From Fretibacter rubidus (GTDB lineage: Bacteria > Pseudomonadota > Alphaproteobacteria > Caulobacterales > Maricaulaceae): a DNA stretch of 64,000 bases. A program made the position numbers and the translations under genes. Every line of letters starts with the position of its first letter. Positions within the stretch are counted from its first letter, which is position 1. The stretch covers positions 930,001 to 994,000 of the forward strand of contig NZ_CP163423.1 of the NCBI RefSeq assembly GCF_041429785.1. The letters are read 5' to 3'. The notes under the pieces are model-generated. The model was not told where the DNA came from. It was given only the letters and a program-made list of their open reading frames with translations, and did no database searches. This document shows, piece after piece, positions 1 through 64,000 of the stretch.

Positions 1-753
1 GCCGGTGGCGGTTGGATCATCCTACTGATCGGTTCTTTGATGGCGGCCTATGTCATGTATGCGTGGTGGCGTGACGTTGCCCGCGAATCAGAAGCTGGCG
101 ATCACACACCTGTTGTTGATATCGGCCTGCGTTACGGCATGATTATGTTCATCATGCAAGAAGCGATGTTCTTTGTCGGTTGGTTCTGGATGTTCTTCGA
201 GCTTGGTTTCTTCCATAAGGCACGTGCGAAATGGAACCCGGATTATGCCTATGATGAAGGGTTTGGCGAAAGCCCAGAAGCTTGGGCCAACTGGCCTCCG
301 CCTGCTATTGAAACAGTTGACCCCTGGCACTTGCCACTGATTAACACGCTTATTCTGCTGCTGTCTGGTACGACAGTAACATGGGCTCACCACGCGCTTA
401 TTCATGGTGACCGTAAAGGCGCGAAAATGGGTCTGCTGCTGACTGTCTTGCTCGGCGTATTTTTTACCGCGGTACAGGCTTACGAATATTCGCATTTGTT
501 CCATTACCGCGACGGCGAGACATTCTGGCTCTCGACCAATGCTTATGGTTCTGCCTTCTTTATGGCGACAGGCTTCCACGGACTGCACGTTTTAATCGGG
601 ACAATTTTTCTCTTTGTTTGCTATATGCGTCTCGTACGGGGCGGCTTTAAACCAGAGAAGCATTTCGGCCTGGAAGCCGCTGCTTGGTACTGGCATTTCG
701 TTGACGTGGTGTGGTTGTTCCTCTTCGCCTTTGTTTACGTTATCTTTCAATAG
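1..753 (+). CDS. coxC: Cytochrome c oxidase subunit III, 5'-truncated by the window edge
   Basis: Subunit III of the aa3-type haem-copper oxidase, an inner-membrane protein that stabilises the catalytic subunit. The reading frame is open from base 1, so the true start lies upstream and roughly the first 30-60 residues are missing. The visible part holds the conserved helix with [16 protein letters not shown], whose Glu matches the conserved carboxylate of subunit III. It also has the long hydrophilic insert with [12 protein letters not shown] that alphaproteobacterial subunits carry, the HHALIHGDR motif and the C-terminal [12 protein letters not shown] helix. DUF983 and SURF1 genes follow in the same direction at short spacing, the usual end of a cox operon. 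Confidence 0.97.
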
Positions 754-770
754 ATAACTGACGGGCGAGC

Positions 771-1169
771 ATGTCAGCTGTTGAAACAGGCATGCGGGGC
801 CGTTGCCCCGCTTGCGGTGAAGGACAGCTTTTTAAAAAGTTCCTGACCTTTCATGATTTTTGCGAAGCTTGCGGTGCGGATTTTCGCATAGAGGACGCAG
901 GTGACGGCCCTGCCGTCTTTGTCATTTTCATCACGGGTATTTTCATTATCCCTATGGCACTGGCCTTTTATTTGGTCACAGGCTTGCCCATGATTGTGAC
1001 CATATTGCTGTTTAGTGTGGTCATCATTGTTGCATCGCTTTGGTTATTGCGGCTGATGCGCGGTATCATGTTCAGCTTGCAGTGGGTCAATAAGGCGCGC
1101 GAAGTGCGGCTGTCTGATGTGCGCAAAGCTGCTAAGATTGAAAAAGATAGTAACGAAGGTCCCTCTTAG
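771..1169 (+). CDS. DUF983 family membrane protein (cox operon)
   Basis: Small membrane protein of 132 residues. An N-terminal zinc-ribbon-like segment has two CxxC pairs (CPACGEG and CEACGAD, about residues 12-36). Two hydrophobic helices follow at about 48-70 and 76-94. This is the DUF983 architecture, normally found between coxC and SURF1. The biochemical role is unknown; the position suggests cytochrome oxidase assembly. It starts 18 bp after coxC and is probably cotranscribed. Confidence 0.9.
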   Translation: MSAVETGMRGRCPACGEGQLFKKFLTFHDFCEACGADFRIEDAGDGPAVFVIFITGIFIIPMALAFYLVTGLPMIVTILLFSVVIIVASLWLLRLMRGIMFSLQWVNKAREVRLSDVRKAAKIEKDSNEGPS

Positions 1170-1186
1170 AAAGAACAGTTTTAGTC

Positions 1187-1912
1187 ATGCGTTTGCATTT
1201 CCGTCCCTTTCCGGGCCTAACAATATTTACCGTTATCTCGCTGATTATCCTCATTGCGCTGGGGACGTGGCAATATCAAAGGCTGCAATGGAAAACTGCC
1301 TATCTGGCAGAGGTGGAACAAGCCGTGACGGCTCCGCCTTTAACGTCGCTTGCCTCTGTTGAAGCGGCGCTACAATCTGGCACGCCAGTCGACTTTAGCC
1401 GCATTGAATTTGACGGCGACATTATTGGCGGGCAGACGCCGTTTTTAGTTTATTCACGCCGCAAGACCGAACTCAGCTGGCGGCCTTTTGTTCCCGTGGA
1501 GTCCACAGGCCGTGCTGTGTTCGCGGCGCTAACCCCCGTGGCTGATCGTGCGCGGGGCGGTATCATGACCACAACGGCTGAGCCTGTTACGCTGGCGGGT
1601 TATGTGCGCATGTGGCAACCCAAAGACCGCGGTGTTCCCAATAGCACACCCGATATGAACCGCTGGTTTAGTTTTAATCCTATGCCGGACAGCGCTAATT
1701 GGGCCGATAGCGTGCCAGGCGGAGCGGATATGCGCTACTATATCGATACGGTGCCGGGCGTCTTAGACGCGGATACATTGCCGCTAAAACGGCCCAATAT
1801 TCGCAATAATCATTTTGATTATATGTTGACGTGGTACGGTCTCGCGGTTGTTCTGTTCGTCATCTACCTTATCCTGCATATACAGCGGGGACGGCTGGGC
1901 TTTCGGTCATGA
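1187..1912 (+). CDS. SURF1 family cytochrome oxidase assembly protein
   Basis: SURF1/Shy1 proteins help insert haem a into subunit I of cytochrome oxidase. The 241-residue protein has the family layout: an N-terminal membrane helix (about 9-29) ending in the GTWQYQRLQWK signature, a large periplasmic domain, and a C-terminal helix (about 214-233) preceded by NNHFDYMLTWYGLA, the conserved C-terminal SURF1 motif. It follows DUF983 by 17 bp. Its stop overlaps the next ATG (ATGA), so the downstream acetyltransferase is translationally coupled to it. Confidence 0.95.
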   Translation: MRLHFRPFPGLTIFTVISLIILIALGTWQYQRLQWKTAYLAEVEQAVTAPPLTSLASVEAALQSGTPVDFSRIEFDGDIIGGQTPFLVYSRRKTELSWRPFVPVESTGRAVFAALTPVADRARGGIMTTTAEPVTLAGYVRMWQPKDRGVPNSTPDMNRWFSFNPMPDSANWADSVPGGADMRYYIDTVPGVLDADTLPLKRPNIRNNHFDYMLTWYGLAVVLFVIYLILHIQRGRLGFRS

Positions 1913-2487
1913 GTGCCAATATCCATACTGAATTATACGGCCAAGCACCCGGCGGCTCTGTGCATTTGCGTCATCCGCGCTGGGCTGATTATGAGGACTG
2001 GGTGACGCTTCGACGCGAGAGCCGCGATTTCCTATCGCCATGGGAACCCAGCTGGGATGAAAATCATCTAACGCGCCCTAGTTACCGCGCGCGCTTATCA
2101 CGATTTAAAAAGATGGTGGCATCTGGCGAAGGCTATCCGTTTCATATTTTTCGGGCCTCTGATAACCGCCTTATCGGGGCGTGTAATATCATGCAGCTCC
2201 GCCGTACCGTGGCGCAAAGCGCGCAATTGGGATATTGGGTTGGGGAGCGTTATGCCCGCCAAGGCTTTGCCCGTGCGGCCGTTCGGGCGTCTGTGCAATT
2301 TTGCTTTGATGAATTGGGCCTGCACCGCATCGAGGCTGCCGTCCGGCCAGAAAATGTCCCGTCGATTAGCTTGCTAGAAGCTGTCGGGTTTAGCTATGAA
2401 GGCGTGGCGCGCGAATATCTTAAAATTGACGGGGCGTGGCGCGATCACGCCATTTATGCGCGGTTGGTATCGGACCCCTTTGCATAA
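1909..2487 (+). CDS. GNAT family N-acetyltransferase (RimJ-like)
   Basis: Protein of 192 residues with the GNAT acyl-CoA binding fold. It begins with an LRHPRWADYEDWVTLRRESRDF segment typical of RimJ/RimL enzymes, which acetylate protein N-termini. The acetyl-CoA loop is in LGYWVGERYARQGFARAA, and the C-terminal ENVPSISLLEAVGF motif is diagnostic. I chose the ATG at 1909 because it overlaps the SURF1 stop in an ATGA arrangement; an upstream in-frame ATG would lie entirely inside SURF1. The substrate cannot be read from sequence. It is probably the last gene of the cox operon. Confidence 0.9.
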   Translation: MSANIHTELYGQAPGGSVHLRHPRWADYEDWVTLRRESRDFLSPWEPSWDENHLTRPSYRARLSRFKKMVASGEGYPFHIFRASDNRLIGACNIMQLRRTVAQSAQLGYWVGERYARQGFARAAVRASVQFCFDELGLHRIEAAVRPENVPSISLLEAVGFSYEGVAREYLKIDGAWRDHAIYARLVSDPFA

Positions 2488-2510
2488 GGGGGGAGGGGCG
2501 TAAAACAGCC

Positions 2511-3074
2511 TTAGGCCTGCCCGCCAGTTGATAGCTGTTCTGGTGAAATACCCATACCCGCCAAGGCTCGCGTCCATTTGCTGTCCATATCCGTGTCAAA
2601 GATGAGCGCATCTTCGCCGTCCACGACCAACCAAGCATTAACAGCCAGTTCTTGTTCTAATTGTCCCGCTGACCATCCCGAATAGCCCACGGCCATAACA
2701 GCGCGTTTTGGTGCATTATCGGCGACCAGCGCCTCTAACACGTCTTTGGTCGACGTCATCATCAGCGTATCAGACAGCCGCAAGGAATTGTTATCATGGC
2801 TATAATCTGGGCTATGGATAACAAATCCGCGGTTCATATCAACAGGTCCGCCGTTCAGCACAGGACTGTTTGCGACCCGCACAGCGCCGTCGATGCCTAT
2901 TTGATCCAACATCTCCGATAGGTTCAGCGCGCCTTTGGTCTTATTAACCGTCAGTCCCATGGCACCGTCGTCATCATGATTACAGACGTAGATAACCGCT
3001 TGGGAAAAGCGCGGATCTTCCATAGCCGGGGTAGCGATTAAAAATTTGCCAGTTAGATTTGTCGTTTTGATCAT
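2511..3074 (-). CDS. YqgE/AlgH family protein (UPF0301)
   Basis: Cytoplasmic protein of 187 residues with the UPF0301 signature: LTGKFLIATPAMEDPRF at the N-terminus, NHDDDGAMGLTVNKT, NGGPVDMNRGFVIHS and AVGYSGWSAGQLEQEL. The family is widespread in proteobacteria and has no established biochemical activity; AlgH was first linked to alginate regulation. I start it at 3074 because family members begin just before the LTG motif; an ATG at 3095 would add seven residues. It is divergent from the peroxiredoxin gene and converges with the acetyltransferase. Confidence 0.92.
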   Translation of the reverse strand: MIKTTNLTGKFLIATPAMEDPRFSQAVIYVCNHDDDGAMGLTVNKTKGALNLSEMLDQIGIDGAVRVANSPVLNGGPVDMNRGFVIHSPDYSHDNNSLRLSDTLMMTSTKDVLEALVADNAPKRAVMAVGYSGWSAGQLEQELAVNAWLVVDGEDALIFDTDMDSKWTRALAGMGISPEQLSTGGQA

Positions 3075-3225
3075 GAGGTATAAATGCGCCTTCATGCCAA
3101 GATTTCAACCCTATAGTTCTACTCCGTCGTTTGACGGGGCTATAACGGGTTTTCAAACGCGTCATATTGCCAAATACAGATTTCATACCCATATCTATGC
3201 TAACAATAGATTTGGAGAGAGCATT

Positions 3226-3708
3226 ATGAGCATTAAAGTCGGTGATAAACTGCCAGAGGCAACCTTTATGACAATGGGCGCAGACGGCCCAGAACCCGTC
3301 ACGACATCGGATGTGTTTAACGGCAAACGCGTGGCGTTATTTGCTGTGCCCGGTGCGTTCACGCCGACCTGTTCGGCCAAACATTTGCCGGGGTTTAAAG
3401 ATCACGCCGCTGATTTCAAAGCCAAGGGCGTTGATGCCATTGCCTGTACGTCGGTCAATGATGTTTTTGTTATGGGCGCGTGGGGCAAAGACCAAGGTGT
3501 ATCGGGCGAGATGACATTGCTCGCCGATGGTAATGGCGATTTCGCGGAAGAAATTGGTCTTGTGCTGGACGGATCTGGATTTGGCATGGGCAAACGCAGC
3601 CAACGTTACGCCATGGTCGTTAACGACGGTGTCGTCGAAGCGCTCCATGTTGAAGACGGTGGCGAGTTCAAAGTCTCATCAGCCGAATATGTGCTAGAAA
3701 ACCTATAA
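3226..3708 (+). CDS. Peroxiredoxin (Prx5/AhpE-like, glutaredoxin-dependent type)
   Basis: Thiol peroxidase of 160 residues that reduces H2O2 and organic hydroperoxides. The catalytic motif PGAFTPTCSAKHLPGF carries the peroxidatic Cys typical of the Prx5 subfamily; the C-terminal half has the FGMGKRSQRYAM strand with the conserved Arg. No second Cys-containing resolving motif is obvious, which suggests reduction by glutathione/glutaredoxin. The start at 3226 has a clear GGAGAG ribosome site; the longer open frame upstream runs through the divergent yqgE promoter and is not used. An intrinsic terminator follows directly. Confidence 0.95.
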   Translation: MSIKVGDKLPEATFMTMGADGPEPVTTSDVFNGKRVALFAVPGAFTPTCSAKHLPGFKDHAADFKAKGVDAIACTSVNDVFVMGAWGKDQGVSGEMTLLADGNGDFAEEIGLVLDGSGFGMGKRSQRYAMVVNDGVVEALHVEDGGEFKVSSAEYVLENL

Positions 3709-3719
3709 CACTTTTAAGG

Positions 3720-3741
3720 CGGAGCTTTAGGCTCCGTTTTT
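3720..3741 (+). terminator. Intrinsic terminator of the peroxiredoxin gene
   Basis: Six-base-pair GC-rich stem CGGAGC/GCTCCG with a five-base TTTAG loop followed by a run of five T, starting 11 bp after the peroxiredoxin stop codon. Confidence 0.85.
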
Positions 3742-3780
3742 ATTGGCATAATAACAATGACAATCCGAATTGGGGACTTT

Positions 3781-4701
3781 ATGGACGCTGGTAGCATCGT
3801 CGTCATTATCTTAGTTTTACTGGCAATCGTCATCATTATGAAAGCGATTGTCGTCGTGCCGCAGGGTGCAGAGTTCACATTGGAACGCTTTGGGCGTTAC
3901 ACGAAAACGCTTAAACCTGGCCTATCCATTATTATTCCGTTTCTTGATACGATTGGTGTCAAAATGGATATGCGTGAACGCCTGATTGATGTGCCGTCTC
4001 AAGACGTCATTACCAAAGATAACGTCATGGTGACCGCCGATGCGGTTGTGTTTATCCAGGTCATCGATGTCCGCCGCGCTGCCTATGAGGTCAGCATGCT
4101 AGAGACGGCCATTCAAAATCTCTGTCAAACCAATGTGCGGACGGTTGTCGGCTCTATGGATTTGGATAGCGTTCTTTCCCGCCGTGATGAAATTAACGCA
4201 CAGCTTTTGACCGTTATCGATAGCGCAACCGATGCTTGGGGCACGAAAGTCACGCGGATTGAGATTAAAGATTTATCGCCACCGATGGATATCACACAAG
4301 CCATGAATAAGCAGATGAAAGCAGAACGTGAAAAGCGCTCTGAGATTTTGCTGGCGGAGGGTCAAAAACAATCCGCCATTCTGACCGCCGAGGGTGAAAA
4401 AGAAGCCGCCATTCGCGAGGCTGAAGGCCGCAAAGAGGCGGCGTTCCTAGATGCCGAAGCCCGCGAGCGTGAGGCTGAAGCCGAAGCCAATGCCACCCAA
4501 ATGGTATCCAAAGCCATTGCGGCGGGCGATGTGAACGCCGTGAATTACTTTATCGCGCAGGATTACGTCAAAGCGTTTGAAACGCTGGCCAATTCACCCA
4601 ACCAGAAAACCCTAATTGTACCAGCGGAGTTATCTAGCCTCGCCGCGACTGTCGGCGGGCTTGGCGCGCTGATTGAAGCGGGTGCAAAGACTAAAAAATA
4701 G
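3781..4701 (+). CDS. SPFH/Band 7 (stomatin-like, QmcA/paraslipin type) membrane protein
   Basis: Protein of 306 residues with one N-terminal membrane helix (about 4-25), then the SPFH/Band 7 domain starting at VVVPQGAEFTLERFGRYTKTL and continuing through MDMRERLIDVPSQDVITKDNV. A long Ala/Glu/Lys-rich coiled coil follows (about residues 190-240, with repeated AEGEKEAA-type units). Such proteins form membrane-bound oligomeric cages that organise membrane microdomains and proteases. The ATG at 3781 has a TTGGGGAC ribosome site close by; an ATG 24 bases upstream lacks one. The adjacent NfeD gene is the classic partner. Confidence 0.93.
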   Translation: MDAGSIVVIILVLLAIVIIMKAIVVVPQGAEFTLERFGRYTKTLKPGLSIIIPFLDTIGVKMDMRERLIDVPSQDVITKDNVMVTADAVVFIQVIDVRRAAYEVSMLETAIQNLCQTNVRTVVGSMDLDSVLSRRDEINAQLLTVIDSATDAWGTKVTRIEIKDLSPPMDITQAMNKQMKAEREKRSEILLAEGQKQSAILTAEGEKEAAIREAEGRKEAAFLDAEAREREAEAEANATQMVSKAIAAGDVNAVNYFIAQDYVKAFETLANSPNQKTLIVPAELSSLAATVGGLGALIEAGAKTKK

Positions 4702-4710
4702 GGGGAGCAT

Positions 4711-5181
4711 ATGGACGCTGACAACAATATTATCGTCGCGTGGCTAGAGGCCATGTCAGGCATGAAGTGGATGATTATCGGGGCTTTGCTGCTGATACTC
4801 GAACTGGTCACGGGCACGACCTATATCCTCTGGCCGGCGTTCGCGGCGCTTGCTGTGGGGGTCTTTGCCTTTGTCCTGCCGATTGGCTGGGAAATGCAGT
4901 TTTTGCTATTCTTCATTCTCTCAACTGTCTTGCTTGTTTTTGGCCATGTCTATGTCCGTCCTCGCGTGAAAGGCGGAGAGCCGTCTGATCTGAACGACCG
5001 CGCGCGGGCCATGGTTGGTATGCGCGTGAAAGCGATTGCTGATTTTGAAACGGGCCAAGGCCGTGTCCAAGTCGGCGACACACAATGGCGCGCAAGACTA
5101 GAAGACGGCAACGCCAAATCCGGGGACGAACTTCGCGTGGTGCATGTCGATGGGACAACACTGGTCTGTGTAACGGCTTAA
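4711..5181 (+). CDS. NfeD family membrane protein
   Basis: Protein of 156 residues: two to three hydrophobic helices (about 20-80) followed by a C-terminal OB-fold domain starting near GMRVKAIADFETGQGRVQVGDTQWRAR. This is the short NfeD (NfeD1b-like) form, without the N-terminal ClpP-like protease. NfeD proteins pair with SPFH proteins, and here the gene starts 10 bp after the SPFH stop with a GGGGGAG ribosome site. A role as regulator or anchor of the SPFH assembly is inferred from that pairing. Confidence 0.93.
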   Translation: MDADNNIIVAWLEAMSGMKWMIIGALLLILELVTGTTYILWPAFAALAVGVFAFVLPIGWEMQFLLFFILSTVLLVFGHVYVRPRVKGGEPSDLNDRARAMVGMRVKAIADFETGQGRVQVGDTQWRARLEDGNAKSGDELRVVHVDGTTLVCVTA

Positions 5182-5254
5182 CGCACTGTATGTTTGCTAA
5201 TTAGCAACGTTACACTGCAAGACATTCTTAACACACGGTCGTCATGATGTGGCT

Positions 5255-5683
5255 ATGACGGGATATAGTAATGCCCGGCGCTTGGCGGATAGAGGGGCTA
5301 TTTCGCTAGAGGGGCTGAGTAATCAAACGGGATTATATAAGATCTGGAAAACAGAGAAAAGCGTCTGGCTGGATGGCCAAGACGTGATGCGTAGCCATGT
5401 GATGGACGATGCCATCATCGTGCCGCCGACCCCGCTGCCGCCGCAACGCTTTAAAACACTGATTGAAAATATCGGTTCTGCAAGGCCCTTTGAGACTGTG
5501 GAGTTTAGCGAGCAAGAGTTCCTGAACCTCGGCAACACAATCATTATTAGCTACAACGCGACTGCTAACCATCAACGGTTTCGCCGCCCCTATCTCGCCC
5601 ATTGCATTACAACCTATGTTATGTGCAGCGGCCGCTGGCAAATCGCGAGCCATAGCCACGTGAAACGCGATAAAAGGGGTTAG
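5255..5683 (+). CDS. NTF2-like/DUF4440-type small protein, function unknown
   Basis: About 142 residues, no signal peptide or membrane helix. The pattern of an N-terminal helix, VWLDGQDVMRSHVMDDAIIVPP, alternating beta strands, and a closing CSGRWQIASHSHV strand resembles the cone-shaped NTF2/SnoaL/DUF4440 fold. That fold serves as a small-molecule binding or isomerase scaffold. No catalytic residues can be assigned. Start uncertain: GTG at 5249 and ATG at 5255 are two codons apart and neither has a clear ribosome site. Confidence 0.65.
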   Translation: MTGYSNARRLADRGAISLEGLSNQTGLYKIWKTEKSVWLDGQDVMRSHVMDDAIIVPPTPLPPQRFKTLIENIGSARPFETVEFSEQEFLNLGNTIIISYNATANHQRFRRPYLAHCITTYVMCSGRWQIASHSHVKRDKRG

Positions 5684-5709
5684 GGTCTGTTTTAGCGTGG
5701 TAAGATGTT

Positions 5710-6177
5710 TTAATCCTCACATTCATCCTCATCCTCATCCCGAGTTGGAATCCCCATTCTGGCCAATTCATCCGCGCGTTCATTGCCGTCGACGCCGGCG
5801 TGGCCTTTGACCCATTTCCAATCGACGTTTCGGGTCGCGTTAAGGGCGTCAAGTTCGCGCCAGAGATCGGCGTTTTTCACGGCTTTTTTCGCAGCGTTTT
5901 TCCAGCCGCGTTTCTTCCACCCATGTATCCATTCTGTGATGCCTTTGAGCACATAGGTGCTATCGGTCCACAGGGTTATGGTGCCTTTGTAAGTGGGTTT
6001 GACGGCCTCTAGCGCTTTAATCGCGGCCATAAGTTCCATGCGGTTATTGGTGGTGTCTGGCTCCCCGCCGTGCAGCGTTTTCTCAACATCACCAAATTGC
6101 ATCAACACGCCCCAACCGCCTGGGCCAGGATTGCCAGAACACGCACCGTCCGTATAGATAATCAGCTGTTTTGACAC
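5710..6177 (-). CDS. rnhA: Ribonuclease HI
   Basis: Hydrolyses the RNA strand of RNA-DNA hybrids such as R-loops and primers. The 155-residue protein has the full catalytic set: Asp10 ([13 protein letters not shown]), Glu48 (NNRMELMAA), Asp72 (WTDSTYV) and Asp136 (GNERADELA), with the flexible-loop His in KGHAGVDGN at about 126. The basic handle ([14 protein letters not shown]) is present. The C-terminus is strongly acidic (DEDEDECED). Its ATG overlaps the ispH stop by one base, so the two are translationally coupled. Confidence 0.97.
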
Positions 6178-7166
6178 TATTCGCGTAGAAGCTTTGGCAG
6201 GCGGAAAATGACTTTTTCTTTGGTGACTTCGACCTCTTTGACGGTGATGTCATAGCGTGATCGGAGTGCCGCCAAAACACCATCGGTGAGATATTCAGGC
6301 GCGCTGGCCCCCGCCGATAGGCCAATTGTGTCTGCGGCTTCTATCATGTCCCAATTGATGCTATCCGCACTAGAGATGAGCATAGCGTTATCTGCGCCTC
6401 CCTTGTCGCCCACCTCGACGAGCCGCTTGGAATTTGACGAGGTTACAGAGCCAATGACGAGCAATAAATCGCATTCATCTGCAATCGCTTTGACAGCCAT
6501 CTGGCGGTTTGTTGTGGCGTAACAAATATCTTCTTTATAGGGCAGGGCAATGGTCGGAAAACGACCCTTTAGGATGTCGATGATGCCTTGCGTATCATCC
6601 ACAGACAGCGTTGTTTGCGTGACCAGCGCCAAATTATCAGGATTAGGCGGCATAATCGTGCGGGCTTCATCCTCGGTCTCGACCAGTGTAATCGCGCCCT
6701 CTGGCAACTGCCCCATAGTGCCGATGACCTCGGGGTGGCCTGTGTGGCCGATCATAAAAATATGGTGGCCCTTGGCGTAATGCCGCTCGGCCTCGATATG
6801 GACTTTGGAGACCAGCGGACACGTCGCGTCCAGCACGGTCATATCGCGCGCCTCTGCGGCCTTGGGCACGGATTTAGGTACGCCGTGGGCGGAAAACACT
6901 ACAGGACGGTCGTCAGGACATTCGTCCAGTTCTTCGACAAAGACAGCCCCCAGACCGCGCAGGCGGTTCACCACATGGCGGTTATGGACAATTTCATGAC
7001 GCACATAGACAGGGGCGCCGAATTTTTTAAGCGATTCTTCGACAATCAATATGGCGCGGTCAACACCTGCACAAAAACCGCGCGGGGCCGCCAAAAGCAC
7101 AGTTTTGGTAGTGCGCGGGGCGTTGTCATCTGTGGTCGGGGCTATATCGACTGTTTTCACGCTCAT
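6177..7166 (-). CDS. ispH: 4-hydroxy-3-methylbut-2-enyl diphosphate reductase
   Basis: Last enzyme of the non-mevalonate (MEP) isoprenoid pathway, an iron-sulfur enzyme making IPP and DMAPP from HMBPP. All three cluster-binding cysteines are visible in context: [11 protein letters not shown] near the N-terminus, [11 protein letters not shown] in the middle and [11 protein letters not shown] later. [13 protein letters not shown] and [10 protein letters not shown] are further family motifs. The length of 329 residues is normal, with an N-terminal extension of about 20 residues. In many alphaproteobacteria ispH is followed by thrB before rnhA; here rnhA follows directly. Confidence 0.97.
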
Positions 7167-7291
7167 TAAATTCTCCTCATGCGCGGCGGGCGTATTGCGG
7201 GGCGCGTCATAACCCGATAAGACCTAGCAAAGACAGGCGCTTTGCGCCAGCCACTATGACGGCACAATTGTCACGTCGTGAGGATTATATA

Positions 7292-7891
7292 ATGCGCAAT
7301 ATGTTTAAAATTGGCCCTAAAGCCATTATGGGTCTCGTCCTTGTCAGTGCTGTCGCTCTTACGGGCTGCCGCACCACGCAAGAGGCGCTCTCCATTGGTG
7401 AAGCGGCAGAGCGTAACCCTGGCCCATGTCCGCGCGCTTTTGCGCTTTATGACGCCGCGCGTATTGTTGAATTTATGGCCCCGCAAGAGACGTTTCAAAA
7501 TGTTGGCTTCACGGGCGAGATTGCGGGGGTACGCTCGCTTTGCCGTTACTACGGCGAACGACCCATTACGGGCGATATTGAAGTGACTTTTGATTTTGGC
7601 CGCGGCCCATCGGCCAATGGCTCGACCGCCACATATGAGTACTTTGTCGCTGCAACGCGTAAAAATATTGCGGTGATGAATAAGCAAGTGTTCCCGCTGA
7701 CGGTGACATTCCCGGCCGGCGAAGACCGCGTGCGCGTGACCGAAACCGTAGCAAATTACGAAATCCCCCGCGCGGATGAGGGTACATCGGGCGAAAACTT
7801 CGAGCTTATCGTCGGCTTTGTTGTCACGCCGCAGCAACGCGCCTTTAACGCCGAAGGCAAGCGATTCCGCGTCTCTGTCGGTCAAAACTAG
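7292..7891 (+). CDS. Putative lipoprotein, function unknown
   Basis: Protein of 199 residues. The signal peptide ends in a lipobox (AVALTGC), giving a lipidated Cys followed by RTTQEA. The mature part is a mixed beta-rich domain without a recognised motif. The start at 7292 follows a GAGGAT ribosome site; a longer frame from 7256 would put extra polar residues before the signal peptide. It sits 9 bp upstream of argS and may be cotranscribed with it. A role in the envelope is inferred only from the lipobox. Confidence 0.8.
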   Translation: MRNMFKIGPKAIMGLVLVSAVALTGCRTTQEALSIGEAAERNPGPCPRAFALYDAARIVEFMAPQETFQNVGFTGEIAGVRSLCRYYGERPITGDIEVTFDFGRGPSANGSTATYEYFVAATRKNIAVMNKQVFPLTVTFPAGEDRVRVTETVANYEIPRADEGTSGENFELIVGFVVTPQQRAFNAEGKRFRVSVGQN

Positions 7892-7900
7892 GGCACGAAC

Positions 7901-9679
7901 ATGCCGTCAATTTTGCACACATTAAATGCCGCCACAGAAGCGGCCTTTGAGGCTTTGGGGTACCCCGCCGCCATTGCGGGCACACGCGAATCCGATCGCC
8001 CCGATATGGCCCCGTTTCAATGTAACGGTGCTATGGCGGCGGCAGGTATTGCCAAAAAACGCGGCGAGAAAGTCAATCCGCGTGACATTGCGGGGCAGGC
8101 CGTGGACATCTTAAAAGACCATCCTGCGATAGACCGCCTCGATATTGCCGGACCGGGTTTTATCAATCTTCACCCCACGCTGGACGCTCTCTCCACTCGC
8201 GCATCGGAACTTAAGGCCAGCCCGAGTGGCGGCATCCCCCAAGAGACGCCCAAGACTATCGTGATAGATTACGGTGGGGCCAATGTCGCCAAGCCTATGC
8301 ATGTCGGCCATTTGCGTTCTGCTGTCATTGGCGAGGCGATAAAACGTATCCTGCGCGCCCAAGGCCACACGGTTATTGGTGATGTTCATATGGGTGATTG
8401 GGGCCTACAAATGGGTCATTTGATTTCAGAGCTTTCGATTGAGCAGCCAGACTTGCCCTATTTCGATGCGGACAAAACGGACAATTACCCAAGCGACAGC
8501 CCGGTCACTATGGATGACCTCGCGCGACTTTATCCAAAGGCCAGCAATGCCGCAAAATCCGACCCCGACCGGATGGAAAAATCTCGCGTTGCGACGGCGG
8601 AATTACAGGCCGGACGGGCTGGGTACCGCGCGCTGCTTGAGCATTTCATTAATGTATCCGTGGCTGCGTTGAAAGTCGGTTACGGCAATCTAGGTGTCGA
8701 ATTTGACCTATGGAAAGGCGAGGCCTGCGTTGACCCGCTCATCCCTGATATGATTGACGGTCTGAAAGCCCAAGGCATCACAGAGGAAGACGGCGGCGCG
8801 CTTATCATTCGTGTCGAAGAAGAGGGTGAGAAGAAAGATGTTCCGCCTGTCATGCTCCTCGCCAGTTCTGGTGCGGTGCTTTATCACACGACCGATTTGG
8901 CAACACTTGTTGACCGTAAATCTGACCCTGATCCGGGCTTGATTGTCTATGTCGTAGACCAACGCCAAGCACTGCATTTTGAACAGGTCTTTCGCGCCGC
9001 CGTGAAAGCGGGATGGTATGACCGTGACCAGCTGTTCCATGCAGGGTTCGGGACCATGAACGGCAAAGACGGCAAGCCGTTTAAGACCCGCGAAGGCGGC
9101 GTGCTGCGGCTGGAGGATTTGCTCGAGATTATGAACGAAGCAGCGGCCAAGCGCTTGTCCGAGTCAGGCATTGGTGCTGATTTTGAGCCCTCTGAGCGCA
9201 CAGAAATCGCCCGTAAAGTTGGCCTCGCGGCTTTGAAATTTGCAGATTTGCAGAACCAACGCATGACAAATTACGTGTTTGACCCGGAACGGTTTACCGC
9301 CTTTGAAGGCAAGACTGGCCCTTACCTGTTATATGCTGTCGTGCGGATTAAATCTATTCTGCGCCGCGCGGATGAAGAAGGCGCAAGTCAAGGCGACATC
9401 ACAGTCATAGAGCCTGCAGAGCAGCAGTTGGTTATGGCGCTGGACGCCTTTGGCCGCGCGGTGACGCAATCAGCGGAAAAATATGCGCCGCATATCCTCT
9501 GCGACCATATCTACCGCGTCGCGCAAAGTTTCTCGCGCTTTTATTCCGACTGCCCGATTATGGTTGATGACGTCAGCGATGATGTGCGTGGTTCGCGTCT
9601 GTCACTGGCCGCCTTGACGCTGGCGCAGTTGGAAATGGGCCTCACCTTACTCGGCATAGACGCGCCAGAACGGATGTAG
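7901..9679 (+). CDS. argS: Arginyl-tRNA synthetase
   Basis: Class I aminoacyl-tRNA synthetase charging tRNA-Arg; 592 residues. The N-terminal Add1 domain (about 1-90) recognises the tRNA D-loop. The HIGH-type motif is in GGANVAKPMHVGHLRSAVIG, and the catalytic-loop region is in NGKDGKPFKTREGGV, where ArgRS often lacks a canonical KMSKS. The C-terminal DALR anticodon-binding domain contains YAPHILCDHIYRVAQSFSRFY. The end (LTLLGIDAPERM) matches the usual family end. It follows the lipoprotein gene by 9 bp. Confidence 0.97.
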   Translation: MPSILHTLNAATEAAFEALGYPAAIAGTRESDRPDMAPFQCNGAMAAAGIAKKRGEKVNPRDIAGQAVDILKDHPAIDRLDIAGPGFINLHPTLDALSTRASELKASPSGGIPQETPKTIVIDYGGANVAKPMHVGHLRSAVIGEAIKRILRAQGHTVIGDVHMGDWGLQMGHLISELSIEQPDLPYFDADKTDNYPSDSPVTMDDLARLYPKASNAAKSDPDRMEKSRVATAELQAGRAGYRALLEHFINVSVAALKVGYGNLGVEFDLWKGEACVDPLIPDMIDGLKAQGITEEDGGALIIRVEEEGEKKDVPPVMLLASSGAVLYHTTDLATLVDRKSDPDPGLIVYVVDQRQALHFEQVFRAAVKAGWYDRDQLFHAGFGTMNGKDGKPFKTREGGVLRLEDLLEIMNEAAAKRLSESGIGADFEPSERTEIARKVGLAALKFADLQNQRMTNYVFDPERFTAFEGKTGPYLLYAVVRIKSILRRADEEGASQGDITVIEPAEQQLVMALDAFGRAVTQSAEKYAPHILCDHIYRVAQSFSRFYSDCPIMVDDVSDDVRGSRLSLAALTLAQLEMGLTLLGIDAPERM

Positions 9680-9733
9680 GCGCGGGTAAGGCGCGACAGT
9701 TTAATAAGGTATTTGACTGATCTTGAATGACAT

Positions 9734-9837
9734 GGGTTCCGGGTGGACTGCGTCCACGTCGGAATGACGTGTCTAAGGGATTAATTGTAATCACCGACCC
9801 CTGTCATTCCGCTGCTCTTGAAAAGTGCCCGGAATCC
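9734..9837. repeat. Dispersed inverted-repeat element, copy A
   Basis: Two arms in opposite orientation separated by about 34 bp: 9734-9768 (TTCCGGGTGG ... CGGAATGAC) and 9803-9837 (GTCATTCCG ... CCGGAATCC). The first arm also contains a small internal palindrome (GTGGACTGCGTCCAC). It matches an arm of the element at 46948-47075 at almost every position when reverse complemented, so this is a dispersed non-coding repeat. It occupies the gap between argS and the convergent hypothetical gene. Confidence 0.75.
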
Positions 9838-9884
9838 AAGTCGTGAATTTCAGGCGAGACGCAGTCTTTCAGGACAGATTGAAC

Positions 9885-10238
9885 CTAACCCGCGCTTTGC
9901 ACCTGCGTTGGCATGATGCGCTGCTGCGCTTGCGGTTGCTGGACTTGTGGCTGAGCTTGCTGTGGCTGTGGCTGAGCCTGAGGTGCTTGTGGCTGGGCCT
10001 GTTGTGCGCGGGCCTGTTGCTGTGCTCTCGCTTGGGCCGCTTGGGCGTCAAGTTGTGCGCGTTGGGCGGGGTCCATTACGGCGCGGCCTGGAATATAGGG
10101 GCGCTTGCCTTTACAGGCGTCTAGGCATTCAGCGTACATATCCAAAATATCGGGCATGTTTTTCTCGCCCCAAACGCCCATACCTTTGAGCTTTGAGACC
10201 AATTCAAACGCGATTTCTTCTTGTGATTTACCTGACAT
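9885..10238 (-). CDS. Small Ala/Gln-rich hypothetical protein
   Basis: Protein of 117 residues in two parts. The first half (about 1-55) is an ordered-looking sequence with two Cys (AECLDACKGK) and MGVWGEKNMPDILDMY. The second half (about 60-110) is low-complexity Ala/Gln/Pro. No known domain is recognised. It sits immediately beyond the dispersed repeat and is divergent from the glycine cleavage operon. The conserved-looking N-terminal half and the start codon at a normal intergenic distance favour a real gene. Confidence 0.6.
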   Translation of the reverse strand: MSGKSQEEIAFELVSKLKGMGVWGEKNMPDILDMYAECLDACKGKRPYIPGRAVMDPAQRAQLDAQAAQARAQQQARAQQAQPQAPQAQPQPQQAQPQVQQPQAQQRIMPTQVQSAG

Positions 10239-10312
10239 GCTGTCCCCTTAATATCACTCTTGTAAGCACCATCTTTTGCACAGAAGTCTTAACATTTCGG
10301 GTAGCGATTGAA

Positions 10313-10341
10313 TTGACTCGCAATGTAGAATCCCGCATATC
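10313..10341 (+). promoter_or_regulatory. Candidate promoter of the gcv riboswitch-operon transcript
   Basis: TTGACT at 10313-10318 and CATATC at 10336-10341 are 17 bp apart, about 15 bp upstream of the first glycine aptamer. The -10 element is weak. No experimental support can be seen. Confidence 0.35.
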
Positions 10342-10357
10342 AGATTATCTCTTCCAA

Positions 10358-10564
10358 GCGGGAGAGCGTTCTTGCGTTTGCAAACAAACGTTAGGACCGC
10401 CGAAGGAGCAACCGCCGCCGGAAACTCTCAGGTACCGAGGACCGCTTGGATGTAAAACGCTGGAAAGCGGGCTGTATAGTGAAAAGCCCCGCCGACGGAG
10501 TAAATCGCGCGATTTGCGATAAATCACGCGATGAATCTCTCAGGTCTAAAAGGACAGCGGGTAG
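10358..10564 (+). ncRNA. Tandem glycine riboswitch upstream of gcvT
   Basis: Two glycine aptamers in series. Aptamer 1 (about 10358-10448) begins with GCGGGAGAGCG and carries the conserved CCGCCGAAGGAGCAA and AACTCTCAGGTA cores. Aptamer 2 (about 10467-10562) begins with GCGGGCTGTATAGTG and repeats GCCGACGGAGTAAA and AATCTCTCAGGTCTAAAAGG, closing with ACAGCGGG. A hairpin (CACGGA/TCCGTG, about 10571-10587) lies between it and the gcvT start with no U run. Control is therefore more likely at translation than by termination. Glycine is expected to switch the operon on so that excess glycine is degraded. Confidence 0.93.
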
Positions 10565-10602
10565 GCTCTTACACGGATTTAGTCCGTGAGTTCGGCCACG
10601 TT

Positions 10603-11751
10603 ATGACACAGTTAAAAAAGACAGCCCTGCACCAGTTTCACGTCGATAGCGGTGCGAAAATGGTTGAATTTGCGGGCTATGATATGCCTGTTCAATATCC
10701 CATGGGTGTGATGGGCGAACATTTGCATACGCGCGAAAAGGCGGGCCTATTTGATGTCTCCCATATGGGGCAATGTTTTATTGCCGCCGATGACGGGACG
10801 TTTGAAACCGCCGCCAAAGCGCTGGAAAAACTTGTCCCTGCCAGTATCCAAGATTTGGAACCTGGGCAACAGCGTTACTCGCAGCTTCTGAATAAAGACG
10901 GCGGTATTTTAGATGATTTGATGATTTCTCGGCTGGGCCTAAAGGGACACACGCATCAACTTTATCTGGTCGTCAATGCGGGCTGTAAGGTGGCCGATTA
11001 TAAGCACATCAAAAAACATCTGCCCAAAGGCGTGAATTTGTCGATCAAAGACGACACGCTGTCGCTGATTGCCTTGCAAGGCCCGCGCGCCTCTGATGTG
11101 CTGGGATGCCTCAATGAGGCTGTCGAAGATTTGGTCTTTATGACCCATACAGATCTGCAGCTTGCGGGCACGCTGGACGAGCCGCTTTACGCCCATATTT
11201 CGCGCAGTGGCTATACGGGTGAAGACGGCTATGAAATATCGGCTAAGCATGACGATATGATCCGCCTTGTTGAGCATTTGATGACCTATGACGATGTCGA
11301 AATTATCGGCCTTGGCGCGCGCGATAGCCTGCGTATGGAGGCTGGTCTGTGTCTATACGGACACGATATCGACACCACGACAAACCCGATTGAGGCGGGC
11401 CTAATCTGGTCCATTCAAAAGCACCGCCGAGAGGGTGGAGATTACTTGGGCGCGAAGGCGGTGGAAGAGACAATTAAAAATAAGCCCAAGCGTAAGCTCG
11501 TTGGGATTTTGCCCGAAGGCCGTGCGCCCGCCCGTGAACATACTGAAATTCAAGATATGGACGGCAAGACCATTGGCGAAATTACTAGTGGCGGTTTCGG
11601 ACCCACAGTGGGCGGCCCTGTTGCCATGGGCTATGTGTCGCGTAAATTTTCAAAGGCGGGGACACCCGTGCAACTCATCGTGCGGGGGAAAGCCCGCCCA
11701 GCCAGCGTCGTGAAAATGCCTTTCGCGCCGCATCAATATTACAGGGGTTAA
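10603..11751 (+). CDS. gcvT: Glycine cleavage system T protein (aminomethyltransferase)
   Basis: Transfers the methylene group from the H-protein-bound aminomethyl arm to tetrahydrofolate, releasing ammonia. The 382-residue protein shows AGYDMPVQYPMGVMGEHLH near the N-terminus, GLFDVSHMGQ, SRSGYTGEDGYEI, LGARDSLRMEAGLCLYGHD (folate and substrate pocket) and the C-terminal beta-barrel end PFAPHQYYRG. I start at the ATG at 10603; the frame continues upstream but that part overlaps the riboswitch. First gene of gcvT-H-PA-PB. Confidence 0.96.
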   Translation: MTQLKKTALHQFHVDSGAKMVEFAGYDMPVQYPMGVMGEHLHTREKAGLFDVSHMGQCFIAADDGTFETAAKALEKLVPASIQDLEPGQQRYSQLLNKDGGILDDLMISRLGLKGHTHQLYLVVNAGCKVADYKHIKKHLPKGVNLSIKDDTLSLIALQGPRASDVLGCLNEAVEDLVFMTHTDLQLAGTLDEPLYAHISRSGYTGEDGYEISAKHDDMIRLVEHLMTYDDVEIIGLGARDSLRMEAGLCLYGHDIDTTTNPIEAGLIWSIQKHRREGGDYLGAKAVEETIKNKPKRKLVGILPEGRAPAREHTEIQDMDGKTIGEITSGGFGPTVGGPVAMGYVSRKFSKAGTPVQLIVRGKARPASVVKMPFAPHQYYRG

Positions 11752-11755
11752 GGCC

Positions 11756-12127
11756 ATGAGCGTATATTTTACAGAAGACCATGAATGGGTATCCGTTGAC
11801 GGGGATATTGGGACGATTGGCATTTCCGCCTATGCCGCCAAAGCACTCGGTGATGTTGTCTTTGTCGAATTGCCAGACGTTGGGGCAGAGTTTGATAAAG
11901 GCGACGAAGCCGCTGTGGTCGAATTGGTCAAAGCCGCATCAGAAGTTTACGCACCGATTGCGGGCGAAGTGACAGAGGTCAACGGCGCGCTGGAAGACGA
12001 GCCCGCCAAAGTCAATGAAGACCCATCTGGCGCGGGTTGGTTTATGAAAATCAAAGTCGCTGATAAAGACGAGCTTGACGGATTGATGAACGCGGACGCG
12101 TATAAGACGTATTGCGATGGCTTATAG
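11756..12127 (+). CDS. gcvH: Glycine cleavage system H protein
   Basis: Lipoyl carrier that shuttles the aminomethyl group between P and T proteins and is reoxidised by the L protein. The 123-residue length is typical. The lipoylation site is Lys59 in VVELVKAASEVYAP. FTEDHEWVSVDGDIGTIGISAYA at the N-terminus and GAGWFMKIKV near the C-terminus are family hallmarks. It follows gcvT by 4 bp. The L protein (lpd) is not in the window. Confidence 0.97.
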   Translation: MSVYFTEDHEWVSVDGDIGTIGISAYAAKALGDVVFVELPDVGAEFDKGDEAAVVELVKAASEVYAPIAGEVTEVNGALEDEPAKVNEDPSGAGWFMKIKVADKDELDGLMNADAYKTYCDGL

Positions 12128-12145
12128 CGTTTCAATTTTCTGTCC

Positions 12146-12283
12146 GTGCGACAGAAAATAGCGGAAAGCCGAAACCGCTGGCGGTTTCGGGACATTAAAT
12201 TGAGTCGTGCAGACACAAGTGCGCTTGTTGTCGAATATCTCGTTGAAAATGCGAGAAGAAAAGAAAATCAGAAGGACGAATAA
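12146..12283 (+). CDS. Possible small ORF between gcvH and gcvPA
   Basis: After the gcvH stop the same frame stays open to a TAA just before the gcvPA ATG. It could be read as a 45-residue peptide from GTG at 12146 or a 27-residue peptide from TTG at 12200 (ending VENARRKENQKDE). The first half runs through two palindromes (CTGTCCGTGCGACAG and CCGAAACCGC/GCGGTTTCGG). The second half is amphipathic and charged like a real protein tail. No family is recognised; it could equally be untranslated spacer. Confidence 0.25.
   Translation: MRQKIAESRNRWRFRDIKLSRADTSALVVEYLVENARRKENQKDE
12170..12190. repeat. Palindrome in the gcvH-gcvPA spacer
   Basis: CCGAAACCGC and its complement GCGGTTTCGG are separated by a few bases, preceded at 12140-12156 by a second short palindrome. 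There is no U run, so it is not an intrinsic terminator. It may stabilise or process the gcv transcript, or be a small mobile palindrome. Confidence 0.5.
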
Positions 12284-13630
12284 ATGCGTTACCTCCCTTT
12301 AAGTGACCAAGACCGCGCGCAGATGCTATCGGTTGTCGGCGTGAACACGATTGATGATTTATTCGTTGACGTGCCCGAAAGCGCGCGTCTTAGAGGGCTG
12401 ATTGATCTACCCAAACACCAGTCTGAACAGGCGGTGGAACGGCATATGTCGCGCCTATCGGCCAAGTCTGTCAGCGCGTCATCTGTGCCGTTTTTCTGTG
12501 GGGCTGGGGCCTATAAGCACCATATCCCGGCGACTGTGGATCACCTCATCCAGAGGTCTGAATTCCTCACCGCCTATACGCCTTACCAGCCAGAGATTTC
12601 CCAAGGGACGCTTCAGACATTGTTTGAATTTCAAACGCAAGTCGCGCTTTTGACGGGCATGGAAGTCGCCAATGCGTCTATGTATGACGGCTCTACGGCG
12701 TGTGCCGAAGCCGTGGTTATGGCCCACCGTGTCGCGCGGGGTAAGAAATCCAAAGCCGTCCTCGCTCCTGGTTTGCACCCGCATTACGCGGCTGCGACAC
12801 AGACCTTGGCGTCTACGCTCAGCATCAAAATTGATGAACGGGATACAGGGCCGGGCCGTGATGATAATGTCATCAACCATATCGATGACGACACGGCCTG
12901 TGTGGTGGTGCAATCACCCAATGTTTTTGGCGAGATTATCGATTTGGCCCCGATTGCGGAAAAAGCCCATGCACACAAAGCACTGTTAATTGCCGTGTTT
13001 ACTGAACCCGTTGCGCTGGCCGCCATTACGCCGCCCGGTGAACAGGGCGCGGATATTGTCGTTGGCGAAGGCCAAGGGCTAGGTGTTGGCCTTAACTTTG
13101 GCGGTCCGCATGTTGGGCTATTTGCGTGCACGAAAAAACTCGTGCGGCAAATGCCGGGCCGCGTCTGCGGCGAAACAATTGACGCCGAAGGGAAGCGCGG
13201 CTTTGTGCTAACCCTCTCCACGCGCGAACAACACATCCGCCGCGAAAAAGCGACCTCTAATATCTGCACGAACTCTGGTCTTTGCTGCCTTGCTTTCACA
13301 GTACATCTGAGCCTACTCGGCGAAGCGGGGCTGACACGTCTCGCGGCCCTCAACCACGAAAAAGCCTGTGACCTCGCCGACCGTTTGTCGACTATCAAAG
13401 GCGTGGAGTTAATTAACGACACTTTCTTTAATGAATTTACCCTGCGCTTGCCCAAAGACGCAGAAGGCGTTGTTCAAGCGCTGGCTGATAAAGGCGTATT
13501 GGGCGGTGTGCCTGTCTCGCGCCTCACGGATGGGGAGCATAAAGACTTGCTGCTGGTCTGCGCGACCGAGACGGCAAGTGATGAGGATATTGCAGCGTTT
13601 GAGAGTGCACTTTCGGAGGTGTTGTCATGA
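12284..13630 (+). CDS. gcvPA: Glycine dehydrogenase (decarboxylating) subunit 1
   Basis: N-terminal half of the two-subunit glycine decarboxylase (P protein). The split form occurs in many alphaproteobacteria and Gram-positives. The 448-residue protein contains [63 protein letters not shown] and [18 protein letters not shown]. This subunit lacks the PLP lysine, which is in GcvPB. A GAAGGA ribosome site precedes the ATG. Its stop overlaps the gcvPB start (ATGA). Confidence 0.96.
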
Positions 13631-15201
13631 GCATGAATAACCAAGGACGGCCAACGGCGCCTGTTGCAGCAAACCTTAATGACCGTATCACTGTTTCGGG
13701 CAGCCAAGCGTTAAACCAAGCGACACAATTGATTTTTGAGACGGGTGATTTGGTGACCACAGGTGTGGACCTGCCAGAGCCGAAAGGCACAACAAAATCG
13801 CGCCTAGGGACACACGCGCGCAAAGGCGAGATTGGTCTGCCGGGCCTCAGTGAGCCTGAAACCATGCGCCATTATGTGCGCCTTAGCCAAAAGAATTACG
13901 CGATTGATTTGGGTGTTTATCCGTTGGGCTCTTGCACGATGAAACATAATCCGCGACTGAATGAAAAAGTCGCGCGTATGCCTGGCTTTGCCGATATTCA
14001 TCCGTTGCAACCTGTCTCTACTGTGCAGGGCGCGCTGGAATTAATGAGTGAGCTGTCCCATTGGTTGATGACGCTCTGTAATATGCCCGCTGTTGCGCTA
14101 ACGCCCAAAGCGGGTGCCCACGGCGAGCTATGCGGGATGATGGCCATTCGCGCGCGTTTGGATGCAGATGGTGCGACCCATAAGCGCCGTGTCCTTGTGC
14201 CAGAATCCGCCCACGGCACCAACCCAGCGACGGCTGTGCAATGCGGCTTTACCGTTGACGAGATTCCCGCCAATGGGCGCGGACGGGTCGATATGGACGC
14301 GCTGCGCGTGAAGCTAGACGGTCTCGGCGAAGACAGCGATATTGCGGGCATCATGCTGACCAATCCTAACACCTGCGGATTATTTGAAACTGACATTATT
14401 GAAATCGCAGACCTTATCCATGCGGCGGGCGGTTATTTTTACTGTGACGGGGCTAACTTTAATGCGTTGGTTGGGCGTGTGCGTCCTGGTGATTTGGGCG
14501 TCGATGCGATGCATATCAACCTGCATAAGACGTTCTCGACACCCCACGGCGGCGGTGGCCCCGGTTCAGGCCCGACGGTTTTGTCTGACGCGTTAAAAGA
14601 TCATGCGCCTGTGCCTTATGTGGTGAAAACCGACGACGGCTACAGTCTTATTGAGCATCCAACAGACGGCAGCTTTGGCCGCATGTGTGCTTTCCATGGA
14701 CAGATGGGCATGTATAGCCGCGCGCTGACCTATATGATGAGCCACGGCTCTGATGGGTTAAAGCAAGCGACAGAGGACGCGGTGCTTAACGCCAATTATG
14801 TGCAGGCCTCCCTATCGGATGTCATGACACCAGCGTTTGGTGGTATCTGTATGCATGAAGCGCTATTTGATGACCGTTTCTTAAAAGATACAGGTGTCGA
14901 GACGCTCGATTTTGCGAAAGCTATGATTGATGAAGGCTATCACCCGATGACGATGTATTTCCCATTGGTTGTGCATGGGGCGATGTTGATTGAGCCAACA
15001 GAATCTGAGTCCAAGCAAGAACTTGACCGCTTTATCAATTCGATGCGGAGCCTTGCCCTGCGCGCGAAAGCGGGTCTGGTCGAGAGCTTTAAAAACGCGC
15101 CTGTCTATGCACCGATGCGGCGTTTGGATGAAACGCAGGCAGCGCGTAATCCTGTGCTACGGTGGACACCACCCGTTGATGTGCAAGAGGCGGCTGAATA
15201 G
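13627..15201 (+). CDS. gcvPB: Glycine dehydrogenase (decarboxylating) subunit 2
   Basis: PLP-containing half of the P protein, which decarboxylates glycine and passes the aminomethyl group to the H protein. 524 residues. The PLP lysine lies in [19 protein letters not shown]. Other family motifs: [41 protein letters not shown] and [20 protein letters not shown]. It is translationally coupled to gcvPA through an ATGA overlap and is the last gene of the operon. Confidence 0.96.
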
Positions 15202-15220
15202 TTTTGAATTAATTAAGTGC

Positions 15221-15239
15221 CTGCGCCAATTATGCGCAG
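15221..15239 (+). terminator. Weak hairpin after gcvPB
   Basis: CTGCGC/GCGCAG stem with a seven-base loop, followed by AAATATATT rather than a T run. It may serve as a weak or Rho-assisted end of the gcv transcript. Confidence 0.3.
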
Positions 15240-15246
15240 AAATATA

Positions 15247-16350
15247 TTAACTGCCAGCGCCGAATAGGCGCTGGCGAAGTCCGCCGAAATACCGCAGTAG
15301 CGGCTTTTCAAATCCGTACCAAACAACCGATGATACCATGGTGCTGATTACCACCATGATTGGCAGGATGAAGATGTTGTCCCACGCGCGGTCGCCTGCA
15401 AACATTGCCCATAAATAGCCAAGCGCGCTAAGCGTTAGCACATGCGAAAGATAAAGCGCATATGACCAATTCCCGATGGTCGAAAGTGATTGCGGGGCCT
15501 CTGCGCCGCGCCGTTCGACATTGACAATCCCGTAAACGATAAGCGCGCTGGGGATACCAAAAAGAACCGTGCGTTGTGTATAATTTGGGAAGGGATCGAC
15601 TGCGATATTGGATTGATAGATAAGTGCGAGCATAAAGGCGAGCACACCCAAAATGAGTATCGGCCACGCCAACGGCCCAACGTCATCCCTGCGCATATAG
15701 AGCCATCCAATGACCGCTCCCATGTAAAACTCCAATCCCATGGGGTTAATCATCAATCGCCATGTCGGGGATAGTGGGCAAAAGCCTGAGTTTTGTAACA
15801 GCACGATAGCGGCTGCCCATACTGTTAATCCCACCATTAAAAACCGCTTGGGTAGACACAGACATAGCGCGAATATCAAATAAAAATAAAGCTCATGAAT
15901 CAGCGTCCACGCCACTTTTAACATCGGGTATGTTTGGTCGGGCAGGAGCAGGAACGACCGCCAAAGGTTAGTGGCGTCAGGGTCAAAACTAATTAATTCT
16001 GGTCGTAATCGCCACGCGATATAAACCAATACTGCTATCAACCAATAGACGGGGTAGATACGGGTGAAGCGCGCGAATAAAAACCGCCCGACATTGCGTA
16101 TATTATGAGGCGTATTCCACGTCACGTAAACCATGATGAAACCAGAAATGACGAAGAATAAATCCACGCCACTAATACCAAGCATAACAATGCTGGGCAG
16201 GATTTGGTCAGGGCTATGTTTAAGCTCTATCCCTGGCAGATGCGCAAACACAACCAAAAGCGCCGCGATCGCCCGCAGCGCTTGGATATTATAAAGCGTC
16301 TTTGCGCCTTGTGTCCCAACAATACTCACGCGCCCATCTATAGCGCGCAT
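15247..16350 (-). CDS. Acyltransferase family 3 membrane protein (OafA/YrhL-like)
   Basis: Integral membrane O-acyltransferase of 367 residues with about ten hydrophobic helices. The diagnostic N-terminal motif is NIQALRAIAALLVVFAHLPG, whose His belongs to the proposed active site. SGVDLFFVISGFIMVYV and RFTRIYPVYW follow, both standard for the family. Such enzymes acetylate or succinylate cell-surface glycans or lipids. The acceptor cannot be inferred, and there is no adjacent glycosyltransferase cluster. There is no C-terminal SGNH domain. The gene converges with gcvPB. Confidence 0.92.
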   Translation of the reverse strand: MRAIDGRVSIVGTQGAKTLYNIQALRAIAALLVVFAHLPGIELKHSPDQILPSIVMLGISGVDLFFVISGFIMVYVTWNTPHNIRNVGRFLFARFTRIYPVYWLIAVLVYIAWRLRPELISFDPDATNLWRSFLLLPDQTYPMLKVAWTLIHELYFYLIFALCLCLPKRFLMVGLTVWAAAIVLLQNSGFCPLSPTWRLMINPMGLEFYMGAVIGWLYMRRDDVGPLAWPILILGVLAFMLALIYQSNIAVDPFPNYTQRTVLFGIPSALIVYGIVNVERRGAEAPQSLSTIGNWSYALYLSHVLTLSALGYLWAMFAGDRAWDNIFILPIMVVISTMVSSVVWYGFEKPLLRYFGGLRQRLFGAGS

Positions 16351-16367
16351 AGGGCTGTCGTAAAGCG

Positions 16368-17009
16368 TTAAGCCGTGCTTTGCGCCGCGCCGAGCCGCTC
16401 TATCATTTCCCCGACATCACGGGTCAGCGTTTCCATATCGGGCGCCCATGTGGTCACGGCGTCAATGACGGTGCCGCTATGGGTCTCAACCAGCAGGGCC
16501 TTGGCATCGCCGCCTTGCCAGCTTTGACTGCCCACAGGGACAACAAGGCCTGTATTACGGAGTGATTTGCCGCCAAAGCTTGCGAAATGCGCGTCTTTGC
16601 CTGTGCCGTAAATCAGGACATATTTATAGCCCGTATCAACAGCCGCCAGACGGATAACATCAAGCGTATTATCGGCCTCTTGACCGTCCACGGGTGTTTC
16701 CGATGCGGCGCTAAGATAAGCGGCAGGCGACAAGTGGCGTATGGGTTGGGCCAGTGTTTCAGACAGCGTCGCCCAATCATCGGCCTCTTGATAGGGCGTC
16801 GTTATCATGCGGCCACCGTCAATACGGACAAGGGCGATCGGAGTGTTGGCGTCAAAGTTCGCCGTGGTGGACGGCAAGACAAGATCATCTTCAAACAATT
16901 CCATATCCGCCTGCGCAAACTCTGGCACGCTTAGCGTGCCGGCCACGGCGCTTGTGCTGAACCCTGTGATGACGGCTGCCGTTAGGGCTGCTTTTAAAAT
17001 TGATGTCAT
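16368..17009 (-). CDS. Hypothetical secreted protein
   Basis: Protein of 213 residues with an N-terminal signal peptide (AVITGFSTSAVAG, likely cleavage after about residue 23). No lipobox or membrane helix follows. The mature domain has alternating strands and helices (IALVRIDGGRM, YKYVLIYGTGKD, ALLVETHSGTVIDAVTTW). No known family is recognised. A GGAGA ribosome site precedes the ATG. It lies 17 bp upstream of the acyltransferase in the same direction and may be in its operon. Confidence 0.75.
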   Translation of the reverse strand: MTSILKAALTAAVITGFSTSAVAGTLSVPEFAQADMELFEDDLVLPSTTANFDANTPIALVRIDGGRMITTPYQEADDWATLSETLAQPIRHLSPAAYLSAASETPVDGQEADNTLDVIRLAAVDTGYKYVLIYGTGKDAHFASFGGKSLRNTGLVVPVGSQSWQGGDAKALLVETHSGTVIDAVTTWAPDMETLTRDVGEMIERLGAAQSTA

Positions 17010-17090
17010 GATAGTCTCCAGTCCGTTAGTGATAAGGCCTTTGTAGCCAAGGACTGGGGCAGGGTTTTGCCGACACTGTGATGATTATAG

Positions 17091-17123
17091 GCCTTAATTG
17101 CGGCGGTTAACGGCAATTAAGGC
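17091..17123. repeat. Perfect 11-bp inverted repeat upstream of ruvC
   Basis: GCCTTAATTGC (17091-17101) and GCAATTAAGGC (17113-17123) flank an 11-base spacer. It could be an RNA hairpin in a leader or small RNA, or a dimeric operator. It lies between the divergent secreted-protein gene and ruvC. Confidence 0.75.
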
Positions 17124-17134
17124 ACATCGGCGTT

Positions 17135-17164
17135 AACCTCTTTTGTCTTGGCAAGAGGTTTTTG
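17135..17164 (+). terminator. Intrinsic terminator inside the ruvC leader
   Basis: Eight-base-pair stem AACCTCTT/AAGAGGTT with a ten-base loop, running into five T in a row, only about 20 bp before the ruvC start. No protein gene on this strand ends upstream. It must therefore end a short RNA made from about 17050-17165 or act as an attenuator for ruvC. Confidence 0.7.
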
Positions 17165-17182
17165 TTCCCCTAGTGTTCCTTC

Positions 17183-17689
17183 ATGAACGCTGTACGCATT
17201 ATAGGGATTGATCCCTCACTTGTCGCTTGCGGGTGGGGCGTGGTGGATATTGAAGGCACGAAATTGCGCCATATCGATCACGGCGTTATCCGCCCCGACC
17301 GCAAGGCGGCCTTGCCGATGCGGCTCAACACCCTCTTTGATGACCTATCAAAAATCATTACGACCTATCAACCGCATGAGGCGGGGGTTGAAGAGGCCTT
17401 TATGAAAGACAATGCGGGCAGCGCGCTGAAACTCGGCCATGCGCGCGCGGCCTGCTTACTCGCGGCGAGCGTGGCGGGCTTAGGCATTGGTGAATATGCA
17501 CCGCGCCTTGTTAAAAAGTCAGTGGTCGGTACAGGCACAGCCGACAAGGCCCAAGTTGCCCATATGATGAATGTTCTGATGCCCGGATGCGGCGTCACGA
17601 CGGGCGACGCGTCAGACGCGCTTGCCATTGCCATATGCCATGGTCACCGCGTGAATGCGGCAGGGGTGCTTTACCGCCGCGCGGTTTAG
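17183..17689 (+). CDS. ruvC: Holliday junction resolvase RuvC
   Basis: Crossover junction endodeoxyribonuclease that cleaves Holliday junctions with RuvAB. Catalytic acidic residues are visible at Asp10 (IIGIDPSL), Glu70 (AGVEEAF), Asp142 and Asp145 (GDASDALA). The 168-residue length is normal. There is no obvious ribosome site before the ATG, and an intrinsic-terminator-like hairpin sits about 20 bp upstream, so expression may be attenuated or start very close to the gene. ruvA and ruvB are not nearby. Confidence 0.97.
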   Translation: MNAVRIIGIDPSLVACGWGVVDIEGTKLRHIDHGVIRPDRKAALPMRLNTLFDDLSKIITTYQPHEAGVEEAFMKDNAGSALKLGHARAACLLAASVAGLGIGEYAPRLVKKSVVGTGTADKAQVAHMMNVLMPGCGVTTGDASDALAIAICHGHRVNAAGVLYRRAV

Positions 17690-17741
17690 GGCGCGTTCAA
17701 GTTTTATGAAACCGCGCGCAGAGTTGGTGCGTTTATAGACC

Positions 17742-18011
17742 ATGACACAACCAAAACCTAAAGACATAAAATCCCTGACCGACGCCCAAATAAGCGAGGT
17801 CATCGATTATGCGTGGGATGATGACGCTAGCTTTGATTGGATCAAAGAGCGGCTGGGGATTTCAGAACCGCAAGTCATCAAGATTATGCAGGGCAATCTG
17901 AAACCCGGCTCATTCCGTCTTTGGCGTAAACGCGTATCTGGCCGCACGGCAAAGCATAAAAAGCTCATGCGCCCCAAAGATTTCGACGGTCGTTGGGACG
18001 GAGAACCTTAA
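17742..18011 (+). CDS. TIGR03643/DUF2805 family protein
   Basis: Small basic cytoplasmic protein of 89 residues. The SEVIDYAWDDDASFDWIKERLGISE segment looks like a helix-turn-helix-like core, followed by the family signature KPGSFRLWRKRVSGRTAKHKKL. The family is conserved but has no assigned function; the predicted fold suggests nucleic-acid binding. It follows ruvC by about 50 bp in the same direction. Confidence 0.85.
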   Translation: MTQPKPKDIKSLTDAQISEVIDYAWDDDASFDWIKERLGISEPQVIKIMQGNLKPGSFRLWRKRVSGRTAKHKKLMRPKDFDGRWDGEP

Positions 18012-18019
18012 AGACCGAC

Positions 18020-18841
18020 TTAACTCCCCGCTGGGTCGCTCATGGCTTCTAGCGCTTCGTTATTCGCGCGAATAGCAGCTTCTAAGCGGTCTTCGGCGGT
18101 GGCAAGGTTCTTTTTAGGGTCTTTGTAAAAGGCCGTCATTTTCATGATATTGAGGAAGGTTTTATTGAGGAACCGCCCCCAAAATTTCATCGGACGGTCA
18201 AAATCAAAGAGCAATATCACGCGCTCTTCGTCCGTCTCGTTCCATACCTCATGCTCATAAGTATCATCAAAGACGAAAATCTCGCCCTCGCGCCAGGGCG
18301 TGATGGTATCATCGACGCGGATGCGGCATTTCTCGTAATCCTTGGGAATAATCAGACCAATGTGACTGCGCAAAATCCCTTTGGTCACGCCTTTATGTGC
18401 GGGAATATGATAACCAGGGGCCAAGATAGACAGCATGGCTGTTTGCAAATTGGGAATTCCCGCCAGTAATTCCGCCGTGCGCGGGGTGAGTTTAGCGTTA
18501 GTTTCCAGTTTTTGCCCAAACCCATAGATAATAAAAGTTTTCCAGTTTTGCCCTTTGGCCAAGCGGTATTGGTCGGGTGAAATATCTTGGAAGCCCGGTA
18601 TAGCCTCACGGAACTTTAAAACGTCGCGCGCCTCAGCTTGTAGGGTCTCCCACTCATCGACAAGAGGTTGAATGTAAGGAAAATACTCATTCGGGATTTT
18701 CGGTGTATCAGGCACAGCCGATTGGGATGACTGAATTTTCGCAATTTTACGCACGAGCTTTTTGCCATTCTTTTTTACAAAGGCGCGCACAGGCTTTTTT
18801 AGCGTTGCGGGTTTTTCTGGTGTGATGTCTGTATCAGTCAT
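18020..18841 (-). CDS. Aspartyl/asparaginyl beta-hydroxylase family (LpxO-like) dioxygenase
   Basis: Fe(II)/2-oxoglutarate dioxygenase of 273 residues. The double-stranded beta-helix shows PAHKGVTKGILRSHIGLIIP, where the HxG and following Arg/His contact iron and 2-oxoglutarate, and VFDDTYEHEVWNETDEERVI, with the second metal His. Related enzymes hydroxylate lipid A acyl chains (LpxO) or Asp/Asn residues. The N-terminus is Lys/Pro-rich and has no membrane helix, unlike classical LpxO, so the substrate is open. Converges closely with the TIGR03643 gene. Confidence 0.88.
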   Translation of the reverse strand: MTDTDITPEKPATLKKPVRAFVKKNGKKLVRKIAKIQSSQSAVPDTPKIPNEYFPYIQPLVDEWETLQAEARDVLKFREAIPGFQDISPDQYRLAKGQNWKTFIIYGFGQKLETNAKLTPRTAELLAGIPNLQTAMLSILAPGYHIPAHKGVTKGILRSHIGLIIPKDYEKCRIRVDDTITPWREGEIFVFDDTYEHEVWNETDEERVILLFDFDRPMKFWGRFLNKTFLNIMKMTAFYKDPKKNLATAEDRLEAAIRANNEALEAMSDPAGS

Positions 18842-19052
18842 GCTGTGTCTCGCTGCGCTGTCAGGCCAATATACTCGGTCGCGAACAGGCGGGTTTCAGT
18901 TGGAGCAAACGCTACACGGTCAAGCGACATTTTTAAAGCATGAAGCGCGTAATTTTGCTCTCTTTGAGGAAATTTCGCAGTTACCGCTAAAGCGGCACAA
19001 AGCTTGCGAAGACAGAGGCGAGCACCGTGCCACTGTTAGGACTTGATACACC

Positions 19053-19397
19053 ATGCTAAATATCGTTTTGCCCACGGCTATCATGTTTTTAATCACAGTA
19101 GCGGTCGCCTCTATCTTTGTATTTCCTGCAACACGGTTTCGGATGAAAAACGCTTTGGTGAGTTTTTACTGGACGGGGCTATGGTTATTTCTCGCTATGA
19201 TTACGGCGGTGGCGGGCGGTGCAAACACGCTGATGCTCGCACGGTTTGATGCGGCCACAATTAGCACAGCGATGCTAACGGGTATGATTGCAGCCTTTAT
19301 GGTCTTTGTGATGTTTGGCTGGTTCCGCCTTTCGTCCAAGGCGATTATGGCCTATTTTATCAGACTCAAGACCAAATTTAGCAAACCTGCCGCATAG
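19053..19397 (+). CDS. Small hypothetical membrane protein
   Basis: Protein of 114 residues with three hydrophobic helices at about 4-24, 37-61 and 72-95, and a short basic C-terminal tail (RLKTKFSKPAA). No known family is recognised. It stands alone between two minus-strand genes and converges, with a gap of only 2 bp, with the PAN-domain gene. The helix pattern and length are consistent with a real small inner-membrane protein. Confidence 0.65.
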   Translation: MLNIVLPTAIMFLITVAVASIFVFPATRFRMKNALVSFYWTGLWLFLAMITAVAGGANTLMLARFDAATISTAMLTGMIAAFMVFVMFGWFRLSSKAIMAYFIRLKTKFSKPAA

Positions 19398-19399
19398 AT

Positions 19400-20662
19400 T
19401 TAACGTGTCGCGGCACCGGCAAGACCCGTTGTATCAGGGGCCTCACGAACGGGTTGCCGCATCGGTTGCATTTGAACAGGTGCCACTGGCACATTGGACA
19501 CAGTCGGAATAGGGGCGTCTGGATTACGGGCGACCGCTACAGGGTCAATCGGGCGCGGAATTTTCACATCATCATGTAACGACCCAAAAAGGCTTTGTTG
19601 CGCCTGCGCGGCTGTCATTGGGCGCTGCGGTGCCATCTCTGAAGGGATATTAACAGATGGGCGCTGCATTGGTTGGCGTTGGACTGGCTGGCGTTGGACT
19701 TGCTGGTGCTGTGCTTGTTGTTGCGGCATTGCCTGCGGGCGATAGCTGGGCACACCGGGCGGTACAGCTTGGCCTGTCGCGGATAGTCGCGGGTCAATCG
19801 CAGGCTGCTGTTGGAGCTGTCCTTGAGGGCGGGCCTGCGGCTGCATCTGGCTTTGTGGCATTTGACGTTGCTGGATTTGGCGTTGCTGCATCAGGCGCTG
19901 TTGCAGGCGGGGATCGCCGCTCATTTGGTTCGGTATGTTTTGCGGTCCATTATAGCGCGGCGCTGGGCTTGGGCGCATCACTTGACGCGGGGCTTGTTGC
20001 GGGGCCGTTATCGGCTGACCATTCCCAAGGTCATGGCGAAATTGAGAACCTTGTGTCTGACCTTGCGGGCGCTGCATTTGGGGACGCTGCATTTGAGTGT
20101 CTGGGCGTTGACCCTGCTGCCGCTGTAGGTTTTGTTGCTCGGTCAACGATAGGTTTTGCATCGCCTCTGGCGTTACCCCGCGGGGGGCGGGCCGTCTGTG
20201 AGCGACGGTTTGGGCTGCGGTCTTCTGTGGTACCGCTTCGCGAACGACACGGCGTGTGGGCGTGGGTTGCGTTATTTTTGGCGGCGTTACAGTTGCTGGG
20301 CTCATATTTCCGACGCGCACTGTATTGCTGCGCCCCGGAATGATTGTGGCGGACCGAATGGCGCTGTTGTTTTCGCCGCTCACACTATAGCGGCTTGGCA
20401 CGGGGGCGGCGGCTTGGGCGTTAAATTCGCAAACCCCGATAGGGGCTTGGGGGTTGACCTTTACAAAGTTCCATCCGCGGCACTGCGCGTCACCCGAACA
20501 TTGTGCGTCGCATAAATCGGCGCTGGCTGCCGTGATGCTGTCATAGGCCATGCCCGGACGATATGTGCCAGGATCAGCGGCAAAAGCCGTTGGCACCGCA
20601 ATGATAGAAAACCCAGCAAGGCTAAGCAAAGTTGATGTCAGGAAATTTTTTTGGCGGCTCAT
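19400..20662 (-). CDS. Secreted PAN-domain protein with long Gln/Pro-rich tail
   Basis: Protein of 420 residues. A signal peptide (AGFSIIAVPTAFA, cleaved near residue 28) is followed by a small PAN/Apple-like module with LCDAQCSGDAQCRGWNFVK and a later Cys in GVCEFNAQ (about 30-105). The remaining 300 residues are Gln/Pro/Arg/Met-rich, with repeats such as QRQPVQRQP, and are probably disordered. PAN modules bind proteins or carbohydrates. A clear AGGAG ribosome site precedes the ATG. The next gene upstream in the same orientation also carries a PAN-like module, so the two may act together at the surface. Confidence 0.8.
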   Translation of the reverse strand: MSRQKNFLTSTLLSLAGFSIIAVPTAFAADPGTYRPGMAYDSITAASADLCDAQCSGDAQCRGWNFVKVNPQAPIGVCEFNAQAAAPVPSRYSVSGENNSAIRSATIIPGRSNTVRVGNMSPATVTPPKITQPTPTRRVVREAVPQKTAAQTVAHRRPAPRGVTPEAMQNLSLTEQQNLQRQQGQRPDTQMQRPQMQRPQGQTQGSQFRHDLGNGQPITAPQQAPRQVMRPSPAPRYNGPQNIPNQMSGDPRLQQRLMQQRQIQQRQMPQSQMQPQARPQGQLQQQPAIDPRLSATGQAVPPGVPSYRPQAMPQQQAQHQQVQRQPVQRQPMQRPSVNIPSEMAPQRPMTAAQAQQSLFGSLHDDVKIPRPIDPVAVARNPDAPIPTVSNVPVAPVQMQPMRQPVREAPDTTGLAGAATR

Positions 20663-20745
20663 GGGGCACTCCTAAAACGAATCATGTCTTAGAATGACGC
20701 GAATCTCTTAGCGTTTCGTTAACCATAAACGGCAGATGGGCAGAG

Positions 20746-21498
20746 CTAGGGCTGCGCTTGCAATAATTGCATTTGTTCGACTGTCATGGCTTCTTCGAGA
20801 TGGGAGAAATTTGGCATGGGAGCCGCCATCAACATCGTCCAATATGTGAGATAAGTCGTGGTCGGTTCATAGACCAACGCGATGCCAAATTCTGTCGCAT
20901 CCGCAAGCAGAAGATTTTCGTTATGGCCCGGGCTATCCTGCCAAGCCTTAAAAACTTTATCCCAGCTTTTTTGGCCTGTGGCGACATTTTCGCCTGCGAC
21001 AGTAAAATAATAGCCTTGGCGCTGAATACGGTCAGAATGAGTAGAGCCGTCAGACCCCTCATGGGCGGCATTGCCGTGAATGGCTAGATCCTGCGCATGC
21101 ACATCGGAGGCTTGAATCAATTTCGTATTGAGTGTCACAGGGCCAAGACCGTATTCGGCGCGGTAGGCGTTCAAATCCGCCACGGCTATATCCAGAGATA
21201 ATTCTTCCGGCGGCGTGACCTTAAAGGGGGATGTTTCAGATAGCCCGTCATTAAGACGGCATTCCGCTTCGGGTTTGGTAATGTCAGCTTGATAAGTCAC
21301 CGCCCCACGACATAGCGGTTCTGACTGGCAAATAGCGGAACATTCTTTGGCTGAATTAACTGTCACAGTTTTATACGTGCCGTCACCATCGCGGATAATA
21401 ACGGGCGCATCAGTATAGCGGTCAACCGCAAAGCTGGTCGTAAAGGTGGCGGCAAGGATAAAGCCAAAAAGGACGGCGCGCATGATAAACCTGAACAT
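20746..21498 (-). CDS. Secreted PAN + CAP (SCP/PR-1) domain protein
   Basis: Protein of 250 residues: signal peptide (about 1-24), a PAN/Apple-like module (about 30-95, Cys in ECSAICQSEPLCRG and AECRLNDG), then a CAP domain. The CAP domain shows LNAYRAEYGLGPVTLN, HAQDLAIHGNAAHEGSDGSTHSDRI (the His/Glu metal-site region), AGENVATG and WQDSPGHNENLL, the most diagnostic CAP motif. Bacterial CAP proteins are extracytoplasmic; their activities are mostly unknown. A GGAGTT ribosome site precedes the ATG. Confidence 0.9.
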   Translation of the reverse strand: MFRFIMRAVLFGFILAATFTTSFAVDRYTDAPVIIRDGDGTYKTVTVNSAKECSAICQSEPLCRGAVTYQADITKPEAECRLNDGLSETSPFKVTPPEELSLDIAVADLNAYRAEYGLGPVTLNTKLIQASDVHAQDLAIHGNAAHEGSDGSTHSDRIQRQGYYFTVAGENVATGQKSWDKVFKAWQDSPGHNENLLLADATEFGIALVYEPTTTYLTYWTMLMAAPMPNFSHLEEAMTVEQMQLLQAQP

Positions 21499-21596
21499 GA
21501 TAATAACTCCGTCTGTGATGCCCCGACAATCCCTACTGAAAGGTTAATGTGCCAGTTAAGAATTGGTTATGAAATAACCATGTTGTCGCTATAGCG

Positions 21597-23600
21597 CTAA
21601 TTCAGCCCATCGACTGTGACCGGCATCACGTTTGCGCGGGGCTGGGTAATACCAGCGGCGAGATTTCGTTCTGTAATCAAAGCTTCGGCCAGACCGCTAT
21701 AAAAGGCGGAAATTTTGCGGCGCTTTTCATCGTCTTCAAAACTCTGTGGGGCGTTAAGGGGCTCCAGCGGCAAACCCTTATGCGCGGCTAGCATGAAGTC
21801 TTTCCACGCATCGACGGGCAGCAGCCCGCCTGTGACGCGCGATGTCGATGAATTATCATCATTACCCATCCAGACACCCGTTGTGTATTGCGCGGTAAAG
21901 CCCACAAACCACGCGTCGCGGTAATCTTGTGTCGTGCCTGTTTTACCGCCTGCCGCGCGCTTACCTAGCTTTGCGCCGTGGCCTGTGCCTGTTTGCACAA
22001 CATCAGACAGCATTTCGGTCATTTGACGGGCATAGCTCTCTGCATAGACCCGTGTCGGGGCGAGGGCCTTGCGCGTGTAAAGCACCTCATTGGCCGAGTT
22101 TGAGACGCTCTCAATGAGGTAGGGCGGCTTTCGTACACCATCGTTAGAGAACACCATGAACGCTTGCGATAAATCCAGCAGCGTGACTTCTGATGCCCCC
22201 AGAGAGATGGAATAGGTCGTGCGCAAATTTGTCGTAATGCCAAATCGCTTGGCCAAATCCACAATACGGGGCGGGCCGATTTCCGCGCCAACTTGAGCGG
22301 CAACGGTATTGATTGAGAGCTTTAGGGCCTCACGAATGGTCATCGGGCCACGGTAACGACGGGTGTAATTCTCTGGCTTCCAGCCTGCAATCTCTGTCGG
22401 TTGGTCAATACGCACAGTCGCGGGGGTGAAGCCTTCTTCTAGGGCGGTTGCGTAAACAAAGGCTTTGAATGACGAGCCAGGCTGGCGTTCGGCCTGAACA
22501 GCGCGATTAAATTTTGATGCGGTGTAATCGCGTCCACCAACCATAGCGCGCACGGCGCCTGTTTGATTGTCCAAAGTGACGAGCGCGCCTTCGCTGACTT
22601 TGCGTTTCTCGCCTGTCGTGGACAAGATGCCCTCGACACTATCGTGAGCCAATTGTTGAAGCTTTGGGTCTATTGTTGTGCGCACGATGAGGTCTTTGAC
22701 CTCTGACCCAACAAGCCCCTGGGCTTGCTCTTGGATATAGTCAAATAAATGCCCAATGATGGCGGGCTCTATCGCGTCTTTGGGCTCTGATATGATGACG
22801 GGGGGATTAGTCTCGGCTTCGGCCAGTTCTGAGGGTGTGATCATCGTATTGGCCAGCATACGGCGGAGCACAAGCTTGGCGCGGCTCCACGCGCCGTCAA
22901 AGTTCTTTGCTGGGTTATAACGCGACGGCGCTTGGGGTAGACCTGCCAGCATGGCGGCCTCTGATCGCGTGACCTCTGTCGCTGATTTGCCGAAATATCG
23001 CTGCGCTGCCGCCTCTACGCCAAAGGTGCGGTTACCCAAATCCACGCGGTTCAGATAAAGCTCTAAAATCTCTGGTTTGGATAGGACCGTTTCCATTTCA
23101 TAAGCCAGCCAAGCTTCTTGGAACTTACGGCGGTAGGTCTTCTCAGGAGTCAATACCATATTTTTGACAAGCTGTTGCGTGAGCGTTGAGCCGCCCTGCG
23201 CAGTGCGACCAGACTTTTGATTTTCGAAAAAGGCCCGCAATATCGCACGGCGGTCAATGCCTGCATGTTGGTAGAACCGCTCGTCCTCAATCGCGAGAAA
23301 GGCTTGCGGTAGGTGATTGGGCATTTCAGACAGCTTGAGCGGGCGCCCGACATGCGGCCCGCGGTGGCCCAACACATTGCCATTTTTATCCAGCAGTGTC
23401 GTATTGGGCTGTAGGTTTAACTCCCACATCGTTGTTTTATCGGGCAGGGACGGCAGGCCATCAAAGAGATAGGCGCGGGCTTGCACATAACCAAAGGCAC
23501 CAAGAGCGGCCAGAATCAAGACAATCGTGATAAACAGCTTGCCTCGATTGCGTGTTCGGTTGTCATTCACCGCATCTATGTCTGCACGATATGTTTGCAT
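21597..23600 (-). CDS. Bifunctional penicillin-binding protein 1A-type (GT51 + transpeptidase)
   Basis: Peptidoglycan synthase of 667 residues anchored by one N-terminal helix (about 22-44). The GT51 glycosyltransferase domain shows AIEDERFYQHAGID (catalytic Glu), GGSTLTQQLVKN and RKFQEAWLAYEMET. The transpeptidase domain has the SxxK motif in GSSFKAFV, the SxN motif in LSINTVAAQ and the KTGT box in GGKTGTTQDYRDAWFVGF. It is shorter than E. coli PBP1A and lacks its OB-fold insert. Divergent from the YcgN-like gene. Confidence 0.95.
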   Translation of the reverse strand: MQTYRADIDAVNDNRTRNRGKLFITIVLILAALGAFGYVQARAYLFDGLPSLPDKTTMWELNLQPNTTLLDKNGNVLGHRGPHVGRPLKLSEMPNHLPQAFLAIEDERFYQHAGIDRRAILRAFFENQKSGRTAQGGSTLTQQLVKNMVLTPEKTYRRKFQEAWLAYEMETVLSKPEILELYLNRVDLGNRTFGVEAAAQRYFGKSATEVTRSEAAMLAGLPQAPSRYNPAKNFDGAWSRAKLVLRRMLANTMITPSELAEAETNPPVIISEPKDAIEPAIIGHLFDYIQEQAQGLVGSEVKDLIVRTTIDPKLQQLAHDSVEGILSTTGEKRKVSEGALVTLDNQTGAVRAMVGGRDYTASKFNRAVQAERQPGSSFKAFVYATALEEGFTPATVRIDQPTEIAGWKPENYTRRYRGPMTIREALKLSINTVAAQVGAEIGPPRIVDLAKRFGITTNLRTTYSISLGASEVTLLDLSQAFMVFSNDGVRKPPYLIESVSNSANEVLYTRKALAPTRVYAESYARQMTEMLSDVVQTGTGHGAKLGKRAAGGKTGTTQDYRDAWFVGFTAQYTTGVWMGNDDNSSTSRVTGGLLPVDAWKDFMLAAHKGLPLEPLNAPQSFEDDEKRRKISAFYSGLAEALITERNLAAGITQPRANVMPVTVDGLN

Positions 23601-23646
23601 GATTTAAATGGTAGCCCAATTTGAATTGCTCATCTAGTAAGCGCTT

Positions 23647-24129
23647 ATGACCGACGTTACAAATGATATGCCAGCCCAACCCTATTGGAAAACCAAAAAT
23701 ATGGCAGAAATGAGCCGTAAAGAGTGGGAAGACCTCTGTGATGGCTGCGGAAAATGTTGCTGCATCAGGTTAGAGGACGAGGATACTGCCGATATTTACA
23801 TCACAGATGTGGTCTGCAAGCTGTTTGACGCGGGGACATGCCAATGCACGGATTACCCGAACCGCTCCAAAAAAGTGCCTGATTGCGTAACGCTCACACC
23901 AGATAATGTCGATAAACTTCATTGGATGCCGCGCACTTGCGCCTACCGCCTCATATCTGAGGGCAAAGACTTGCCTGATTATCACCATCTTGTGTCGGGC
24001 TCGCGCGAGACAATTCATGAGGTCGGCATGAGCGTGCAAGACGCGGTGGTGTCAGAGACGCAAGTCGATGAAGACGAGCTTCACCACAGATTAGTCGTCT
24101 GGCCGGGTGAGCCAGATATTGGGGGCTAA
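23647..24129 (+). CDS. YcgN family cysteine-cluster protein (UPF0260)
   Basis: Protein of 160 residues with the Cys arrangement of the UPF0260/YkgJ-related family: LCDGCGKCCCIRLED, VVCKLFDAGTCQCTDYPNR and PDCVTLTP. The cysteines probably bind zinc or an iron-sulfur cluster; no activity has been established. The C-terminal half includes LHWMPRTCAYRLISEGKDLP, also typical. The length is normal for the family. Confidence 0.92.
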   Translation: MTDVTNDMPAQPYWKTKNMAEMSRKEWEDLCDGCGKCCCIRLEDEDTADIYITDVVCKLFDAGTCQCTDYPNRSKKVPDCVTLTPDNVDKLHWMPRTCAYRLISEGKDLPDYHHLVSGSRETIHEVGMSVQDAVVSETQVDEDELHHRLVVWPGEPDIGG

Positions 24130-24242
24130 GCCAACAAATCTTGCCATTTTCAAAATTGCATAGCCCTATCGCAAAACCGTGACTTGTCGATTGGCGCGGG
24201 GTTGGTTAGAGCATAATTCAAACGTAATAAAAGAGACTGCTC

Positions 24243-25610
24243 ATGGCTGCTCCCGCTGCATCTGGTAATTCGCCCCTCATAACATCAAAGGCCCAAATGA
24301 TAGAGCGGCTGTCGAGCGGCTCTAAGCCTAAATCTGAGTGGCGTATCGGGACAGAGCACGAAAAAATCGGCTTTTGCAAGGACACGCTAAAACCTTTGCC
24401 TTACTTTGGAGACCGCAGCATCCACGCGATGCTGACGGGGTTGCAGCGTTTCGATTGGGAACCTGTCGTCGAGGGCGGCAATGTTATCGCGCTAAAACGT
24501 GACGGCGCCTCCGTGTCGCTAGAACCCGGCGGGCAATTAGAGCTATCAGGCGCGCCGCTAGAACACGTCCACCAAACATGCCGAGAGGTCAATATTCACC
24601 TGCGGGAAGTCAAAGAGGTCGCGGACGAGATTGGCGCAGGCTTTCTGTCGCTTGGCTTTCGTCCTGATACCAAACTTGAAGACGTGCCGATGATGCCCAA
24701 AGGGCGCTATAATATCATGAAGGCCTATATGCCCAAAGTCGGCACGCACGGCTTGGAAATGATGTTTCGTACCTGCACAGTGCAAACCAATCTGGATTTC
24801 GGATCTGAATCTGACATGGTCAAAAAGATGCGGGTCAGCCTTGCGCTGCAACCCGTCGCGACAGCGTTGTTTGCCAACTCACCTTTTACCGACGGTGTGC
24901 TGAACGGTCATAAATCCTTTCGCTCTCGTATATGGCTCGACACGGACGCTGACCGTACGGGCATGTTACCCTTTGCGTTTGAGGAGGGGTTCGGGTTTGA
25001 GCAATATGTCGATTATGCGCTGGATGTGCCGATGTATTTTGTCTACCGAAACGGCACCTATCTCGACGCCTCGGGTAAATCATTCCGCGATTTCCTGGAC
25101 GGTAAACTTGATGTCGTGCCTGGCGAATTACCAACAATTTCTGATTTTGATGATCACCTGTCTACGATTTTCCCAGAAGTGCGCCTCAAGCAATTCCTAG
25201 AAATGCGCGGTGCAGACACTGGGCCATGGGGCGAGTTATGTGCGCTGCCTGCCTTTTGGGTCGGGCTATTATATGATCAATCTGCGCTGGATACGGCGTG
25301 GGATTTGGTCAAGGATTGGACCGAAGAAGAACGTCATGATCAGCGTATGAATGTCGCGAAAATGGGACTTCAAACACCGTTTCGCGGCAAGACCCTGCGC
25401 GAGGTCGCTGTGGCGGCGCTGGCCATATCGCGCGAAGGCCTAAAGGCACGGGGGAAGCTAAACCATCACGGTGAGAGCGAGACTGTGTTCTTACAGGAGC
25501 TTGATCAATTCGCGCGCACGGGAAAATCCAATGCTGACCGCCTTATCGATTCGTATAATGGCGCGTGGGACGGCGATATTACGCGTGCTTATACAGACTG
25601 TATTTACTAG
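24243..25610 (+). CDS. gshA: Glutamate-cysteine ligase (plant/alphaproteobacterial type)
   Basis: First enzyme of glutathione synthesis: ATP-dependent joining of glutamate and cysteine. The 455-residue protein belongs to the GCS2 group with plant-like sequences: RIGTEHEKIGF, VSLEPGGQLELSGAPLEHVHQTC, GFRPDTKLEDVPMMPKGRYNIM and RTCTVQTNLDFGSE. The C-terminus YTDCIY resembles plant and rhizobial enzymes. gshB is not in the window. The ATG follows an AAAAGAGA ribosome site. Confidence 0.95.
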   Translation: MAAPAASGNSPLITSKAQMIERLSSGSKPKSEWRIGTEHEKIGFCKDTLKPLPYFGDRSIHAMLTGLQRFDWEPVVEGGNVIALKRDGASVSLEPGGQLELSGAPLEHVHQTCREVNIHLREVKEVADEIGAGFLSLGFRPDTKLEDVPMMPKGRYNIMKAYMPKVGTHGLEMMFRTCTVQTNLDFGSESDMVKKMRVSLALQPVATALFANSPFTDGVLNGHKSFRSRIWLDTDADRTGMLPFAFEEGFGFEQYVDYALDVPMYFVYRNGTYLDASGKSFRDFLDGKLDVVPGELPTISDFDDHLSTIFPEVRLKQFLEMRGADTGPWGELCALPAFWVGLLYDQSALDTAWDLVKDWTEEERHDQRMNVAKMGLQTPFRGKTLREVAVAALAISREGLKARGKLNHHGESETVFLQELDQFARTGKSNADRLIDSYNGAWDGDITRAYTDCIY

Positions 25611-25625
25611 ATTTTTTGATAGGCG

Positions 25626-27692
25626 CTAAAACGTATCTGAAATTTGAATACTGATGCGGCGGCCACGGCGGCGGTCAAAATCTTGGATCTCTGCAATGGG
25701 GCCTAGGCGGTCCGTCTCGAAAATGACGCGCGGGCGAATAATACGTTCTTTCAGGACATTTTGCATAAGCAATGTGAGTTGAAAGCCGTAAAAATCTTTA
25801 TGCTCGATAAAGGCAAAGCTGGACGGGCGGTCACGGCGGCCGTCAAAGGTTTGGTCAAGGCGCAGAAACGGGCTCTCGCGGCGTTGTTCTAACTCCCCGC
25901 CAATGGCGTAAGGGGTGTTCGCAATATCCCAGCGGTAATTCAGCTCCCAACTCCAGATTTCCGTATCATTAATGCGTCTCGCTAGCCCAGAGAGCGGGTC
26001 GTCAATTTCGCTATCGGCAAGGCTGCCTTCGGCCTCAATACGCATGCCGCTCAGGCCGTAGCTATCAAGCAGCCATGTGGCATTGGCCTCGACCCCATAT
26101 TCAAACGCACTGTCTAAATTTCCTGGCCCTTCGGAGCCGTCATTAAAGCGGATGCGATCAATGGGATCTTCAATGAAGCGGGCAAAGGCGCGTAATGTGC
26201 CAGAGATAACGGCACTGTCTTGGCGGTCTAGCTCAATCTCTGCGTTCCAAAACTGTGTTGGCACAATCTCGTTATTGCCTGACGTTATAATATCCTCAGT
26301 CAGGCTGACGCCATCGACAAAGTCGCCAAAGTCAAGTTGGCCCACGTCGCGCTCGACTTTCGCGCGCAGGGCATAGGTCGGCGATAGCGTATAGCTGGCC
26401 GCGACAAAGCCCTTGGGCCGCACGAAGCTACGCGCAGGCGAGGGGTCAGTGGTGACGTTAAGCTGCGAATATTCCGCCCCAATGGATGTCTGTAAGTTTA
26501 GCTTTGGGTTTATCGTCCAACTATGGGTGAGGTTACCCTCGGCCCGTTTTTCCTCGACCCGCGTACGGTCAGTCTCAAGCGGCGTGGTGGTGTCTTCAAA
26601 ACGGTTTTCGCGGTCAAGATAATTAAACGCTCCTTCGATGGAGACTTGTAAATCGTGATCGGTCGCGGGCGCAAAGCTATATTCTGCGCGGCCAATATAT
26701 TCGCCTTCATCCGTGTCGCGGTTAAAGATGGACCGTGTCGGGGTCTGCCCGTCAATAAGTTCGGCAAAATTATCGCCATTTTTGCTATTTTCAAACCGGT
26801 GGAGCCCAATGAGTTTTAAGGTGCCATTGCCGAGTGTTGGCACGTTCAGGGGCAGGGCGTAATCTCCGCTAATCTCATATTCCAGCTCGTCCTCGCCGCC
26901 TTGGAAAATCGATTGCCCCGTCCTGCCGCGCGGGGTGAGAGCGGTAAAAACCTCAGAGACGCGCTGGTTCCAATTACCATATGTCAGCGCGAGGTTAAGG
27001 TTGGCGATGTGTCCGCTATCAGGCGTATAGGTTAGGTTTAAATCAACGCCAGGCTTGGTTTCGTGAAAATCAATGTCTTCCAAACGGTCTTCAAACACCA
27101 CGCCATTAGCATCCGCGAATGTCTCAACCCCGTCCTCGGTGAATAGGAACTGGCCACTATTTAAGCTCGCGACATACGATAAATTGCCGCGTGATCCGCT
27201 GAGCGATATTTCACCGTCCAGCAGTTGTGGTTGCGTGCCCTGCTCAAACCGCGCGGCATATTCCCATGAGCCAGACAATCCTGAGCCGCCTGTGATAATA
27301 TCGGCGACCTGTCCAGACAGTCCCGGAATATCCAGAGATGCGCCGTCTTTAATATAAATGCGCAGCACATTATTCGCTGGGATGCGGCCTAAGATGTCGC
27401 GGGCGTCAGATGATTTAGACGAGGGTCTGCGTCCATTAATCAGGATGTTTAAATTCGCTTGACCAAATCCGCGCTCTCCGCCGCTGCCGCCCGATAGGCT
27501 AAAGCCTGGAATACGGCTGACCATATCGCTCGCGTTTTGGGGTTGGAACACATCAAAATAGGACGGCTCAAAGCTACGCTCGACCGCATTGCTGTCCTCA
27601 GACCAAGCGGGTGTCGCCAGCAAAAGCAGTGGTAAAGCGACCCCGCAGAGCAGACGCTGCGTGCGCATATGAAATGATGGAATAAACGTCAT
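25626..27692 (-). CDS. TonB-dependent receptor-like outer-membrane protein
   Basis: Outer-membrane protein of about 688 residues. A signal peptide (LLLLATPAWSE) is followed by a plug domain (FQPQNASDMVSRIPGFSLSG, LNILINGRRPSSKS, RIPANNVLRIYIKDG). A long beta-barrel ends in Phe (ISIQISDTF), as expected for BAM targeting. No convincing TonB box is visible before the plug. The ATG at 27692 has GGGG close upstream; a start at 27668 would trim eight residues. The substrate is unknown; it is divergent from a peptide symporter. Confidence 0.85.
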   Translation of the reverse strand: MTFIPSFHMRTQRLLCGVALPLLLLATPAWSEDSNAVERSFEPSYFDVFQPQNASDMVSRIPGFSLSGGSGGERGFGQANLNILINGRRPSSKSSDARDILGRIPANNVLRIYIKDGASLDIPGLSGQVADIITGGSGLSGSWEYAARFEQGTQPQLLDGEISLSGSRGNLSYVASLNSGQFLFTEDGVETFADANGVVFEDRLEDIDFHETKPGVDLNLTYTPDSGHIANLNLALTYGNWNQRVSEVFTALTPRGRTGQSIFQGGEDELEYEISGDYALPLNVPTLGNGTLKLIGLHRFENSKNGDNFAELIDGQTPTRSIFNRDTDEGEYIGRAEYSFAPATDHDLQVSIEGAFNYLDRENRFEDTTTPLETDRTRVEEKRAEGNLTHSWTINPKLNLQTSIGAEYSQLNVTTDPSPARSFVRPKGFVAASYTLSPTYALRAKVERDVGQLDFGDFVDGVSLTEDIITSGNNEIVPTQFWNAEIELDRQDSAVISGTLRAFARFIEDPIDRIRFNDGSEGPGNLDSAFEYGVEANATWLLDSYGLSGMRIEAEGSLADSEIDDPLSGLARRINDTEIWSWELNYRWDIANTPYAIGGELEQRRESPFLRLDQTFDGRRDRPSSFAFIEHKDFYGFQLTLLMQNVLKERIIRPRVIFETDRLGPIAEIQDFDRRRGRRISIQISDTF

Positions 27693-27943
27693 TGTCCCCA
27701 ACCCAATTGAGGATTTGCCCTAGCGGGGTTTTCGGCAAAATACCACCCCAACGCCGTAAAGTTTCCGTCATTTATACCGACTTCCCAAAGCGTCGTCAGC
27801 ATTTACATCAGGCGCGCAATATTGCGCCCTAAAATACGTCAAAGATGGAATTTTATTCCCCATCCCCACTCTTGCGCTAAAAACCGCTTGAATAGAGGCT
27901 GGGAGAGAGGCAGAACGAAGAAAATAAAATTTAGGGGACTTCA

Positions 27944-29512
27944 ATGAAAACACCAGCTCAACGTCAAGTCGACGATGCCGCCTTCTTTGGCCATCCCGTT
28001 GGCTTAAAAACTCTATTCCTGACAGAGATGTGGGAACGGATGAGTTATTACGGCATGCGCGGCCTTTTGGTCCTGTTTATGACGGCGGCCATTGCCGAAG
28101 GCGGCCTGGCTATTGGCACAGCGACCGCCGTGGCGATTTACGGTCTTTATACCGCGTCGGTCTATTTCATGGGCTTGCCCGGCGGCTGGATGGCTGACCG
28201 TATGATCGGTAGCCAAAAAGCGATTTGGTATGGTGGTATAATTATTATGTGTGGGCACATTGTGCTGGCCATCCCCAGTTCTAAGACATTCTTTATAGGA
28301 CTTATATTAGTTGTTTTGGGCACGGGGCTTTTGAAACCGAATATCTCTGCTGTTGTGGGGCAACTCTACGGGTCTCAAGATAAACGCCGCGATAGTGGCT
28401 ATGCCCTTTATTATATGGGGATTAATATCGGCTCGCTACTTGGCTATACGATCTGTGGATACCTTTATGAAAGTAACGGCATTCATTGGGCCTTTGGCGC
28501 CTCTGCCGTGGGTATGTTTTTGGGCCTGATTTATTTCTACAAGACCCGCGACAACCTTGTGGGGGCTGGCGCAGAACCGGCGGCTAAGCTGTCTGCTAGT
28601 GCGATGTCAAAAAGCTGGTTGGTTGTGGCGGCCTTCTTGGTTGTCCTTACAATTATCACAGCGTTGATGCTTATGGGCGTGCTAAGCTTTGATCCGATTG
28701 CCATGTCAAAAGTGGTGGCTGTGACCTTTGTGGGTATCTTCTTCCTTTATTTTGCTTCTGTCTATTTGGGCGGTAATCTGACCCCTGTTGAGAAAAAAGG
28801 CATGTGGGCGTTCCTGCTTGTCTGTGTGGCATCGACTTGTTTCTGGTCTGGGTTTGAGCAGGCGGGATCCTCGCTGAACCTGTTCGGTCAAGACTTTACA
28901 GACCGCACAATTGGTGGTTTTGAAATTCCAACGACATGGCTACAAAACGTTAATCCGTTCTTCATTATCACGCTGACGCCGTTCTTTGCCATGTTCTGGA
29001 TTTGGCTCGGTAAGCGTATGATGACGCCGGGTTATGGCCTGAAAATGGGCGCAGGTCTGATTATTATGGGCATGGGGTTTGTTGTGATGATTTTCGCCGC
29101 TCACGCGGCAGCTGACGGCAAAGTCGCGATCTTCTGGCTCGTGATGACTTATTTCTTGCACACAGTGGGCGAGTTAACGCTCAGCCCAATCTCGTTGTCG
29201 GCTGTTAGTAAGCTTTCACCACCACGTTTCTTGGGCCAAATGATGGGTTTATTCGTCCTGACCTATTCTATGGGCAATATCATCGCGGGTCTTCTAGCTG
29301 GTGGATTTGATCCGGAAAATGTCTCGGAAATGCCCGCGCTATTCACAACCATTGCGACCTTTGCGATTGGTGTCGGCGCTGTGGTCCTCCTCATTGGGAT
29401 GTTCACTAAAAGGTGGGAACGTGACGTGGAAATCGCCAATGCGGCGGCGGATGAGGTGCCGACGCCTACTAGCGCGAAAGCAATTTTGCGAAATGAAGGC
29501 CCGGTGATTTAA
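27944..29512 (+). CDS. Proton-dependent oligopeptide transporter (POT/PTR2 family)
   Basis: Inner-membrane di-/tripeptide:H+ symporter of 522 residues with the 14-helix layout of bacterial POT carriers. Signatures: the ExxER proton-coupling motif in LTEMWERMSYYGMRGLL, GTGLLKPNISAVVGQLY, YALYYMGINIGSLLGY and GELTLSPISLSAVSKLSP. A GGGGAC ribosome site precedes the ATG, and a strong intrinsic terminator follows. The divergent outer-membrane receptor could supply peptides to it, but that link is only positional. Confidence 0.95.
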   Translation: MKTPAQRQVDDAAFFGHPVGLKTLFLTEMWERMSYYGMRGLLVLFMTAAIAEGGLAIGTATAVAIYGLYTASVYFMGLPGGWMADRMIGSQKAIWYGGIIIMCGHIVLAIPSSKTFFIGLILVVLGTGLLKPNISAVVGQLYGSQDKRRDSGYALYYMGINIGSLLGYTICGYLYESNGIHWAFGASAVGMFLGLIYFYKTRDNLVGAGAEPAAKLSASAMSKSWLVVAAFLVVLTIITALMLMGVLSFDPIAMSKVVAVTFVGIFFLYFASVYLGGNLTPVEKKGMWAFLLVCVASTCFWSGFEQAGSSLNLFGQDFTDRTIGGFEIPTTWLQNVNPFFIITLTPFFAMFWIWLGKRMMTPGYGLKMGAGLIIMGMGFVVMIFAAHAAADGKVAIFWLVMTYFLHTVGELTLSPISLSAVSKLSPPRFLGQMMGLFVLTYSMGNIIAGLLAGGFDPENVSEMPALFTTIATFAIGVGAVVLLIGMFTKRWERDVEIANAAADEVPTPTSAKAILRNEGPVI

Positions 29513-29531
29513 TAAAAATTTGATTAAATAC

Positions 29532-29564
29532 AAGCCCGCTCAGATGTCTCTGAGCGGGCTTTTT
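29532..29564 (+). terminator. Intrinsic terminator of the peptide transporter gene
   Basis: Thirteen-base stem AAGCCCGCTCAGA/TCTGAGCGGGCTT with a four-base loop and a T run, about 20 bp after the stop codon. Confidence 0.92.
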
Positions 29565-29584
29565 CATGTCAATTTTATTGAGGT

Positions 29585-30262
29585 TTAGCGTCGGCTGTTC
29601 ATTGCCATTTGCAAGATATCATCCATCATGGAGCCGTCGCCATCCGCGTCTAGCATTTTGCCGATCATACCCATGCCTTGCTGATGGCTGGCTTGGGCTT
29701 GTTGTTGCACGCGTTGTTGCTTGCGCGCTCCGCCCAAAAGTCCGCCGAGCAGCCCGCCGATACCGCCTTGACCACCTTGTGGTGCACCGCCCGTTAGGTG
29801 TTGCATGGCCAGACCCGCGAGCTGGCTTTGCATAGACGGGGCTGCCGTTTGCTTAGACAAGCTTCCCATCGCCATAGTCGCGACAAGCGGGAGCAGCTTT
29901 TTGAGCATACCTGTATCAATCCCGGTTTGTTCTGATGCGCGGCCCGCCACAGCGCGGCTGACGTCTTTTGACCCAAATAGATGTCCTAAAATCGCATTGC
30001 CGTCTTGGACAGCTTCGGGACGAGCCAGGACTTCGGGTTGTTCCAAATATTGCTGATGATTGCCGTTTTGCAGAGCACCCAGCAATCCCGCCAGACCTTG
30101 TGGGCTGTTTGTGTTTTGCTTTAGCGCGCTAGAGATGGCAGGCAGAAGTGCCGCAATCGCGCTTTGTGCTTGGTCAGGGGCCATGCCTGTTTGGGCTGCG
30201 GCTTGTTGCACAGCGGCGCCGTTTTGCGCGCTCATAATCATATCAAGTAAATTCATCGCCAT
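29585..30262 (-). CDS. DUF937 domain protein with EF-hand-like loop
   Basis: Protein of 225 residues, mostly small and hydrophobic with Gln/Gly-rich linkers (GGLLGGLLGGARKQQRVQQQ). It has the DUF937/YidB-like pattern NAILGHLFGSKDVSRAVAGRASEQTGIDTGMLKKLLPLVATMAMG in the middle. It ends with a DADGDGSMMDDIL loop that matches an EF-hand calcium-binding DxDxDG motif. Function unknown. A strong GGAGGAGAG ribosome site precedes the ATG. It converges on the transporter terminator. Confidence 0.85.
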   Translation of the reverse strand: MAMNLLDMIMSAQNGAAVQQAAAQTGMAPDQAQSAIAALLPAISSALKQNTNSPQGLAGLLGALQNGNHQQYLEQPEVLARPEAVQDGNAILGHLFGSKDVSRAVAGRASEQTGIDTGMLKKLLPLVATMAMGSLSKQTAAPSMQSQLAGLAMQHLTGGAPQGGQGGIGGLLGGLLGGARKQQRVQQQAQASHQQGMGMIGKMLDADGDGSMMDDILQMAMNSRR

Positions 30263-30434
30263 AGGGTCTCTCCTCCAAATAATAGCTGCCCTTACTTAGA
30301 CTGCGTTTGGCGTTTTGACCAGCAATGACCGCATATGGGGAGTGTTCAGCATCAGTCCATTTACATCCCGTTCATAAACGGGTGATACTGCGCGCCACGC
30401 TAGACACAGATGCAAGGTCGTTTTATGCAATCTT

Positions 30435-30917
30435 ATGATCAAACGACCGACTTATACTCTTTGCCTTACGCCTTTTTTGTTAACCGCCGCCTGTGTCGCC
30501 GCCTGTGCCGCCACTGCGCAGACCATGCCGGGACCACCGCCGACGATGGATTACTTCGAGCTTAAGCAAGACAGCGTTGACCCCAGCCTTGTGTCCGCAC
30601 CGTCGCCAGTCATGCCGACAGAGGCGACACAAAGTGGCTATTGCTGCGTCGATTTTGATATTAGCGCGCAAGGTAAAGCGGTTAGCATCAAGACAAGCTA
30701 TTGCAGCGAAGATTTGTTTCGTACAGCGGCCATTACAAGTGTAGGCGAGGCAGAATTTACACCCGCCAAAGTCGGCGGTGTGCGCCGCCTGTCGCAAGGT
30801 CACAGCTTTGACGTGACATTCAAAAAAGAAGACTACCAAGGCGTATTAAAGCCCAGCGCAGACGGTAGAATGACGCGCGCCGCACTCGATGCGGGCATGG
30901 CGCTCTGTCCGTTTTAA
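30435..30917 (+). CDS. Secreted TonB-C-like protein with SGYCC motif, copy 1
   Basis: Protein of 160 residues. The signal peptide ends near AACVAACAATAQ and could be lipidated at either Cys. The mature domain follows the TonB C-terminal pattern: a Pro-rich entry (PVMPTEATQSGYCCVDFDIS), then GKAVSIKT, a Cys-containing helix (YCSEDLFRTAAITSVG) and FTPAKVGG. There is no membrane helix-proline-rich linker as in true TonB, so it is a stand-alone domain. The vicinal Cys pair and a third Cys suggest disulfide chemistry. It is paralogous to the next gene. Confidence 0.7.
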   Translation: MIKRPTYTLCLTPFLLTAACVAACAATAQTMPGPPPTMDYFELKQDSVDPSLVSAPSPVMPTEATQSGYCCVDFDISAQGKAVSIKTSYCSEDLFRTAAITSVGEAEFTPAKVGGVRRLSQGHSFDVTFKKEDYQGVLKPSADGRMTRAALDAGMALCPF

Positions 30918-30934
30918 AGGGTGAGGCTTGTCCA

Positions 30935-31429
30935 ATGAAAAATTATTATAGAGCTATGAAACTGAGTTCAGTATTTATCACGCTCCTAACGGCGTTTTTG
31001 ATCGCGCCTGCAAGCTTAGCGCAAGCGCCAGACGCGCAGGGTAATCCAACCATAATGGCAGATAGGCCCGCGACATTTAAAAAAGGCATCCCGCCCAAAA
31101 CACCTAATAGCGCTAAACGGAGTGGGTATTGTTGCATCAACGTCAATATCGATATCGATGGCAAAGTCACAGACACAAGGGCACTCACATGTAGCCACAA
31201 ACGGTTCAAAAGAGAGTCGCTAAAAAGGGTCGGCCAATATAAATACTACCCTGTCATAAAAGACGGTGTAGCTGTTCCCTCGACCATTATAACCTCAGTG
31301 CCCTTTATTATGGTGGGGTCTAAGGGTCACGTTATTCCAAGCGCGGATGGTGAAATTGACGATAGCTTTCTTTCACCTGTAACGCGCAAAGATATTTGCG
31401 CAGCTGATAAAGTTCAGGCCGCTAATTAA
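30935..31429 (+). CDS. Secreted TonB-C-like protein with SGYCC motif, copy 2
   Basis: Protein of up to 164 residues. Signal peptide FITLLTAFLIAPASLAQ, then a domain parallel to the previous gene: PPKTPNSAKRSGYCCINVNIDIDGKVTDTRALTC, a Lys/Arg-rich helix (SHKRFKRESLKRVG), YYPVIKDGVAVPST, and an end resembling the first copy (PSADGEIDD against PSADGRMTR). It lies 17 bp downstream of copy 1, indicating tandem duplication and one operon. It ends 1 bp before the convergent MBL gene. Function unknown. Confidence 0.7.
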   Translation: MKNYYRAMKLSSVFITLLTAFLIAPASLAQAPDAQGNPTIMADRPATFKKGIPPKTPNSAKRSGYCCINVNIDIDGKVTDTRALTCSHKRFKRESLKRVGQYKYYPVIKDGVAVPSTIITSVPFIMVGSKGHVIPSADGEIDDSFLSPVTRKDICAADKVQAAN

Positions 31430-31430
31430 G

Positions 31431-32579
31431 CTACTCTGACGGTGCTTTATAACCCGGAATTTTATGCGGTGGGACGGATTTATAAGTAAATTGCCCTGCA
31501 TCATTAAGCCGCCGCGTGATCATACCGCGTTCTTTTAAGCAGTTTAAATGCGCAATGCTTTCGCCCACGGCCATGATGCGGTTGCCGTCGTTGATCGCAC
31601 GACGAAAGAGGACGGGATACACTTCGGTTGATAACATCGGCGTGCGGCAATAATCATAAAGTCGGCTCAGCGCTTTTTCGTGATGATCAATCAGCTTTGA
31701 TAAGCGGCGGTGAACCCCGCGAAACGGAATACCATGCGCCGGACAACAGAGGGTGTCCTCTGGCAAGATACCGCGCAGTTTCACACAGCTATCAATCCAA
31801 TCGCCCAGGGGGTTGGCTTCGGGTTCTGTCGGCCAGACAGAGACGTTAGAGCTGATATTGGGTAGGATCTGATCGCCTGATAGAACAATAGATAATTCCT
31901 CACACCACAGGCAGGCATGTTCGGGTGAATGACCCGCGCCAACAATAACGCGCCAGTCTCGCCCGCCGATTTTAATGACGTCGCCGTCTTCAATACGGTC
32001 ATAGCTGTGCGGCATGGGGGTAATGGCTTTGCCAAATCCGCCAAAGCGCATTTTATAAAGCTCTAGCTGCTGCTCGGTGTAACCTGCTTTGCGGTAAAAC
32101 CGCAGACCTTCGCGCGGGGCCGCTTGGCCCGTATCCGCGGCCATCAGACGGCAGAGGAAATACTCCCCGCGTGTCATTAATAGGGGCGCTTGGAACTTGC
32201 GCGTAATCCATCCCGCAAGGCCCGAATGGTCAGGATGCAAATGGGTAACAATCACACGGTTGACGGGACGTCCGCCCATCAGGCCTGAAAAATGCTTGGC
32301 CCAAATATCTTTGCTATCGCGGTTGCCGACCCCTGTATCGACCACCACCCAGCCGTCACCGTCTTTAATCGCCCATAAATTGATATGGTTCAGCCCCGAC
32401 ATCGGCAGCGGAAAGCGTAGCCAGAAGACGCCGTCTGCGACTTCGGTCACCGATCCATTATCCGGAGGCGTGTCCATAATAAAAGATAGTAGCTTGGACG
32501 AATTATCGCGCGGCGTGGTCAAGCTCTCGTCATGGGCTGTTTTGCGGGACTTAGCGGGTATGGTTCTGGGGTCGGTCAT
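31431..32579 (-). CDS. MBL-fold metallo-hydrolase
   Basis: Protein of 382 residues with the metallo-beta-lactamase fold. Metal-binding HxHxDH is present in VTHLHPDHSGLAG, with later His in VGAGHSPEHACLW and the metal Asp in IVLSGDQILP. AINDGNRIMAVGESIAHLNCLKERG at the end resembles the winged-helix C-terminal domain (BLACT type) seen in LACTB2-like enzymes. The substrate is not identifiable; relatives include hydrolases for thioesters and RNA. It converges with the TonB-C-like pair. Confidence 0.9.
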   Translation of the reverse strand: MTDPRTIPAKSRKTAHDESLTTPRDNSSKLLSFIMDTPPDNGSVTEVADGVFWLRFPLPMSGLNHINLWAIKDGDGWVVVDTGVGNRDSKDIWAKHFSGLMGGRPVNRVIVTHLHPDHSGLAGWITRKFQAPLLMTRGEYFLCRLMAADTGQAAPREGLRFYRKAGYTEQQLELYKMRFGGFGKAITPMPHSYDRIEDGDVIKIGGRDWRVIVGAGHSPEHACLWCEELSIVLSGDQILPNISSNVSVWPTEPEANPLGDWIDSCVKLRGILPEDTLCCPAHGIPFRGVHRRLSKLIDHHEKALSRLYDYCRTPMLSTEVYPVLFRRAINDGNRIMAVGESIAHLNCLKERGMITRRLNDAGQFTYKSVPPHKIPGYKAPSE

Positions 32580-32645
32580 AAAGTAAGCTTAGGGCAGAGG
32601 CGGTGTTTAAGGAAGGGGTCTGTTCATGCAAAAGGCGCTCCAAAC

Positions 32646-32673
32646 AAAAACGCCTCCCAAGTGAGGGAGGCGT
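32646..32673 (-). terminator. Intrinsic terminator after the CdnL/CarD gene
   Basis: Read on the minus strand: ACGCCTCCC, a short loop, GGGAGGCGT, then TTTTTG. It lies about 30 bp beyond the CdnL stop. Confidence 0.88.
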
Positions 32674-32699
32674 CTGTAAGTTGGGATGTGAAGCGCCGT

Positions 32700-33326
32700 T
32701 TACGCGGCGGCTTCGTCCGTGTCGTTATCATTCTCAGACGCGGCTTCGGCTTCTTTAGCGGCTTTGGCTGCGGCTTTCGCGCGTGCAGCGTTTAGCGTAT
32801 CCAAAATATCGGCCATAGCGCCGTCGCGGTCGGTTTTCTTAATAGCGGCCACTTCGCGCACCATACGGTCAAGGGCTTGTTCATAAAGCTGACGCTCTGA
32901 ATAGCTTTGCTCGGGTTGGGCGTCTGTGCGGTGCAAGTCGCGAACGACTTCGGATACAAGCACGAGGTCGCCAGAATTGATCTTGCTTTCATATTCCTGC
33001 GCGCGGCGTGACCACATTGTGCGCTTGATGCGCGCGCGACCTTTTAGGGTCGTGAAGCTGTCTTTTAGGACATTTTCATTAGACAGCGGACGCATGCCGG
33101 ACTGGGCTGCTTTATTGGTTGGGACGCGCAAGATCATTTTCTCTTGCTCAAACGCGACGACATAAAGCTCGATTTCCATCTCTGCGATGACTTCTTTTTC
33201 AATCGCTGTGACTTTGCCAACGCCGTGGGCGGGATAGACGATGTGCTGATTGACTTTGAAATTTACAGGTTTTGCCGGTTTGCGGCGCGTGTTTGAACGA
33301 CCACGTTGAATGGGTGCAGTTGCCAT
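32700..33326 (-). CDS. CdnL/CarD family transcription regulator
   Basis: RNA polymerase-binding regulator that stabilises open promoter complexes, especially at rRNA and growth-related promoters. The 208-residue protein has an N-terminal RNAP-interacting Tudor-like domain (FKVNQHIVYPAHGVGKVTAIEKE). A helical DNA-binding domain follows with the conserved Trp region RTMWSRRAQEYESKINSGDL. The C-terminal tail is Ala/Lys-rich, then acidic (ENDNDTDEAAA). I start at 33326, where an AAAGG ribosome site is found; upstream in-frame codons belong to the leader. Confidence 0.93.
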   Translation of the reverse strand: MATAPIQRGRSNTRRKPAKPVNFKVNQHIVYPAHGVGKVTAIEKEVIAEMEIELYVVAFEQEKMILRVPTNKAAQSGMRPLSNENVLKDSFTTLKGRARIKRTMWSRRAQEYESKINSGDLVLVSEVVRDLHRTDAQPEQSYSERQLYEQALDRMVREVAAIKKTDRDGAMADILDTLNAARAKAAAKAAKEAEAASENDNDTDEAAA

Positions 33327-33517
33327 ATGGGGGTGCCTTTTTGTTTTCTCGGACCATGAAGTCCGCTTCCTAAACAATAAAACGGCGTGGAAAGATGAGC
33401 TATCCACGCCGAATAATTGATATTATCATAACACAAATATGACAGAAAATCTAGTGCGGGGCGAAAAAACCCCTGTCTTTTTACAGACTTAGCCTAAATT
33501 TCTACGAAAAAAGACGG

Positions 33518-33859
33518 TTAATCGCCTTTTCCAGGCTTTTCAGAGAAGTATTTTTCAAACTTGCCTGTCTCGGATTCGTATTTCTCACGGTCTGGCGGCG
33601 GGTCGCCTTTGACGGTAATATTGGGCCAAATCTCGGCATATTTAGAGTTGATGGCCAGCCATTTGCCGTCAGGGTCATCTTCCGTGTCGGGTTTAATGGC
33701 GTCAACGGGACATTCGGGTTCGCACACGCCGCAATCAATACATTCGTCCGGGTGGATAACGAGAAAGTTCTCGCCCTCATAAAAGCAGTCCACGGGACAG
33801 ACTTCGATGCAGTCCATGAACTTACATTTTACGCATTCATCTTTGACAATATAGGTCAT
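33518..33859 (-). CDS. fdxA: Seven-iron ferredoxin FdxA
   Basis: Electron carrier of 113 residues with one [3Fe-4S] and one [4Fe-4S] cluster. The cysteine patterns are at the N-terminus, in [21 protein letters not shown] and [16 protein letters not shown]. The long C-terminal part ([16 protein letters not shown]) is typical of alphaproteobacterial FdxA. The ribosome site is GAGGG. It lies in the conserved block S4 protein - FdxA - CdnL, 9 bp after the S4 gene. Confidence 0.96.
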
Positions 33860-33868
33860 TCGGCCCTC

Positions 33869-34243
33869 TTAAATCTCGGGTGGGATGTGACGCTTGCGGT
33901 GTGATTTGTCAAGCTTTGGCGCTGCATATGCGCTGATTTGCGGCGCTTGGTTTAAGCTGTAGCAACTTCGGGCCTCAGCGGCGGGGCCGCGGCGGTCAGG
34001 AATAGCCTTTATCTGTAGATCCACGAGCGTCTGCCCGCGCATAAAACTGATGCCGTCACCGGGCCGCACGCATGTATGGGGCTTTTTGATCCGTTCCGTG
34101 ACAGAGGCCTCGGTGATGGGCGCGCGGGTCATGCGAACCTTTCCTTTGGATATTAACCGCCCAGCCAAGGCGCGTGTCTTAATCAACCGCGTCCGGTACA
34201 AAAATATATCAAGGCGTTGGCTGTCAATATCCGCGTGATCCAC
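33869..34243 (-). CDS. S4-domain RNA-binding protein (HSP15-like)
   Basis: Protein of 124 residues with an N-terminal S4 fold: QRLDIFLYRTRLIKTRALAGRLISKGKVRM. Bacterial HSP15 relatives bind stalled 50S subunits carrying nascent chains. The start is a GTG at 34243, seven bases after the helicase stop and preceded by AAAAGGA. The C-terminal tail is Lys/His/Arg-rich (KLDKSHRKRHIPPEI). It sits between a SUV3-like helicase and ferredoxin genes, an arrangement common in alphaproteobacteria. Confidence 0.9.
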   Translation of the reverse strand: MDHADIDSQRLDIFLYRTRLIKTRALAGRLISKGKVRMTRAPITEASVTERIKKPHTCVRPGDGISFMRGQTLVDLQIKAIPDRRGPAAEARSCYSLNQAPQISAYAAPKLDKSHRKRHIPPEI

Positions 34244-34250
34244 GTAAGGC

Positions 34251-37202
34251 TTAGTCCTTTTTCAGATTTTTCAAAGCGGCCAGCGCGGCAAAGGGGCTGT
34301 CCTCAATCTTACGGGGACGCTCTTTGGGGGCCTTAGGCTTATTATCGCGGGGTGTATTATTACGATCACCACGCGGTTTGCCTTTGAAATTACCTTTTGG
34401 CTTACCTTTGCCCTTGAAGGCACGGTTGTCATTGCCTCTATTATCAGGACGCCCGCCGCCACGTTTTTTAAACGGCATCGTCCAAAGCTCTTGCGTGGGT
34501 AGGTCGACTTGGGTGCCGTCCTCTAGCGTTTCGCGGCGTGTATAGGGTGATAGCGGTTTAGGCCCTGATTTGGGCTTAGGGGCAGGCTTTGGGGCGTCTA
34601 CGGCTGGTGCGTCAGCTTTTGGCGCTTCGGCTGCAGGCGTTTCAGCCACAGTCGGCGCAGCAGGGTTTTCAGATGCAGGAATTATGGGCGCTGGTGTTTC
34701 TGTCGTCGCGGCTTCTGTTGCCGCGTCTTCCACCTTCTCTGGTTCTTCTGCCTTCGCGGGCTCTTCCACCTTTGCTTCGGGCTTAACCTCCACTTCCTCG
34801 GACTTATAGCCTAAGGATTGCAGCACACCGCGTGTGTCGTCATAGCTACTGCCGAGCAGCGCGAGCATTTCCTGCATAATCACAAATTTGCGGCCCCCCG
34901 CTTCGCTCATGGCTTGACGGATAAGGTTGGCGAGGCGGTCGAGAATATCAAAGCGTACAATCCGCGTCCCGCAGGCCCGGTATCCCGCCACGGCCAGCGC
35001 TTGGTCTGTGTAATGGGTCGACGATAACTCGCCTTCGTTTTGAATGGACGTCACGCCTGCAAATGGGATAAACGGTTTTTTGTCACCACCCGCGCCGTAA
35101 GATAACAGCAGGGAAAGCAATGTCGCGGGCTTCGGTTTAATCATATCGCGCATGAAAACAGTATATTGCCCGAAATAAACGCCGACTTCGCGGAGTTGCT
35201 TACGCGCGTCCTGGTCCAAATCACGGACAATCTGACCTTGCTTGGCGCGGTCAATGTAACCAAAGTTTTCCAGCATAGAGAACGCAAAGCCGCGTGTGGC
35301 GGGCAGGGCCTCTGGGCTCTCGGATAGGGCTTTTAATTTCAATAGCGGTTCCAGCTTCGCCGTTACCTCAGCCTTAAGAAAATCACGCATACGGTTCACG
35401 GCGAGGTTTTGTAGGTTCTGGTTCCCCAGCGCGCCGCCAATTAATTCTGCATCAGGATTAAACACAGATCCGCTGCTGGCGATGCGGCCCACGGCTTTGC
35501 CGCCCCACATGATGCGGCCCGTATCATCAAGCGTAAAGATAGCATGTGTGCCCCCGCAAAGGCTGGTCAGCCGGCGGTCAATTTCAGGGCCAACAGCGGC
35601 CGCAGCCGTCGCTTGTAACGCTTTGGCTTCTAGGTCTGTGGCGCTGTCATCAAGGCGGAAGTCCACCCCGTCCAGATAGCCAATTTTGTGGCCATCGACC
35701 CACACTTCGCCGTTATCTTTTACGCTGGTTTCCATGGGGTTACCCAATCCTATATTTTTTAATAGCGCGCTTGTGCGTCTATCGACAAAACGCGCGATTA
35801 AGCTTTCATGTAATGCATCCGACAGGCGGTCTTCGACCTCTCGTGTGCGGGCGTTCCAATGCTTTGCATCCCACATCCAGCTTACTTTGTTTGCGCAATA
35901 CGTCCAAGTGCGGATTTGCGCAAGGCGCGATGACAAAATATCCACCCCACCGGACGGGTCGTCAAGGCGGCTAACCTGCTTATTCATATAATCATCGGGC
36001 AAGCGGTGCTTGTTATTTTGCAAAAGCCTATAGATGTCTTGGAGCAACCGGACATGGGCATCGATGGTGACATTGCGAAAATCAGGGATTTGACAAACGT
36101 CCCACAGGCGCCGCACATCCGCTGGGATTTTAATACTCTGCTGGATTTCGGGGATGGCCGATAGGCGCTCAAAGGCTAGCTCGTCTGTGACCCCTTTGAC
36201 GCGGCGCAGGCGGCGGTGTTTGCCGCCAATATGCAGGCTATCGTCCAGTGCTTTAATCGAGCGAAAATCAAGCGCTGAATTGCGCCACTCGACATGGGTC
36301 ATGGGATCAAAATCGTGATTTTCAATCCGCTCTATGGTCTCGGGGTCAAGCTCTGGGCAGTCGCCTGTGGTGCCAAATGTGCCCTCATTACGAAACCGCC
36401 CCGCTCGGCCTGCAATTTGGCCCAGTTCCATGGGCGTTAGCATGCGCCGTCTGCGCCCGTCATATTTTCGGATGGACGCAAAGGCGACATGATCTGTGTC
36501 CAGATTCAGCCCCATACCCACCGCATCTGTTGCTATCAGGAAATCAACCTCGCCGGATTGATAAAGTTCGGCTTGGGCATTGCGGGTGCGCGGGGATAGG
36601 CCGCCCATAACCACCGCCGCGCCGCCGCGTTGACGGCGGATAAGCTCTGCAATAGCGTAAACCTCTGCGGCTGAAAAGGCGACAATCACAGAGCGTTTGG
36701 GCAGGCGCGTTATCCGCGTCGCGCCCGCATATGTCAGGGTGGAAAACCGTTCCCGCGTGTCATGCTGCGCGCGGGGCAAAAGCTCTCGAATGATAGGACG
36801 GGCCGTTTCCGCGCCGAGGAATAATGTCTCCTCTGTGCCGCGCGCGTTAAGAAGCCTATCAGTGAAGATATGCCCGCGCTCGAAATTACCCATCAATTGG
36901 ATTTCATCGACCGCGAGGAATGAGAAGCGCCTATCCATCGGCATGGCTTCCACCGTGCAAACAAAATAGCGCGCATTGGGCGGAATGATTTTCTCTTCGC
37001 CAGTAATCAGTGCGCATTGATTGGCAGGCTTTATCGCGCAAATTTTGTCATAAACCTCACGCGCCAACAGCCGCAACGGCAAGCCAATTACCCCGCTCCC
37101 GCGCGCAAGCATCCGTTCCACCGCATAATGCGTCTTCCCCGTATTCGTCGGACCAAGAATAGCCGCAATACGCGCAGGGTTAAGATTTTCGGAGGATGCC
37201 AT
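34251..37202 (-). CDS. SUV3-like DExH-box RNA helicase with disordered C-terminal tail
   Basis: Protein of 983 residues. Motif I (Walker A) is at residues 17-24, GPTNTGKT, the DExH-type box is DEIQ near 100, and helicase C contains TDAVGMGLNLD and GQIAGRAGR. These are the hallmarks of the SUV3/mitochondrial degradosome helicase family, widespread in alphaproteobacteria. From about 800 the sequence is Ala/Glu/Pro-rich, then strongly basic (NRAFKGKGKPKGNFKGKPRG), probably RNA-binding and disordered. A role in RNA degradation is inferred from the family. No ribosome site is obvious before the ATG. Confidence 0.93.
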   Translation of the reverse strand: MASSENLNPARIAAILGPTNTGKTHYAVERMLARGSGVIGLPLRLLAREVYDKICAIKPANQCALITGEEKIIPPNARYFVCTVEAMPMDRRFSFLAVDEIQLMGNFERGHIFTDRLLNARGTEETLFLGAETARPIIRELLPRAQHDTRERFSTLTYAGATRITRLPKRSVIVAFSAAEVYAIAELIRRQRGGAAVVMGGLSPRTRNAQAELYQSGEVDFLIATDAVGMGLNLDTDHVAFASIRKYDGRRRRMLTPMELGQIAGRAGRFRNEGTFGTTGDCPELDPETIERIENHDFDPMTHVEWRNSALDFRSIKALDDSLHIGGKHRRLRRVKGVTDELAFERLSAIPEIQQSIKIPADVRRLWDVCQIPDFRNVTIDAHVRLLQDIYRLLQNNKHRLPDDYMNKQVSRLDDPSGGVDILSSRLAQIRTWTYCANKVSWMWDAKHWNARTREVEDRLSDALHESLIARFVDRRTSALLKNIGLGNPMETSVKDNGEVWVDGHKIGYLDGVDFRLDDSATDLEAKALQATAAAAVGPEIDRRLTSLCGGTHAIFTLDDTGRIMWGGKAVGRIASSGSVFNPDAELIGGALGNQNLQNLAVNRMRDFLKAEVTAKLEPLLKLKALSESPEALPATRGFAFSMLENFGYIDRAKQGQIVRDLDQDARKQLREVGVYFGQYTVFMRDMIKPKPATLLSLLLSYGAGGDKKPFIPFAGVTSIQNEGELSSTHYTDQALAVAGYRACGTRIVRFDILDRLANLIRQAMSEAGGRKFVIMQEMLALLGSSYDDTRGVLQSLGYKSEEVEVKPEAKVEEPAKAEEPEKVEDAATEAATTETPAPIIPASENPAAPTVAETPAAEAPKADAPAVDAPKPAPKPKSGPKPLSPYTRRETLEDGTQVDLPTQELWTMPFKKRGGGRPDNRGNDNRAFKGKGKPKGNFKGKPRGDRNNTPRDNKPKAPKERPRKIEDSPFAALAALKNLKKD

Positions 37203-37419
37203 AGCGTGTGTGTAGCACTGCGAGGATGAAGTTCAATGCGAGATTTGACGCGGGCGAAACCATAAATAACGTCTGTGGATACAAATCAAGAACAAGCTAG
37301 TAATTTTTGAATTATTTCATATAGTTACTCAGTCTGATTCGTTTTGCGCCTTTTAACGGCGAGGCAATGGGTGTCTCAGGCAGGGCATGCCTTATGTCCG
37401 AACAGCTATGGAGTTAACT
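37203..37419. other. Leader region of the small gene at 37420
   Basis: 217 bp with no protein gene between the divergent helicase start and a small ORF. It is AT-rich around 37290-37330. A GGAG ribosome site is at about 37411. I see no clear sigma-70 promoter and no known RNA motif. Confidence 0.4.
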
Positions 37420-37545
37420 ATGGCTACTAAGACTACAAAAATCGGTCGGTCTGCAAAGACGGGTCGATTTACTACAGTCAAGCAGGCTTAGCGTTATAAA
37501 ACGACTCACGTCGTTGAAACGGTGAGAAAAACAAAAGGTAAGTAA
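37420..37545 (+). pseudogene. Small basic protein gene interrupted by an in-frame TAG
   Basis: Starting at an ATG with a good GGAG ribosome site, 23 codons encode a short basic peptide containing KIGRSAKTGRFT. A TAG stop at 37489-37491 follows. The same frame then continues for 17 more codons, ending VVETVRKTKGK and TAA. Read through, the 41-residue product resembles a widespread family of tiny proteins with an N-terminal GRxAKTGRF motif and a C-terminal TTVVETxxK motif (recalled pattern, not searched). One base change (AAG to TAG) would explain the break. A strong terminator follows, so the unit is intact at transcript level. Confidence 0.6.
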
Positions 37546-37553
37546 CCTGAGTT

Positions 37554-37594
37554 CTGAGCGCTTTCGTCTTGGCGGAAGGAGGCGCTCAGTTTTT
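37554..37594 (+). terminator. Intrinsic terminator after the small TAG-split gene
   Basis: Stem CTGAGCGC/GCGCTCAG with a partly paired inner loop and a TTTTT run, 9 bp after the TAA. Confidence 0.88.
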
Positions 37595-37654
37595 CTTATT
37601 AGTAATACGTAAATCGATTCTTAACCGCGTGAAGGTAATTTTTATTTGCTTTTA

Positions 37655-38590
37655 TTAAGGCGCAATAATCTCCCACTCATCCAGTTTTATGACGGCCTTA
37701 ATCGCGCTGATTTTATAGGTGAATCGCAATGGGATATTGAGGCCTAGATCGGGTCGGGGGACAAAGTAGACCGTCACGGGGGTGGAGCCTTCTTCGTCAC
37801 TCGGCAGGTCTTCGGGGTCAAAACCGTTTATTGGCTCATAATAGACTTTGCAGCGCACGGTCTGCACATTGTCTTTGCCAAATTTGCGAGTCTTGGTGCC
37901 GTCGCGTTCCATGCGCAGGCCGTAATGTTGCTTGCTATCAAATGTGCGCACAGTCCCGTCACATAACTCTCCGCCGATACGCTCGCCGCGCAGCATCAAA
38001 TTCAGTACCGCCGATATTGTGTCATCGGCTGAAAACCGTTCCTCTGGACTGGCAGGCGGGACGCCTTGGCTGCCGAGTGTTGGGATGATGTTGACGTCAA
38101 TGGTGCTGGCCTCCGTGTCATAATTCATTTCAACCCGGCGCTCTTTGCCGTCCATATTTTGCTGCACATGGAAATCAGGGTGCAGGCCGTCTTTATCAAA
38201 GCGACCAGAGGTGACCGCCCAAATCTCTAGCTTTTTTAAAAGCGCGCCAAGGCCTGATGTTTTGATGTCGGCATAGGCGGCGTAGCGGCCAGTTTCAGCT
38301 GTCACGTCATCAGGGTCTACATAGCCTGTATAGTTGGCCTTGATCATACGGATGCCAAAGACATAGCCTTTCAACCCAAAACGAAATTGCAGGGCATCTT
38401 CGCTGGGCGCGATGATGTCATATCGACGCTCGCCGAGATTACGCGCATTTAGCGTGGGCATGTTACGCTCATTCATTATCAAGTTAGCTGTGGATTGCGG
38501 CACAGCAGAATCGGTCTGGCCAAGGACAACGCCGTAACCCGCAAGAGCGGTCAGGGCAAAGCCCGCAAAAGTTATATGTCGTGTTTTCAT
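37655..38590 (-). CDS. DUF3108 domain-containing secreted protein
   Basis: Protein of 311 residues with an N-terminal signal peptide (ITFAGFALTALAGYGVVLGQ). A beta-rich domain matches the DUF3108 pattern, with LQFRFGLKGYVFGIRMIKANYTG near the start and VYFVPRPDLGLNIPLRFTYK near the end. DUF3108 proteins are periplasmic or outer-membrane-facing with unknown role. I start at 38590 because the signal peptide begins there; a longer frame would add 24 residues. In many alphaproteobacteria this gene lies between rpmB and the SUV3-like helicase, as here. Confidence 0.88.
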   Translation of the reverse strand: MKTRHITFAGFALTALAGYGVVLGQTDSAVPQSTANLIMNERNMPTLNARNLGERRYDIIAPSEDALQFRFGLKGYVFGIRMIKANYTGYVDPDDVTAETGRYAAYADIKTSGLGALLKKLEIWAVTSGRFDKDGLHPDFHVQQNMDGKERRVEMNYDTEASTIDVNIIPTLGSQGVPPASPEERFSADDTISAVLNLMLRGERIGGELCDGTVRTFDSKQHYGLRMERDGTKTRKFGKDNVQTVRCKVYYEPINGFDPEDLPSDEEGSTPVTVYFVPRPDLGLNIPLRFTYKISAIKAVIKLDEWEIIAP

Positions 38591-38728
38591 AGGCCGTCTA
38601 TAGCGCAACAAACCCCACGCAATGCTGAACAAATGCCCCGATTTGCATGAAATATTGGTCATATACAGCGGGGCAGGCTAAGCAGCGGTGTTTTGTGGGA
38701 TTAGTCCTGTGATTAGGGCTAAAAGGGG

Positions 38729-38757
38729 TTGACGCGCGCGGCCCGCCGCTCTATTTC
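38729..38757 (+). promoter_or_regulatory. Sigma-70-type promoter of rpmB
   Basis: TTGACG at 38729-38734 and TATTTC at 38752-38757, separated by 17 bp. This gives a leader of about 55 bases before the rpmB start. Confidence 0.55.
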
Positions 38758-38775
38758 CCCCACAACTTACGTGAG

Positions 38776-38800
38776 CCCGCCCAACGCGCGGGTGTTTTTA
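38776..38800 (+). terminator. Attenuator-like hairpin in the rpmB leader
   Basis: CCCGC/GCGGG stem followed by TGTTTTTA, between the predicted promoter and the rpmB start. It may terminate part of the transcripts or bind a regulator. Confidence 0.45.
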
Positions 38801-38819
38801 TTGAAAAAAGGTAGATACG

Positions 38820-39119
38820 ATGTCTCGTCGCTGCGATCTTCTTGATACGGGCCCAATGTCCGGAAATAACGTCTCCCACGCCATGAACAAAACGCGTCGC
38901 CGTTTTGAGGTGAACCTGTGTAATGTTACACTTGCGTCTGACAGCTTGGGTCAAAACTTCCGTATGCGCATCGCGGCTAAGACCCTGCGCACGGTCGATT
39001 TCAAAGGCGGCCTTGACGGCTTTCTTATGGGTACAAAAAATCACAAGCTGACTGACAAAGCCAAAAAAATTAAAAAGGCGATTGTCAAAAAAGCTGCCGA
39101 GGCTGACGCTGCTGCATAG
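38820..39119 (+). CDS. rpmB: 50S ribosomal protein L28
   Basis: Large-subunit ribosomal protein of 99 residues. It begins MSRRCDLLDTGPMSGNNVSHAMNKTRRRF, the L28 signature, and continues with LGQNFRMRIAAKTLRTVDFKGGLDGF. The C-terminal Lys/Ala-rich extension (KKIKKAIVKKAAEADAAA) is normal for alphaproteobacteria. An AAAGGTAG ribosome site precedes the ATG. The CxxC zinc motif of some L28 proteins is absent. Confidence 0.97.
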   Translation: MSRRCDLLDTGPMSGNNVSHAMNKTRRRFEVNLCNVTLASDSLGQNFRMRIAAKTLRTVDFKGGLDGFLMGTKNHKLTDKAKKIKKAIVKKAAEADAAA

Positions 39120-39143
39120 CGCGCTTTACGGCTTTAGAATTAT

Positions 39144-39176
39144 AAACCCGCCATTCGTTCTGATGGCGGGTTTTTT
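39144..39176 (+). terminator. Intrinsic terminator of rpmB
   Basis: Eleven-base stem AAACCCGCCAT/ATGGCGGGTTT with an eight-base loop, running into six T, 25 bp after the stop codon. Confidence 0.93.
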
Positions 39177-39242
39177 CATGCTTATCTGATGCTACTCGAC
39201 AACTCCGCGCGGTTTCGCTAATCAAAATTATCGGGGGAGGGC

Positions 39243-39911
39243 ATTATCGAACAACCATTTATCAGTGCCAGTCTTCTCGTGCATGTCGCGAGCTTGCTTT
39301 ATGTCGTCGCTTTTGTTGTGCGAAATCAACTTGTGCTGCGCTCTCTCGTGTTGGTGGCGACGGTGCTGTATATTGCCTATTATTTCTTTGCGCCTGATGT
39401 GCCGCTCTGGGACGCGATTGGCTGGAGCGCGGTGCTTGGTCTCGCCAATGTCTATGTCATGAGTAAATTGATGCTAGAGCGCACGACCTTTAGGCTATCT
39501 GATGCACAGCGGCAGCTTTACGGGGTGTTTAATACGCTCAATCCTGGCGAGTTTCGCCAGCTTTTAAAAATTACAAACTGGCACAGTGTTGACACGGGCG
39601 CAGAGCAAAGGCTGACCACTGAAGACAAAGCCTGTGGCGATTTATTCTTTGTCCTGTCAGGGCAGATTGGCATCAATAAAGGTGACCGGTCCTTCGTCGT
39701 CGAGCCGGGTAAATTTATCGGCGAAGTCTCGTATTACCTACAAAAACCTGCCACCGCGACGGTCGTTGTGACAGGTGCTCAAGAAGGCGGCAGCTACGTC
39801 AGCTGGTCACATGACGCGCTAGAGACCTTAAAACGCAAAAACCCCGGCATCCGCGTTGCCGTGCAGCAGATATTATCAACAGACATGGCCCATAAGATTG
39901 CGGTGAGCTGA
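39243..39911 (+). CDS. Popeye-like membrane protein with C-terminal cNMP-binding fold, non-standard start
   Basis: Three hydrophobic helices (about residues 10-28, 33-50 and 55-75) followed by a cyclic-nucleotide-binding-like domain (CGDLFFVLSGQIGINKGDRSFVVEPGKFIGEVSYYLQ). This is the layout of bacterial Popeye-domain proteins. The first ATG/GTG in frame, GTG at 39279, lies inside helix 1 and has no ribosome site. Upstream the frame is open and a strong GGGGGAGG sits at 39233-39240, next to ATT (39243) and ATC (39246). I place the start at ATT 39243, giving 222 residues; it may instead be ATC. The ligand is unknown. Confidence 0.75.
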   Translation: MIEQPFISASLLVHVASLLYVVAFVVRNQLVLRSLVLVATVLYIAYYFFAPDVPLWDAIGWSAVLGLANVYVMSKLMLERTTFRLSDAQRQLYGVFNTLNPGEFRQLLKITNWHSVDTGAEQRLTTEDKACGDLFFVLSGQIGINKGDRSFVVEPGKFIGEVSYYLQKPATATVVVTGAQEGGSYVSWSHDALETLKRKNPGIRVAVQQILSTDMAHKIAVS

Positions 39912-39938
39912 TTGCGTAAAACCGGGGATGTTCTGAAT

Positions 39939-41153
39939 TTAAGTCTTTCGCGTGTAGGAAAGACCAGAAATCCACACCACAGGAAATGGTCGGCCAGGCG
40001 TGCCTGCGTCCCCAGTATATAGAAGCATTGACGTTGCAACATCGCCATTTGTGTATTTCAAAATAAGGTGAGGGCCGATAATTTCCCAACGTCCTGATAG
40101 GCCGCGCATTTTATCTGATGTTGATACACGGGGTCCGGTGGATGCGAAATATTTGGCTGTATCAAACGATCCATCGGCATAAAAACTATAGCTTTTACCT
40201 GACGCAATAACGGTTGTATTGAAGTTACCGCCACCGCCTTTGCGCGTGTATGTACCGTTAAACTGTGTTGGCGGCACAGCCTTTAGCGGGGGCCCGTAAG
40301 GGGACATCATTGTCGTATCGCCGTCGTTCCAATTGATTGAATATTTACCGACGGCTGTAGGACGCCACTTCCCAATCCTTCCTGGCTTGTCTCGGGCGAG
40401 TTTTTTCACTGCTGTGTAGGTCAACCCCTCAGAGAGATCGCTTATCACAACACCATTTTTTAAAAATGCATAGGCTTTGAAATCAATTAAAACCATGCCA
40501 CCGGCTCCAAATTTTGTATATTGTTTCAATCGAATTTGGTCGATTTCACTTTCAGGAATCAGCCCCAATTCTGTGTCGTTAATAGCTACAGGGCCAATAG
40601 GACGATGGGCCGGCGTCTGATTTGTTGTTACGGTATTTTGGCCTCGCGGTAGGACAGCGTGTTCCTCGGTTGATTGTGCATATTGGATTGCGCGAGACAA
40701 GGTATCGTCAATCCAGGTTTTTTGTGTATTGCCCGTTCCTTCGGTCAATAAAATGACGGCAAATTTAGTCTTATTGGCCGTAGGGCCCAATACCCAGACA
40801 CCGTAACCTTCCCCATCAGACGTTTTCGCGACGCATTGATGAATTGTCACATTGCCGAGTTGGGAGGCTGATGCGTCCGCACAATTAACGCCTTTACGAA
40901 ACAGAGCAAAAGCACGTTCAATGTTTTGTGGTGATTGTTTTCGGTCTTTGTCGATATAAATAGCGACGGATTGTTTGTCCCGCGACATGAAAAGCACCAA
41001 TCCGTCTTTCTTTGTCGTTTGCCAATTACTATTCGTGATTCCCAATGGATCGGACGCGCTCGTCGCAAAGGCCTTAGGTAATGTCGTGCAGATCAATAAC
41101 GAAGATATTAAAATCAAAAGCCGCACAGCATTATGCTTGAAAGTGTAAACCAT
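39939..41153 (-). CDS. Hypothetical secreted protein
   Basis: Protein of 404 residues with a signal peptide (LLILISSLLICTTLPKAFA). The first half has one Cys pair (RKGVNCADAS and IHQCVAKT). The C-terminal third is a beta-rich repeat-like region, with PTQFNGTYTRKGGGGNFNTTVIASGKSYSFYADGSFDTAKYF. That part resembles lipocalin-like or secreted enzyme-inhibitor-type beta folds, but no family can be named. It is somewhat more AT-rich than its neighbours. It converges with the Popeye-like gene. Confidence 0.7.
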   Translation of the reverse strand: MVYTFKHNAVRLLILISSLLICTTLPKAFATSASDPLGITNSNWQTTKKDGLVLFMSRDKQSVAIYIDKDRKQSPQNIERAFALFRKGVNCADASASQLGNVTIHQCVAKTSDGEGYGVWVLGPTANKTKFAVILLTEGTGNTQKTWIDDTLSRAIQYAQSTEEHAVLPRGQNTVTTNQTPAHRPIGPVAINDTELGLIPESEIDQIRLKQYTKFGAGGMVLIDFKAYAFLKNGVVISDLSEGLTYTAVKKLARDKPGRIGKWRPTAVGKYSINWNDGDTTMMSPYGPPLKAVPPTQFNGTYTRKGGGGNFNTTVIASGKSYSFYADGSFDTAKYFASTGPRVSTSDKMRGLSGRWEIIGPHLILKYTNGDVATSMLLYTGDAGTPGRPFPVVWISGLSYTRKT

Positions 41154-41286
41154 ACGATAGCTTCTATGAGAAGTTTTTCACGGTTAAGGTGCTTTATTCG
41201 GGGTGTATGCAATGCAGCGCGAATAAAAATTGATTTCAATGGCCGTTTTTAGCGTGTTCGGGCTCAAGCCTTTCTGGTGTCCCATA

Positions 41287-41320
41287 AAAAAGCCCCGCCC
41301 AAATGAATGGACGGGGCTTG
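41287..41320 (-). terminator. Intrinsic terminator of the TonB-dependent receptor gene
   Basis: On the minus strand: AAGCCCCGTCC, a loop, GGGCGGGGCTT and a TTTTTT run, about 20 bp after the receptor stop. Confidence 0.9.
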
Positions 41321-41341
41321 ATTGTTTTTGACTGTTTTGGC

Positions 41342-43693
41342 TTAGCCGCGAATGGTAATTTCGATACCGAGGCGACGACCTTTTTTCAGCGGGCTAAATG
41401 TACCGACCGTAGGGTTGTCCGCAAAGGGCTGCACGACACCTGTGGCGCGGTTCGAACCACCGGGTGGTAGCGGTGCACCGCCTGTTAAGGCTTGTGTCAG
41501 GCCCGCACCAAAGGATAGCTGCGTATCGCCGCCCGCTTGGACTTCGTCGAGCAGGTTTTTACCAAAGATAGAGAGGCTTACCCCTTCCATGGGCGTTTCC
41601 CAAGAGATGTTACCGTTCAGCATATTAACAGCGTTGAGCCAGCCCAAGTTACTATCAGTATAGGCTGTACGGTCACGGTGCTGGAAGTTCAGCGTCGACG
41701 TAAGTCCGCCATTATCGCCCAAGTCAGCTGTGTGGACGATGCCAAAACCATACGTCCATTCCGGGACACGGGGTAGGTCAAGCGCGCTGTCCGCCGCATT
41801 TAAGACACCGTCATTCGAGATATCAAACCGCACGTCGTCATAGCCTGCGTCAACATAGCCAAGGTTCGCTGTTAGCAGCAGATTGTCCGTCACACGGGCG
41901 CGACCATCGGCTTCGAAGCCGCTAATCGTAGCGTCTGCTGTGTTTAAGATGAACTGATTTACCGATGCCGGACCACCAGAGATATTCACTTCGCGCTGCA
42001 TGTCCGCAATCTTTGTAATAAAGAACGCACCGTTAAGCTGGAACACACCGTCCATAAACTCTGACTTAAAGCCGGCCTCATAGGCATCGACTTCTTCTTC
42101 ATCAAAGCTTGGCTGACCCGTCAGGCCAAGTTGCGTGAAGTATAGCGGCACGTCGGTGATACGGAAGTTATAACCACCAGAGCGGAAGCCCTTTGTGTAG
42201 CTACCGTAGACTTGCACGTCGTCGCTGGGTGTAAACTGTAGGCCAAGCTTAGGCGTTAAGTTTTCCCAGCTATTGCTGTCTGAAAAGCCGTTTGGTTCTT
42301 GAGCTAAACCACCTGTGACGGCGGACAGTAAGGCATTGATGCCGCTGGTCGGGCAGGTGCCGTCCACAACGCTACATTCATTGCGCGGGCGAATGAAGGT
42401 GATGTCGCCGTCTTTTTCTTCCTTAGAATAACGCAAACCAACAGTCGCGCTGATAAATTCTGTTAGCGGAATATCGGCTTGGGCGAAGGCACCGTAAACG
42501 GTGTGATCTTGCGCGCCGCCGCCGTAAAATGTCAGCGGTGAGAGCGGCGGAAGATTCCGAATTTCAGTATAAGCACTGCTTTGGTCGAAATAATATAGAC
42601 CTGCTGTCAGATCGAAATAATCAAATTCGCCAGCATAACGGAGCTCGTTAGAAATTTGATCTTGCACCATTTCCGTATCAGAGTGGAAAATAAAGACTGG
42701 CAAACTATCGATGTCGCCTGTCGACGTAAGATCTAGGTCACGATAGCCGAAAATATTTGTGATGGTACCGTTACCAAAGTCAACATCGATGTCTGTGCGC
42801 AGCGATGCGGTTAGAGCTTTCGTCTCATAGCCGCCTTCTTCGTCAATCGCAAAATCAAAGCTATTGCGGTCAAAGACGCCGCGGTTCTGGCCCGCTGGGC
42901 CGTCGCCTTCACTGTCAAAATACTCGCCCTTCAAGAGGAAAGTCACATTGTCAGAAGCAAAAAACTCAAGCGCGCCGCGACCGATGAAGGTATCGGCTTC
43001 GCCAAAATTATTGCCTGTGGCCAGATTTTTGAAATAGCCGTCATCTTTATTATAAAACGCTGCGATTTTGCCGTTAAGACGGTCTTCGATTAAGGGGCCA
43101 GAGACAACACCTTGAATATAGCTGTTTAGGCCGCCGCGACCGCTGTCGACGGGTGTCTCTGTTGACACTTTCGCGCTATAGGTCAGCTCGCTAGTAGGGT
43201 TGCCTGTATTAATCAAAACCGCACCACCCGTGGTGTTACGGCCAAATAACAGACCCTGTGGGCCGCGCAGCACTTCGACGCTGTCCAGATCAAACAAATC
43301 AGTCACAACCGCATTGTTCACACCGAGGTAGACACCATCGACGAAAACACCAACCGTTGGGTCAATTGACGGAATAGAGGAGTTGATACCAAGGCCACGA
43401 ATAGAAAAGTTAGCTGTACCGCGTGATGTTCCCATGTCGTCTAGCGATACGTTTGGTGCAGAAAATGACAGGCTTTCCAAATCCGTGACATTTAACGCGT
43501 CCAAAGTATCGGCATTAAAGGCTGTAATCGCAATCGGAATGTCTTGAACATTTTCAGCATTCGCTTTTTTGGTGGCTGTGACGATAATTTCGTCCGTTAG
43601 CGTATCAATTGCACTTTGTGCTGATGCGCTGGTTGCGCCTACGACCATAAATAGAGCCATAGCGCTAGCGGATAAAAGGTGACGTGGTGACAT
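41342..43693 (-). CDS. TonB-dependent receptor
   Basis: Outer-membrane active transporter of 783 residues. The signal peptide (ALFMVVGATSASAQ) is followed by a TonB-box-like DEIIVTATKK, then a plug domain (DIPIAITAFNADTLDALNVTDLESLSFSAPNV; VFVDGVYLGVNNAV; LRGPQGLLFGRNTTGGAVLINT). A long barrel ends GRRLGIEITIRG, without a terminal aromatic. The NTTGGAVLI plug is of the type common in sphingomonads and Hyphomonadaceae, where substrates are often plant or aromatic compounds; the ligand here is unknown. The start at 43693 follows a GGGAGAA ribosome site. Confidence 0.93.
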   Translation of the reverse strand: MSPRHLLSASAMALFMVVGATSASAQSAIDTLTDEIIVTATKKANAENVQDIPIAITAFNADTLDALNVTDLESLSFSAPNVSLDDMGTSRGTANFSIRGLGINSSIPSIDPTVGVFVDGVYLGVNNAVVTDLFDLDSVEVLRGPQGLLFGRNTTGGAVLINTGNPTSELTYSAKVSTETPVDSGRGGLNSYIQGVVSGPLIEDRLNGKIAAFYNKDDGYFKNLATGNNFGEADTFIGRGALEFFASDNVTFLLKGEYFDSEGDGPAGQNRGVFDRNSFDFAIDEEGGYETKALTASLRTDIDVDFGNGTITNIFGYRDLDLTSTGDIDSLPVFIFHSDTEMVQDQISNELRYAGEFDYFDLTAGLYYFDQSSAYTEIRNLPPLSPLTFYGGGAQDHTVYGAFAQADIPLTEFISATVGLRYSKEEKDGDITFIRPRNECSVVDGTCPTSGINALLSAVTGGLAQEPNGFSDSNSWENLTPKLGLQFTPSDDVQVYGSYTKGFRSGGYNFRITDVPLYFTQLGLTGQPSFDEEEVDAYEAGFKSEFMDGVFQLNGAFFITKIADMQREVNISGGPASVNQFILNTADATISGFEADGRARVTDNLLLTANLGYVDAGYDDVRFDISNDGVLNAADSALDLPRVPEWTYGFGIVHTADLGDNGGLTSTLNFQHRDRTAYTDSNLGWLNAVNMLNGNISWETPMEGVSLSIFGKNLLDEVQAGGDTQLSFGAGLTQALTGGAPLPPGGSNRATGVVQPFADNPTVGTFSPLKKGRRLGIEITIRG

Positions 43694-43931
43694 GATTTCT
43701 CCCGTTTGGTTTTTAAATTTTGTTATGACTTTATATACGCCATTTTGTCGCGATTGGTTCACAAATCAGCGTGTAAAACGGCTCGTGGCGTCTTTTTCCA
43801 AGCCGTGTGATAAATCAGTCACATATAGTTAAGAGCGCATTAACCATAAGTTATAACACTGCATCTGTATCAGCTGTGATTCTGATAATTTTGCCTGATG
43901 CGGTAAGTTAAACTTGAGCATAAGGACTTAT
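43694..43931. other. Receptor upstream region, no gene
   Basis: AT-rich intergenic sequence upstream of the receptor. It contains TATATACG and several ATAACA/ATAAAT-like stretches but no clear promoter, operator or repeat. A small ORF begins at 43932. Confidence 0.5.
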
Positions 43932-44072
43932 ATGCGCTGTCATTCTGGCACACACGCCTTTCGCCCCGCCAAGCGGGATTTCAACACCGTCAAATCCATG
44001 ATGCTATCAAAGCTAAAACGGATGTCGCGAAAGACGCAAAGCCGCTTGCCCAAAGCTAGCGAGGCGAATTAG
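43932..44072 (+). CDS. Possible 46-residue basic peptide
   Basis: ATG preceded by a well-spaced AAGGA ribosome site (43922-43926). The encoded peptide is Lys/Arg/Ser-rich ([18 protein letters not shown]) and hydrophilic with no membrane helix. It overlaps the convergent folE end by 4 bp. No family is recognised; the ribosome site and reasonable length are the only evidence. Confidence 0.35.
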
Positions 44073-44689
44073 CCAGTTTTACCGATTAAGCGCAAAAACC
44101 GTTCTTGTAGGGCCGGGTTGGTTTTAAATTCACCCGTGAATTGTGTGGTGATTGTCGATACATTGGGGTGATGGACGCCGCGTGTGCTCATACATTGATG
44201 AACTGCGTCAATCATTATGGCTGTGCCGCGGGGATGCAGGGCACTATCAATGGCGTCCGCGATTTGCGCGGTCATCGTTTCTTGCGTCTGAAGGCGCTTG
44301 GCGAAAATCTCCACGACTTTCACCAGCTTTGAAATGCCGACAACTTTGTCAGTCGGTAGGTAAGCGACATAGGCCGTACCAAGGAAAGGTGCCATGTGGT
44401 GTTCGCAATGACTCTCGACATCAATTTCGCGCAAAATGACCATATCGTCATAGCCAGAGACATCTTCAAACACGCGCGAAAGTTCTTCTGCGGGGTCAAG
44501 ATCATAGCCCCGGTACCATTCCGCATAGGCGTTTATGACCCGTTTGGGCGTATCTTTCAGGCCTTCGCGGTCAGGATTATCGCCCGCCCAAGCAATCAAT
44601 GTGCGCACAGCGGCCATAGCCTCTTCACGAGACGGACGCGTTGGTGCGGGTACAGATTTCAAGACGGTTTTTTTCGGTGTATCAGTCAT
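44069..44689 (-). CDS. folE: GTP cyclohydrolase I
   Basis: First enzyme of tetrahydrofolate/pterin synthesis (type IA). It converts GTP to dihydroneopterin triphosphate. The 206-residue protein shows [16 protein letters not shown] (zinc-binding Cys and His), [17 protein letters not shown] and [18 protein letters not shown], plus [11 protein letters not shown]-like C-terminal motifs including the second zinc Cys in [10 protein letters not shown]. Length normal. Confidence 0.97.
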
Positions 44690-44791
44690 AGGGGTGGCCT
44701 ATAGCGCGGATGGTTGGGCAGGGGTAGTGAAAATTACGCATAAGCGGGATGCGTGGATGGAGAAGAAGGATTCCTCAGGATGAGGGACATA

Positions 44792-45394
44792 TCACTCCCG
44801 GCATCCGTCTTCTGTTAAAATGCCGAACCGTGCGATATCCTCCGCCGTCAGGATATAAATCTCATTTGGCCCTGCGGCATCACGGGTAAAGACGTAAAAC
44901 GCCGGATCAAGCCCCATATCACGCAGAAAACGTTCTTGGATGCGCTTGCGGCTGTCTGAGCCCATTGTTTCGGGTGAGAAGCGCCCGTCTGCACCAGTCA
45001 GGCCCCAGCTATGCACGCCAATCTTCGCCCCGCAATCCATGCTGCGCTGCGTCCCCGCTAGGAATAAATCTACCGCGCCAGAGGCAATATAGCTGTCCGC
45101 CTCCAGATGGGTTGCCAGATTAAAGTTGCGAATATCGCGCGCGATTTTTAGGTTTGCATCTGCATTGCGTGTGCCTGACATGCGCTGCAAGATCAGCTGC
45201 GTGACGCTAGGATGTTCATTAACCAGATTACGCACCACCCGCGCGCTGTCTGTGTCGGTATAGCCGTTGCCATAAGCCACATTGCCGACCACGCGAAAGC
45301 TCAGCAGCCCGTCTTGCGGTTGAAGCCGCGTGACCAGCGCCACAATCAGGACAAGGGCCAAGCAAACACCCGCGATGATTTGTTGTTTTCTCAT
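44792..45394 (-). CDS. Membrane-anchored ClpP-like (COG3904-type) periplasmic protein
   Basis: Protein of 200 residues with an N-terminal membrane helix (about 6-24). A domain follows with VVGNVAYGNGYTDTDSARVVRNLVNEHP and YIASGAVDLFLAGTQRSMDCGAKIGVHSWG, resembling the ClpP/crotonase-like fold of COG3904 proteins. The usual ClpP nucleophile Ser motif is only partly recognisable, so activity is uncertain. It is divergent from cysS with 24 bp between the starts, which leaves little room for two promoters. Confidence 0.7.
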   Translation of the reverse strand: MRKQQIIAGVCLALVLIVALVTRLQPQDGLLSFRVVGNVAYGNGYTDTDSARVVRNLVNEHPSVTQLILQRMSGTRNADANLKIARDIRNFNLATHLEADSYIASGAVDLFLAGTQRSMDCGAKIGVHSWGLTGADGRFSPETMGSDSRKRIQERFLRDMGLDPAFYVFTRDAAGPNEIYILTAEDIARFGILTEDGCRE

Positions 45395-45418
45395 GAAAAC
45401 TGTCTAAACACTGCGCGC

Positions 45419-46909
45419 ATGACTGACAATACGCCTACACTCACGCTTTATAATTCACTGACGCGCAAGAAAGAGGTCTTCACGCCCCAAGACCCGACGC
45501 GCGTGACGATGTATAATTGCGGTCCAACCGTCTATAGCTACGCCCATATCGGCAATGCCCGCGCCGCCGTTGTCGCCGATGTTTTGTTCCGCGTCCTGCG
45601 CCATATCTACGGCGAAGATCATGTGGTTTACGCTCGCAATATCACCGATGTGGATGATAAAATTATCGCAGCCGCCAAAGACCAAGGCGTTGATATCAAA
45701 GAGATTACCGAAAAATACGCGCGCATTTATAACGAAGACCTCGCGGCGATTGGGTGTCTGCCGCCAACGTATCAACCGAAGGCGACGGATAATATTGGCG
45801 GCATGATTGCGATTATCGAAAAACTCATTGCGGATGATTATGCCTATGTATCCGATGGTCATGTGTTTTTTGATGTGTCCAAATTTGATGACTACGGAAA
45901 GCTATCAGGCAATACGCTGGAAAACCTGCGCGGCGGTGACCGTGTCGGCGAGGGCGAGGTTGCGCGAAAGAAAAATGCGGCGGATTTTGTGTTGTGGAAA
46001 CCCGAGCTCGACGGCGTCGGGTGGGACGCGCCCTTTGGGAAAGGTCGCCCTGGTTGGCATATTGAATGCTCTGCCATGGCCAAGGAAACGCTGGGCGAAA
46101 CGATTGATATTCATTGCGGCGGCGTTGATCTTAAATTCCCCCACCACGAAAACGAAATCGCGCAATCCGAATGCGCCCACGGCAAAACCATGGCCAATTA
46201 TTGGGCCCATAATGAGTTTTTAAGTTTGACGCGGCCAGACGGTTATCAACAAAAAATGTCTAAAAGCGCTGGTAATGTTACGCTGATTCACGACCTTCTT
46301 AAAGACTGGCACGGTGAGGTGATACGTCTCGCGCTATTAAAGGCGCATTACCGCAGTGAATTGGTTTGGAGCGAGGACTTGCTGCGGGAAAGTAAAGAGC
46401 AGTTGGATGGATGGTATAGGCTTATAGAAGCTGCCGATCCACACCCTAATAGAGTTGCTCAGATCGATAAAAATTATCTTAATAAAATTCTTGATGATAT
46501 TAATACTGCTGAAGGTATTGGTTTTTTTTCCAAATTTCGTCAGTATATAAATTTTTCACGACAAAATGATTACAAGATAAAAGAGCAATACAAAGTTGAG
46601 GGTATGACTAAAGTTACCCATCACGAGGAAACTCGTGCAGCTGAATTTGTTGCATCAGCCAACCTCCTAGGCCTCCTCCAAAAAGACCCGGAAGAGTGGT
46701 TCTCTGGCGGCATATCAGACACAGACCACGCGCTGGCGGCGGAATATGACACAGTGCGGGCCGAGGCTGTGGCGGCTAAAAAATTTGGTGACAAAGCCGC
46801 GATGGGGGCGGCGTTCTCTCGCTCTGACGCCATTCGTGATGATTTGAAGTCGCGCGGGCTTGTGCTCGAAACGGGCGCGGACGGGGTGTCGGTTTTGCGC
46901 AAGGCGTAG
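45419..46909 (+). CDS. cysS: Cysteinyl-tRNA synthetase
   Basis: Class I synthetase charging tRNA-Cys; 496 residues. Zinc ligands are in MYNCGPTVYSYAHIGNAR (with the HIGH motif), HIECSAMAKETLG and HHENEIAQSEC; KMSKSAGN is the signature loop. The start at 45419 follows the divergent gene by 24 bp; the frame upstream is longer but non-homologous. A stretch at about 46430-46640, encoding the helical domain between LDDINTAEG and ANLLGLLQ, is markedly richer in A/T than the rest and lower in typical codon choice, though still in frame. Confidence 0.96.
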   Translation: MTDNTPTLTLYNSLTRKKEVFTPQDPTRVTMYNCGPTVYSYAHIGNARAAVVADVLFRVLRHIYGEDHVVYARNITDVDDKIIAAAKDQGVDIKEITEKYARIYNEDLAAIGCLPPTYQPKATDNIGGMIAIIEKLIADDYAYVSDGHVFFDVSKFDDYGKLSGNTLENLRGGDRVGEGEVARKKNAADFVLWKPELDGVGWDAPFGKGRPGWHIECSAMAKETLGETIDIHCGGVDLKFPHHENEIAQSECAHGKTMANYWAHNEFLSLTRPDGYQQKMSKSAGNVTLIHDLLKDWHGEVIRLALLKAHYRSELVWSEDLLRESKEQLDGWYRLIEAADPHPNRVAQIDKNYLNKILDDINTAEGIGFFSKFRQYINFSRQNDYKIKEQYKVEGMTKVTHHEETRAAEFVASANLLGLLQKDPEEWFSGGISDTDHALAAEYDTVRAEAVAAKKFGDKAAMGAAFSRSDAIRDDLKSRGLVLETGADGVSVLRKA

Positions 46910-46947
46910 GGGCGGCCTCTCCACTAAAAAACACCAATAGTCTCATC

Positions 46948-47075
46948 GTCATTCCGTCGTGGACGTAGTCCACCCGGAATCTATGCCGTGAACGTTCCTC
47001 AAAAACCAAATATGATGGGCAGCGAGATTTCAAGGCATAGATTCCGGGCGTCCCTATGGGCCGCGTCGGAATGAC
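46948..47075. repeat. Dispersed inverted-repeat element, copy B
   Basis: Arms 46948-46987 (GTCATTCCG ... CCGGAATCTATGCC) and 47034-47075 (GGCATAGATTCCGGG ... CGGAATGAC) are inverted around a 46-bp centre. The first arm holds an internal palindrome (GTGGACGTAGTCCAC). Its reverse complement matches the copy at 9734-9768 at nearly every base. It lies in the gene-free region after cysS. Confidence 0.8.
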
Positions 47076-47374
47076 AGCATGAGAGACAGACGCCAAACTC
47101 ACGCGAGGCCCGCTATCGCCTTGCGACAATGTTCATAGGCAAACTCTTGCGCATGGATAGCCGAGACAGGCTCGGCTATGACGCGGTTTAGGATGGTGCA
47201 CCCACTAAAAAACACCCGTCATGCCCGCCCACCCCATGATTTCTTTGAGGCGGGTATCCATGTGGTCAGCTATCGTCATGGTGTGGTTTGTGGCGGTAAC
47301 GCTGTGGACAGGTGTATCGTCCCCTAACGACTATTATGCAGACAGCTAGCTGACGCGCGTCACTTTTCCGTATC

Positions 47375-47502
47375 CAGAATCACGACTGCCCTCGCTACGC
47401 TCGAGCGGTGATATGCCGACATGAATTATATGTGTCATGCAAAAGTCAGCTGGCGCTAAACAGCCCATTTAGAATCACTACTGCCTTCGCTGCGCTCAAG
47501 CG
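47375..47502. repeat. Imperfect direct repeat pair of about 33 bp
   Basis: AGAATCACGACTGCCCTCGC (from 47376) and AGAATCACTACTGCCTTCGC (from 47471) each continue into CTACGCTCGAGCG or CTGCGCTCAAGCG. They are spaced about 95 bp apart. Confidence 0.6.
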
Positions 47503-47523
47503 CTTTCTCAATGATTTACCCAA

Positions 47524-47600
47524 TGGTCGGAGTAACAGGATTCGAACCTGTGACCCCTAAGCCCCCAGCTTAGTGCGCTACCGGACTGCGCTATACTCCG
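47524..47600 (-). tRNA. tRNA-Pro (anticodon GGG)
   Basis: 77-nt tRNA on the minus strand, 5'-CGGAGTATAGCGCAGTCCGG..., with GGTTCGAATCC T-arm and encoded CCA. The anticodon loop CTGGGGG between CTAAG/CTTAG stems gives GGG, reading CCC/CCU proline codons. Confidence 0.97.
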
Positions 47601-47776
47601 TAACCATTGGGTGGAGGCGTTATAGCGTGGTCGCGAGGCATATCAACACGTAAATTCATCAAATCGCGCCCTCAATTCGCGCGTCTATGCCTGCAATCTG
47701 TGCGCTGTTGCGCGAACCCCGTTATGGCCACTGTTTTTTCAAATTGTCACATGGTGTTGCGCGTGAAATCGCCTAT

Positions 47777-48844
47777 ATGGCACTTATGGCTGCTATATCA
47801 TTTACATCTGACGCGCGTGCGTCCCGCAATATTGCCTTTTGGTTGTTCTTTGTGATGATAACCGTCATTACCATGATTGTTTTTGGCGGCGCGACGCGAC
47901 TGACCAATTCAGGTCTGTCCATTACCGAGTGGGAACCCATTACGGGCATTTTGCCGCCCCTGTCGCATGAGGCGTGGATGGCCGAGTTTGAGAAATATAA
48001 GCAAATCCCAGAGTTTGAAGCTGAACACCCCGATATGACCCTAGCAGGGTTTGAATTTATATATTTCATGGAATGGGGACACCGTATTTTGGGCCGCGTC
48101 ATTGGTCTGGCGTATATGCTGCCGCTGCTTTATTTTACCTTTAAGCGCAAATTACCACGCGGAAAAGCATGGCTATTTTGGCTCGTGTTTTTCCTCATCT
48201 GCCTGCAAGGCTTCATTGGGTGGTGGATGGTCTATAGCGGGCTTGACGGCGTTTCCGTGTCGCAATACCGCCTAGCGACGCATTTGGGCATGGCATTCAT
48301 CATTGTTGGGCTGTTGTTCTGGTTCTGGCGGGATGCGCGCGAGGGTTGGCCAAAGACCACCGGTCGCCCGTTTATGAGCAAGCGCACAGGTGTGCTGGCC
48401 GTTTTGATATTTGTGCAAATCATCTTGGGTGCATTTGTCGCGGGGACAAAATCGGGACTATCTTATAATACGTGGCCGCTTATGGACGGACGACTGATAC
48501 CGGGTGGATACGGCGTGATGAACCCATTTTGGAAAAACTGGTTTGAGAACACGGCCGCCATTCAGTTTAATCACCGTATGCTGGCTTATATCATCCTTGC
48601 TGTTGGTATTTGGGTGTTCATTAGCGCCCGACAAAGCCGCCATTTGCGCGGGCCAGTGACTGTGCTGTCGCTACTTATTTTATGGCAAGTCGTGCTCGGG
48701 ATTATCACATTGCTGACGGGCGGCGTTATGCATCCGTGGTGGGATATCCATATCGAGCTGGCCTTATTTCACCAGTTTAGCTCGATACTTGTATATCTCG
48801 CCGCCCTATGGGTCTGGCGTAGCGCTCTCGTCAATCGGGTCTAA
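47777..48844 (+). CDS. ctaA: Heme A synthase (COX15/CtaA)
   Basis: Converts haem O to haem A for the aa3 oxidase; 355 residues, about eight membrane helices. Family motifs: VFGGATRLTNSGLSITEWEPITGILPPL (the first conserved loop), EFIYFMEWGHRILGRVIGL, GLDGVSVSQYRLATHLGMAF and FNHRMLAYIILAV, which carry the haem-ligand histidines. I chose ATG 47777 because the following helix starts soon after; no strong ribosome site is visible and the frame opens at 47687. The end overlaps a convergent gene by 39 bp. Confidence 0.93.
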   Translation: MALMAAISFTSDARASRNIAFWLFFVMITVITMIVFGGATRLTNSGLSITEWEPITGILPPLSHEAWMAEFEKYKQIPEFEAEHPDMTLAGFEFIYFMEWGHRILGRVIGLAYMLPLLYFTFKRKLPRGKAWLFWLVFFLICLQGFIGWWMVYSGLDGVSVSQYRLATHLGMAFIIVGLLFWFWRDAREGWPKTTGRPFMSKRTGVLAVLIFVQIILGAFVAGTKSGLSYNTWPLMDGRLIPGGYGVMNPFWKNWFENTAAIQFNHRMLAYIILAVGIWVFISARQSRHLRGPVTVLSLLILWQVVLGIITLLTGGVMHPWWDIHIELALFHQFSSILVYLAALWVWRSALVNRV

Positions 48845-49705
48845 CACAGAGCGGGCAAAACCTGCGCTGATCATCACAAGGCGCGGCGCATCGGCGTCGG
48901 CCATAATAATGGCTCCGTCACGAAAAGCTCCGCCGAGGCTGTCAGATGTTGCGTGAACGGCGCGCGCTGTGTCGATGCCCGGCGTAGACAGACCAGACGT
49001 AATCGTGACCGCGCCGCCGCCTGACCAAACCGCGCCTTTGTCGGCGGCTGATAGGATTGTTCTGTCACCAAAGTCCAACACAGCAAACCGCCCGTCTGAT
49101 GATTGTTGGAAGCTAACCGTATCGCCGTTCACATAACACGCCGCGTCCGCTTGGCCTTTGCTGCGTTCAATCTCTGATAATATAATTTGGCTCTCTTGGA
49201 CAAGAACGCCCATTTCAACCACATCGCCGCCTTCCGCTTGCGCAAAGACAGTGCCGCTGGGGGCATGGGCCGTTTCGCAAAAGCGCGATAGCCCGCCTAC
49301 TGAACTGCTGACGGGCAGGGGCGAGAGGTTACCCTCATCATCTGATTCGATTAACGCCGATATCGTACCTGCCTCGGATAGGGTCAGGACAACGCCCGCG
49401 GCTTGCTCGCGCATTAATCCGACCGCGTCCACCGCCTTCATATTCAGCGGCTTTGCCACCCCGCTATCTAGGGCTGTTTGATATAGGTCGCCGTCTTGAT
49501 CGATAAGAATGATATGCGACAACCACGGGGCGACATCATTAGGAATGACGGTTATATGGGCGGCGTTCACATTGGTGTTCACCTCTGCCGTCACGCGGAG
49601 CTCTGTCACGCTATCTGTATTGGTGGATTGTGAGCTATCACTTCCGCAAGCGGACAAGCCAAGAGTGATACAAAGAGCGAATGGGGCGTATAATTTATAA
49701 GTCAT
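48806..49705 (-). CDS. Putative lipoprotein, function unknown
   Basis: Protein of 299 residues. The signal peptide carries a lipobox (TLGLSAC) with lipidated Cys followed by GSDSSQSTNT, a Ser/Thr-rich spacer. The mature part resembles a beta-propeller-like series of short strands (ILIDQDGDLYQTALD, FAVLDFGDRTILSA, RDGAIIMADADAPRLVMI), but no family is recognised. It overlaps ctaA tail-to-tail by 39 bp. The first codons at 49780 are rejected because the signal peptide begins at 49705. Confidence 0.7.
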   Translation of the reverse strand: MTYKLYAPFALCITLGLSACGSDSSQSTNTDSVTELRVTAEVNTNVNAAHITVIPNDVAPWLSHIILIDQDGDLYQTALDSGVAKPLNMKAVDAVGLMREQAAGVVLTLSEAGTISALIESDDEGNLSPLPVSSSVGGLSRFCETAHAPSGTVFAQAEGGDVVEMGVLVQESQIILSEIERSKGQADAACYVNGDTVSFQQSSDGRFAVLDFGDRTILSAADKGAVWSGGGAVTITSGLSTPGIDTARAVHATSDSLGGAFRDGAIIMADADAPRLVMISAGFARSVLDPIDESATPDP

Positions 49706-49864
49706 ACTCTCTTTTACGCGCGAAAGCCCGATTGTGTCCTGTAAAATCTGACTTTCAACTAATTTCGATTGTAGTTTCATACGGTAAAATGATACCGTAT
49801 TTTTAAGTTATTGTTTTTAATCATTTATTTTAAAGAGGTCGCGCGACTTTACGCATATTCCCTG

Positions 49865-49893
49865 TTGACGGGATAGACCTGCGCGCTTAGAAG
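49865..49893 (+). promoter_or_regulatory. Candidate promoter of rplM-rpsI
   Basis: TTGACG at 49865-49870 and TAGAAG at 49888-49893 are spaced by 17 bp, about 60 bp upstream of rplM. Confidence 0.5.
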
Positions 49894-49951
49894 CCCGCCT
49901 ATAGTGAACACGGCGTGCAATCCGCGCGCAACCGTTCAATTAGAGGCTATT

Positions 49952-50422
49952 ATGAAAACCACAAAATTCGTCAAGACCGCAGAGGTCGAGAAGAAATGGA
50001 TTGTGATTGACGCGTCTGACGTAATCGTCGGCCGTCTTGCTACATTCATTGCGATGCGTCTGCGCGGCAAGCATTTGCCAAATTACACACCCCACATTGA
50101 CCACGGCGACAATGTCGTTGTTATCAATGCGGAAAAAGTTGCTTTCACAGGTAAGAAGCGCAACGACAAAACCTACTACTGGCACACAGGCCACCCAGGC
50201 GGAATTAAAGAACGTACAGCGGATAAAATCCTCGACGGTCGTTTCCCGGAACGCGTGCTGCGTAAAGCTGTGCAGCGTATGCTCCCGAAAGAAAGCCCAT
50301 TGGCCCGCCAACAGCTTTCAAACCTTCGCGTTTATGCGGGTGCAGAGCATCCCCATGCGCCGCAATCGCCTGAAGTCATTGATTTTAAATCAATGTCTCC
50401 TAAGAACACGAAAGGCGCATAA
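49952..50422 (+). CDS. rplM: 50S ribosomal protein L13
   Basis: Large-subunit ribosomal protein of 156 residues. Signatures: [55 protein letters not shown] and the [22 protein letters not shown] segment. The ATG at 49952 has a GAGG ribosome site; the frame extends upstream without homology. It forms the usual operon with rpsI, 2 bp apart. Confidence 0.97.
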
Positions 50423-50424
50423 TC

Positions 50425-50928
50425 ATGGCTGAACAACAAACACTCGCTGATTTGAAAAACGTCATTAGCGGCACAACACCTGCCGCTGACGGAACGCCTG
50501 CTGCTGAGGCTGCGCCCCTTCCAGAGCCAAAGATTGACTCTCACGGTCGTGCCTATGCAACAGGTAAGCGTAAAAACTCTATTGCCCGCGTTTGGATCAA
50601 ACCCGGTAACGGCAAAATCACGGTCAATGGCCGCGATCAAGAGGTTTATTTTGCCCGTCCCGTTTTGCGCCTGATTATCGCGCAAGCGTTCGAGGTTGCT
50701 GACCGTGTTGATGGTTACGATGTTGTCTGTACCGTCAAAGGCGGCGGACTATCTGGCCAAGCCGGTGCTGTGCGTCACGGCATCACCAAAGCGCTGACAT
50801 ATTACGAGCCGATTTTGCGTGCCCCACTGAAAGCCGCTGGCTTTATCACACGCGATAGCCGCGTTGTGGAACGTAAGAAATACGGTAAGGCGAAAGCCCG
50901 TAAGAGCTTCCAGTTCTCGAAACGCTAA
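50425..50928 (+). CDS. rpsI: 30S ribosomal protein S9
   Basis: Small-subunit ribosomal protein of 167 residues. The core starts at [26 protein letters not shown] and ends with the canonical basic tail [17 protein letters not shown] that reaches the P site. An N-terminal extension of about 38 residues ([13 protein letters not shown]...) is usual in alphaproteobacteria. An intrinsic terminator follows. Confidence 0.97.
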
Positions 50929-50959
50929 AGCTATATCAACCATTTGGTTTTATATTTCA

Positions 50960-50988
50960 GGCGCTTCGGGAAACCGAGGCGCCTTTTT
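50960..50988 (+). terminator. Intrinsic terminator after rpsI
   Basis: GGCGCTTCGG/CCGAGGCGCC stem with a four-base loop, then TTTTT. Confidence 0.9.
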
Positions 50989-51006
50989 ATTTGAGGGGAT
51001 AGGGTC

Positions 51007-52044
51007 ATGAAAAACGCCGTGATATTAGGGGCTTCTGGCTATACAGGGGCAGAGGCTGTGCGATTGATCACGGGCCATCCGAAGCTGCGCCTCACCGCAT
51101 TAACAGGGCACAGCCGCGCGGGCGAGCGTTACGCCGACATCTACCCTAGCACGGCCCATTTGGACTTGCCCGATGTTGTAACCGCGGGTGATGTTGATTG
51201 GGCGGACGTCGATGTCGTCTTTGCGTGTCTGCCCCACGGCGCGTCTCAAGATACGATAGCGACCATTGCGGATAAAGTTGACACAGTCATCGATTTGTCC
51301 GCCGATTTTCGCCTGCGCGATCCCGACCTTTACGCCAAAACATATGGCCGAAGTCACGACCATCAAGGATTGCTAGGCACGGCTGTTTACGGGCTAACCG
51401 AATTTGCGCGTCATGAGCTGCGCGGGGCCAAGCTTGTGGCCTGTCCAGGATGCTACCCGACATGTAGCTTACTTGCGCTACTGCCCGGAATAAATGCGGG
51501 TCTAATATCAACGGATAATATTATCATTGACGCGAAATCTGGCGTCACAGGGGCAGGGCGCAAAGCTCTGCAATCGCTGGCTTTTTCTGAACTGTCGGAC
51601 GGGGCCCACGCATACGGCGTAGGCACCCACCGTCACGCGCCTGAAATTGACCAAATCCTGACCCGCAGTAGCGGTAAGGAGACAATGGTCAGTTTTACCC
51701 CGCATCTTATCCCGATGAACCGCGGTATGATTGCAACGTGTTATGTGACCTTGACCGACGGGCAGAGCGTAGACGACCTGCGCGCTGCCTATCACGCCGC
51801 CTATGATGATGAGCCGTTTGTGCATATAGAGGCAGCGGGCGCGGCACCGCAGACCCGTCATATTCGCGCGTCAAACCATTGCCGTATCGGTATATTTGCT
51901 GACCGCGTGCCCGGCCGCGCTATTATAATCTCAGTCATTGATAATCTGACTAAGGGCTCTTCTGGCCAAGCGGTGCAAAATTATAACGCAACGCAAGGCT
52001 GGGACGAAACATTGGGTCTGCACGTACAGCCTATTTTTCCATAA
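51007..52044 (+). CDS. argC: N-acetyl-gamma-glutamyl-phosphate reductase
   Basis: Third step of arginine synthesis, NADPH-dependent reduction of N-acetylglutamyl phosphate. The 345-residue protein starts with the dinucleotide-binding AVILGASGYTGAEAVRLI. The active-site Cys is in KLVACPGCYPTCSLLAL. HRHAPEIDQIL, FTPHLIPMNRGMIATCYV and NLTKGSSGQAVQN are all family signatures. It follows the ribosomal operon after a terminator and so has its own promoter. Confidence 0.96.
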   Translation: MKNAVILGASGYTGAEAVRLITGHPKLRLTALTGHSRAGERYADIYPSTAHLDLPDVVTAGDVDWADVDVVFACLPHGASQDTIATIADKVDTVIDLSADFRLRDPDLYAKTYGRSHDHQGLLGTAVYGLTEFARHELRGAKLVACPGCYPTCSLLALLPGINAGLISTDNIIIDAKSGVTGAGRKALQSLAFSELSDGAHAYGVGTHRHAPEIDQILTRSSGKETMVSFTPHLIPMNRGMIATCYVTLTDGQSVDDLRAAYHAAYDDEPFVHIEAAGAAPQTRHIRASNHCRIGIFADRVPGRAIIISVIDNLTKGSSGQAVQNYNATQGWDETLGLHVQPIFP

Positions 52045-52107
52045 TTTTAGATGATTTACGCAGCGCTTTGCCGCATGGTAAACGGGTTGATGAATCAGAG
52101 GTCGCCC

Positions 52108-52467
52108 ATGTTGGTATTAAAAGGTCATAGAATTAAGACATTAGTCGTGTTGTGTGCTGGACTCGCGCTATCGGCCTGTTCGACTGTCAAAATGCCAAAT
52201 ATCGATTTTATGCGTTTGCCTGAATTTCGTGAGGCGGCAGCAAAGTTGGTTGAAGGCTTCCCAGATGTGGGCCTCGCCCCAACACGGCCAGAGGATATTC
52301 GGTCTGCGGCGGAATGGGACGCGGCAGCGCGTGACCTTATTCAAAAACGCGCAGCGCTCTCTATACCCAAAGACGGCTCCTCTGCCATGACAGAGGCCGA
52401 AGTTGACGCCGAGGTCGAGCGCTTAAAGGCGCAAATCCGCCGCTATAAACTTGATGATCCGCAATAA
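52108..52467 (+). CDS. Putative small lipoprotein
   Basis: Protein of 119 residues. Signal peptide with a lipobox (LALSACSTVKM), then a charged helical domain containing EAAAKLVEGFPDVGL and AAARDLIQKRAAL, ending TEAEVDAEVERLKAQIRRYKL (probable coiled coil). No known family is recognised. The ATG at 52108 is preceded by GAGG; a longer frame from 52051 lacks such a site. It is 64 bp after argC and 20 bp before the aminotransferase. Confidence 0.7.
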   Translation: MLVLKGHRIKTLVVLCAGLALSACSTVKMPNIDFMRLPEFREAAAKLVEGFPDVGLAPTRPEDIRSAAEWDAAARDLIQKRAALSIPKDGSSAMTEAEVDAEVERLKAQIRRYKLDDPQ

Positions 52468-52487
52468 GACGCATTGAAGGTTACCTC

Positions 52488-53690
52488 ATGAATTCCGAAC
52501 GCGAAGAATTTTACCGTATCAAACGCTTGCCGCCTTATGTCTTTGCAGAGGTGAATAAGCTAAAAGCCGAATTGCGTGCAGGCGGCATGGATATTATTGA
52601 TTTTGGGTTTGGTAATCCTGACCTTCCCACGCCGCAACACGTGATTGATAAGCTGGTCGAGACGGTGCAAAAACCGCGTACAACGGGCTATTCTGTGTCG
52701 CGCGGGATTATGGGGCTGCGCCAAGCTTGCGCGCGCTATTACAAACGTCGTTTTGATGTGGATTTGGACCCATCCAATGAGATTGTCGCCACGATCGGAT
52801 CAAAGGAAGGCTTTGCGAATTTAGCGCAGGCGATTACGGCCCCTGGTGACGTCATTTTCGCCCCTGACCCGTCTTATCCGCTGCATGCCTACGGCTTTAT
52901 TATCGCAGGAGCCAAAATTAAAGGCATCCCCGCAATTACAGCCGAAGACTATCTGGCGGGTGTGAAGGCCGCGCTAGAGGCTGCTGACAAACCGCCGCTG
53001 GCGATTGTGGTCTGCTTTCCGTCCAACCCCACGGGCGAGGTTTGTGACCTGTCATTTTATCAAGAGATTGTGGACATCGCTAAGCGCGATAACATTATCA
53101 TTCTGTCTGATTTGGCCTATTCAGAGATTTACTTTGGCGAACCGCCCCATTCAATTTTCGAGATTGAGGGCGCGAAAGATTGCATGATTATCGAGACCAC
53201 ATCGCTGTCCAAGACTTATTCAATGGCGGGCTGGCGTATGGGCTTTGCGGTTGGCAATAAGACTTTGGTGGCGGCACTAGCACGCGTGAAATCCTACTTG
53301 GATTACGGGGCTTTCACCCCCATTCAAGTCGCGGCTTGTGCGGCGCTGGACGGGCCGCAAGACTGCGTTGAACACGCGCGCGCCATTTACCGCGCGCGCC
53401 GTGATGTGCTGGTCGATAGCTTTGCGCGCGCTGGCTGGGACGTCCCCAAACCAGAGGCCTCTATGTTTACATGGGCTCCATTGCCCAAAGGGTTTGAGCA
53501 TTTAGGCTCTGTCGAGTTTTGCAAACGTCTGATGAGTGAGGCCGGTGTCGCTGTATCGCCCGGAAATGGTTTTGGTGAACACGGCGAAGGCTATGTTCGC
53601 ATCGCCCTTGTTGAGAACGAGCAGCGTATCCGCCAAGCCGCGCGGAATATTAAAGGGTTTTTACTTGCCGCCAGAGACGCCGCGCAATAG
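52488..53690 (+). CDS. Pyridoxal-phosphate aminotransferase class I/II (AlaC/LL-DAP aminotransferase-like)
   Basis: Aminotransferase of 400 residues. PLP lysine in ETTSLSKTYSMAGWRMGF, plus SNPTGEVC, DLAYSEIYF and GYVRIALVENEQRI. It resembles the AlaC/DapL-related group seen in alphaproteobacteria next to hom, glpX and recJ. Here glpX follows at once and hom is missing. The substrate (alanine, LL-diaminopimelate or other) is not resolved from sequence alone. Confidence 0.92.
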   Translation: MNSEREEFYRIKRLPPYVFAEVNKLKAELRAGGMDIIDFGFGNPDLPTPQHVIDKLVETVQKPRTTGYSVSRGIMGLRQACARYYKRRFDVDLDPSNEIVATIGSKEGFANLAQAITAPGDVIFAPDPSYPLHAYGFIIAGAKIKGIPAITAEDYLAGVKAALEAADKPPLAIVVCFPSNPTGEVCDLSFYQEIVDIAKRDNIIILSDLAYSEIYFGEPPHSIFEIEGAKDCMIIETTSLSKTYSMAGWRMGFAVGNKTLVAALARVKSYLDYGAFTPIQVAACAALDGPQDCVEHARAIYRARRDVLVDSFARAGWDVPKPEASMFTWAPLPKGFEHLGSVEFCKRLMSEAGVAVSPGNGFGEHGEGYVRIALVENEQRIRQAARNIKGFLLAARDAAQ

Positions 53691-53747
53691 ACCCACGCCT
53701 TCATCATGATACGGGCCAGGCTCGGTTATAAAAAACAAGAGACTGAT

Positions 53748-54704
53748 ATGGCCAAAGTAATGGGATTTGACGCAGCGCTGGCTCTGAACGCGGCTCTATC
53801 AACTGAAAAAGCCGCCATTGCGGCCGCTGACTGGGTTGGGCGTGGTGATGAAAAGGCCGCTGATCAAGCGGCTGTTGATGCGCTGCGCTCTGGGCTGAAT
53901 ACGATGACAATTCGTGGTCGCGTGGTTATCGGCGAAGGCGAGCGCGACGAAGCGCCTATGCTTTATATCGGGGAAGAGGTCGGCAAGGGCAAAGGCCCTG
54001 AAATCGATATTGCGCTTGACCCGCTAGAGGGCACAACACTGACGGCTAAAGCCATGGCCAATGCGCTTGCGGTTATGGCCTTTGCTCCGCGCGGCGGGCT
54101 TTTATATGCGCCTGATGTCTATATGGATAAAATTGCGATTGGTCCGGGCTATAAAGACGGTCTTGTCGATTTGGATAAATCCCCCGCTGACAACGTCAAA
54201 GCCCTTGCGGATGCCAAAGGGGTCTCGCCCAGCGATATTACGGTTTGTGTGCTGGACCGTGCGCGGCATGGTGATTTGATTGCGAGTTTGCGCGATATTG
54301 AAGCCCGCGTCGCGCTTATTTCTGACGGGGATGTTCAAGGCGTGATTAACACAACTAATCTGGATACAGGCATTGATATGTATATCGGCTCTGGCGGTGC
54401 GCCCGAAGGTGTCTTGGCGGCGGCAGCGCTTCGCTGTGTCGGCGGGCAAATGCAAGGCCGTTTGACGTTTCGCAGCGATGACGAGGTTGCGCGCGCGCGC
54501 CGTGTCGGCATTGATAATTTGGAAAAGAAATATGACCTATCTGGTCTGGCCTCTGGCCCCACGATTTTTGTGGCGACAGGAGTCACTCAAGGTTCGCTTT
54601 TGGATGGCGTGCGTTTCCAACAGGGGCGCGTTTATACCGACAGTTTAATTATGAATTCTGTCGATGGTTCTGTGCAGCGTCTTAAATCTGATAGACCCGT
54701 CTGA
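53748..54704 (+). CDS. glpX: Fructose-1,6-bisphosphatase class II
   Basis: Gluconeogenic phosphatase, Mg/Mn dependent. The 318-residue protein shows NTMTIRGRVVIGEGERDEAPML, DIALDPLEGTTLTAKAM (the metal-binding Asp/Glu of the lithium-sensitive phosphatase fold), YIGSGGAPEGVLAAAAL and FVATGVTQGSLLDGV. The start at 53748 follows a GAGA ribosome site. It lies 57 bp after the aminotransferase and 2 bp before recJ, a conserved grouping. Confidence 0.95.
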   Translation: MAKVMGFDAALALNAALSTEKAAIAAADWVGRGDEKAADQAAVDALRSGLNTMTIRGRVVIGEGERDEAPMLYIGEEVGKGKGPEIDIALDPLEGTTLTAKAMANALAVMAFAPRGGLLYAPDVYMDKIAIGPGYKDGLVDLDKSPADNVKALADAKGVSPSDITVCVLDRARHGDLIASLRDIEARVALISDGDVQGVINTTNLDTGIDMYIGSGGAPEGVLAAAALRCVGGQMQGRLTFRSDDEVARARRVGIDNLEKKYDLSGLASGPTIFVATGVTQGSLLDGVRFQQGRVYTDSLIMNSVDGSVQRLKSDRPV

Positions 54705-54706
54705 TT

Positions 54707-56482
54707 GTGGATGACGGCCTGCCATATTGTTACGGCGTGCAGCGCTCTGCGCGCGGTCTAGCGTGGCAATGGCGGTGCGGGGATGACGACGCGGTGTCCG
54801 AAATGGTCGCGCGCGCATCTGTCGATGACTTAACCGCAAGACTACTGGTGGGTCGCGGCGTTAGCCCAGAAGAGGCGGCAAAGTTCCTTGCCCCAACATT
54901 GCGGGATTATTTACCCAATCCGTCGAGCCTCGCTGATATGGACAAAGCCGCCAACGCCATTGTAAGCGCGGTGAAAGCGGGGCAGACAATCACAGTCTTT
55001 GCGGATTACGATGTCGACGGCGGAACATCAGCCGCCCAACTTATCCGTTGGGCCCGACATTTCGGGGCAACGTTCGGGCTTTATGTCCCTGACCGCGTGG
55101 AAGAAGGTTACGGCCCCACGGCAGAGGCGTTTCGTAGCTTAAAATCAGACGGTAATGACTTGGTTATCACGGTCGATTGCGGGGCTGCCGCCCATAGCGC
55201 CCTGATGGAAGCCGCCAATATTGACTTGCCAGTCGTCGTGATTGACCACCATATGATGCACGGTGATCATCCGCCAGCTTTGGCGCTGGTTAATCCCAAC
55301 CGAGATGACGATACATCAGGTCTAGGGCATCTCGCGGCGGCTGGTGTAACCTTTATGCTGCTCGTGGCGTTAAACCGCGAAGCGCGCGTGCAAGGTCTGG
55401 GTGAGGGGCCGAACTTGTTAAATTTGCTGGATTTGGCGGCACTTGGGACGATTTGCGATGTTGTCCCGCTGACGGGACTTAACCGCGCTATCGTCGCCCA
55501 AGGGCTGCACGTGTTGTCCAAATCCACTCATCTTGGGATTAATGCGCTCGCGGATGTGGCGGGAGCGGAACCACCCTATACGACCTATCACGGCGGCTTT
55601 ATTTTGGGTCCGCGTATCAATGCAGGCGGACGTATTGGGCGCGCGGATATGGGCGCAGAAATGCTATCGACGGAAAACGCGCAGCTCGCTTATGCCAGTG
55701 CGTCAGAGCTTGACCGCGTCAATACAGAGCGCAAAGCCCTGCAAGCTGCGATGCTGGACGAGGCGCTAACGAAGGCGCAAGCTCTGCCAGATGACCGCGC
55801 GCTGACATTAGTGTCGATGGACGGCTGGCATCCTGGCGTTATTGGTATTGTCGCGGGCCGCCTAAAGGACCGCTTTGACCGTCCTGCCATTGTGATTGGG
55901 GTGAACGCAGACGGCATCGGCAAGGGATCGGGTCGGTCAATGGCTGGGGCCAACCTTGGCGCTGCGATTACGCAAGCAAAAGAGGCGGGTTTGTTAACAT
56001 CGGGCGGGGGGCATCCCATGGCGGGCGGCTTGACTGTCGAGGCCGATAAAATTCCCGCGCTCTATGATTTCCTTGATGCTGCGTTGAAAGACCAAGTGGC
56101 CGAGGCACGCAAAAACCTGTCGCTTAAAGTCGATGCTGCCGTCAAGCCCTCTGCCGCCACGCCAGAGCTTATCGCGCGGATGAAAGCGGTTGGGCCATAC
56201 GGTGCGGGGCATCCGCAACCGCGATTCGTCTTGCCTGATATGACTGTGGCCTATGCCGAGCGCGTGCGCGGCGGCCATGTGCGGTGTAGTTTTTCTGATT
56301 CTGGTGGGCAGCGTGTATCGGGTATCTGTTTCCGCGCTGAGGAAATGGGGTTAGACTCGCTACTGCTGGCGCCCAATCCGCCGCGCGTGCATGTTTTAGG
56401 GCGGATTCGCGAAGATATTTGGAAAGGTCGCGTGCGAATTGACCTGAATGTCGAAGATTTAGCCGTCGCCGAGCCATCATAG
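54707..56482 (+). CDS. recJ: Single-stranded-DNA-specific exonuclease RecJ
   Basis: 5'-3' ssDNA exonuclease of recombination and repair. The DHH family motifs are VFADYDVDGGTSAAQL, TVDCGAAAHS and VVIDHHMMHGDHPP. The DHHA1 domain appears with LVSMDGWHPGVIGIVAGRLKDRF and SGGGHPMAGGLTV. The C-terminal OB-like part contains PYGAGHPQPRFVLPDM. 591 residues. GTG start at 54707, 2 bp after the glpX stop. Confidence 0.95.
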   Translation: MDDGLPYCYGVQRSARGLAWQWRCGDDDAVSEMVARASVDDLTARLLVGRGVSPEEAAKFLAPTLRDYLPNPSSLADMDKAANAIVSAVKAGQTITVFADYDVDGGTSAAQLIRWARHFGATFGLYVPDRVEEGYGPTAEAFRSLKSDGNDLVITVDCGAAAHSALMEAANIDLPVVVIDHHMMHGDHPPALALVNPNRDDDTSGLGHLAAAGVTFMLLVALNREARVQGLGEGPNLLNLLDLAALGTICDVVPLTGLNRAIVAQGLHVLSKSTHLGINALADVAGAEPPYTTYHGGFILGPRINAGGRIGRADMGAEMLSTENAQLAYASASELDRVNTERKALQAAMLDEALTKAQALPDDRALTLVSMDGWHPGVIGIVAGRLKDRFDRPAIVIGVNADGIGKGSGRSMAGANLGAAITQAKEAGLLTSGGGHPMAGGLTVEADKIPALYDFLDAALKDQVAEARKNLSLKVDAAVKPSAATPELIARMKAVGPYGAGHPQPRFVLPDMTVAYAERVRGGHVRCSFSDSGGQRVSGICFRAEEMGLDSLLLAPNPPRVHVLGRIREDIWKGRVRIDLNVEDLAVAEPS

Positions 56483-56582
56483 GGCAATTCAGCTGCGACA
56501 AAGGTGAATTATTTGGCTGATATGCGCATTTCTCGCTTGAAAGCTTACAAAAGCAATTCTATATGACGCGCACACCAGACGC

Positions 56583-56657
56583 GGTCCCTTCGTCTATCGG
56601 TTAGGACGCCAGGTTTTCAACCTGGAAAGAGGGGTTCGATTCCCCTAGGGACTGCCA
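56583..56657 (+). tRNA. tRNA-Glu (anticodon TTC)
   Basis: 75-nt tRNA, 5'-GGTCCCTTCGTCTATCGGTT..., with CCAGG/CCTGG anticodon stem and loop TTTTCAA, giving TTC. GGTTCGATTCC T-arm and encoded CCA are present. The 1-72 pair is G-U. Confidence 0.97.
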
Positions 56658-56726
56658 CTGGTGATTTTCCCCTTATCTATGACGAAACCGCTTGGCGAGA
56701 CGGCCTGTCTTAGCTACACAGCGCTT

Positions 56727-57245
56727 ATGGATATTATCAAAAAATCACTTATGGCTGCGGCCTTGGTCTTTATGGTTTTCGGTGCGGCTTTCGCGCAAAG
56801 CCCAGCGTCACAAAACGGCGAAGCCCCACCCCCGCTAGATATGGGCCCAAGCGAGCCTTTGACAATTTTGGCCGAAACAGGCCCGCAGACCTTCATGGTC
56901 GAGATTGCGGATACGCTGGAAAAACAAGCGCGCGGTTATATGTGGCGCGAAGAGATACCGCTGGACACGGGCATGTTGTTTGAATTTGAACGGCCCAAAG
57001 TCGCGACAATTTGGATGAAAAACACGCCAAGCCCGCTTGATATCATCTTTGTGCGCAGCAATGGCCGTATCCTAAAGATTGAACATAATGCGCAACCTTA
57101 CACGCTTCGTAGCGCGTCATCAGAGGCGCCAATTGCTGCTGTGCTAGAGCTAGCGGCGGGACGGTCGATGGATTTGGGCATTAAGCCTGGTGACCTTGTC
57201 GCCCATGAATTTTTTGGCACAGAAAATGCGGTAAATGACAACTAG
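56727..57245 (+). CDS. DUF192 family secreted protein
   Basis: Protein of 172 residues. Signal peptide (AAALVFMVFGAAFAQ), then the DUF192 domain: FMVEIADTLEKQARGYMWREEIPLDTGMLFEF, ATIWMKNTPSPLDIIFVRSNGRIL and AVLELAAGRSMDLGIKPGD. The MWMKNT-type motif is family-diagnostic. The function of DUF192 is not known. The start at 56727 is the ATG before the signal peptide; earlier in-frame ATGs lie next to the tRNA. Confidence 0.9.
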   Translation: MDIIKKSLMAAALVFMVFGAAFAQSPASQNGEAPPPLDMGPSEPLTILAETGPQTFMVEIADTLEKQARGYMWREEIPLDTGMLFEFERPKVATIWMKNTPSPLDIIFVRSNGRILKIEHNAQPYTLRSASSEAPIAAVLELAAGRSMDLGIKPGDLVAHEFFGTENAVNDN

Positions 57246-57292
57246 GGTCTTGCAACACGCGCCCTTTCGTCTATGAAGCTCAAATTCCGTGT

Positions 57293-57369
57293 CGGGGTAT
57301 AGCGCAGCCTGGTAGCGCACCTGTTTTGGGAACAGGGGGTCGCAAGTTCGAATCTTGCTACCCCGACCA
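57293..57369 (+). tRNA. tRNA-Pro (anticodon TGG)
   Basis: 77-nt tRNA beginning CGGGGTATAGCGCAGCCTGG, anticodon stem CCTGT/ACAGG with loop TTTGGGA, anticodon TGG. GTTCGAATC T-arm; CCA encoded. Confidence 0.97.
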
Positions 57370-57532
57370 TGGAATGTCTCTTGTTTTTGGCCAAAAAAGC
57401 GTATGCCTTGATTGCTTTAGGGCGAAAACTGGCGTCAGATAACACTGACTGCTGTGTCCAGCCTTCTGCATCCTTAGTAAGTCTTTGATAACTATACACT
57501 GCTAGACAGTCCTAAATTGGGATCGGCGGTGA

Positions 57533-59548
57533 ATGACAACCACATCTATTGATAACAGGGGACAGCGGAGTGCAGTAGCACGCCCAAGCCAGAAAACTGT
57601 CACAGCGCCCGCTGGACAGCGTGCAGCGGCGTCTGCACCGCCCTATCAGCGTATCGAAATTGGCCGTATTCTCTCTGTTGGGTCTTCCATGGCGATGGTA
57701 TCGGTCAATAAGCAGGTTATCCGTAATAACCAACTGGCCATGGCGCAGCTTGGCACGGTGCTTAAAATCATCACCAGTAATTCTATTGTCGTCGCGATGG
57801 TCAGCTCTCTTAAAATCGGCAGTCCTGATGAAGAAGGCCTCGGTGATGGCTGTCTAGCGCGGCTTGATATTCTCGGCGAGATTACGACAAACCCAACCAC
57901 GCGTGAGACCCGCTTTTACCGCGGCGTGCGTAGTTTCCCCGTTTTAAACGAGCCCGTCTACAATATGTCGCCGCAGGACTTGAAACTAATCTTTAGCACC
58001 GAAAAAGCGCGCTGTATTGAGGTTGGTCGTCTGCAACAAGACAATAATATTGTCGCTCAAGTGCGTATCGATGATCTGCTGTCCAAGCACTTTGCGATTA
58101 TTGGCTCTACGGGCTCTGGTAAGTCCTGTACTGTGGCGTTGGTTTTGCAGGCGATTTTGAAAAATAGTCCAACCGCTCATGTGGTGCTGTTTGATCCGCA
58201 TAATGAATATTCCAAAAGCTTTGGTAATTTGGCCGAAGTTATTCGCCCCAACACACTGGATATTCCGCTTTGGATGTTCAACTTTGAGGAAACATGCGAG
58301 CTTTTGACCTCTGACGTGTTGGATCAAGCACGCGAAGAGCAAGAAGTTCTCAATGACGCTATTTTGAAAGCCAAACGCCTATTTGAAGCGTCACGCGAAA
58401 ATGGCGATGTGTCCAGCCAAGCCAAGTTTGATGATATTGAGAAAAGCCTGCACCGTATCGCCAGCCATATTTCGCTCGATAGTCCCGTGCCTTACCGTAT
58501 TCGCGACGTTCTAAAACTGATCGATCACAATATGGGCAAGCTAGAAAATAGTAGCAACCTTGGCCCGTTTAAGCGTCTAAAGCGCCGTATCGAGGGTCTG
58601 ATTTCTGACCCGCGTTATCAATTTGTATTTCGTAACCAAGCGTCGCCTGACACGATTGCCAATATCGTCGGTCGTATTTTCCGTATTCCTGTCATGGGCA
58701 AGCCCATCTCTATTCTTGATTTCTCTGGTATTCCGTCCGAAGCGCTTAATATTGTTGTGGCCGTTGTCAGCCGTCTCGCTTTTGAGCTTGCCATGTGGTC
58801 AGAACGTAAAATTCCAATCTTGCTGGTTTGCGAAGAAGCTCACCGTTATATTCCTGCAGATAAAAGCCTCGGCTTTCATTCTACCCGCCGGGCCATTTCA
58901 CGCATCGCCAAAGAAGGCCGTAAATATGGTGTGTCGCTGGCGATTGTATCGCAACGCCCATCCGAGCTAGAGCCGTCCACGCTGTCACAATGTTCGACCA
59001 TATTCTCTATGCGTCTGTCTAATGAGTTGGACCAAAACTTTGTACGCGCGGCGGTCCCTGACGGAGCGGCTGAGTTACTGTCGTTCTTGCCGTCCCTTGG
59101 TACGGCAGAGACTATGGTGTTTGGCGAATCGGTGAACTTGCCGATGCGGGTTGTGCTTAACACCTTGCCAGAACAATACCGTCCACATAGCTCGTCCGCG
59201 TCGTTTACAGAATTATGGGCCGGGGCAGATTGTACGCCCGAATTTATGGATAAAGTCTTTGATCAATGGCGCTCACGCTCTTTGCAACGCGATGATGACG
59301 CAACAACACCGTCTGGTGTTCGTCGTCCCGCAGCTACCCAATCCGCAACGCCCAATGCCGCCTCAGATCCGCGCGCACATATGCAGCGCTTAGCAGCCGA
59401 GCGCGCAGCCGCACAGCCCACGGGTTTGCGCCAGGCAGTGATGCAGAATGAGGCCATTCGCAACGCCGCCCAAAGGCTGGAACGTCCGCAGCAATCCTTG
59501 GCCGAGGTCAAAAGCCTGCTTAATAACGCCTTTAACCGCGAGCCATAA
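57533..59548 (+). CDS. HerA-like/DUF87 ATPase
   Basis: Hexameric ATPase of 671 residues related to the DNA translocase HerA. A HAS-barrel-like N-terminal region (about 40-180, IGRILSVGSSMAMVSVN) is followed by the P-loop GSTGSGKS at 191-198. The Walker B region is ILLVCEEAHRYIP. IAKEGRKYGVSLAIVSQRPSELEP is the conserved sensor/Arg-finger segment. The C-terminus is Ala/Arg/Gln-rich. HerA normally acts with the NurA nuclease, which is not adjacent. A role in DNA processing is inferred. The ribosome site is weak. Confidence 0.92.
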   Translation: MTTTSIDNRGQRSAVARPSQKTVTAPAGQRAAASAPPYQRIEIGRILSVGSSMAMVSVNKQVIRNNQLAMAQLGTVLKIITSNSIVVAMVSSLKIGSPDEEGLGDGCLARLDILGEITTNPTTRETRFYRGVRSFPVLNEPVYNMSPQDLKLIFSTEKARCIEVGRLQQDNNIVAQVRIDDLLSKHFAIIGSTGSGKSCTVALVLQAILKNSPTAHVVLFDPHNEYSKSFGNLAEVIRPNTLDIPLWMFNFEETCELLTSDVLDQAREEQEVLNDAILKAKRLFEASRENGDVSSQAKFDDIEKSLHRIASHISLDSPVPYRIRDVLKLIDHNMGKLENSSNLGPFKRLKRRIEGLISDPRYQFVFRNQASPDTIANIVGRIFRIPVMGKPISILDFSGIPSEALNIVVAVVSRLAFELAMWSERKIPILLVCEEAHRYIPADKSLGFHSTRRAISRIAKEGRKYGVSLAIVSQRPSELEPSTLSQCSTIFSMRLSNELDQNFVRAAVPDGAAELLSFLPSLGTAETMVFGESVNLPMRVVLNTLPEQYRPHSSSASFTELWAGADCTPEFMDKVFDQWRSRSLQRDDDATTPSGVRRPAATQSATPNAASDPRAHMQRLAAERAAAQPTGLRQAVMQNEAIRNAAQRLERPQQSLAEVKSLLNNAFNREP

Positions 59549-59653
59549 GCACGCAGCGAGCGCAAATCTACCGTGCACCGCATATCAAACATTTACAGCA
59601 CCGCGATGACGTTCTACTAAGCGGCTCGTAATGATTTCACGATAAGGTTGCTC

Positions 59654-59959
59654 ATGTTTGCCCGTATCTATCAACCAGCTCCATCGACGACCACATCGGG
59701 TCGCGCCAATACGCATAAATGGGTGATTGAATTTGACAACAAAAGACCGCTTGTGATTGACCCGCTAACGGGGACAACGCGTTCAACCAATACACTCAGT
59801 CAGCTAGAGCTTGAGTTTGATACGGTCGAAGATGCAGTGGCCTATGCGAAAGCCAATAATATCCCGCACCGCGTGGAAAAACCCAAAGTGACCAAACGTG
59901 TTAGCCGCAGCTATGCGGAAAATTTCGCTTATGACCGTAAACATCCTTGGACACATTAA
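59654..59959 (+). CDS. Complex I accessory subunit (NDUFS4-like, ETC complex I region)
   Basis: Protein of 101 residues corresponding to the conserved C-terminal region of mitochondrial NDUFS4 (18-kDa AQDQ subunit). Signatures: ARIYQPAPSTTTSGRANTHKWVIEFD, DPLTGTTRSTNTLSQLELEFDTVEDAVAYAKANNIPH, and SYAENFAYDRKHPWTH. Alphaproteobacterial complex I carries this subunit, usually encoded apart from the nuo operon, as here. The start at 59654 has an AAGG site; a TTG two codons upstream is less likely. Confidence 0.95.
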   Translation: MFARIYQPAPSTTTSGRANTHKWVIEFDNKRPLVIDPLTGTTRSTNTLSQLELEFDTVEDAVAYAKANNIPHRVEKPKVTKRVSRSYAENFAYDRKHPWTH

Positions 59960-59967
59960 TAAGGATA

Positions 59968-59988
59968 GATTAGGGACGCGCCCTAATC
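59968..59988. repeat. Hairpin between the complex I gene and tRNA-Arg
   Basis: GATTAGGG/CCCTAATC stem with a five-base loop. No T run follows, so it is not a classic terminator. Palindromic, it could be a processing or Rho-aided end. Confidence 0.5.
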
Positions 59989-60002
59989 CTTGAACACCCC
60001 GA

Positions 60003-60076
60003 GGACCTATAGCTCAACTGGATAGAGCAGCCGCCTTCTAAGCGGCAGGTTGCAGGTTCGAGTCCTGCTGGGTCTG
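60003..60076 (+). tRNA. tRNA-Arg (anticodon TCT)
   Basis: 74-nt tRNA, 5'-GGACCTATAGCTCAACTGGA, anticodon stem GCCGC/GCGGC with loop CTTCTAA, anticodon TCT, reading AGA/AGG. The T-arm is GGTTCGAGTCC. CCA is not encoded: the sequence after the discriminator reads GGTC. The other three tRNAs here do encode CCA. Confidence 0.93.
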
Positions 60077-60449
60077 GGTCTTTTTACATTCCCGGTCAGT
60101 CGCTACGCTCCTTCCTCGCCTCTTGTCATCAAAAAACCGCGAGAGCGCAGCGAGGGCGGTAGGTTTTTTGAACCCGGAAAAGAGACACGCCATGTCTGCG
60201 GTCTGGATAGAGGTCCATTAGGGGGGCGCCTCCTGAAACATTCCCGGTTAGTCGCTACGCTCCTTCCTCGCCTCATAAGACATTCCCGGTCAGTCGCTAC
60301 GCTCCTTCCTCGCCTCTTGATGCATTCTCAGTCAGTCGCGATGCTTCCCCTCATTGCAATTAACCTTGGATTCACCACAGGTTATAACAGCTGCAGATTT
60401 CAAAGATATTTTAACAAAGCTCCCGTACTTTGACCCTTTAAAGTGTGGG
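60077..60449. other. Gene-free region between tRNA-Arg and the DUF3034 gene
   Basis: About 370 bp filled mainly by the 42-bp repeats and an inverted repeat. The last 90 bp (60355-60449) precede the DUF3034 start and may hold its promoter; none is clear. Confidence 0.6.
60087..60350. repeat. Short repeat family, three copies at exactly 42-bp spacing plus one upstream copy
   Basis: CATTCCCGGTCAGTCGCTAC followed by GCTCCTTCCTCGCCTC begins at 60087, 60239 and 60281, with a degraded fourth copy at 60323. The last three starts are exactly 42 bp apart. Between copies 1 and 2 lies an inverted repeat (AAAAAACCGC ... GGTTTTTTGAAC). If transcribed it would be non-coding; its translation in one frame shows a 14-residue period that follows from the repeat. 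Confidence 0.8.
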
Positions 60450-61331
60450 ATGGATGATACGGTTTTGAGAGTTATTGCACTTATATCTATTACGGTGATG
60501 GGTTTGTCATCCTGTGCTGCTTTTGATGCGGCTGATAGCGGGCGTTTGCTTGCGACAGGCGGGGTTTCGCAAGTCGAAGGCGCGGGCGGTGCGGGATTAG
60601 CGCCTTGGGCTTTGATTACTGGCTATGGGACCGAAGGGTCATATGGGGCTAACGCGTTCTACACACGTGCAGACCTTCCAGATTTCACCCTGGAGTCAAT
60701 CGGCGCATCCACTGGGATAAGCAACCGGGTCGAATTTTCTTATGCTAAGCAAAAATTTGATACGGGCGATACGGGCCCCGCTCTGGGTCTGCGCCGTGGA
60801 TATAGCTTTGAGCAAGACATCATTGGAGCCAAGGTCCGTGTTGTCGGTGACGCCGTCTATGATCAAGACCGCTGGACGCCGCAAATTTCGGTCGGGGCGC
60901 AATATAAAAAAGCATCTGATCCTGCTTTGCTTGGTGCATTAGGCGCAAAGGATGATGACGGACTCGATGTTTATGTGTCTGCGACCAAGCTGTTACTTGA
61001 TAAAAACTTACTACTGAGCGCGACCTTGCGCGGGACAAAGGCCAATCAGATGGGGTTATTGGGCTTTGGCGGGGATCAGAATGACGATTACGCCGTCCAG
61101 TTTGAAGGGTCGGCTGCCTATATGGTATCGCGTAATGTTGTGCTTGGGGCAGATTACCGCACAAAGCCCGATAATCTTGGGTTTGCCAAAGAACAAGACG
61201 CAAAGGCGGCCTATATCGCTTATTTCCCCAACAAAAATCTGTCCCTAACTGCGGCCTATGTCGATGTCGGAGAGGTCGCTTTGCAGGGTAAGCAAAGCGG
61301 TGTCTACGGCTCAATTCAAGTGGGCTTCTAA
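60450..61331 (+). CDS. DUF3034 family outer-membrane/secreted protein
   Basis: Protein of 293 residues. The N-terminal hydrophobic segment ends near a lipobox-like GLSSC. The mature part alternates beta strands, such as TGISNRVEFSYAKQKFDTG and LGLRRGYSFEQDIIGAKVRVVGDAVY. It ends in Phe (GSIQVGF), as beta-barrel proteins often do. This fits the DUF3034 family of predicted outer-membrane proteins with no assigned function. It is the first of four co-directional genes; the next starts 2 bp after it. The start at 60450 is the ATG nearest the signal peptide. Confidence 0.85.
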   Translation: MDDTVLRVIALISITVMGLSSCAAFDAADSGRLLATGGVSQVEGAGGAGLAPWALITGYGTEGSYGANAFYTRADLPDFTLESIGASTGISNRVEFSYAKQKFDTGDTGPALGLRRGYSFEQDIIGAKVRVVGDAVYDQDRWTPQISVGAQYKKASDPALLGALGAKDDDGLDVYVSATKLLLDKNLLLSATLRGTKANQMGLLGFGGDQNDDYAVQFEGSAAYMVSRNVVLGADYRTKPDNLGFAKEQDAKAAYIAYFPNKNLSLTAAYVDVGEVALQGKQSGVYGSIQVGF

Positions 61332-61332
61332 A

Positions 61333-61791
61333 ATGAAATATGGTCTTAAATCGACGGTTAAATTTGTGGTTCTTATGACCACTGTTGCGGTGATAAGCGG
61401 GTGCCAGACAATGTCGCCAACCGCGTCGTCGTCAACGCTTTATGACATGCTTGGCGGCAATCAAGGTGTTACAAAAATCGTTCAAGGCACTTTGGATTAC
61501 ACGCTATCTGATTCGCGTATCGCCCATACCTTTGATAATTCTAATGTGAAACGGGTCGAGACCCTGTTGATCGAGCAAATTTGCGATTTGACAGATGGGC
61601 CCTGTGAATACTCAGGTCAAACCATGGAACGCTCTCACCGCGGATTGAACCTTAATTCGATGCATTTTAATGCGCTGGTCGAAAATATGCAAAAAGCAAT
61701 GCGGGATAATAATGTGCCGTTTCGAACTCAAAATCAGCTTCTGGCAATCCTAGCGCCGATGCATGATGATGTTGTGGGACGGTCGCGTTAG
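61333..61791 (+). CDS. Lipoprotein-anchored group 1 truncated haemoglobin
   Basis: Protein of 152 residues. A signal peptide with a lipobox (AVISGC, Cys24) is followed by a group 1 truncated globin fold. Proximal haem His is His102 (ERSHRGLN), and Phe67 matches the conserved CD1 Phe. Aligned without gaps to the recalled M. tuberculosis HbN sequence, B10 Tyr is replaced by Leu54 and E11 Gln by Leu79, so the distal pocket looks apolar. Cys84 and Cys91 (ICDLTDGPCEY) are positioned for a disulfide. Periplasmic, membrane-tethered, so it is probably not a cytosolic NO dioxygenase. No ribosome site is clear, suggesting coupling to the upstream gene. Confidence 0.92.
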   Translation: MKYGLKSTVKFVVLMTTVAVISGCQTMSPTASSSTLYDMLGGNQGVTKIVQGTLDYTLSDSRIAHTFDNSNVKRVETLLIEQICDLTDGPCEYSGQTMERSHRGLNLNSMHFNALVENMQKAMRDNNVPFRTQNQLLAILAPMHDDVVGRSR

Positions 61792-61796
61792 GCCCC

Positions 61797-63683
61797 ATGA
61801 TCGGCAATATTTTCAAAGTTCTGATCTCAGTAAAAGCCAAATTGTTTTTTGGCTTTCTCGCGATGGCTATGATTATTTTGGGCTTGGGCGGCTACGCCTA
61901 TGTGTCGACCAGTAATGCTGGGGCTGTAGTGGAGGATACATTTGACCGTCCTCTAATGGCGATTAATTTTGCGCGCTCTGCGGGGCAAGTGTTTAGTCAG
62001 CTTGAGATTGACGTTATCGAACAGTTGCAAACGGGTGCCGAGCAGCAAACCATTGACCCTGCGTCTATTACGCCGCTGCTGTCACGGTTTAAGGCTGATC
62101 TAAAGGTCAGCCAAGACCGTTCTATCGCACCCAAAGCGGTGCCGTTTTTCAAAGTTATTGAGACAGAGCTCGCCCAATGGGAACAGATTATGCTGCCCGC
62201 AGGTAGCACTGTGAGTGCTGCATCAATCACGAAAGCGCAAACCCATGCTGACATAATAGAGCAGCAACTAGACATTATTGTGGAGTTACAAACGGGCCAA
62301 AGCTTCCTCGCCCGCGAAGCGGCCATTGCGCGTATGGACGAGATTAAAAAGTACAACCTTTGGGCGGGTATAGCGGCTTTGACCCTTACTTTATTACTTT
62401 CTGCGTGGATTTCTGTGACGATTATTGCGCCGTTAAAAGCGGCTGCGGCTGCGGCGCGTAAGATTTCTGCGGGCGATTTCAATGTTGATATTCCACCAGG
62501 GGGTGATGACGAAACGGGTGTCTTACTCAAAACAATGTCATCCATGCAGCGCAATATTCGTGACCGTATGGGCCAAGAACAAAACTTACGGGCTTTGGCT
62601 CAACACCGTTTATCTGATTCCGTGACAAACTCACGTGACGCGATTTTGCTGACCGATACAGGCGGTGTCATCATTGTGTCCAACCCCCAAATTGGTCAGA
62701 TGTTTCCCGCGCTTGCTGACTTTGATCTTATCCAACGGCCCTTTAGCAACTATTTTGATGAAACCGGCGCACCGCTGAATGAGCCATGCCAGTTTAACAG
62801 TGAGCGCCGTGAAATTAAGTTCAATGACGGTCGTTGGGCCCGCGTGTCAGCGTCCAAGACACAAGAAGGCGGACGATTATTCATCTGGAGCGACATAACA
62901 GAAGCCAAAATCCGGTCGCAAAACTTACTAGAAGCCAAAGAAGCTGCTGAAGCTGCTGATAAGGCCAAAACATTATTTCTAGCCGCGATGAGCCACGAAT
63001 TACGGACACCTCTTAACGCCGTGATTGGGTTTTCTGATATTATCAAAAGCCATTATGACCAAGAAGGAAAGCATCCTGATCATGCTGAAATGGCGGGCTT
63101 GATTTCCCAAAGCGGCGCACATCTTCTGAATATTGTAAAAGACGTGCTTAGCGTTGCCGATGGGAATGCGGCGGATAATTTAAATATGGATTTGAAGCCT
63201 GTTGAAATGGCGGATGTTGTCAATTTCTGCATGAAAACAATCGCCAGCGAGGCTGAAAAAAATAATGTGCAATTGCTATGGAAAGCCCCAGTTCAGCCTA
63301 TTCCTGTTTATGGGGACGAATTACGGTTGCAGCAGCTTTTACTGAATCTTCTATCGAATGCGATAAAATATAACCGTGACAATGGCCGCGTTCGGGTGGC
63401 CCTTACCACAAACGATAAGAATGCTGTGTGTTTAGATGTCATCGACAGCGGTATTGGCATCGACAAAGCTGATTTAGACCGCATCATGGAACCGTTTGTT
63501 CAGGTCGATAGTGGTTTCACGCGCAAATATGACGGCGTGGGATTGGGGCTGTCTATCGTTAAACAAATTCTAACGCCGCATAAGGGTCGAATTTTTATTC
63601 GATCAAAAGTTGGACACGGCACAGTCGTTCGCATTGTTTTGCCGGCTTTAATGCAATCTCAACGTCAACAGAGTAACCCTTGA
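61797..63683 (+). CDS. Sensor histidine kinase with HAMP and PAS domains
   Basis: Inner-membrane kinase of 628 residues. TM1 about 15-36, periplasmic sensor about 37-186, TM2 about 188-211, HAMP about 212-265, PAS-like about 275-370. HisKA follows with the phospho-His at 400 (MSHELRTPLN), then the HATPase domain: N box LLNLLSNAIKYN, G1 DVIDSGIGID, F box and G2 GVGLGLSIV. The C-terminus ends shortly after, with no receiver domain. No response-regulator gene is in view. It is located between a globin lipoprotein and a cupredoxin. Confidence 0.95.
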   Translation: MIGNIFKVLISVKAKLFFGFLAMAMIILGLGGYAYVSTSNAGAVVEDTFDRPLMAINFARSAGQVFSQLEIDVIEQLQTGAEQQTIDPASITPLLSRFKADLKVSQDRSIAPKAVPFFKVIETELAQWEQIMLPAGSTVSAASITKAQTHADIIEQQLDIIVELQTGQSFLAREAAIARMDEIKKYNLWAGIAALTLTLLLSAWISVTIIAPLKAAAAAARKISAGDFNVDIPPGGDDETGVLLKTMSSMQRNIRDRMGQEQNLRALAQHRLSDSVTNSRDAILLTDTGGVIIVSNPQIGQMFPALADFDLIQRPFSNYFDETGAPLNEPCQFNSERREIKFNDGRWARVSASKTQEGGRLFIWSDITEAKIRSQNLLEAKEAAEAADKAKTLFLAAMSHELRTPLNAVIGFSDIIKSHYDQEGKHPDHAEMAGLISQSGAHLLNIVKDVLSVADGNAADNLNMDLKPVEMADVVNFCMKTIASEAEKNNVQLLWKAPVQPIPVYGDELRLQQLLLNLLSNAIKYNRDNGRVRVALTTNDKNAVCLDVIDSGIGIDKADLDRIMEPFVQVDSGFTRKYDGVGLGLSIVKQILTPHKGRIFIRSKVGHGTVVRIVLPALMQSQRQQSNP

Positions 63684-63686
63684 GCC

Positions 63687-64000
63687 ATGACACACACCGC
63701 AAAGAAAAAGACATCTCTATCAATTTGGCCAAAGGCGCTGTTAGTGGCAGCAATTTTCTATCCAATTGGCGTTTTAGCGCAGTCAAAAACTGAGCATGTT
63801 ATTTCCCAAAAAAACCGAACCTATGCACCCGGCAAGATTGATATTAAAACGGGCGAAAGTTTGAAAATTGTCAATGATGATATTTTTCTGCATCACGCTT
63901 TTATCGACTCAGAGGCACTTGAATTTGATTCAGGGTCTATGGACGAGGGCGAACAGGCTGTTGTGACGTTTGACACGCCAGGCATATATAATGTGCAATG
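63687..64000 (+). CDS. Cupredoxin-domain secreted protein, 3'-truncated by the window edge
   Basis: The visible 104 residues begin with a signal peptide (AIFYPIGVLAQ). A plastocyanin-like beta sandwich follows (YAPGKIDIKTGESLKIVNDDIFLHHAFID), which includes the first copper-ligand His region. VTFDTPGIYNV leads toward the C-terminal ligand loop, which lies beyond the window, so copper binding cannot be confirmed. It starts 3 bp after the kinase stop, in the same operon. This gene often accompanies DUF3034, truncated haemoglobin and sensor genes. Confidence 0.8.
   Translation, partial: MTHTAKKKTSLSIWPKALLVAAIFYPIGVLAQSKTEHVISQKNRTYAPGKIDIKTGESLKIVNDDIFLHHAFIDSEALEFDSGSMDEGEQAVVTFDTPGIYNVQ

Follow-up and report, generated by a model that had tools for sequence, protein, structure and literature searches.

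The small open reading frame at positions 37420-37545 of the window is probably an acquired gene from an uncatalogued microprotein family, present as a solitary copy, that an in-frame amber mutation has inactivated recently. The window is the whole stretch of 64,000 nucleotides that was analysed, bases 930001-994000 of the complete 3.45-Mb one-contig genome of Fretibacter rubidus. Translation of the frame gives MATKTTKIGRSAKTGRFTTVKQA*RYKTTHVVETVRKTKGK, that is, 23 residues, a TAG codon, 17 residues, and a TAA codon. The features of the locus are:

37203..37654, no strand: intergenic stretch with the tiny gene, defined by the neighbour ORFs and by comparison with two same-genus drafts
37335..37341, + strand: TGATTCG, a match to the GcrA consensus YGAKTCK that contains GANTC, 85 nt 5' of the ATG
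37340..37419, + strand: 5' leader, whose predicted fold puts the start codon in a stem and is weak here (z -0.77)
37410..37413, + strand: Shine-Dalgarno GGAG, 6 nt 5' of the ATG, from the sequence
37420..37488, + strand: first ORF half, 23 residues, by translation; its N-half profile score ranks 1st of 66
37489..37491, + strand: in-frame TAG at residue 24, by translation and alignment, within the sole helix of the model (20-25)
37492..37542, + strand: second ORF half, 17 residues, with the family pattern T-H-V-V-E-T kept; model strand 30-37
37543..37545, + strand: TAA, the stop of the full-length frame, by translation
37554..37594, + strand: intrinsic-terminator-like hairpin and T run, from the sequence and from repeat and terminator scans
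37616..37620, no strand: GANTC site 3' of the terminator, by motif scan

A further GANTC site lies inside the ORF at 37503. The upstream neighbour is a divergent 983-aa ORF (window 34251-37202), which we take to be a helicase-like gene, and the downstream neighbour gene occupies 37655-38662. A preliminary description of this DNA had credited the ATG with a good ribosome site, which the GGAG six nucleotides upstream bears out. It had also described a strong terminator. A hairpin is present, with arms of 15 nt at 37554-37568 and 37575-37589 that are 80% complementary and are followed by TTTTT, but a scan with a terminator consensus returned one terminator-like site versus 0.5 expected in shuffles, so the grading as strong rests on the longer hairpin. 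Elsewhere in the window there is a glycine riboswitch aptamer (10450-10567, + strand; Rfam RF00504, 58 bits).

With the read-through protein as query, a relative was found in another genome at E 4.6e-11. Nine of 385 genomes of the class matched at E <= 0.1, and these nine include the window's own genome and some unrelated weak matches. After profile searches and scans of sequence collections, including a scan of genome contigs in which 40 of 56 pattern matches were confirmed, 65 relatives were aligned, and both halves of the protein were covered in all of them except L079. Their sources are alphaproteobacteria, gammaproteobacteria, Bacteroidota, contigs labelled as other phyla, four plasmids, and IMG/VR contigs. 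The set was picked by motif together with a significant match, and truncated copies may be under-sampled in it. Dropped from it were L002, L008, L010, and L011 (unrelated or start-less weak matches), L003 (the same locus as L056), and a phage match at E 6. Also outside the set are L029-L036, among which the 13-residue match of L034 (E 0.007, with a TAA inside) was taken for chance; L037-L039 (E 0.01-0.09); and L134-L137 and L139-L146, of which L134-L136 are identical in protein sequence to L072, L076, and L063.

The consensus assembled for the family was 'KIGR[DS]AKTGRF..VKxA......T.VVETIK', and its members are very basic proteins of about 40 residues. The window copy is like the family in length, basic composition, ribosome site, and both halves of the motif: the N-terminal R-[DS]-A-x-x-G-x-F is present, and the C-terminal T-x-V-V-E-T segment is present in the DNA 3' of the TAG. 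It differs in being the sole one of the 66 aligned sequences with a stop in the matched region, a TAG at codon 24, through which the frames of the 65 relatives are open. Among 19 close relatives hand-chosen from the 65, median pN was 0.121 and median pS was 0.844 (171 pairs). Because pN is far below pS, the family is a conserved protein under protein-level selection and not a product of chance. The earlier recognition, from the letters of this one stretch, of a tiny basic protein family with both halves kept is thus upheld by the 65 aligned relatives, the E 4.6e-11 match, and the pN and pS values. Terminator-like hairpins were seen by eye after several family members. In L071 (an 85-aa frame) and L145 the tiny domain is tandemly duplicated within a single ORF. 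The copy in L049, on a contig labelled Nocardioides marinus, is nearly identical to that of Ruegeria (L047), possibly through assembly contamination.

No model of Pfam, NCBIfam, or PHROGs matched the window protein, and 46 family members gave only scattered weak matches to these libraries (lowest E anywhere 0.013), the most consistent of which was phrog_34166 (six of the 46 members, best E 0.057). A sequence search of the PDB returned no match at E <= 10, and a PDB fold search returned 43 matches, the best at E 2.5, that named no function. Likewise, no function was named among the 50 of 151 matches listed from a fold search against viral models, of which the best was an unnamed 112-aa protein with 30% identity (E 0.11, probability 1.00). 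The family was not met in a literature search with two peptide strings, and its status as undescribed rests on that search and on the family libraries. There was no annotated gene beneath any of the four plasmid matches in an annotation table that is itself incomplete, and gene annotation seems to miss the family.

The preliminary description placed the TAG where AAG would restore a lysine, a proposal that the alignment does not favour. Nine residues occupy this column in the relatives (Q in 20, K in 14, E in 10, V in 6, T in 5, R in 4, N in 3, I in 2, and D in 1), so that Gln is the commonest and Lys is not singled out as the lost residue. Five relatives have R-Y in common after the column, and in these the residue is E (L043, L046, L048, and L055) or V (L018). 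Because the column is variable, and because its R-Y relatives carry four E and one V, Lys is not the obvious ancestral residue.

An AlphaFold2 model built with 46 aligned sequences had a mean pLDDT of 88.4 and a pTM of 0.55. The model is confident and beta-alpha-beta, with a strand at 4-11, a helix at 20-25, and a strand at 30-37, in which the two long strands are presumed to be paired. Since the TAG at residue 24 cuts the chain within the helix, so that the last strand is lost, the model makes a functional 23-residue product unlikely. Restart of translation 3' of the stop was considered and rejected: an in-frame ATG is missing from the second half, which has a single GTG near its end. We give very little credence to the 23-residue N-terminal peptide as itself the functional product in this lineage. 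Of the 66 members it has the highest-scoring N half against the family profile, but V32, E33, and T34, which lie in the predicted last strand, vary little or not at all among 46 sequences. The preliminary description held that members lacking the second half would count against a broken gene; one such member was found among the 65 (L079), in which the second half is replaced by unrelated sequence (C score -9.3) rather than shortened.

Divergence on the two sides of the stop bears on its age. Compared with the 19 close relatives, the window copy had a mean pN of 0.096 in the N half and 0.225 in the C half, and intact pairs had 0.072 and 0.180. The window/intact ratios of 1.33 and 1.25 are alike, so there is no clear extra relaxation 3' of the stop; pS was 0.87-0.90 on both sides, with synonymous sites near saturation. 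The C-half profile score of the window copy ranks 45th of 66, and its C-half mean identity is 19th of the 20 in its clade, a hint that decay perhaps began earlier than the pN comparison says. Taken together, pN, profile rank, and identity make the stop look recent, or an error; the sign of a recent mutation is that the protein has no clear added relaxation 3' of it.

Three options had been named at the outset: a fresh nonsense mutation, a sequencing error, and readthrough. The first is the best supported, and a young pseudogene is the best verdict. Its main rival is a sequencing or assembly error, in which the TAG was miscalled and the gene is intact in the organism. This is unlikely, though it is the one alternative that carries some weight. 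A second half no more relaxed at the protein level than the first looks as if nothing had been broken, and the tiny gene is single-copy in the genome, which leaves no second copy to check against. On the other side are the quality of the complete one-contig genome, which is 100% complete and 0.5% contaminated, and the 53 long ORFs, up to 983 aa, that cover 85% of the window. Readthrough at the TAG, whether programmed or leaky, would yield a low level of the full 41-residue protein and keep the second half under selection, but it appears quite improbable. The second half is indeed still constrained, and a column that tolerates nine residues might accept most inserted amino acids, but a stop used for programmed readthrough would be expected to be conserved among relatives, and none of the 65 has one there. 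The suppressor tRNA that the preliminary description proposed to look for was not found: the Rfam tRNA model detected 37 tRNAs in the genome, and the anticodons that ARAGORN gave for them include no CTA. RF1 is present (470 bits versus a cut-off of 423), and TAG is a common stop here, ending 20 of the 53 ORFs of at least 120 aa that were selected greedily in the window. A suppressor tRNA, a recoded TAG, and pyrrolysine were thus rejected, given the tRNA content, RF1, and TAG usage.

The reading in which the transcript matters and not the peptide, with a structured RNA made from a GANTC promoter and carrying a dead ORF, is extremely unlikely. Sixteen leaders, hand-chosen, were folded, and all had negative z-scores, from -0.54 to -3.64; judged by eye, the ribosome site or the start codon takes part in many of the minimum-energy folds. 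The window leader reached only -0.77, however, no Rfam family was found at gathering threshold at the tiny-gene locus, and the family evolves as a protein, with pN far below pS. By eye, the window leader has a promoter/leader segment in common with relative L017.

The tiny gene was missing between the same two neighbours in both same-genus drafts examined, in which these neighbours are about 50 and 67 bases apart (counted by eye) versus 452 in the window. Both drafts are 70-73% complete, which means that a copy at another place in them might have escaped detection, and the sequences between their neighbour genes have diverged too far for an insertion edge to be placed. No sure relative was found in overlapping sets of 40 and 60 other genomes, 36 of the 60 being from the same genus or family, and the best weak match was at E 0.01. 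Of 298 other genomes of the order, 12 matched at E <= 0.001. The G+C content here is 0.42, versus 0.52 in the window. The patchy distribution and the low G+C suggest that the tiny gene was acquired. The gene is bracketed by a direct repeat of 9 bases, GTAATTTTT, with copies at 37300 and 37635, which was rejected as an insertion trace, as such a pair is expected by chance on a rough, uncomputed estimate.

Several relatives are passengers of IS1595-family transposons. Neighbour proteins were hand-picked from 207 listed (48 upstream and 61 downstream), and seven of the 48 upstream proteins scanned were IS1595/ISXO2 transposases (PF12762 with PF12760), a count that is a minimum and has no background rate behind it. 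In these seven loci (L046, L063, L069, L076, L081, L082, and L088) the tiny gene lies directly behind the transposase, which is on the same strand and ends 133-265 bases 5' of it. Six of the seven have inverted repeats of the ATTATATACTTGA type around the transposase, the tiny gene, and further ORFs, with flanking duplications of 8-10 bases (by eye) and elements of 2.2-2.8 kb; L082 is cut by the contig end and has the right repeat only. L137 also has inverted repeats on either side of the tiny gene. Ten downstream passengers searched against Pfam gave one named family (DUF1828) and one sub-threshold match, and PADLOC, run on the 61 downstream proteins, gave none with more than two proteins among the 25 of 205 models listed. 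In viral contigs, 26 IS1595 relatives were found; several of these contigs stop shortly behind the transposase or match just a part of it. Two of the 26 carry the tiny gene, both at loci already known. Forty-four plasmid records, 30 of them from Pseudosulfitobacter, have such a transposase, and none of the eight loci examined carries the tiny gene. Because only two of the 26 IS1595 relatives in viral contigs and none of the eight plasmid loci examined carry it, the tiny gene is one passenger among many.

Unlike these passengers, the window copy has no IS1595 transposase directly upstream and no ATTATATACTTGA-type inverted repeats within 6 kb (at most two mismatches), and a transposon insertion at this site was rejected because no IS1595 inverted repeat surrounds the gene. 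The sole IS1595 transposase match in the genome, at C1:2787165, has no adjoining tiny gene. The genome's own IS1595-type element (L152 1139-5299; about 2785738-2789898 of G000:C1) is about 4.15 kb long, with inverted repeats and several passengers, and an ORF beside it is presumably a terminase large subunit.

Other repeats were noted at individual relatives. In L051-L054 and L059, complementary arms of the GGCGGTTA..CCC / GGG..TAACCGCC type lie just before and just after the tiny gene and seemingly vary in step, as in a long-range RNA stem or the ends of an element; no target duplication that would mark them as transposon ends was seen by eye. In L052 the tiny gene sits between transposon-end-like repeats with 2 and 1 mismatches, of which the left lies only 142 bases before it. 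There is no room for a transposase on the left, and a non-autonomous element is possible.

Upstream of the alphaproteobacterial and IMG/VR copies, GANTC sites were abundant, with 45 found versus 8.9 expected from the same loci. These counts come from 32 upstream regions, each at most 180 bases long, that remained when 41 were collapsed to a non-redundant set without L049, L140, and L141; L080 had too little upstream sequence. At least one site was present in 24 of the 32 regions and none in eight. The ratio of 5.1 for GANTC compares with at most 2.4 for 15 control palindromes. GANTC was also frequent 3' of the gene (27 sites versus 5.9 expected in the 120 bases after the stop), and the members from other groups (n = 20) had 5 sites versus 10.2 expected. 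The consensus YGAKTCK, given for GcrA in a passage of PMC7987155, occurred 23 times versus 2.0 expected, in 17 of the 32 loci, including the window at 37335-37341. An intergenic bias of GANTC is described in part of PMC3973325 and is put at 1.5-fold in a citing passage of PMC7987155. This known bias is insufficient to explain the excess, because the density here is 7.81 sites/kb versus 2.87 sites/kb in 107 other upstream regions from the same loci, 41 of which have a site.

In the window as a whole GANTC is rarer than composition predicts (1.05/kb versus 3.88/kb), which is only an indirect sign that CcrM may be encoded and the site methylated. The genome encodes GcrA (PF07750, E 3.7e-50); in a control, PF07750 matched two of 14 genomes, Caulobacter vibrioides and, oddly, Sulfolobus acidocaldarius. 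Passages of PMC3667746 report that GcrA binding is enhanced by methylation, and that changed GANTC sites cost four promoters 60-80% of their activity and left a fifth unaffected. The arrangement here, YGAKTCK/GANTC upstream of a gene in a genome that encodes GcrA, is like that of the GcrA/CcrM-controlled promoters of Alphaproteobacteria. However, the targets named in the relevant parts of PMC3667746 and PMC7987155 are host genes, many of them cell-cycle genes. These upstream sites suggest that expression of the family is tied to DNA methylation, and we infer that it may be GcrA-controlled.

If the window copy is a young pseudogene, its transcription would start at a GcrA/CcrM-type promoter with its YGAKTCK site at -85 and would end at the hairpin 3' of the TAA. 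Ribosomes would stop at residue 23 and release a peptide without the last strand that is probably unable to fold. The intact protein, with a computed charge near +10, would probably bind nucleic acid, and this putative binding may serve the mobile elements that carry it. A solitary host copy would be dispensable, so its loss would be tolerated.

A wider proposal can be put forward only tentatively, at somewhat less than even chances: that IS1595-type transposons, plasmids, and phage-like contigs carry an undescribed, widespread family of beta-alpha-beta microproteins, and that its alphaproteobacterial copies are turned on via GcrA at CcrM-methylated GANTC sites and are restrained in translation by a leader that masks the start region. 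If true, a mobile-element gene would be wired into the replication-coupled DNA methylation of its host, an idea comparable to the Dam control of IS10. Taken alone, the TAG probably marks no more than a recent loss of an ordinary kind; the greater interest lies in the family, which is uncatalogued, and in its methylation-site promoters. The window copy would serve as a natural null allele, and the locus as an entry point to the question of whether mobile elements time microprotein expression by CcrM methylation.

Follow-up and report, generated by a model that had tools for sequence, protein, structure and literature searches.

At the 3′ end of the analysed window, a stretch of 64,000 nucleotides covering positions 930001–994000 of the single-contig 3.45 Mb genome of Fretibacter rubidus, four genes form a cluster that seems to be a cell-envelope system for sensing redox state or gases, of a kind not described before. 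We read it as a conserved signalling system made of two cassettes, in which a predicted outer-membrane barrel and an exported globin would act through a cupredoxin on an inner-membrane transducer and finally on c-di-GMP, and we assign this reading a probability of about 45 %.

All four genes lie on the forward strand. The first (60450–61331) encodes a DUF3034 protein predicted to be a 12-stranded outer-membrane β-barrel, the second (61333–61791) an exported lipoprotein-type group-1 truncated haemoglobin with a C-x6-C pair, the third (61797–63683) an orphan membrane histidine kinase and the fourth (63687–64043) a short, secreted cupredoxin that bears a type-1 copper site. The last 43 bp of the cupredoxin gene lie past the window edge at 64000, and the whole gene was read at L002 7688–8044. 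The initial annotation had described four co-directional genes spaced by 1–5 bp, which the open reading frames bear out with gaps of 1 bp between DUF3034 and globin, 5 bp between globin and kinase and 3 bp between kinase and cupredoxin. Its naming of the four proteins agrees with the Pfam matches, namely PF11231 for DUF3034 (342 bits against a cut-off of 25, positions 1–255 of 255 and thus full-length), PF01152 for the globin (50 bits), HAMP, HisKA and HATPase_c for the kinase and PF00127/PF13473 (Copper-bind/Cupredoxin_1) for the cupredoxin. The description of a HAMP/PAS kinase holds for HAMP, but the PAS domain is weak, as the window kinase has no Pfam PAS match and its homologues give a sub-threshold match to PAS_7. 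Among named relatives, the locus is closest to L013, which stems from a Hellea MAG. A scan for promoters and terminators yielded nothing informative.

The set is conserved far beyond this genome, although DUF3034 itself is patchily distributed, occurring in 11 of 289 genomes of the class, 12 of 137 of the family and 39 of 398 of the phylum. Up to about 17 kb were taken around each DUF3034 gene, and family members were assigned by iterated profile search; the counts refer to 66 non-redundant DUF3034 loci across Pseudomonadota, while the tree comprises 64 loci and excludes L118, a broken or partial DUF3034 copy. This is a second copy in genome G490 and carries an in-frame TAG. The globin gene lies directly downstream of DUF3034 on the same strand in 63 of the 66 loci. 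In their vicinity, 52 encode a type-1 copper cupredoxin and 47 a membrane signalling protein, which was counted as a kinase in 9 and as a dCache_3-HAMP-GGDEF-EAL protein in 38 of the 64 tree loci. As 14 of the 66 loci have no detected cupredoxin nearby and about a quarter have no transducer, the globin-DUF3034 pair can exist alone; some loci have a long cupredoxin but lack a transducer in the neighbourhood, and others lack both. Searched for irrespective of DUF3034, a DNA pattern of the Cys-type globin was found in 19 of 289 class and 40 of 398 phylum genomes, and DUF3034 is also present in 9 of these 19 and 35 of these 40 (hypergeometric p~1e-10 and ~2e-40, respectively, with relatedness ignored). 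Cys-type globins are found without DUF3034 too, and at L223–L237 related exported globins of this type stand alone, with neither DUF3034 nor a cupredoxin nearby.

The gene order varies among these loci. Outside the alphaproteobacteria, the majority of loci follow the order cupredoxin, GGDEF-EAL, DUF3034, globin. Alphaproteobacterial loci show the window type of DUF3034, globin, kinase, cupredoxin, or have the cupredoxin and then GGDEF-EAL after DUF3034 and globin, or carry cupredoxin and EAL as a divergent pair. Four loci (L087, L088, L094 and L100) encode a further EAL protein on the upstream side of the cupredoxin, which is hence flanked by two c-di-GMP enzymes.

Behind this variation stand two cassettes, DUF3034 with the globin (cassette 1) and the cupredoxin with the transducer (cassette 2), a division that rests on a coordinated swap without crossed pairs, a kinase-cupredoxin fusion and an unlinked pair in genome G289. 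Among the 64 tree loci, a kinase goes together with a short cupredoxin in 9 and a GGDEF-EAL protein with a long cupredoxin in 37, and crossed pairs number zero. Placing the kinase/EAL label on the DUF3034 tree needs two changes, and L025, which has an EAL protein and a long cupredoxin, is placed inside the kinase group, so that the exchange seems to have involved the cupredoxin together with the transducer. At L019 (4826–6955), in one genome only, kinase and cupredoxin are a single open frame of 709 aa with a third hydrophobic segment between the two parts, which would bring the cupredoxin to the periplasm; the search for further fusions in the family of this genome came upon no other DUF3034 genome among 5. 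In G289 (L260 5776–8027) the kinase-cupredoxin pair is unlinked from the DUF3034-globin pair and both persist. A catalase-peroxidase gene lies two genes downstream of the former pair in L260.

These results bear directly on the initial annotation, which had proposed a single extracytoplasmic unit for redox or gas signalling and named scattered homologues as one observation that would speak against it. The homologues are not scattered, the adjacency being conserved across the 66 DUF3034 loci, and together with the co-occurrence and the kinase-cupredoxin fusion this supports the proposed unit well. The kinase, however, is dispensable for the system, its place being taken by a c-di-GMP enzyme in most relatives. 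Globin and cupredoxin had both been placed in front of the kinase; it is the cupredoxin that is tied to the transducer, while the partner of the globin is the DUF3034 barrel. The exchange of a kinase for a c-di-GMP enzyme represents a natural experiment in rewiring a signalling input to a new output.

DUF3034, a family without assigned function in Pfam, gains a testable role from the cluster, as do exported truncated haemoglobins. By sequence it has no relatives of solved structure, and its structure model comprises 12 strands at a mean pLDDT of 67 and matches the FapF, KdgM and OmpG barrels in Foldseek. The C-terminal residue is Phe in 54 of the 66 homologues, and the protein is predicted to be an outer-membrane β-barrel. 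The likeness to KdgM and other specific porins with 12 strands would also suit a system for solute or haem uptake, with DUF3034 as the specific porin, the globin as a carrier of haem or another ligand and the sensor controlling expression. We hold this to be very unlikely, since small barrels in general give fold matches of this kind and the model reaches a pLDDT of 67, and since neither a TonB receptor nor an ABC transporter nor a haem oxygenase was recognised as a recurring neighbour.

The globin belongs to the group-1 truncated haemoglobins according to profile matches to solved trHb1 structures and a fold match with a TM score (target) of up to 0.88. It shares the 2/2 globin fold and the proximal histidine with trHbN and the Tetrahymena trHb, but differs from them in being an exported lipoprotein with an invariant C-x6-C pair and in its distal pocket. 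The proximal F8 His, the CD1 Phe and both cysteines are invariant in 64 of 64 globins, while positions B10, E7 and E11, mapped via alignments to 3aq5/3aq7, are apolar in nearly all of them; the polar B10 Tyr/E11 Gln pair typical of the NO dioxygenase trHbN is absent. An apolar distal pocket offers no hydrogen bonds to stabilise bound O2 and generally favours NO or CO. With its apolar pocket, the globin would be less suited to storing O2 than to NO or redox chemistry.

In the cupredoxins, the type-1 copper ligands His, Cys, His and Met are invariant in 53 of 53 sequences, with the motif CxIHPKM in the short proteins of the kinase loci and CNIHDxM in most long proteins of the EAL loci. Judging from these conserved ligands, the cupredoxin presumably carries copper, as the globin presumably carries haem. 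The invariant copper site and the cupredoxin-kinase fusion could also be accommodated by a system for copper sensing and handling, in which the copper-loaded cupredoxin would be the signal to the transducer and barrel and globin would serve metal homeostasis. Such a system leaves the near-obligate haem globin partner unexplained, however, and copper efflux or chaperone genes were not recognised as recurring neighbours, so we regard it as quite unlikely.

Globin and cupredoxin are both redox proteins with fully conserved ligands, and among the solved structures most closely related to the short cupredoxins are amicyanin-type electron carriers and cupredoxin domains from copper nitrite reductases. 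The two might therefore form a redox pair in a periplasmic detoxification or electron-transfer unit, for example an NO dioxygenase or reductase or a peroxidase, in which the cupredoxin would carry the electrons and the transducer would do no more than control or respond to the stress; NO is indeed removed by truncated haemoglobin N (PMC3493545). We consider this unlikely, as the protein with which the cupredoxin co-varies and is fused is the transducer and not the globin. Moreover, the globin has no recurrent reductase partner beside it and misses the distal Tyr/Gln pair of that dioxygenase.

The kinase of the two-cassette system is arranged as transmembrane segment, periplasmic helical sensor of ~160 residues, second transmembrane segment, HAMP, weak PAS, HisKA and HATPase_c. 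Its sensor is conserved only within the kinase-type loci and gives a weak 4HB_MCP match alone in Pfam; of the 137 family genomes it occurs in exactly 7, each of them a carrier of DUF3034. A sensor common to the kinase and the GGDEF-EAL protein was considered and rejected, as the best BLAST matches between them are centred on HAMP and Pfam assigns dCache_3 to the latter versus the weak 4HB_MCP to the former. With unrelated sensors, the two transducer types may read different things. At L069 (6879–10827) two tandem kinase copies precede one cupredoxin.

A response regulator had been expected beyond the window, but the genes 3′ of the cupredoxin lie on the opposite strand and none encodes one. 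As no adjacent response regulator was recognised at the window locus or at the nine kinase-type loci, we class the kinase as an orphan. The 3.45 Mb genome holds 24 HisKA and 34 receiver matches, and the nearest receiver domains found lie about 26 kb off, within other two-component loci. We compared seven DHp residues that, from general knowledge of histidine kinase-response regulator specificity, we take to dock the regulator. The window kinase matches L122, called PleC-like, at 7 of 7 and L124, called DivJ-like, at 6 of 7, both names resting on domain layout and NCBIfam similarity, while the other compared kinases of the genome match at 5 or fewer. Since this docking motif is common in alphaproteobacteria, the match is a lead rather than proof. 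It suggests that the kinase output may run to DivK/PleD and hence to c-di-GMP too, PleD being a diguanylate cyclase. In this genome PleD, which scores 530 bits at a cut-off of 474, is encoded together with a DivK-like protein. If so, kinase and enzyme variants would both act via c-di-GMP. For comparison, specificity between kinases and regulators is treated in PMC4426382. With the PleC/DivJ kinases acting on DivK (PMC4211667) the window kinase shares the docking residues, but it has another sensor region, and its NCBIfam matches are all sub-threshold, those to the DivJ and PdhS models falling far below the cut-offs.

Taken as a pathway, the two cassettes may work as follows. Cassette 1 would handle a small redox-active ligand at the outer membrane, for which nitric oxide or the redox state of the periplasm would be the likeliest candidates; the choice of ligand is one that sequence data cannot make. 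Cassette 2 would read that state, in that the cupredoxin, once altered through electron transfer or ligation, would dock on the periplasmic helical sensor of the kinase or signal to it. The transducer would then set the c-di-GMP output, the orphan kinase of the window type by phosphorylating DivK/PleD and the dCache_3-HAMP-GGDEF-EAL enzyme of most relatives by acting directly on c-di-GMP. Bacteria may thus use a blue-copper protein to read an extracytoplasmic haem or redox signal. More doubtful is the general form of this proposal, a widespread and so far undescribed periplasmic haem-copper module of Pseudomonadota in which an NO or redox signal passes from the cassette of barrel and globin through a dedicated cupredoxin to a transducer exchanged wholesale between kinase and GGDEF-EAL protein, both converging on c-di-GMP.

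Several known systems show likeness to parts of this scheme. In YfiBNR and HmsCDE, an outer-membrane component, a small periplasmic protein and an inner-membrane c-di-GMP protein form a relay, and a redox input has been reported for HmsC (PMC4887326, PMC5550408). The cluster may work in a similar manner. YfiBNR, however, has no haem globin, cupredoxin or DUF3034, and in the present system the transducer can be a histidine kinase. Membership in that family was rejected, the Pfam content being DUF3034, Bac_globin, histidine kinase and cupredoxin instead of YfiR-like and YfiB (OmpA-like lipoprotein). NspS-MbaA (PMC8967002) likewise has a membrane GGDEF-EAL enzyme governed by a periplasmic ligand-binding protein, but NspS binds polyamines, whereas the accessory proteins described here would bind haem and copper and are joined by an outer-membrane barrel. 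In globin-coupled sensors (PMC10882959, PMC12805357) a haem globin also feeds a c-di-GMP or kinase output, yet it does so as a domain of the very protein that gives the output, and here the globin is separate, exported and truncated. Among open-licence papers we found no description of the cluster, a single mention of DUF3034 in each of only two papers, whose titles and abstracts do not contain the cluster, and nothing relevant that pairs a cupredoxin with an EAL protein or a truncated haemoglobin. All component families except DUF3034 are known, and their combination with a coordinated transducer swap appears undescribed.

Upstream of the cluster, a tRNA-Arg gene (60003–60076) is directly followed by an array of direct repeats of 31–40 nt (CATTCCCGGTYAGTCGCTACGCTCCTTCCTC), a sequence with no occurrence elsewhere in the genome, which extends in three to four copies over positions 60079–60345 of the window towards DUF3034.
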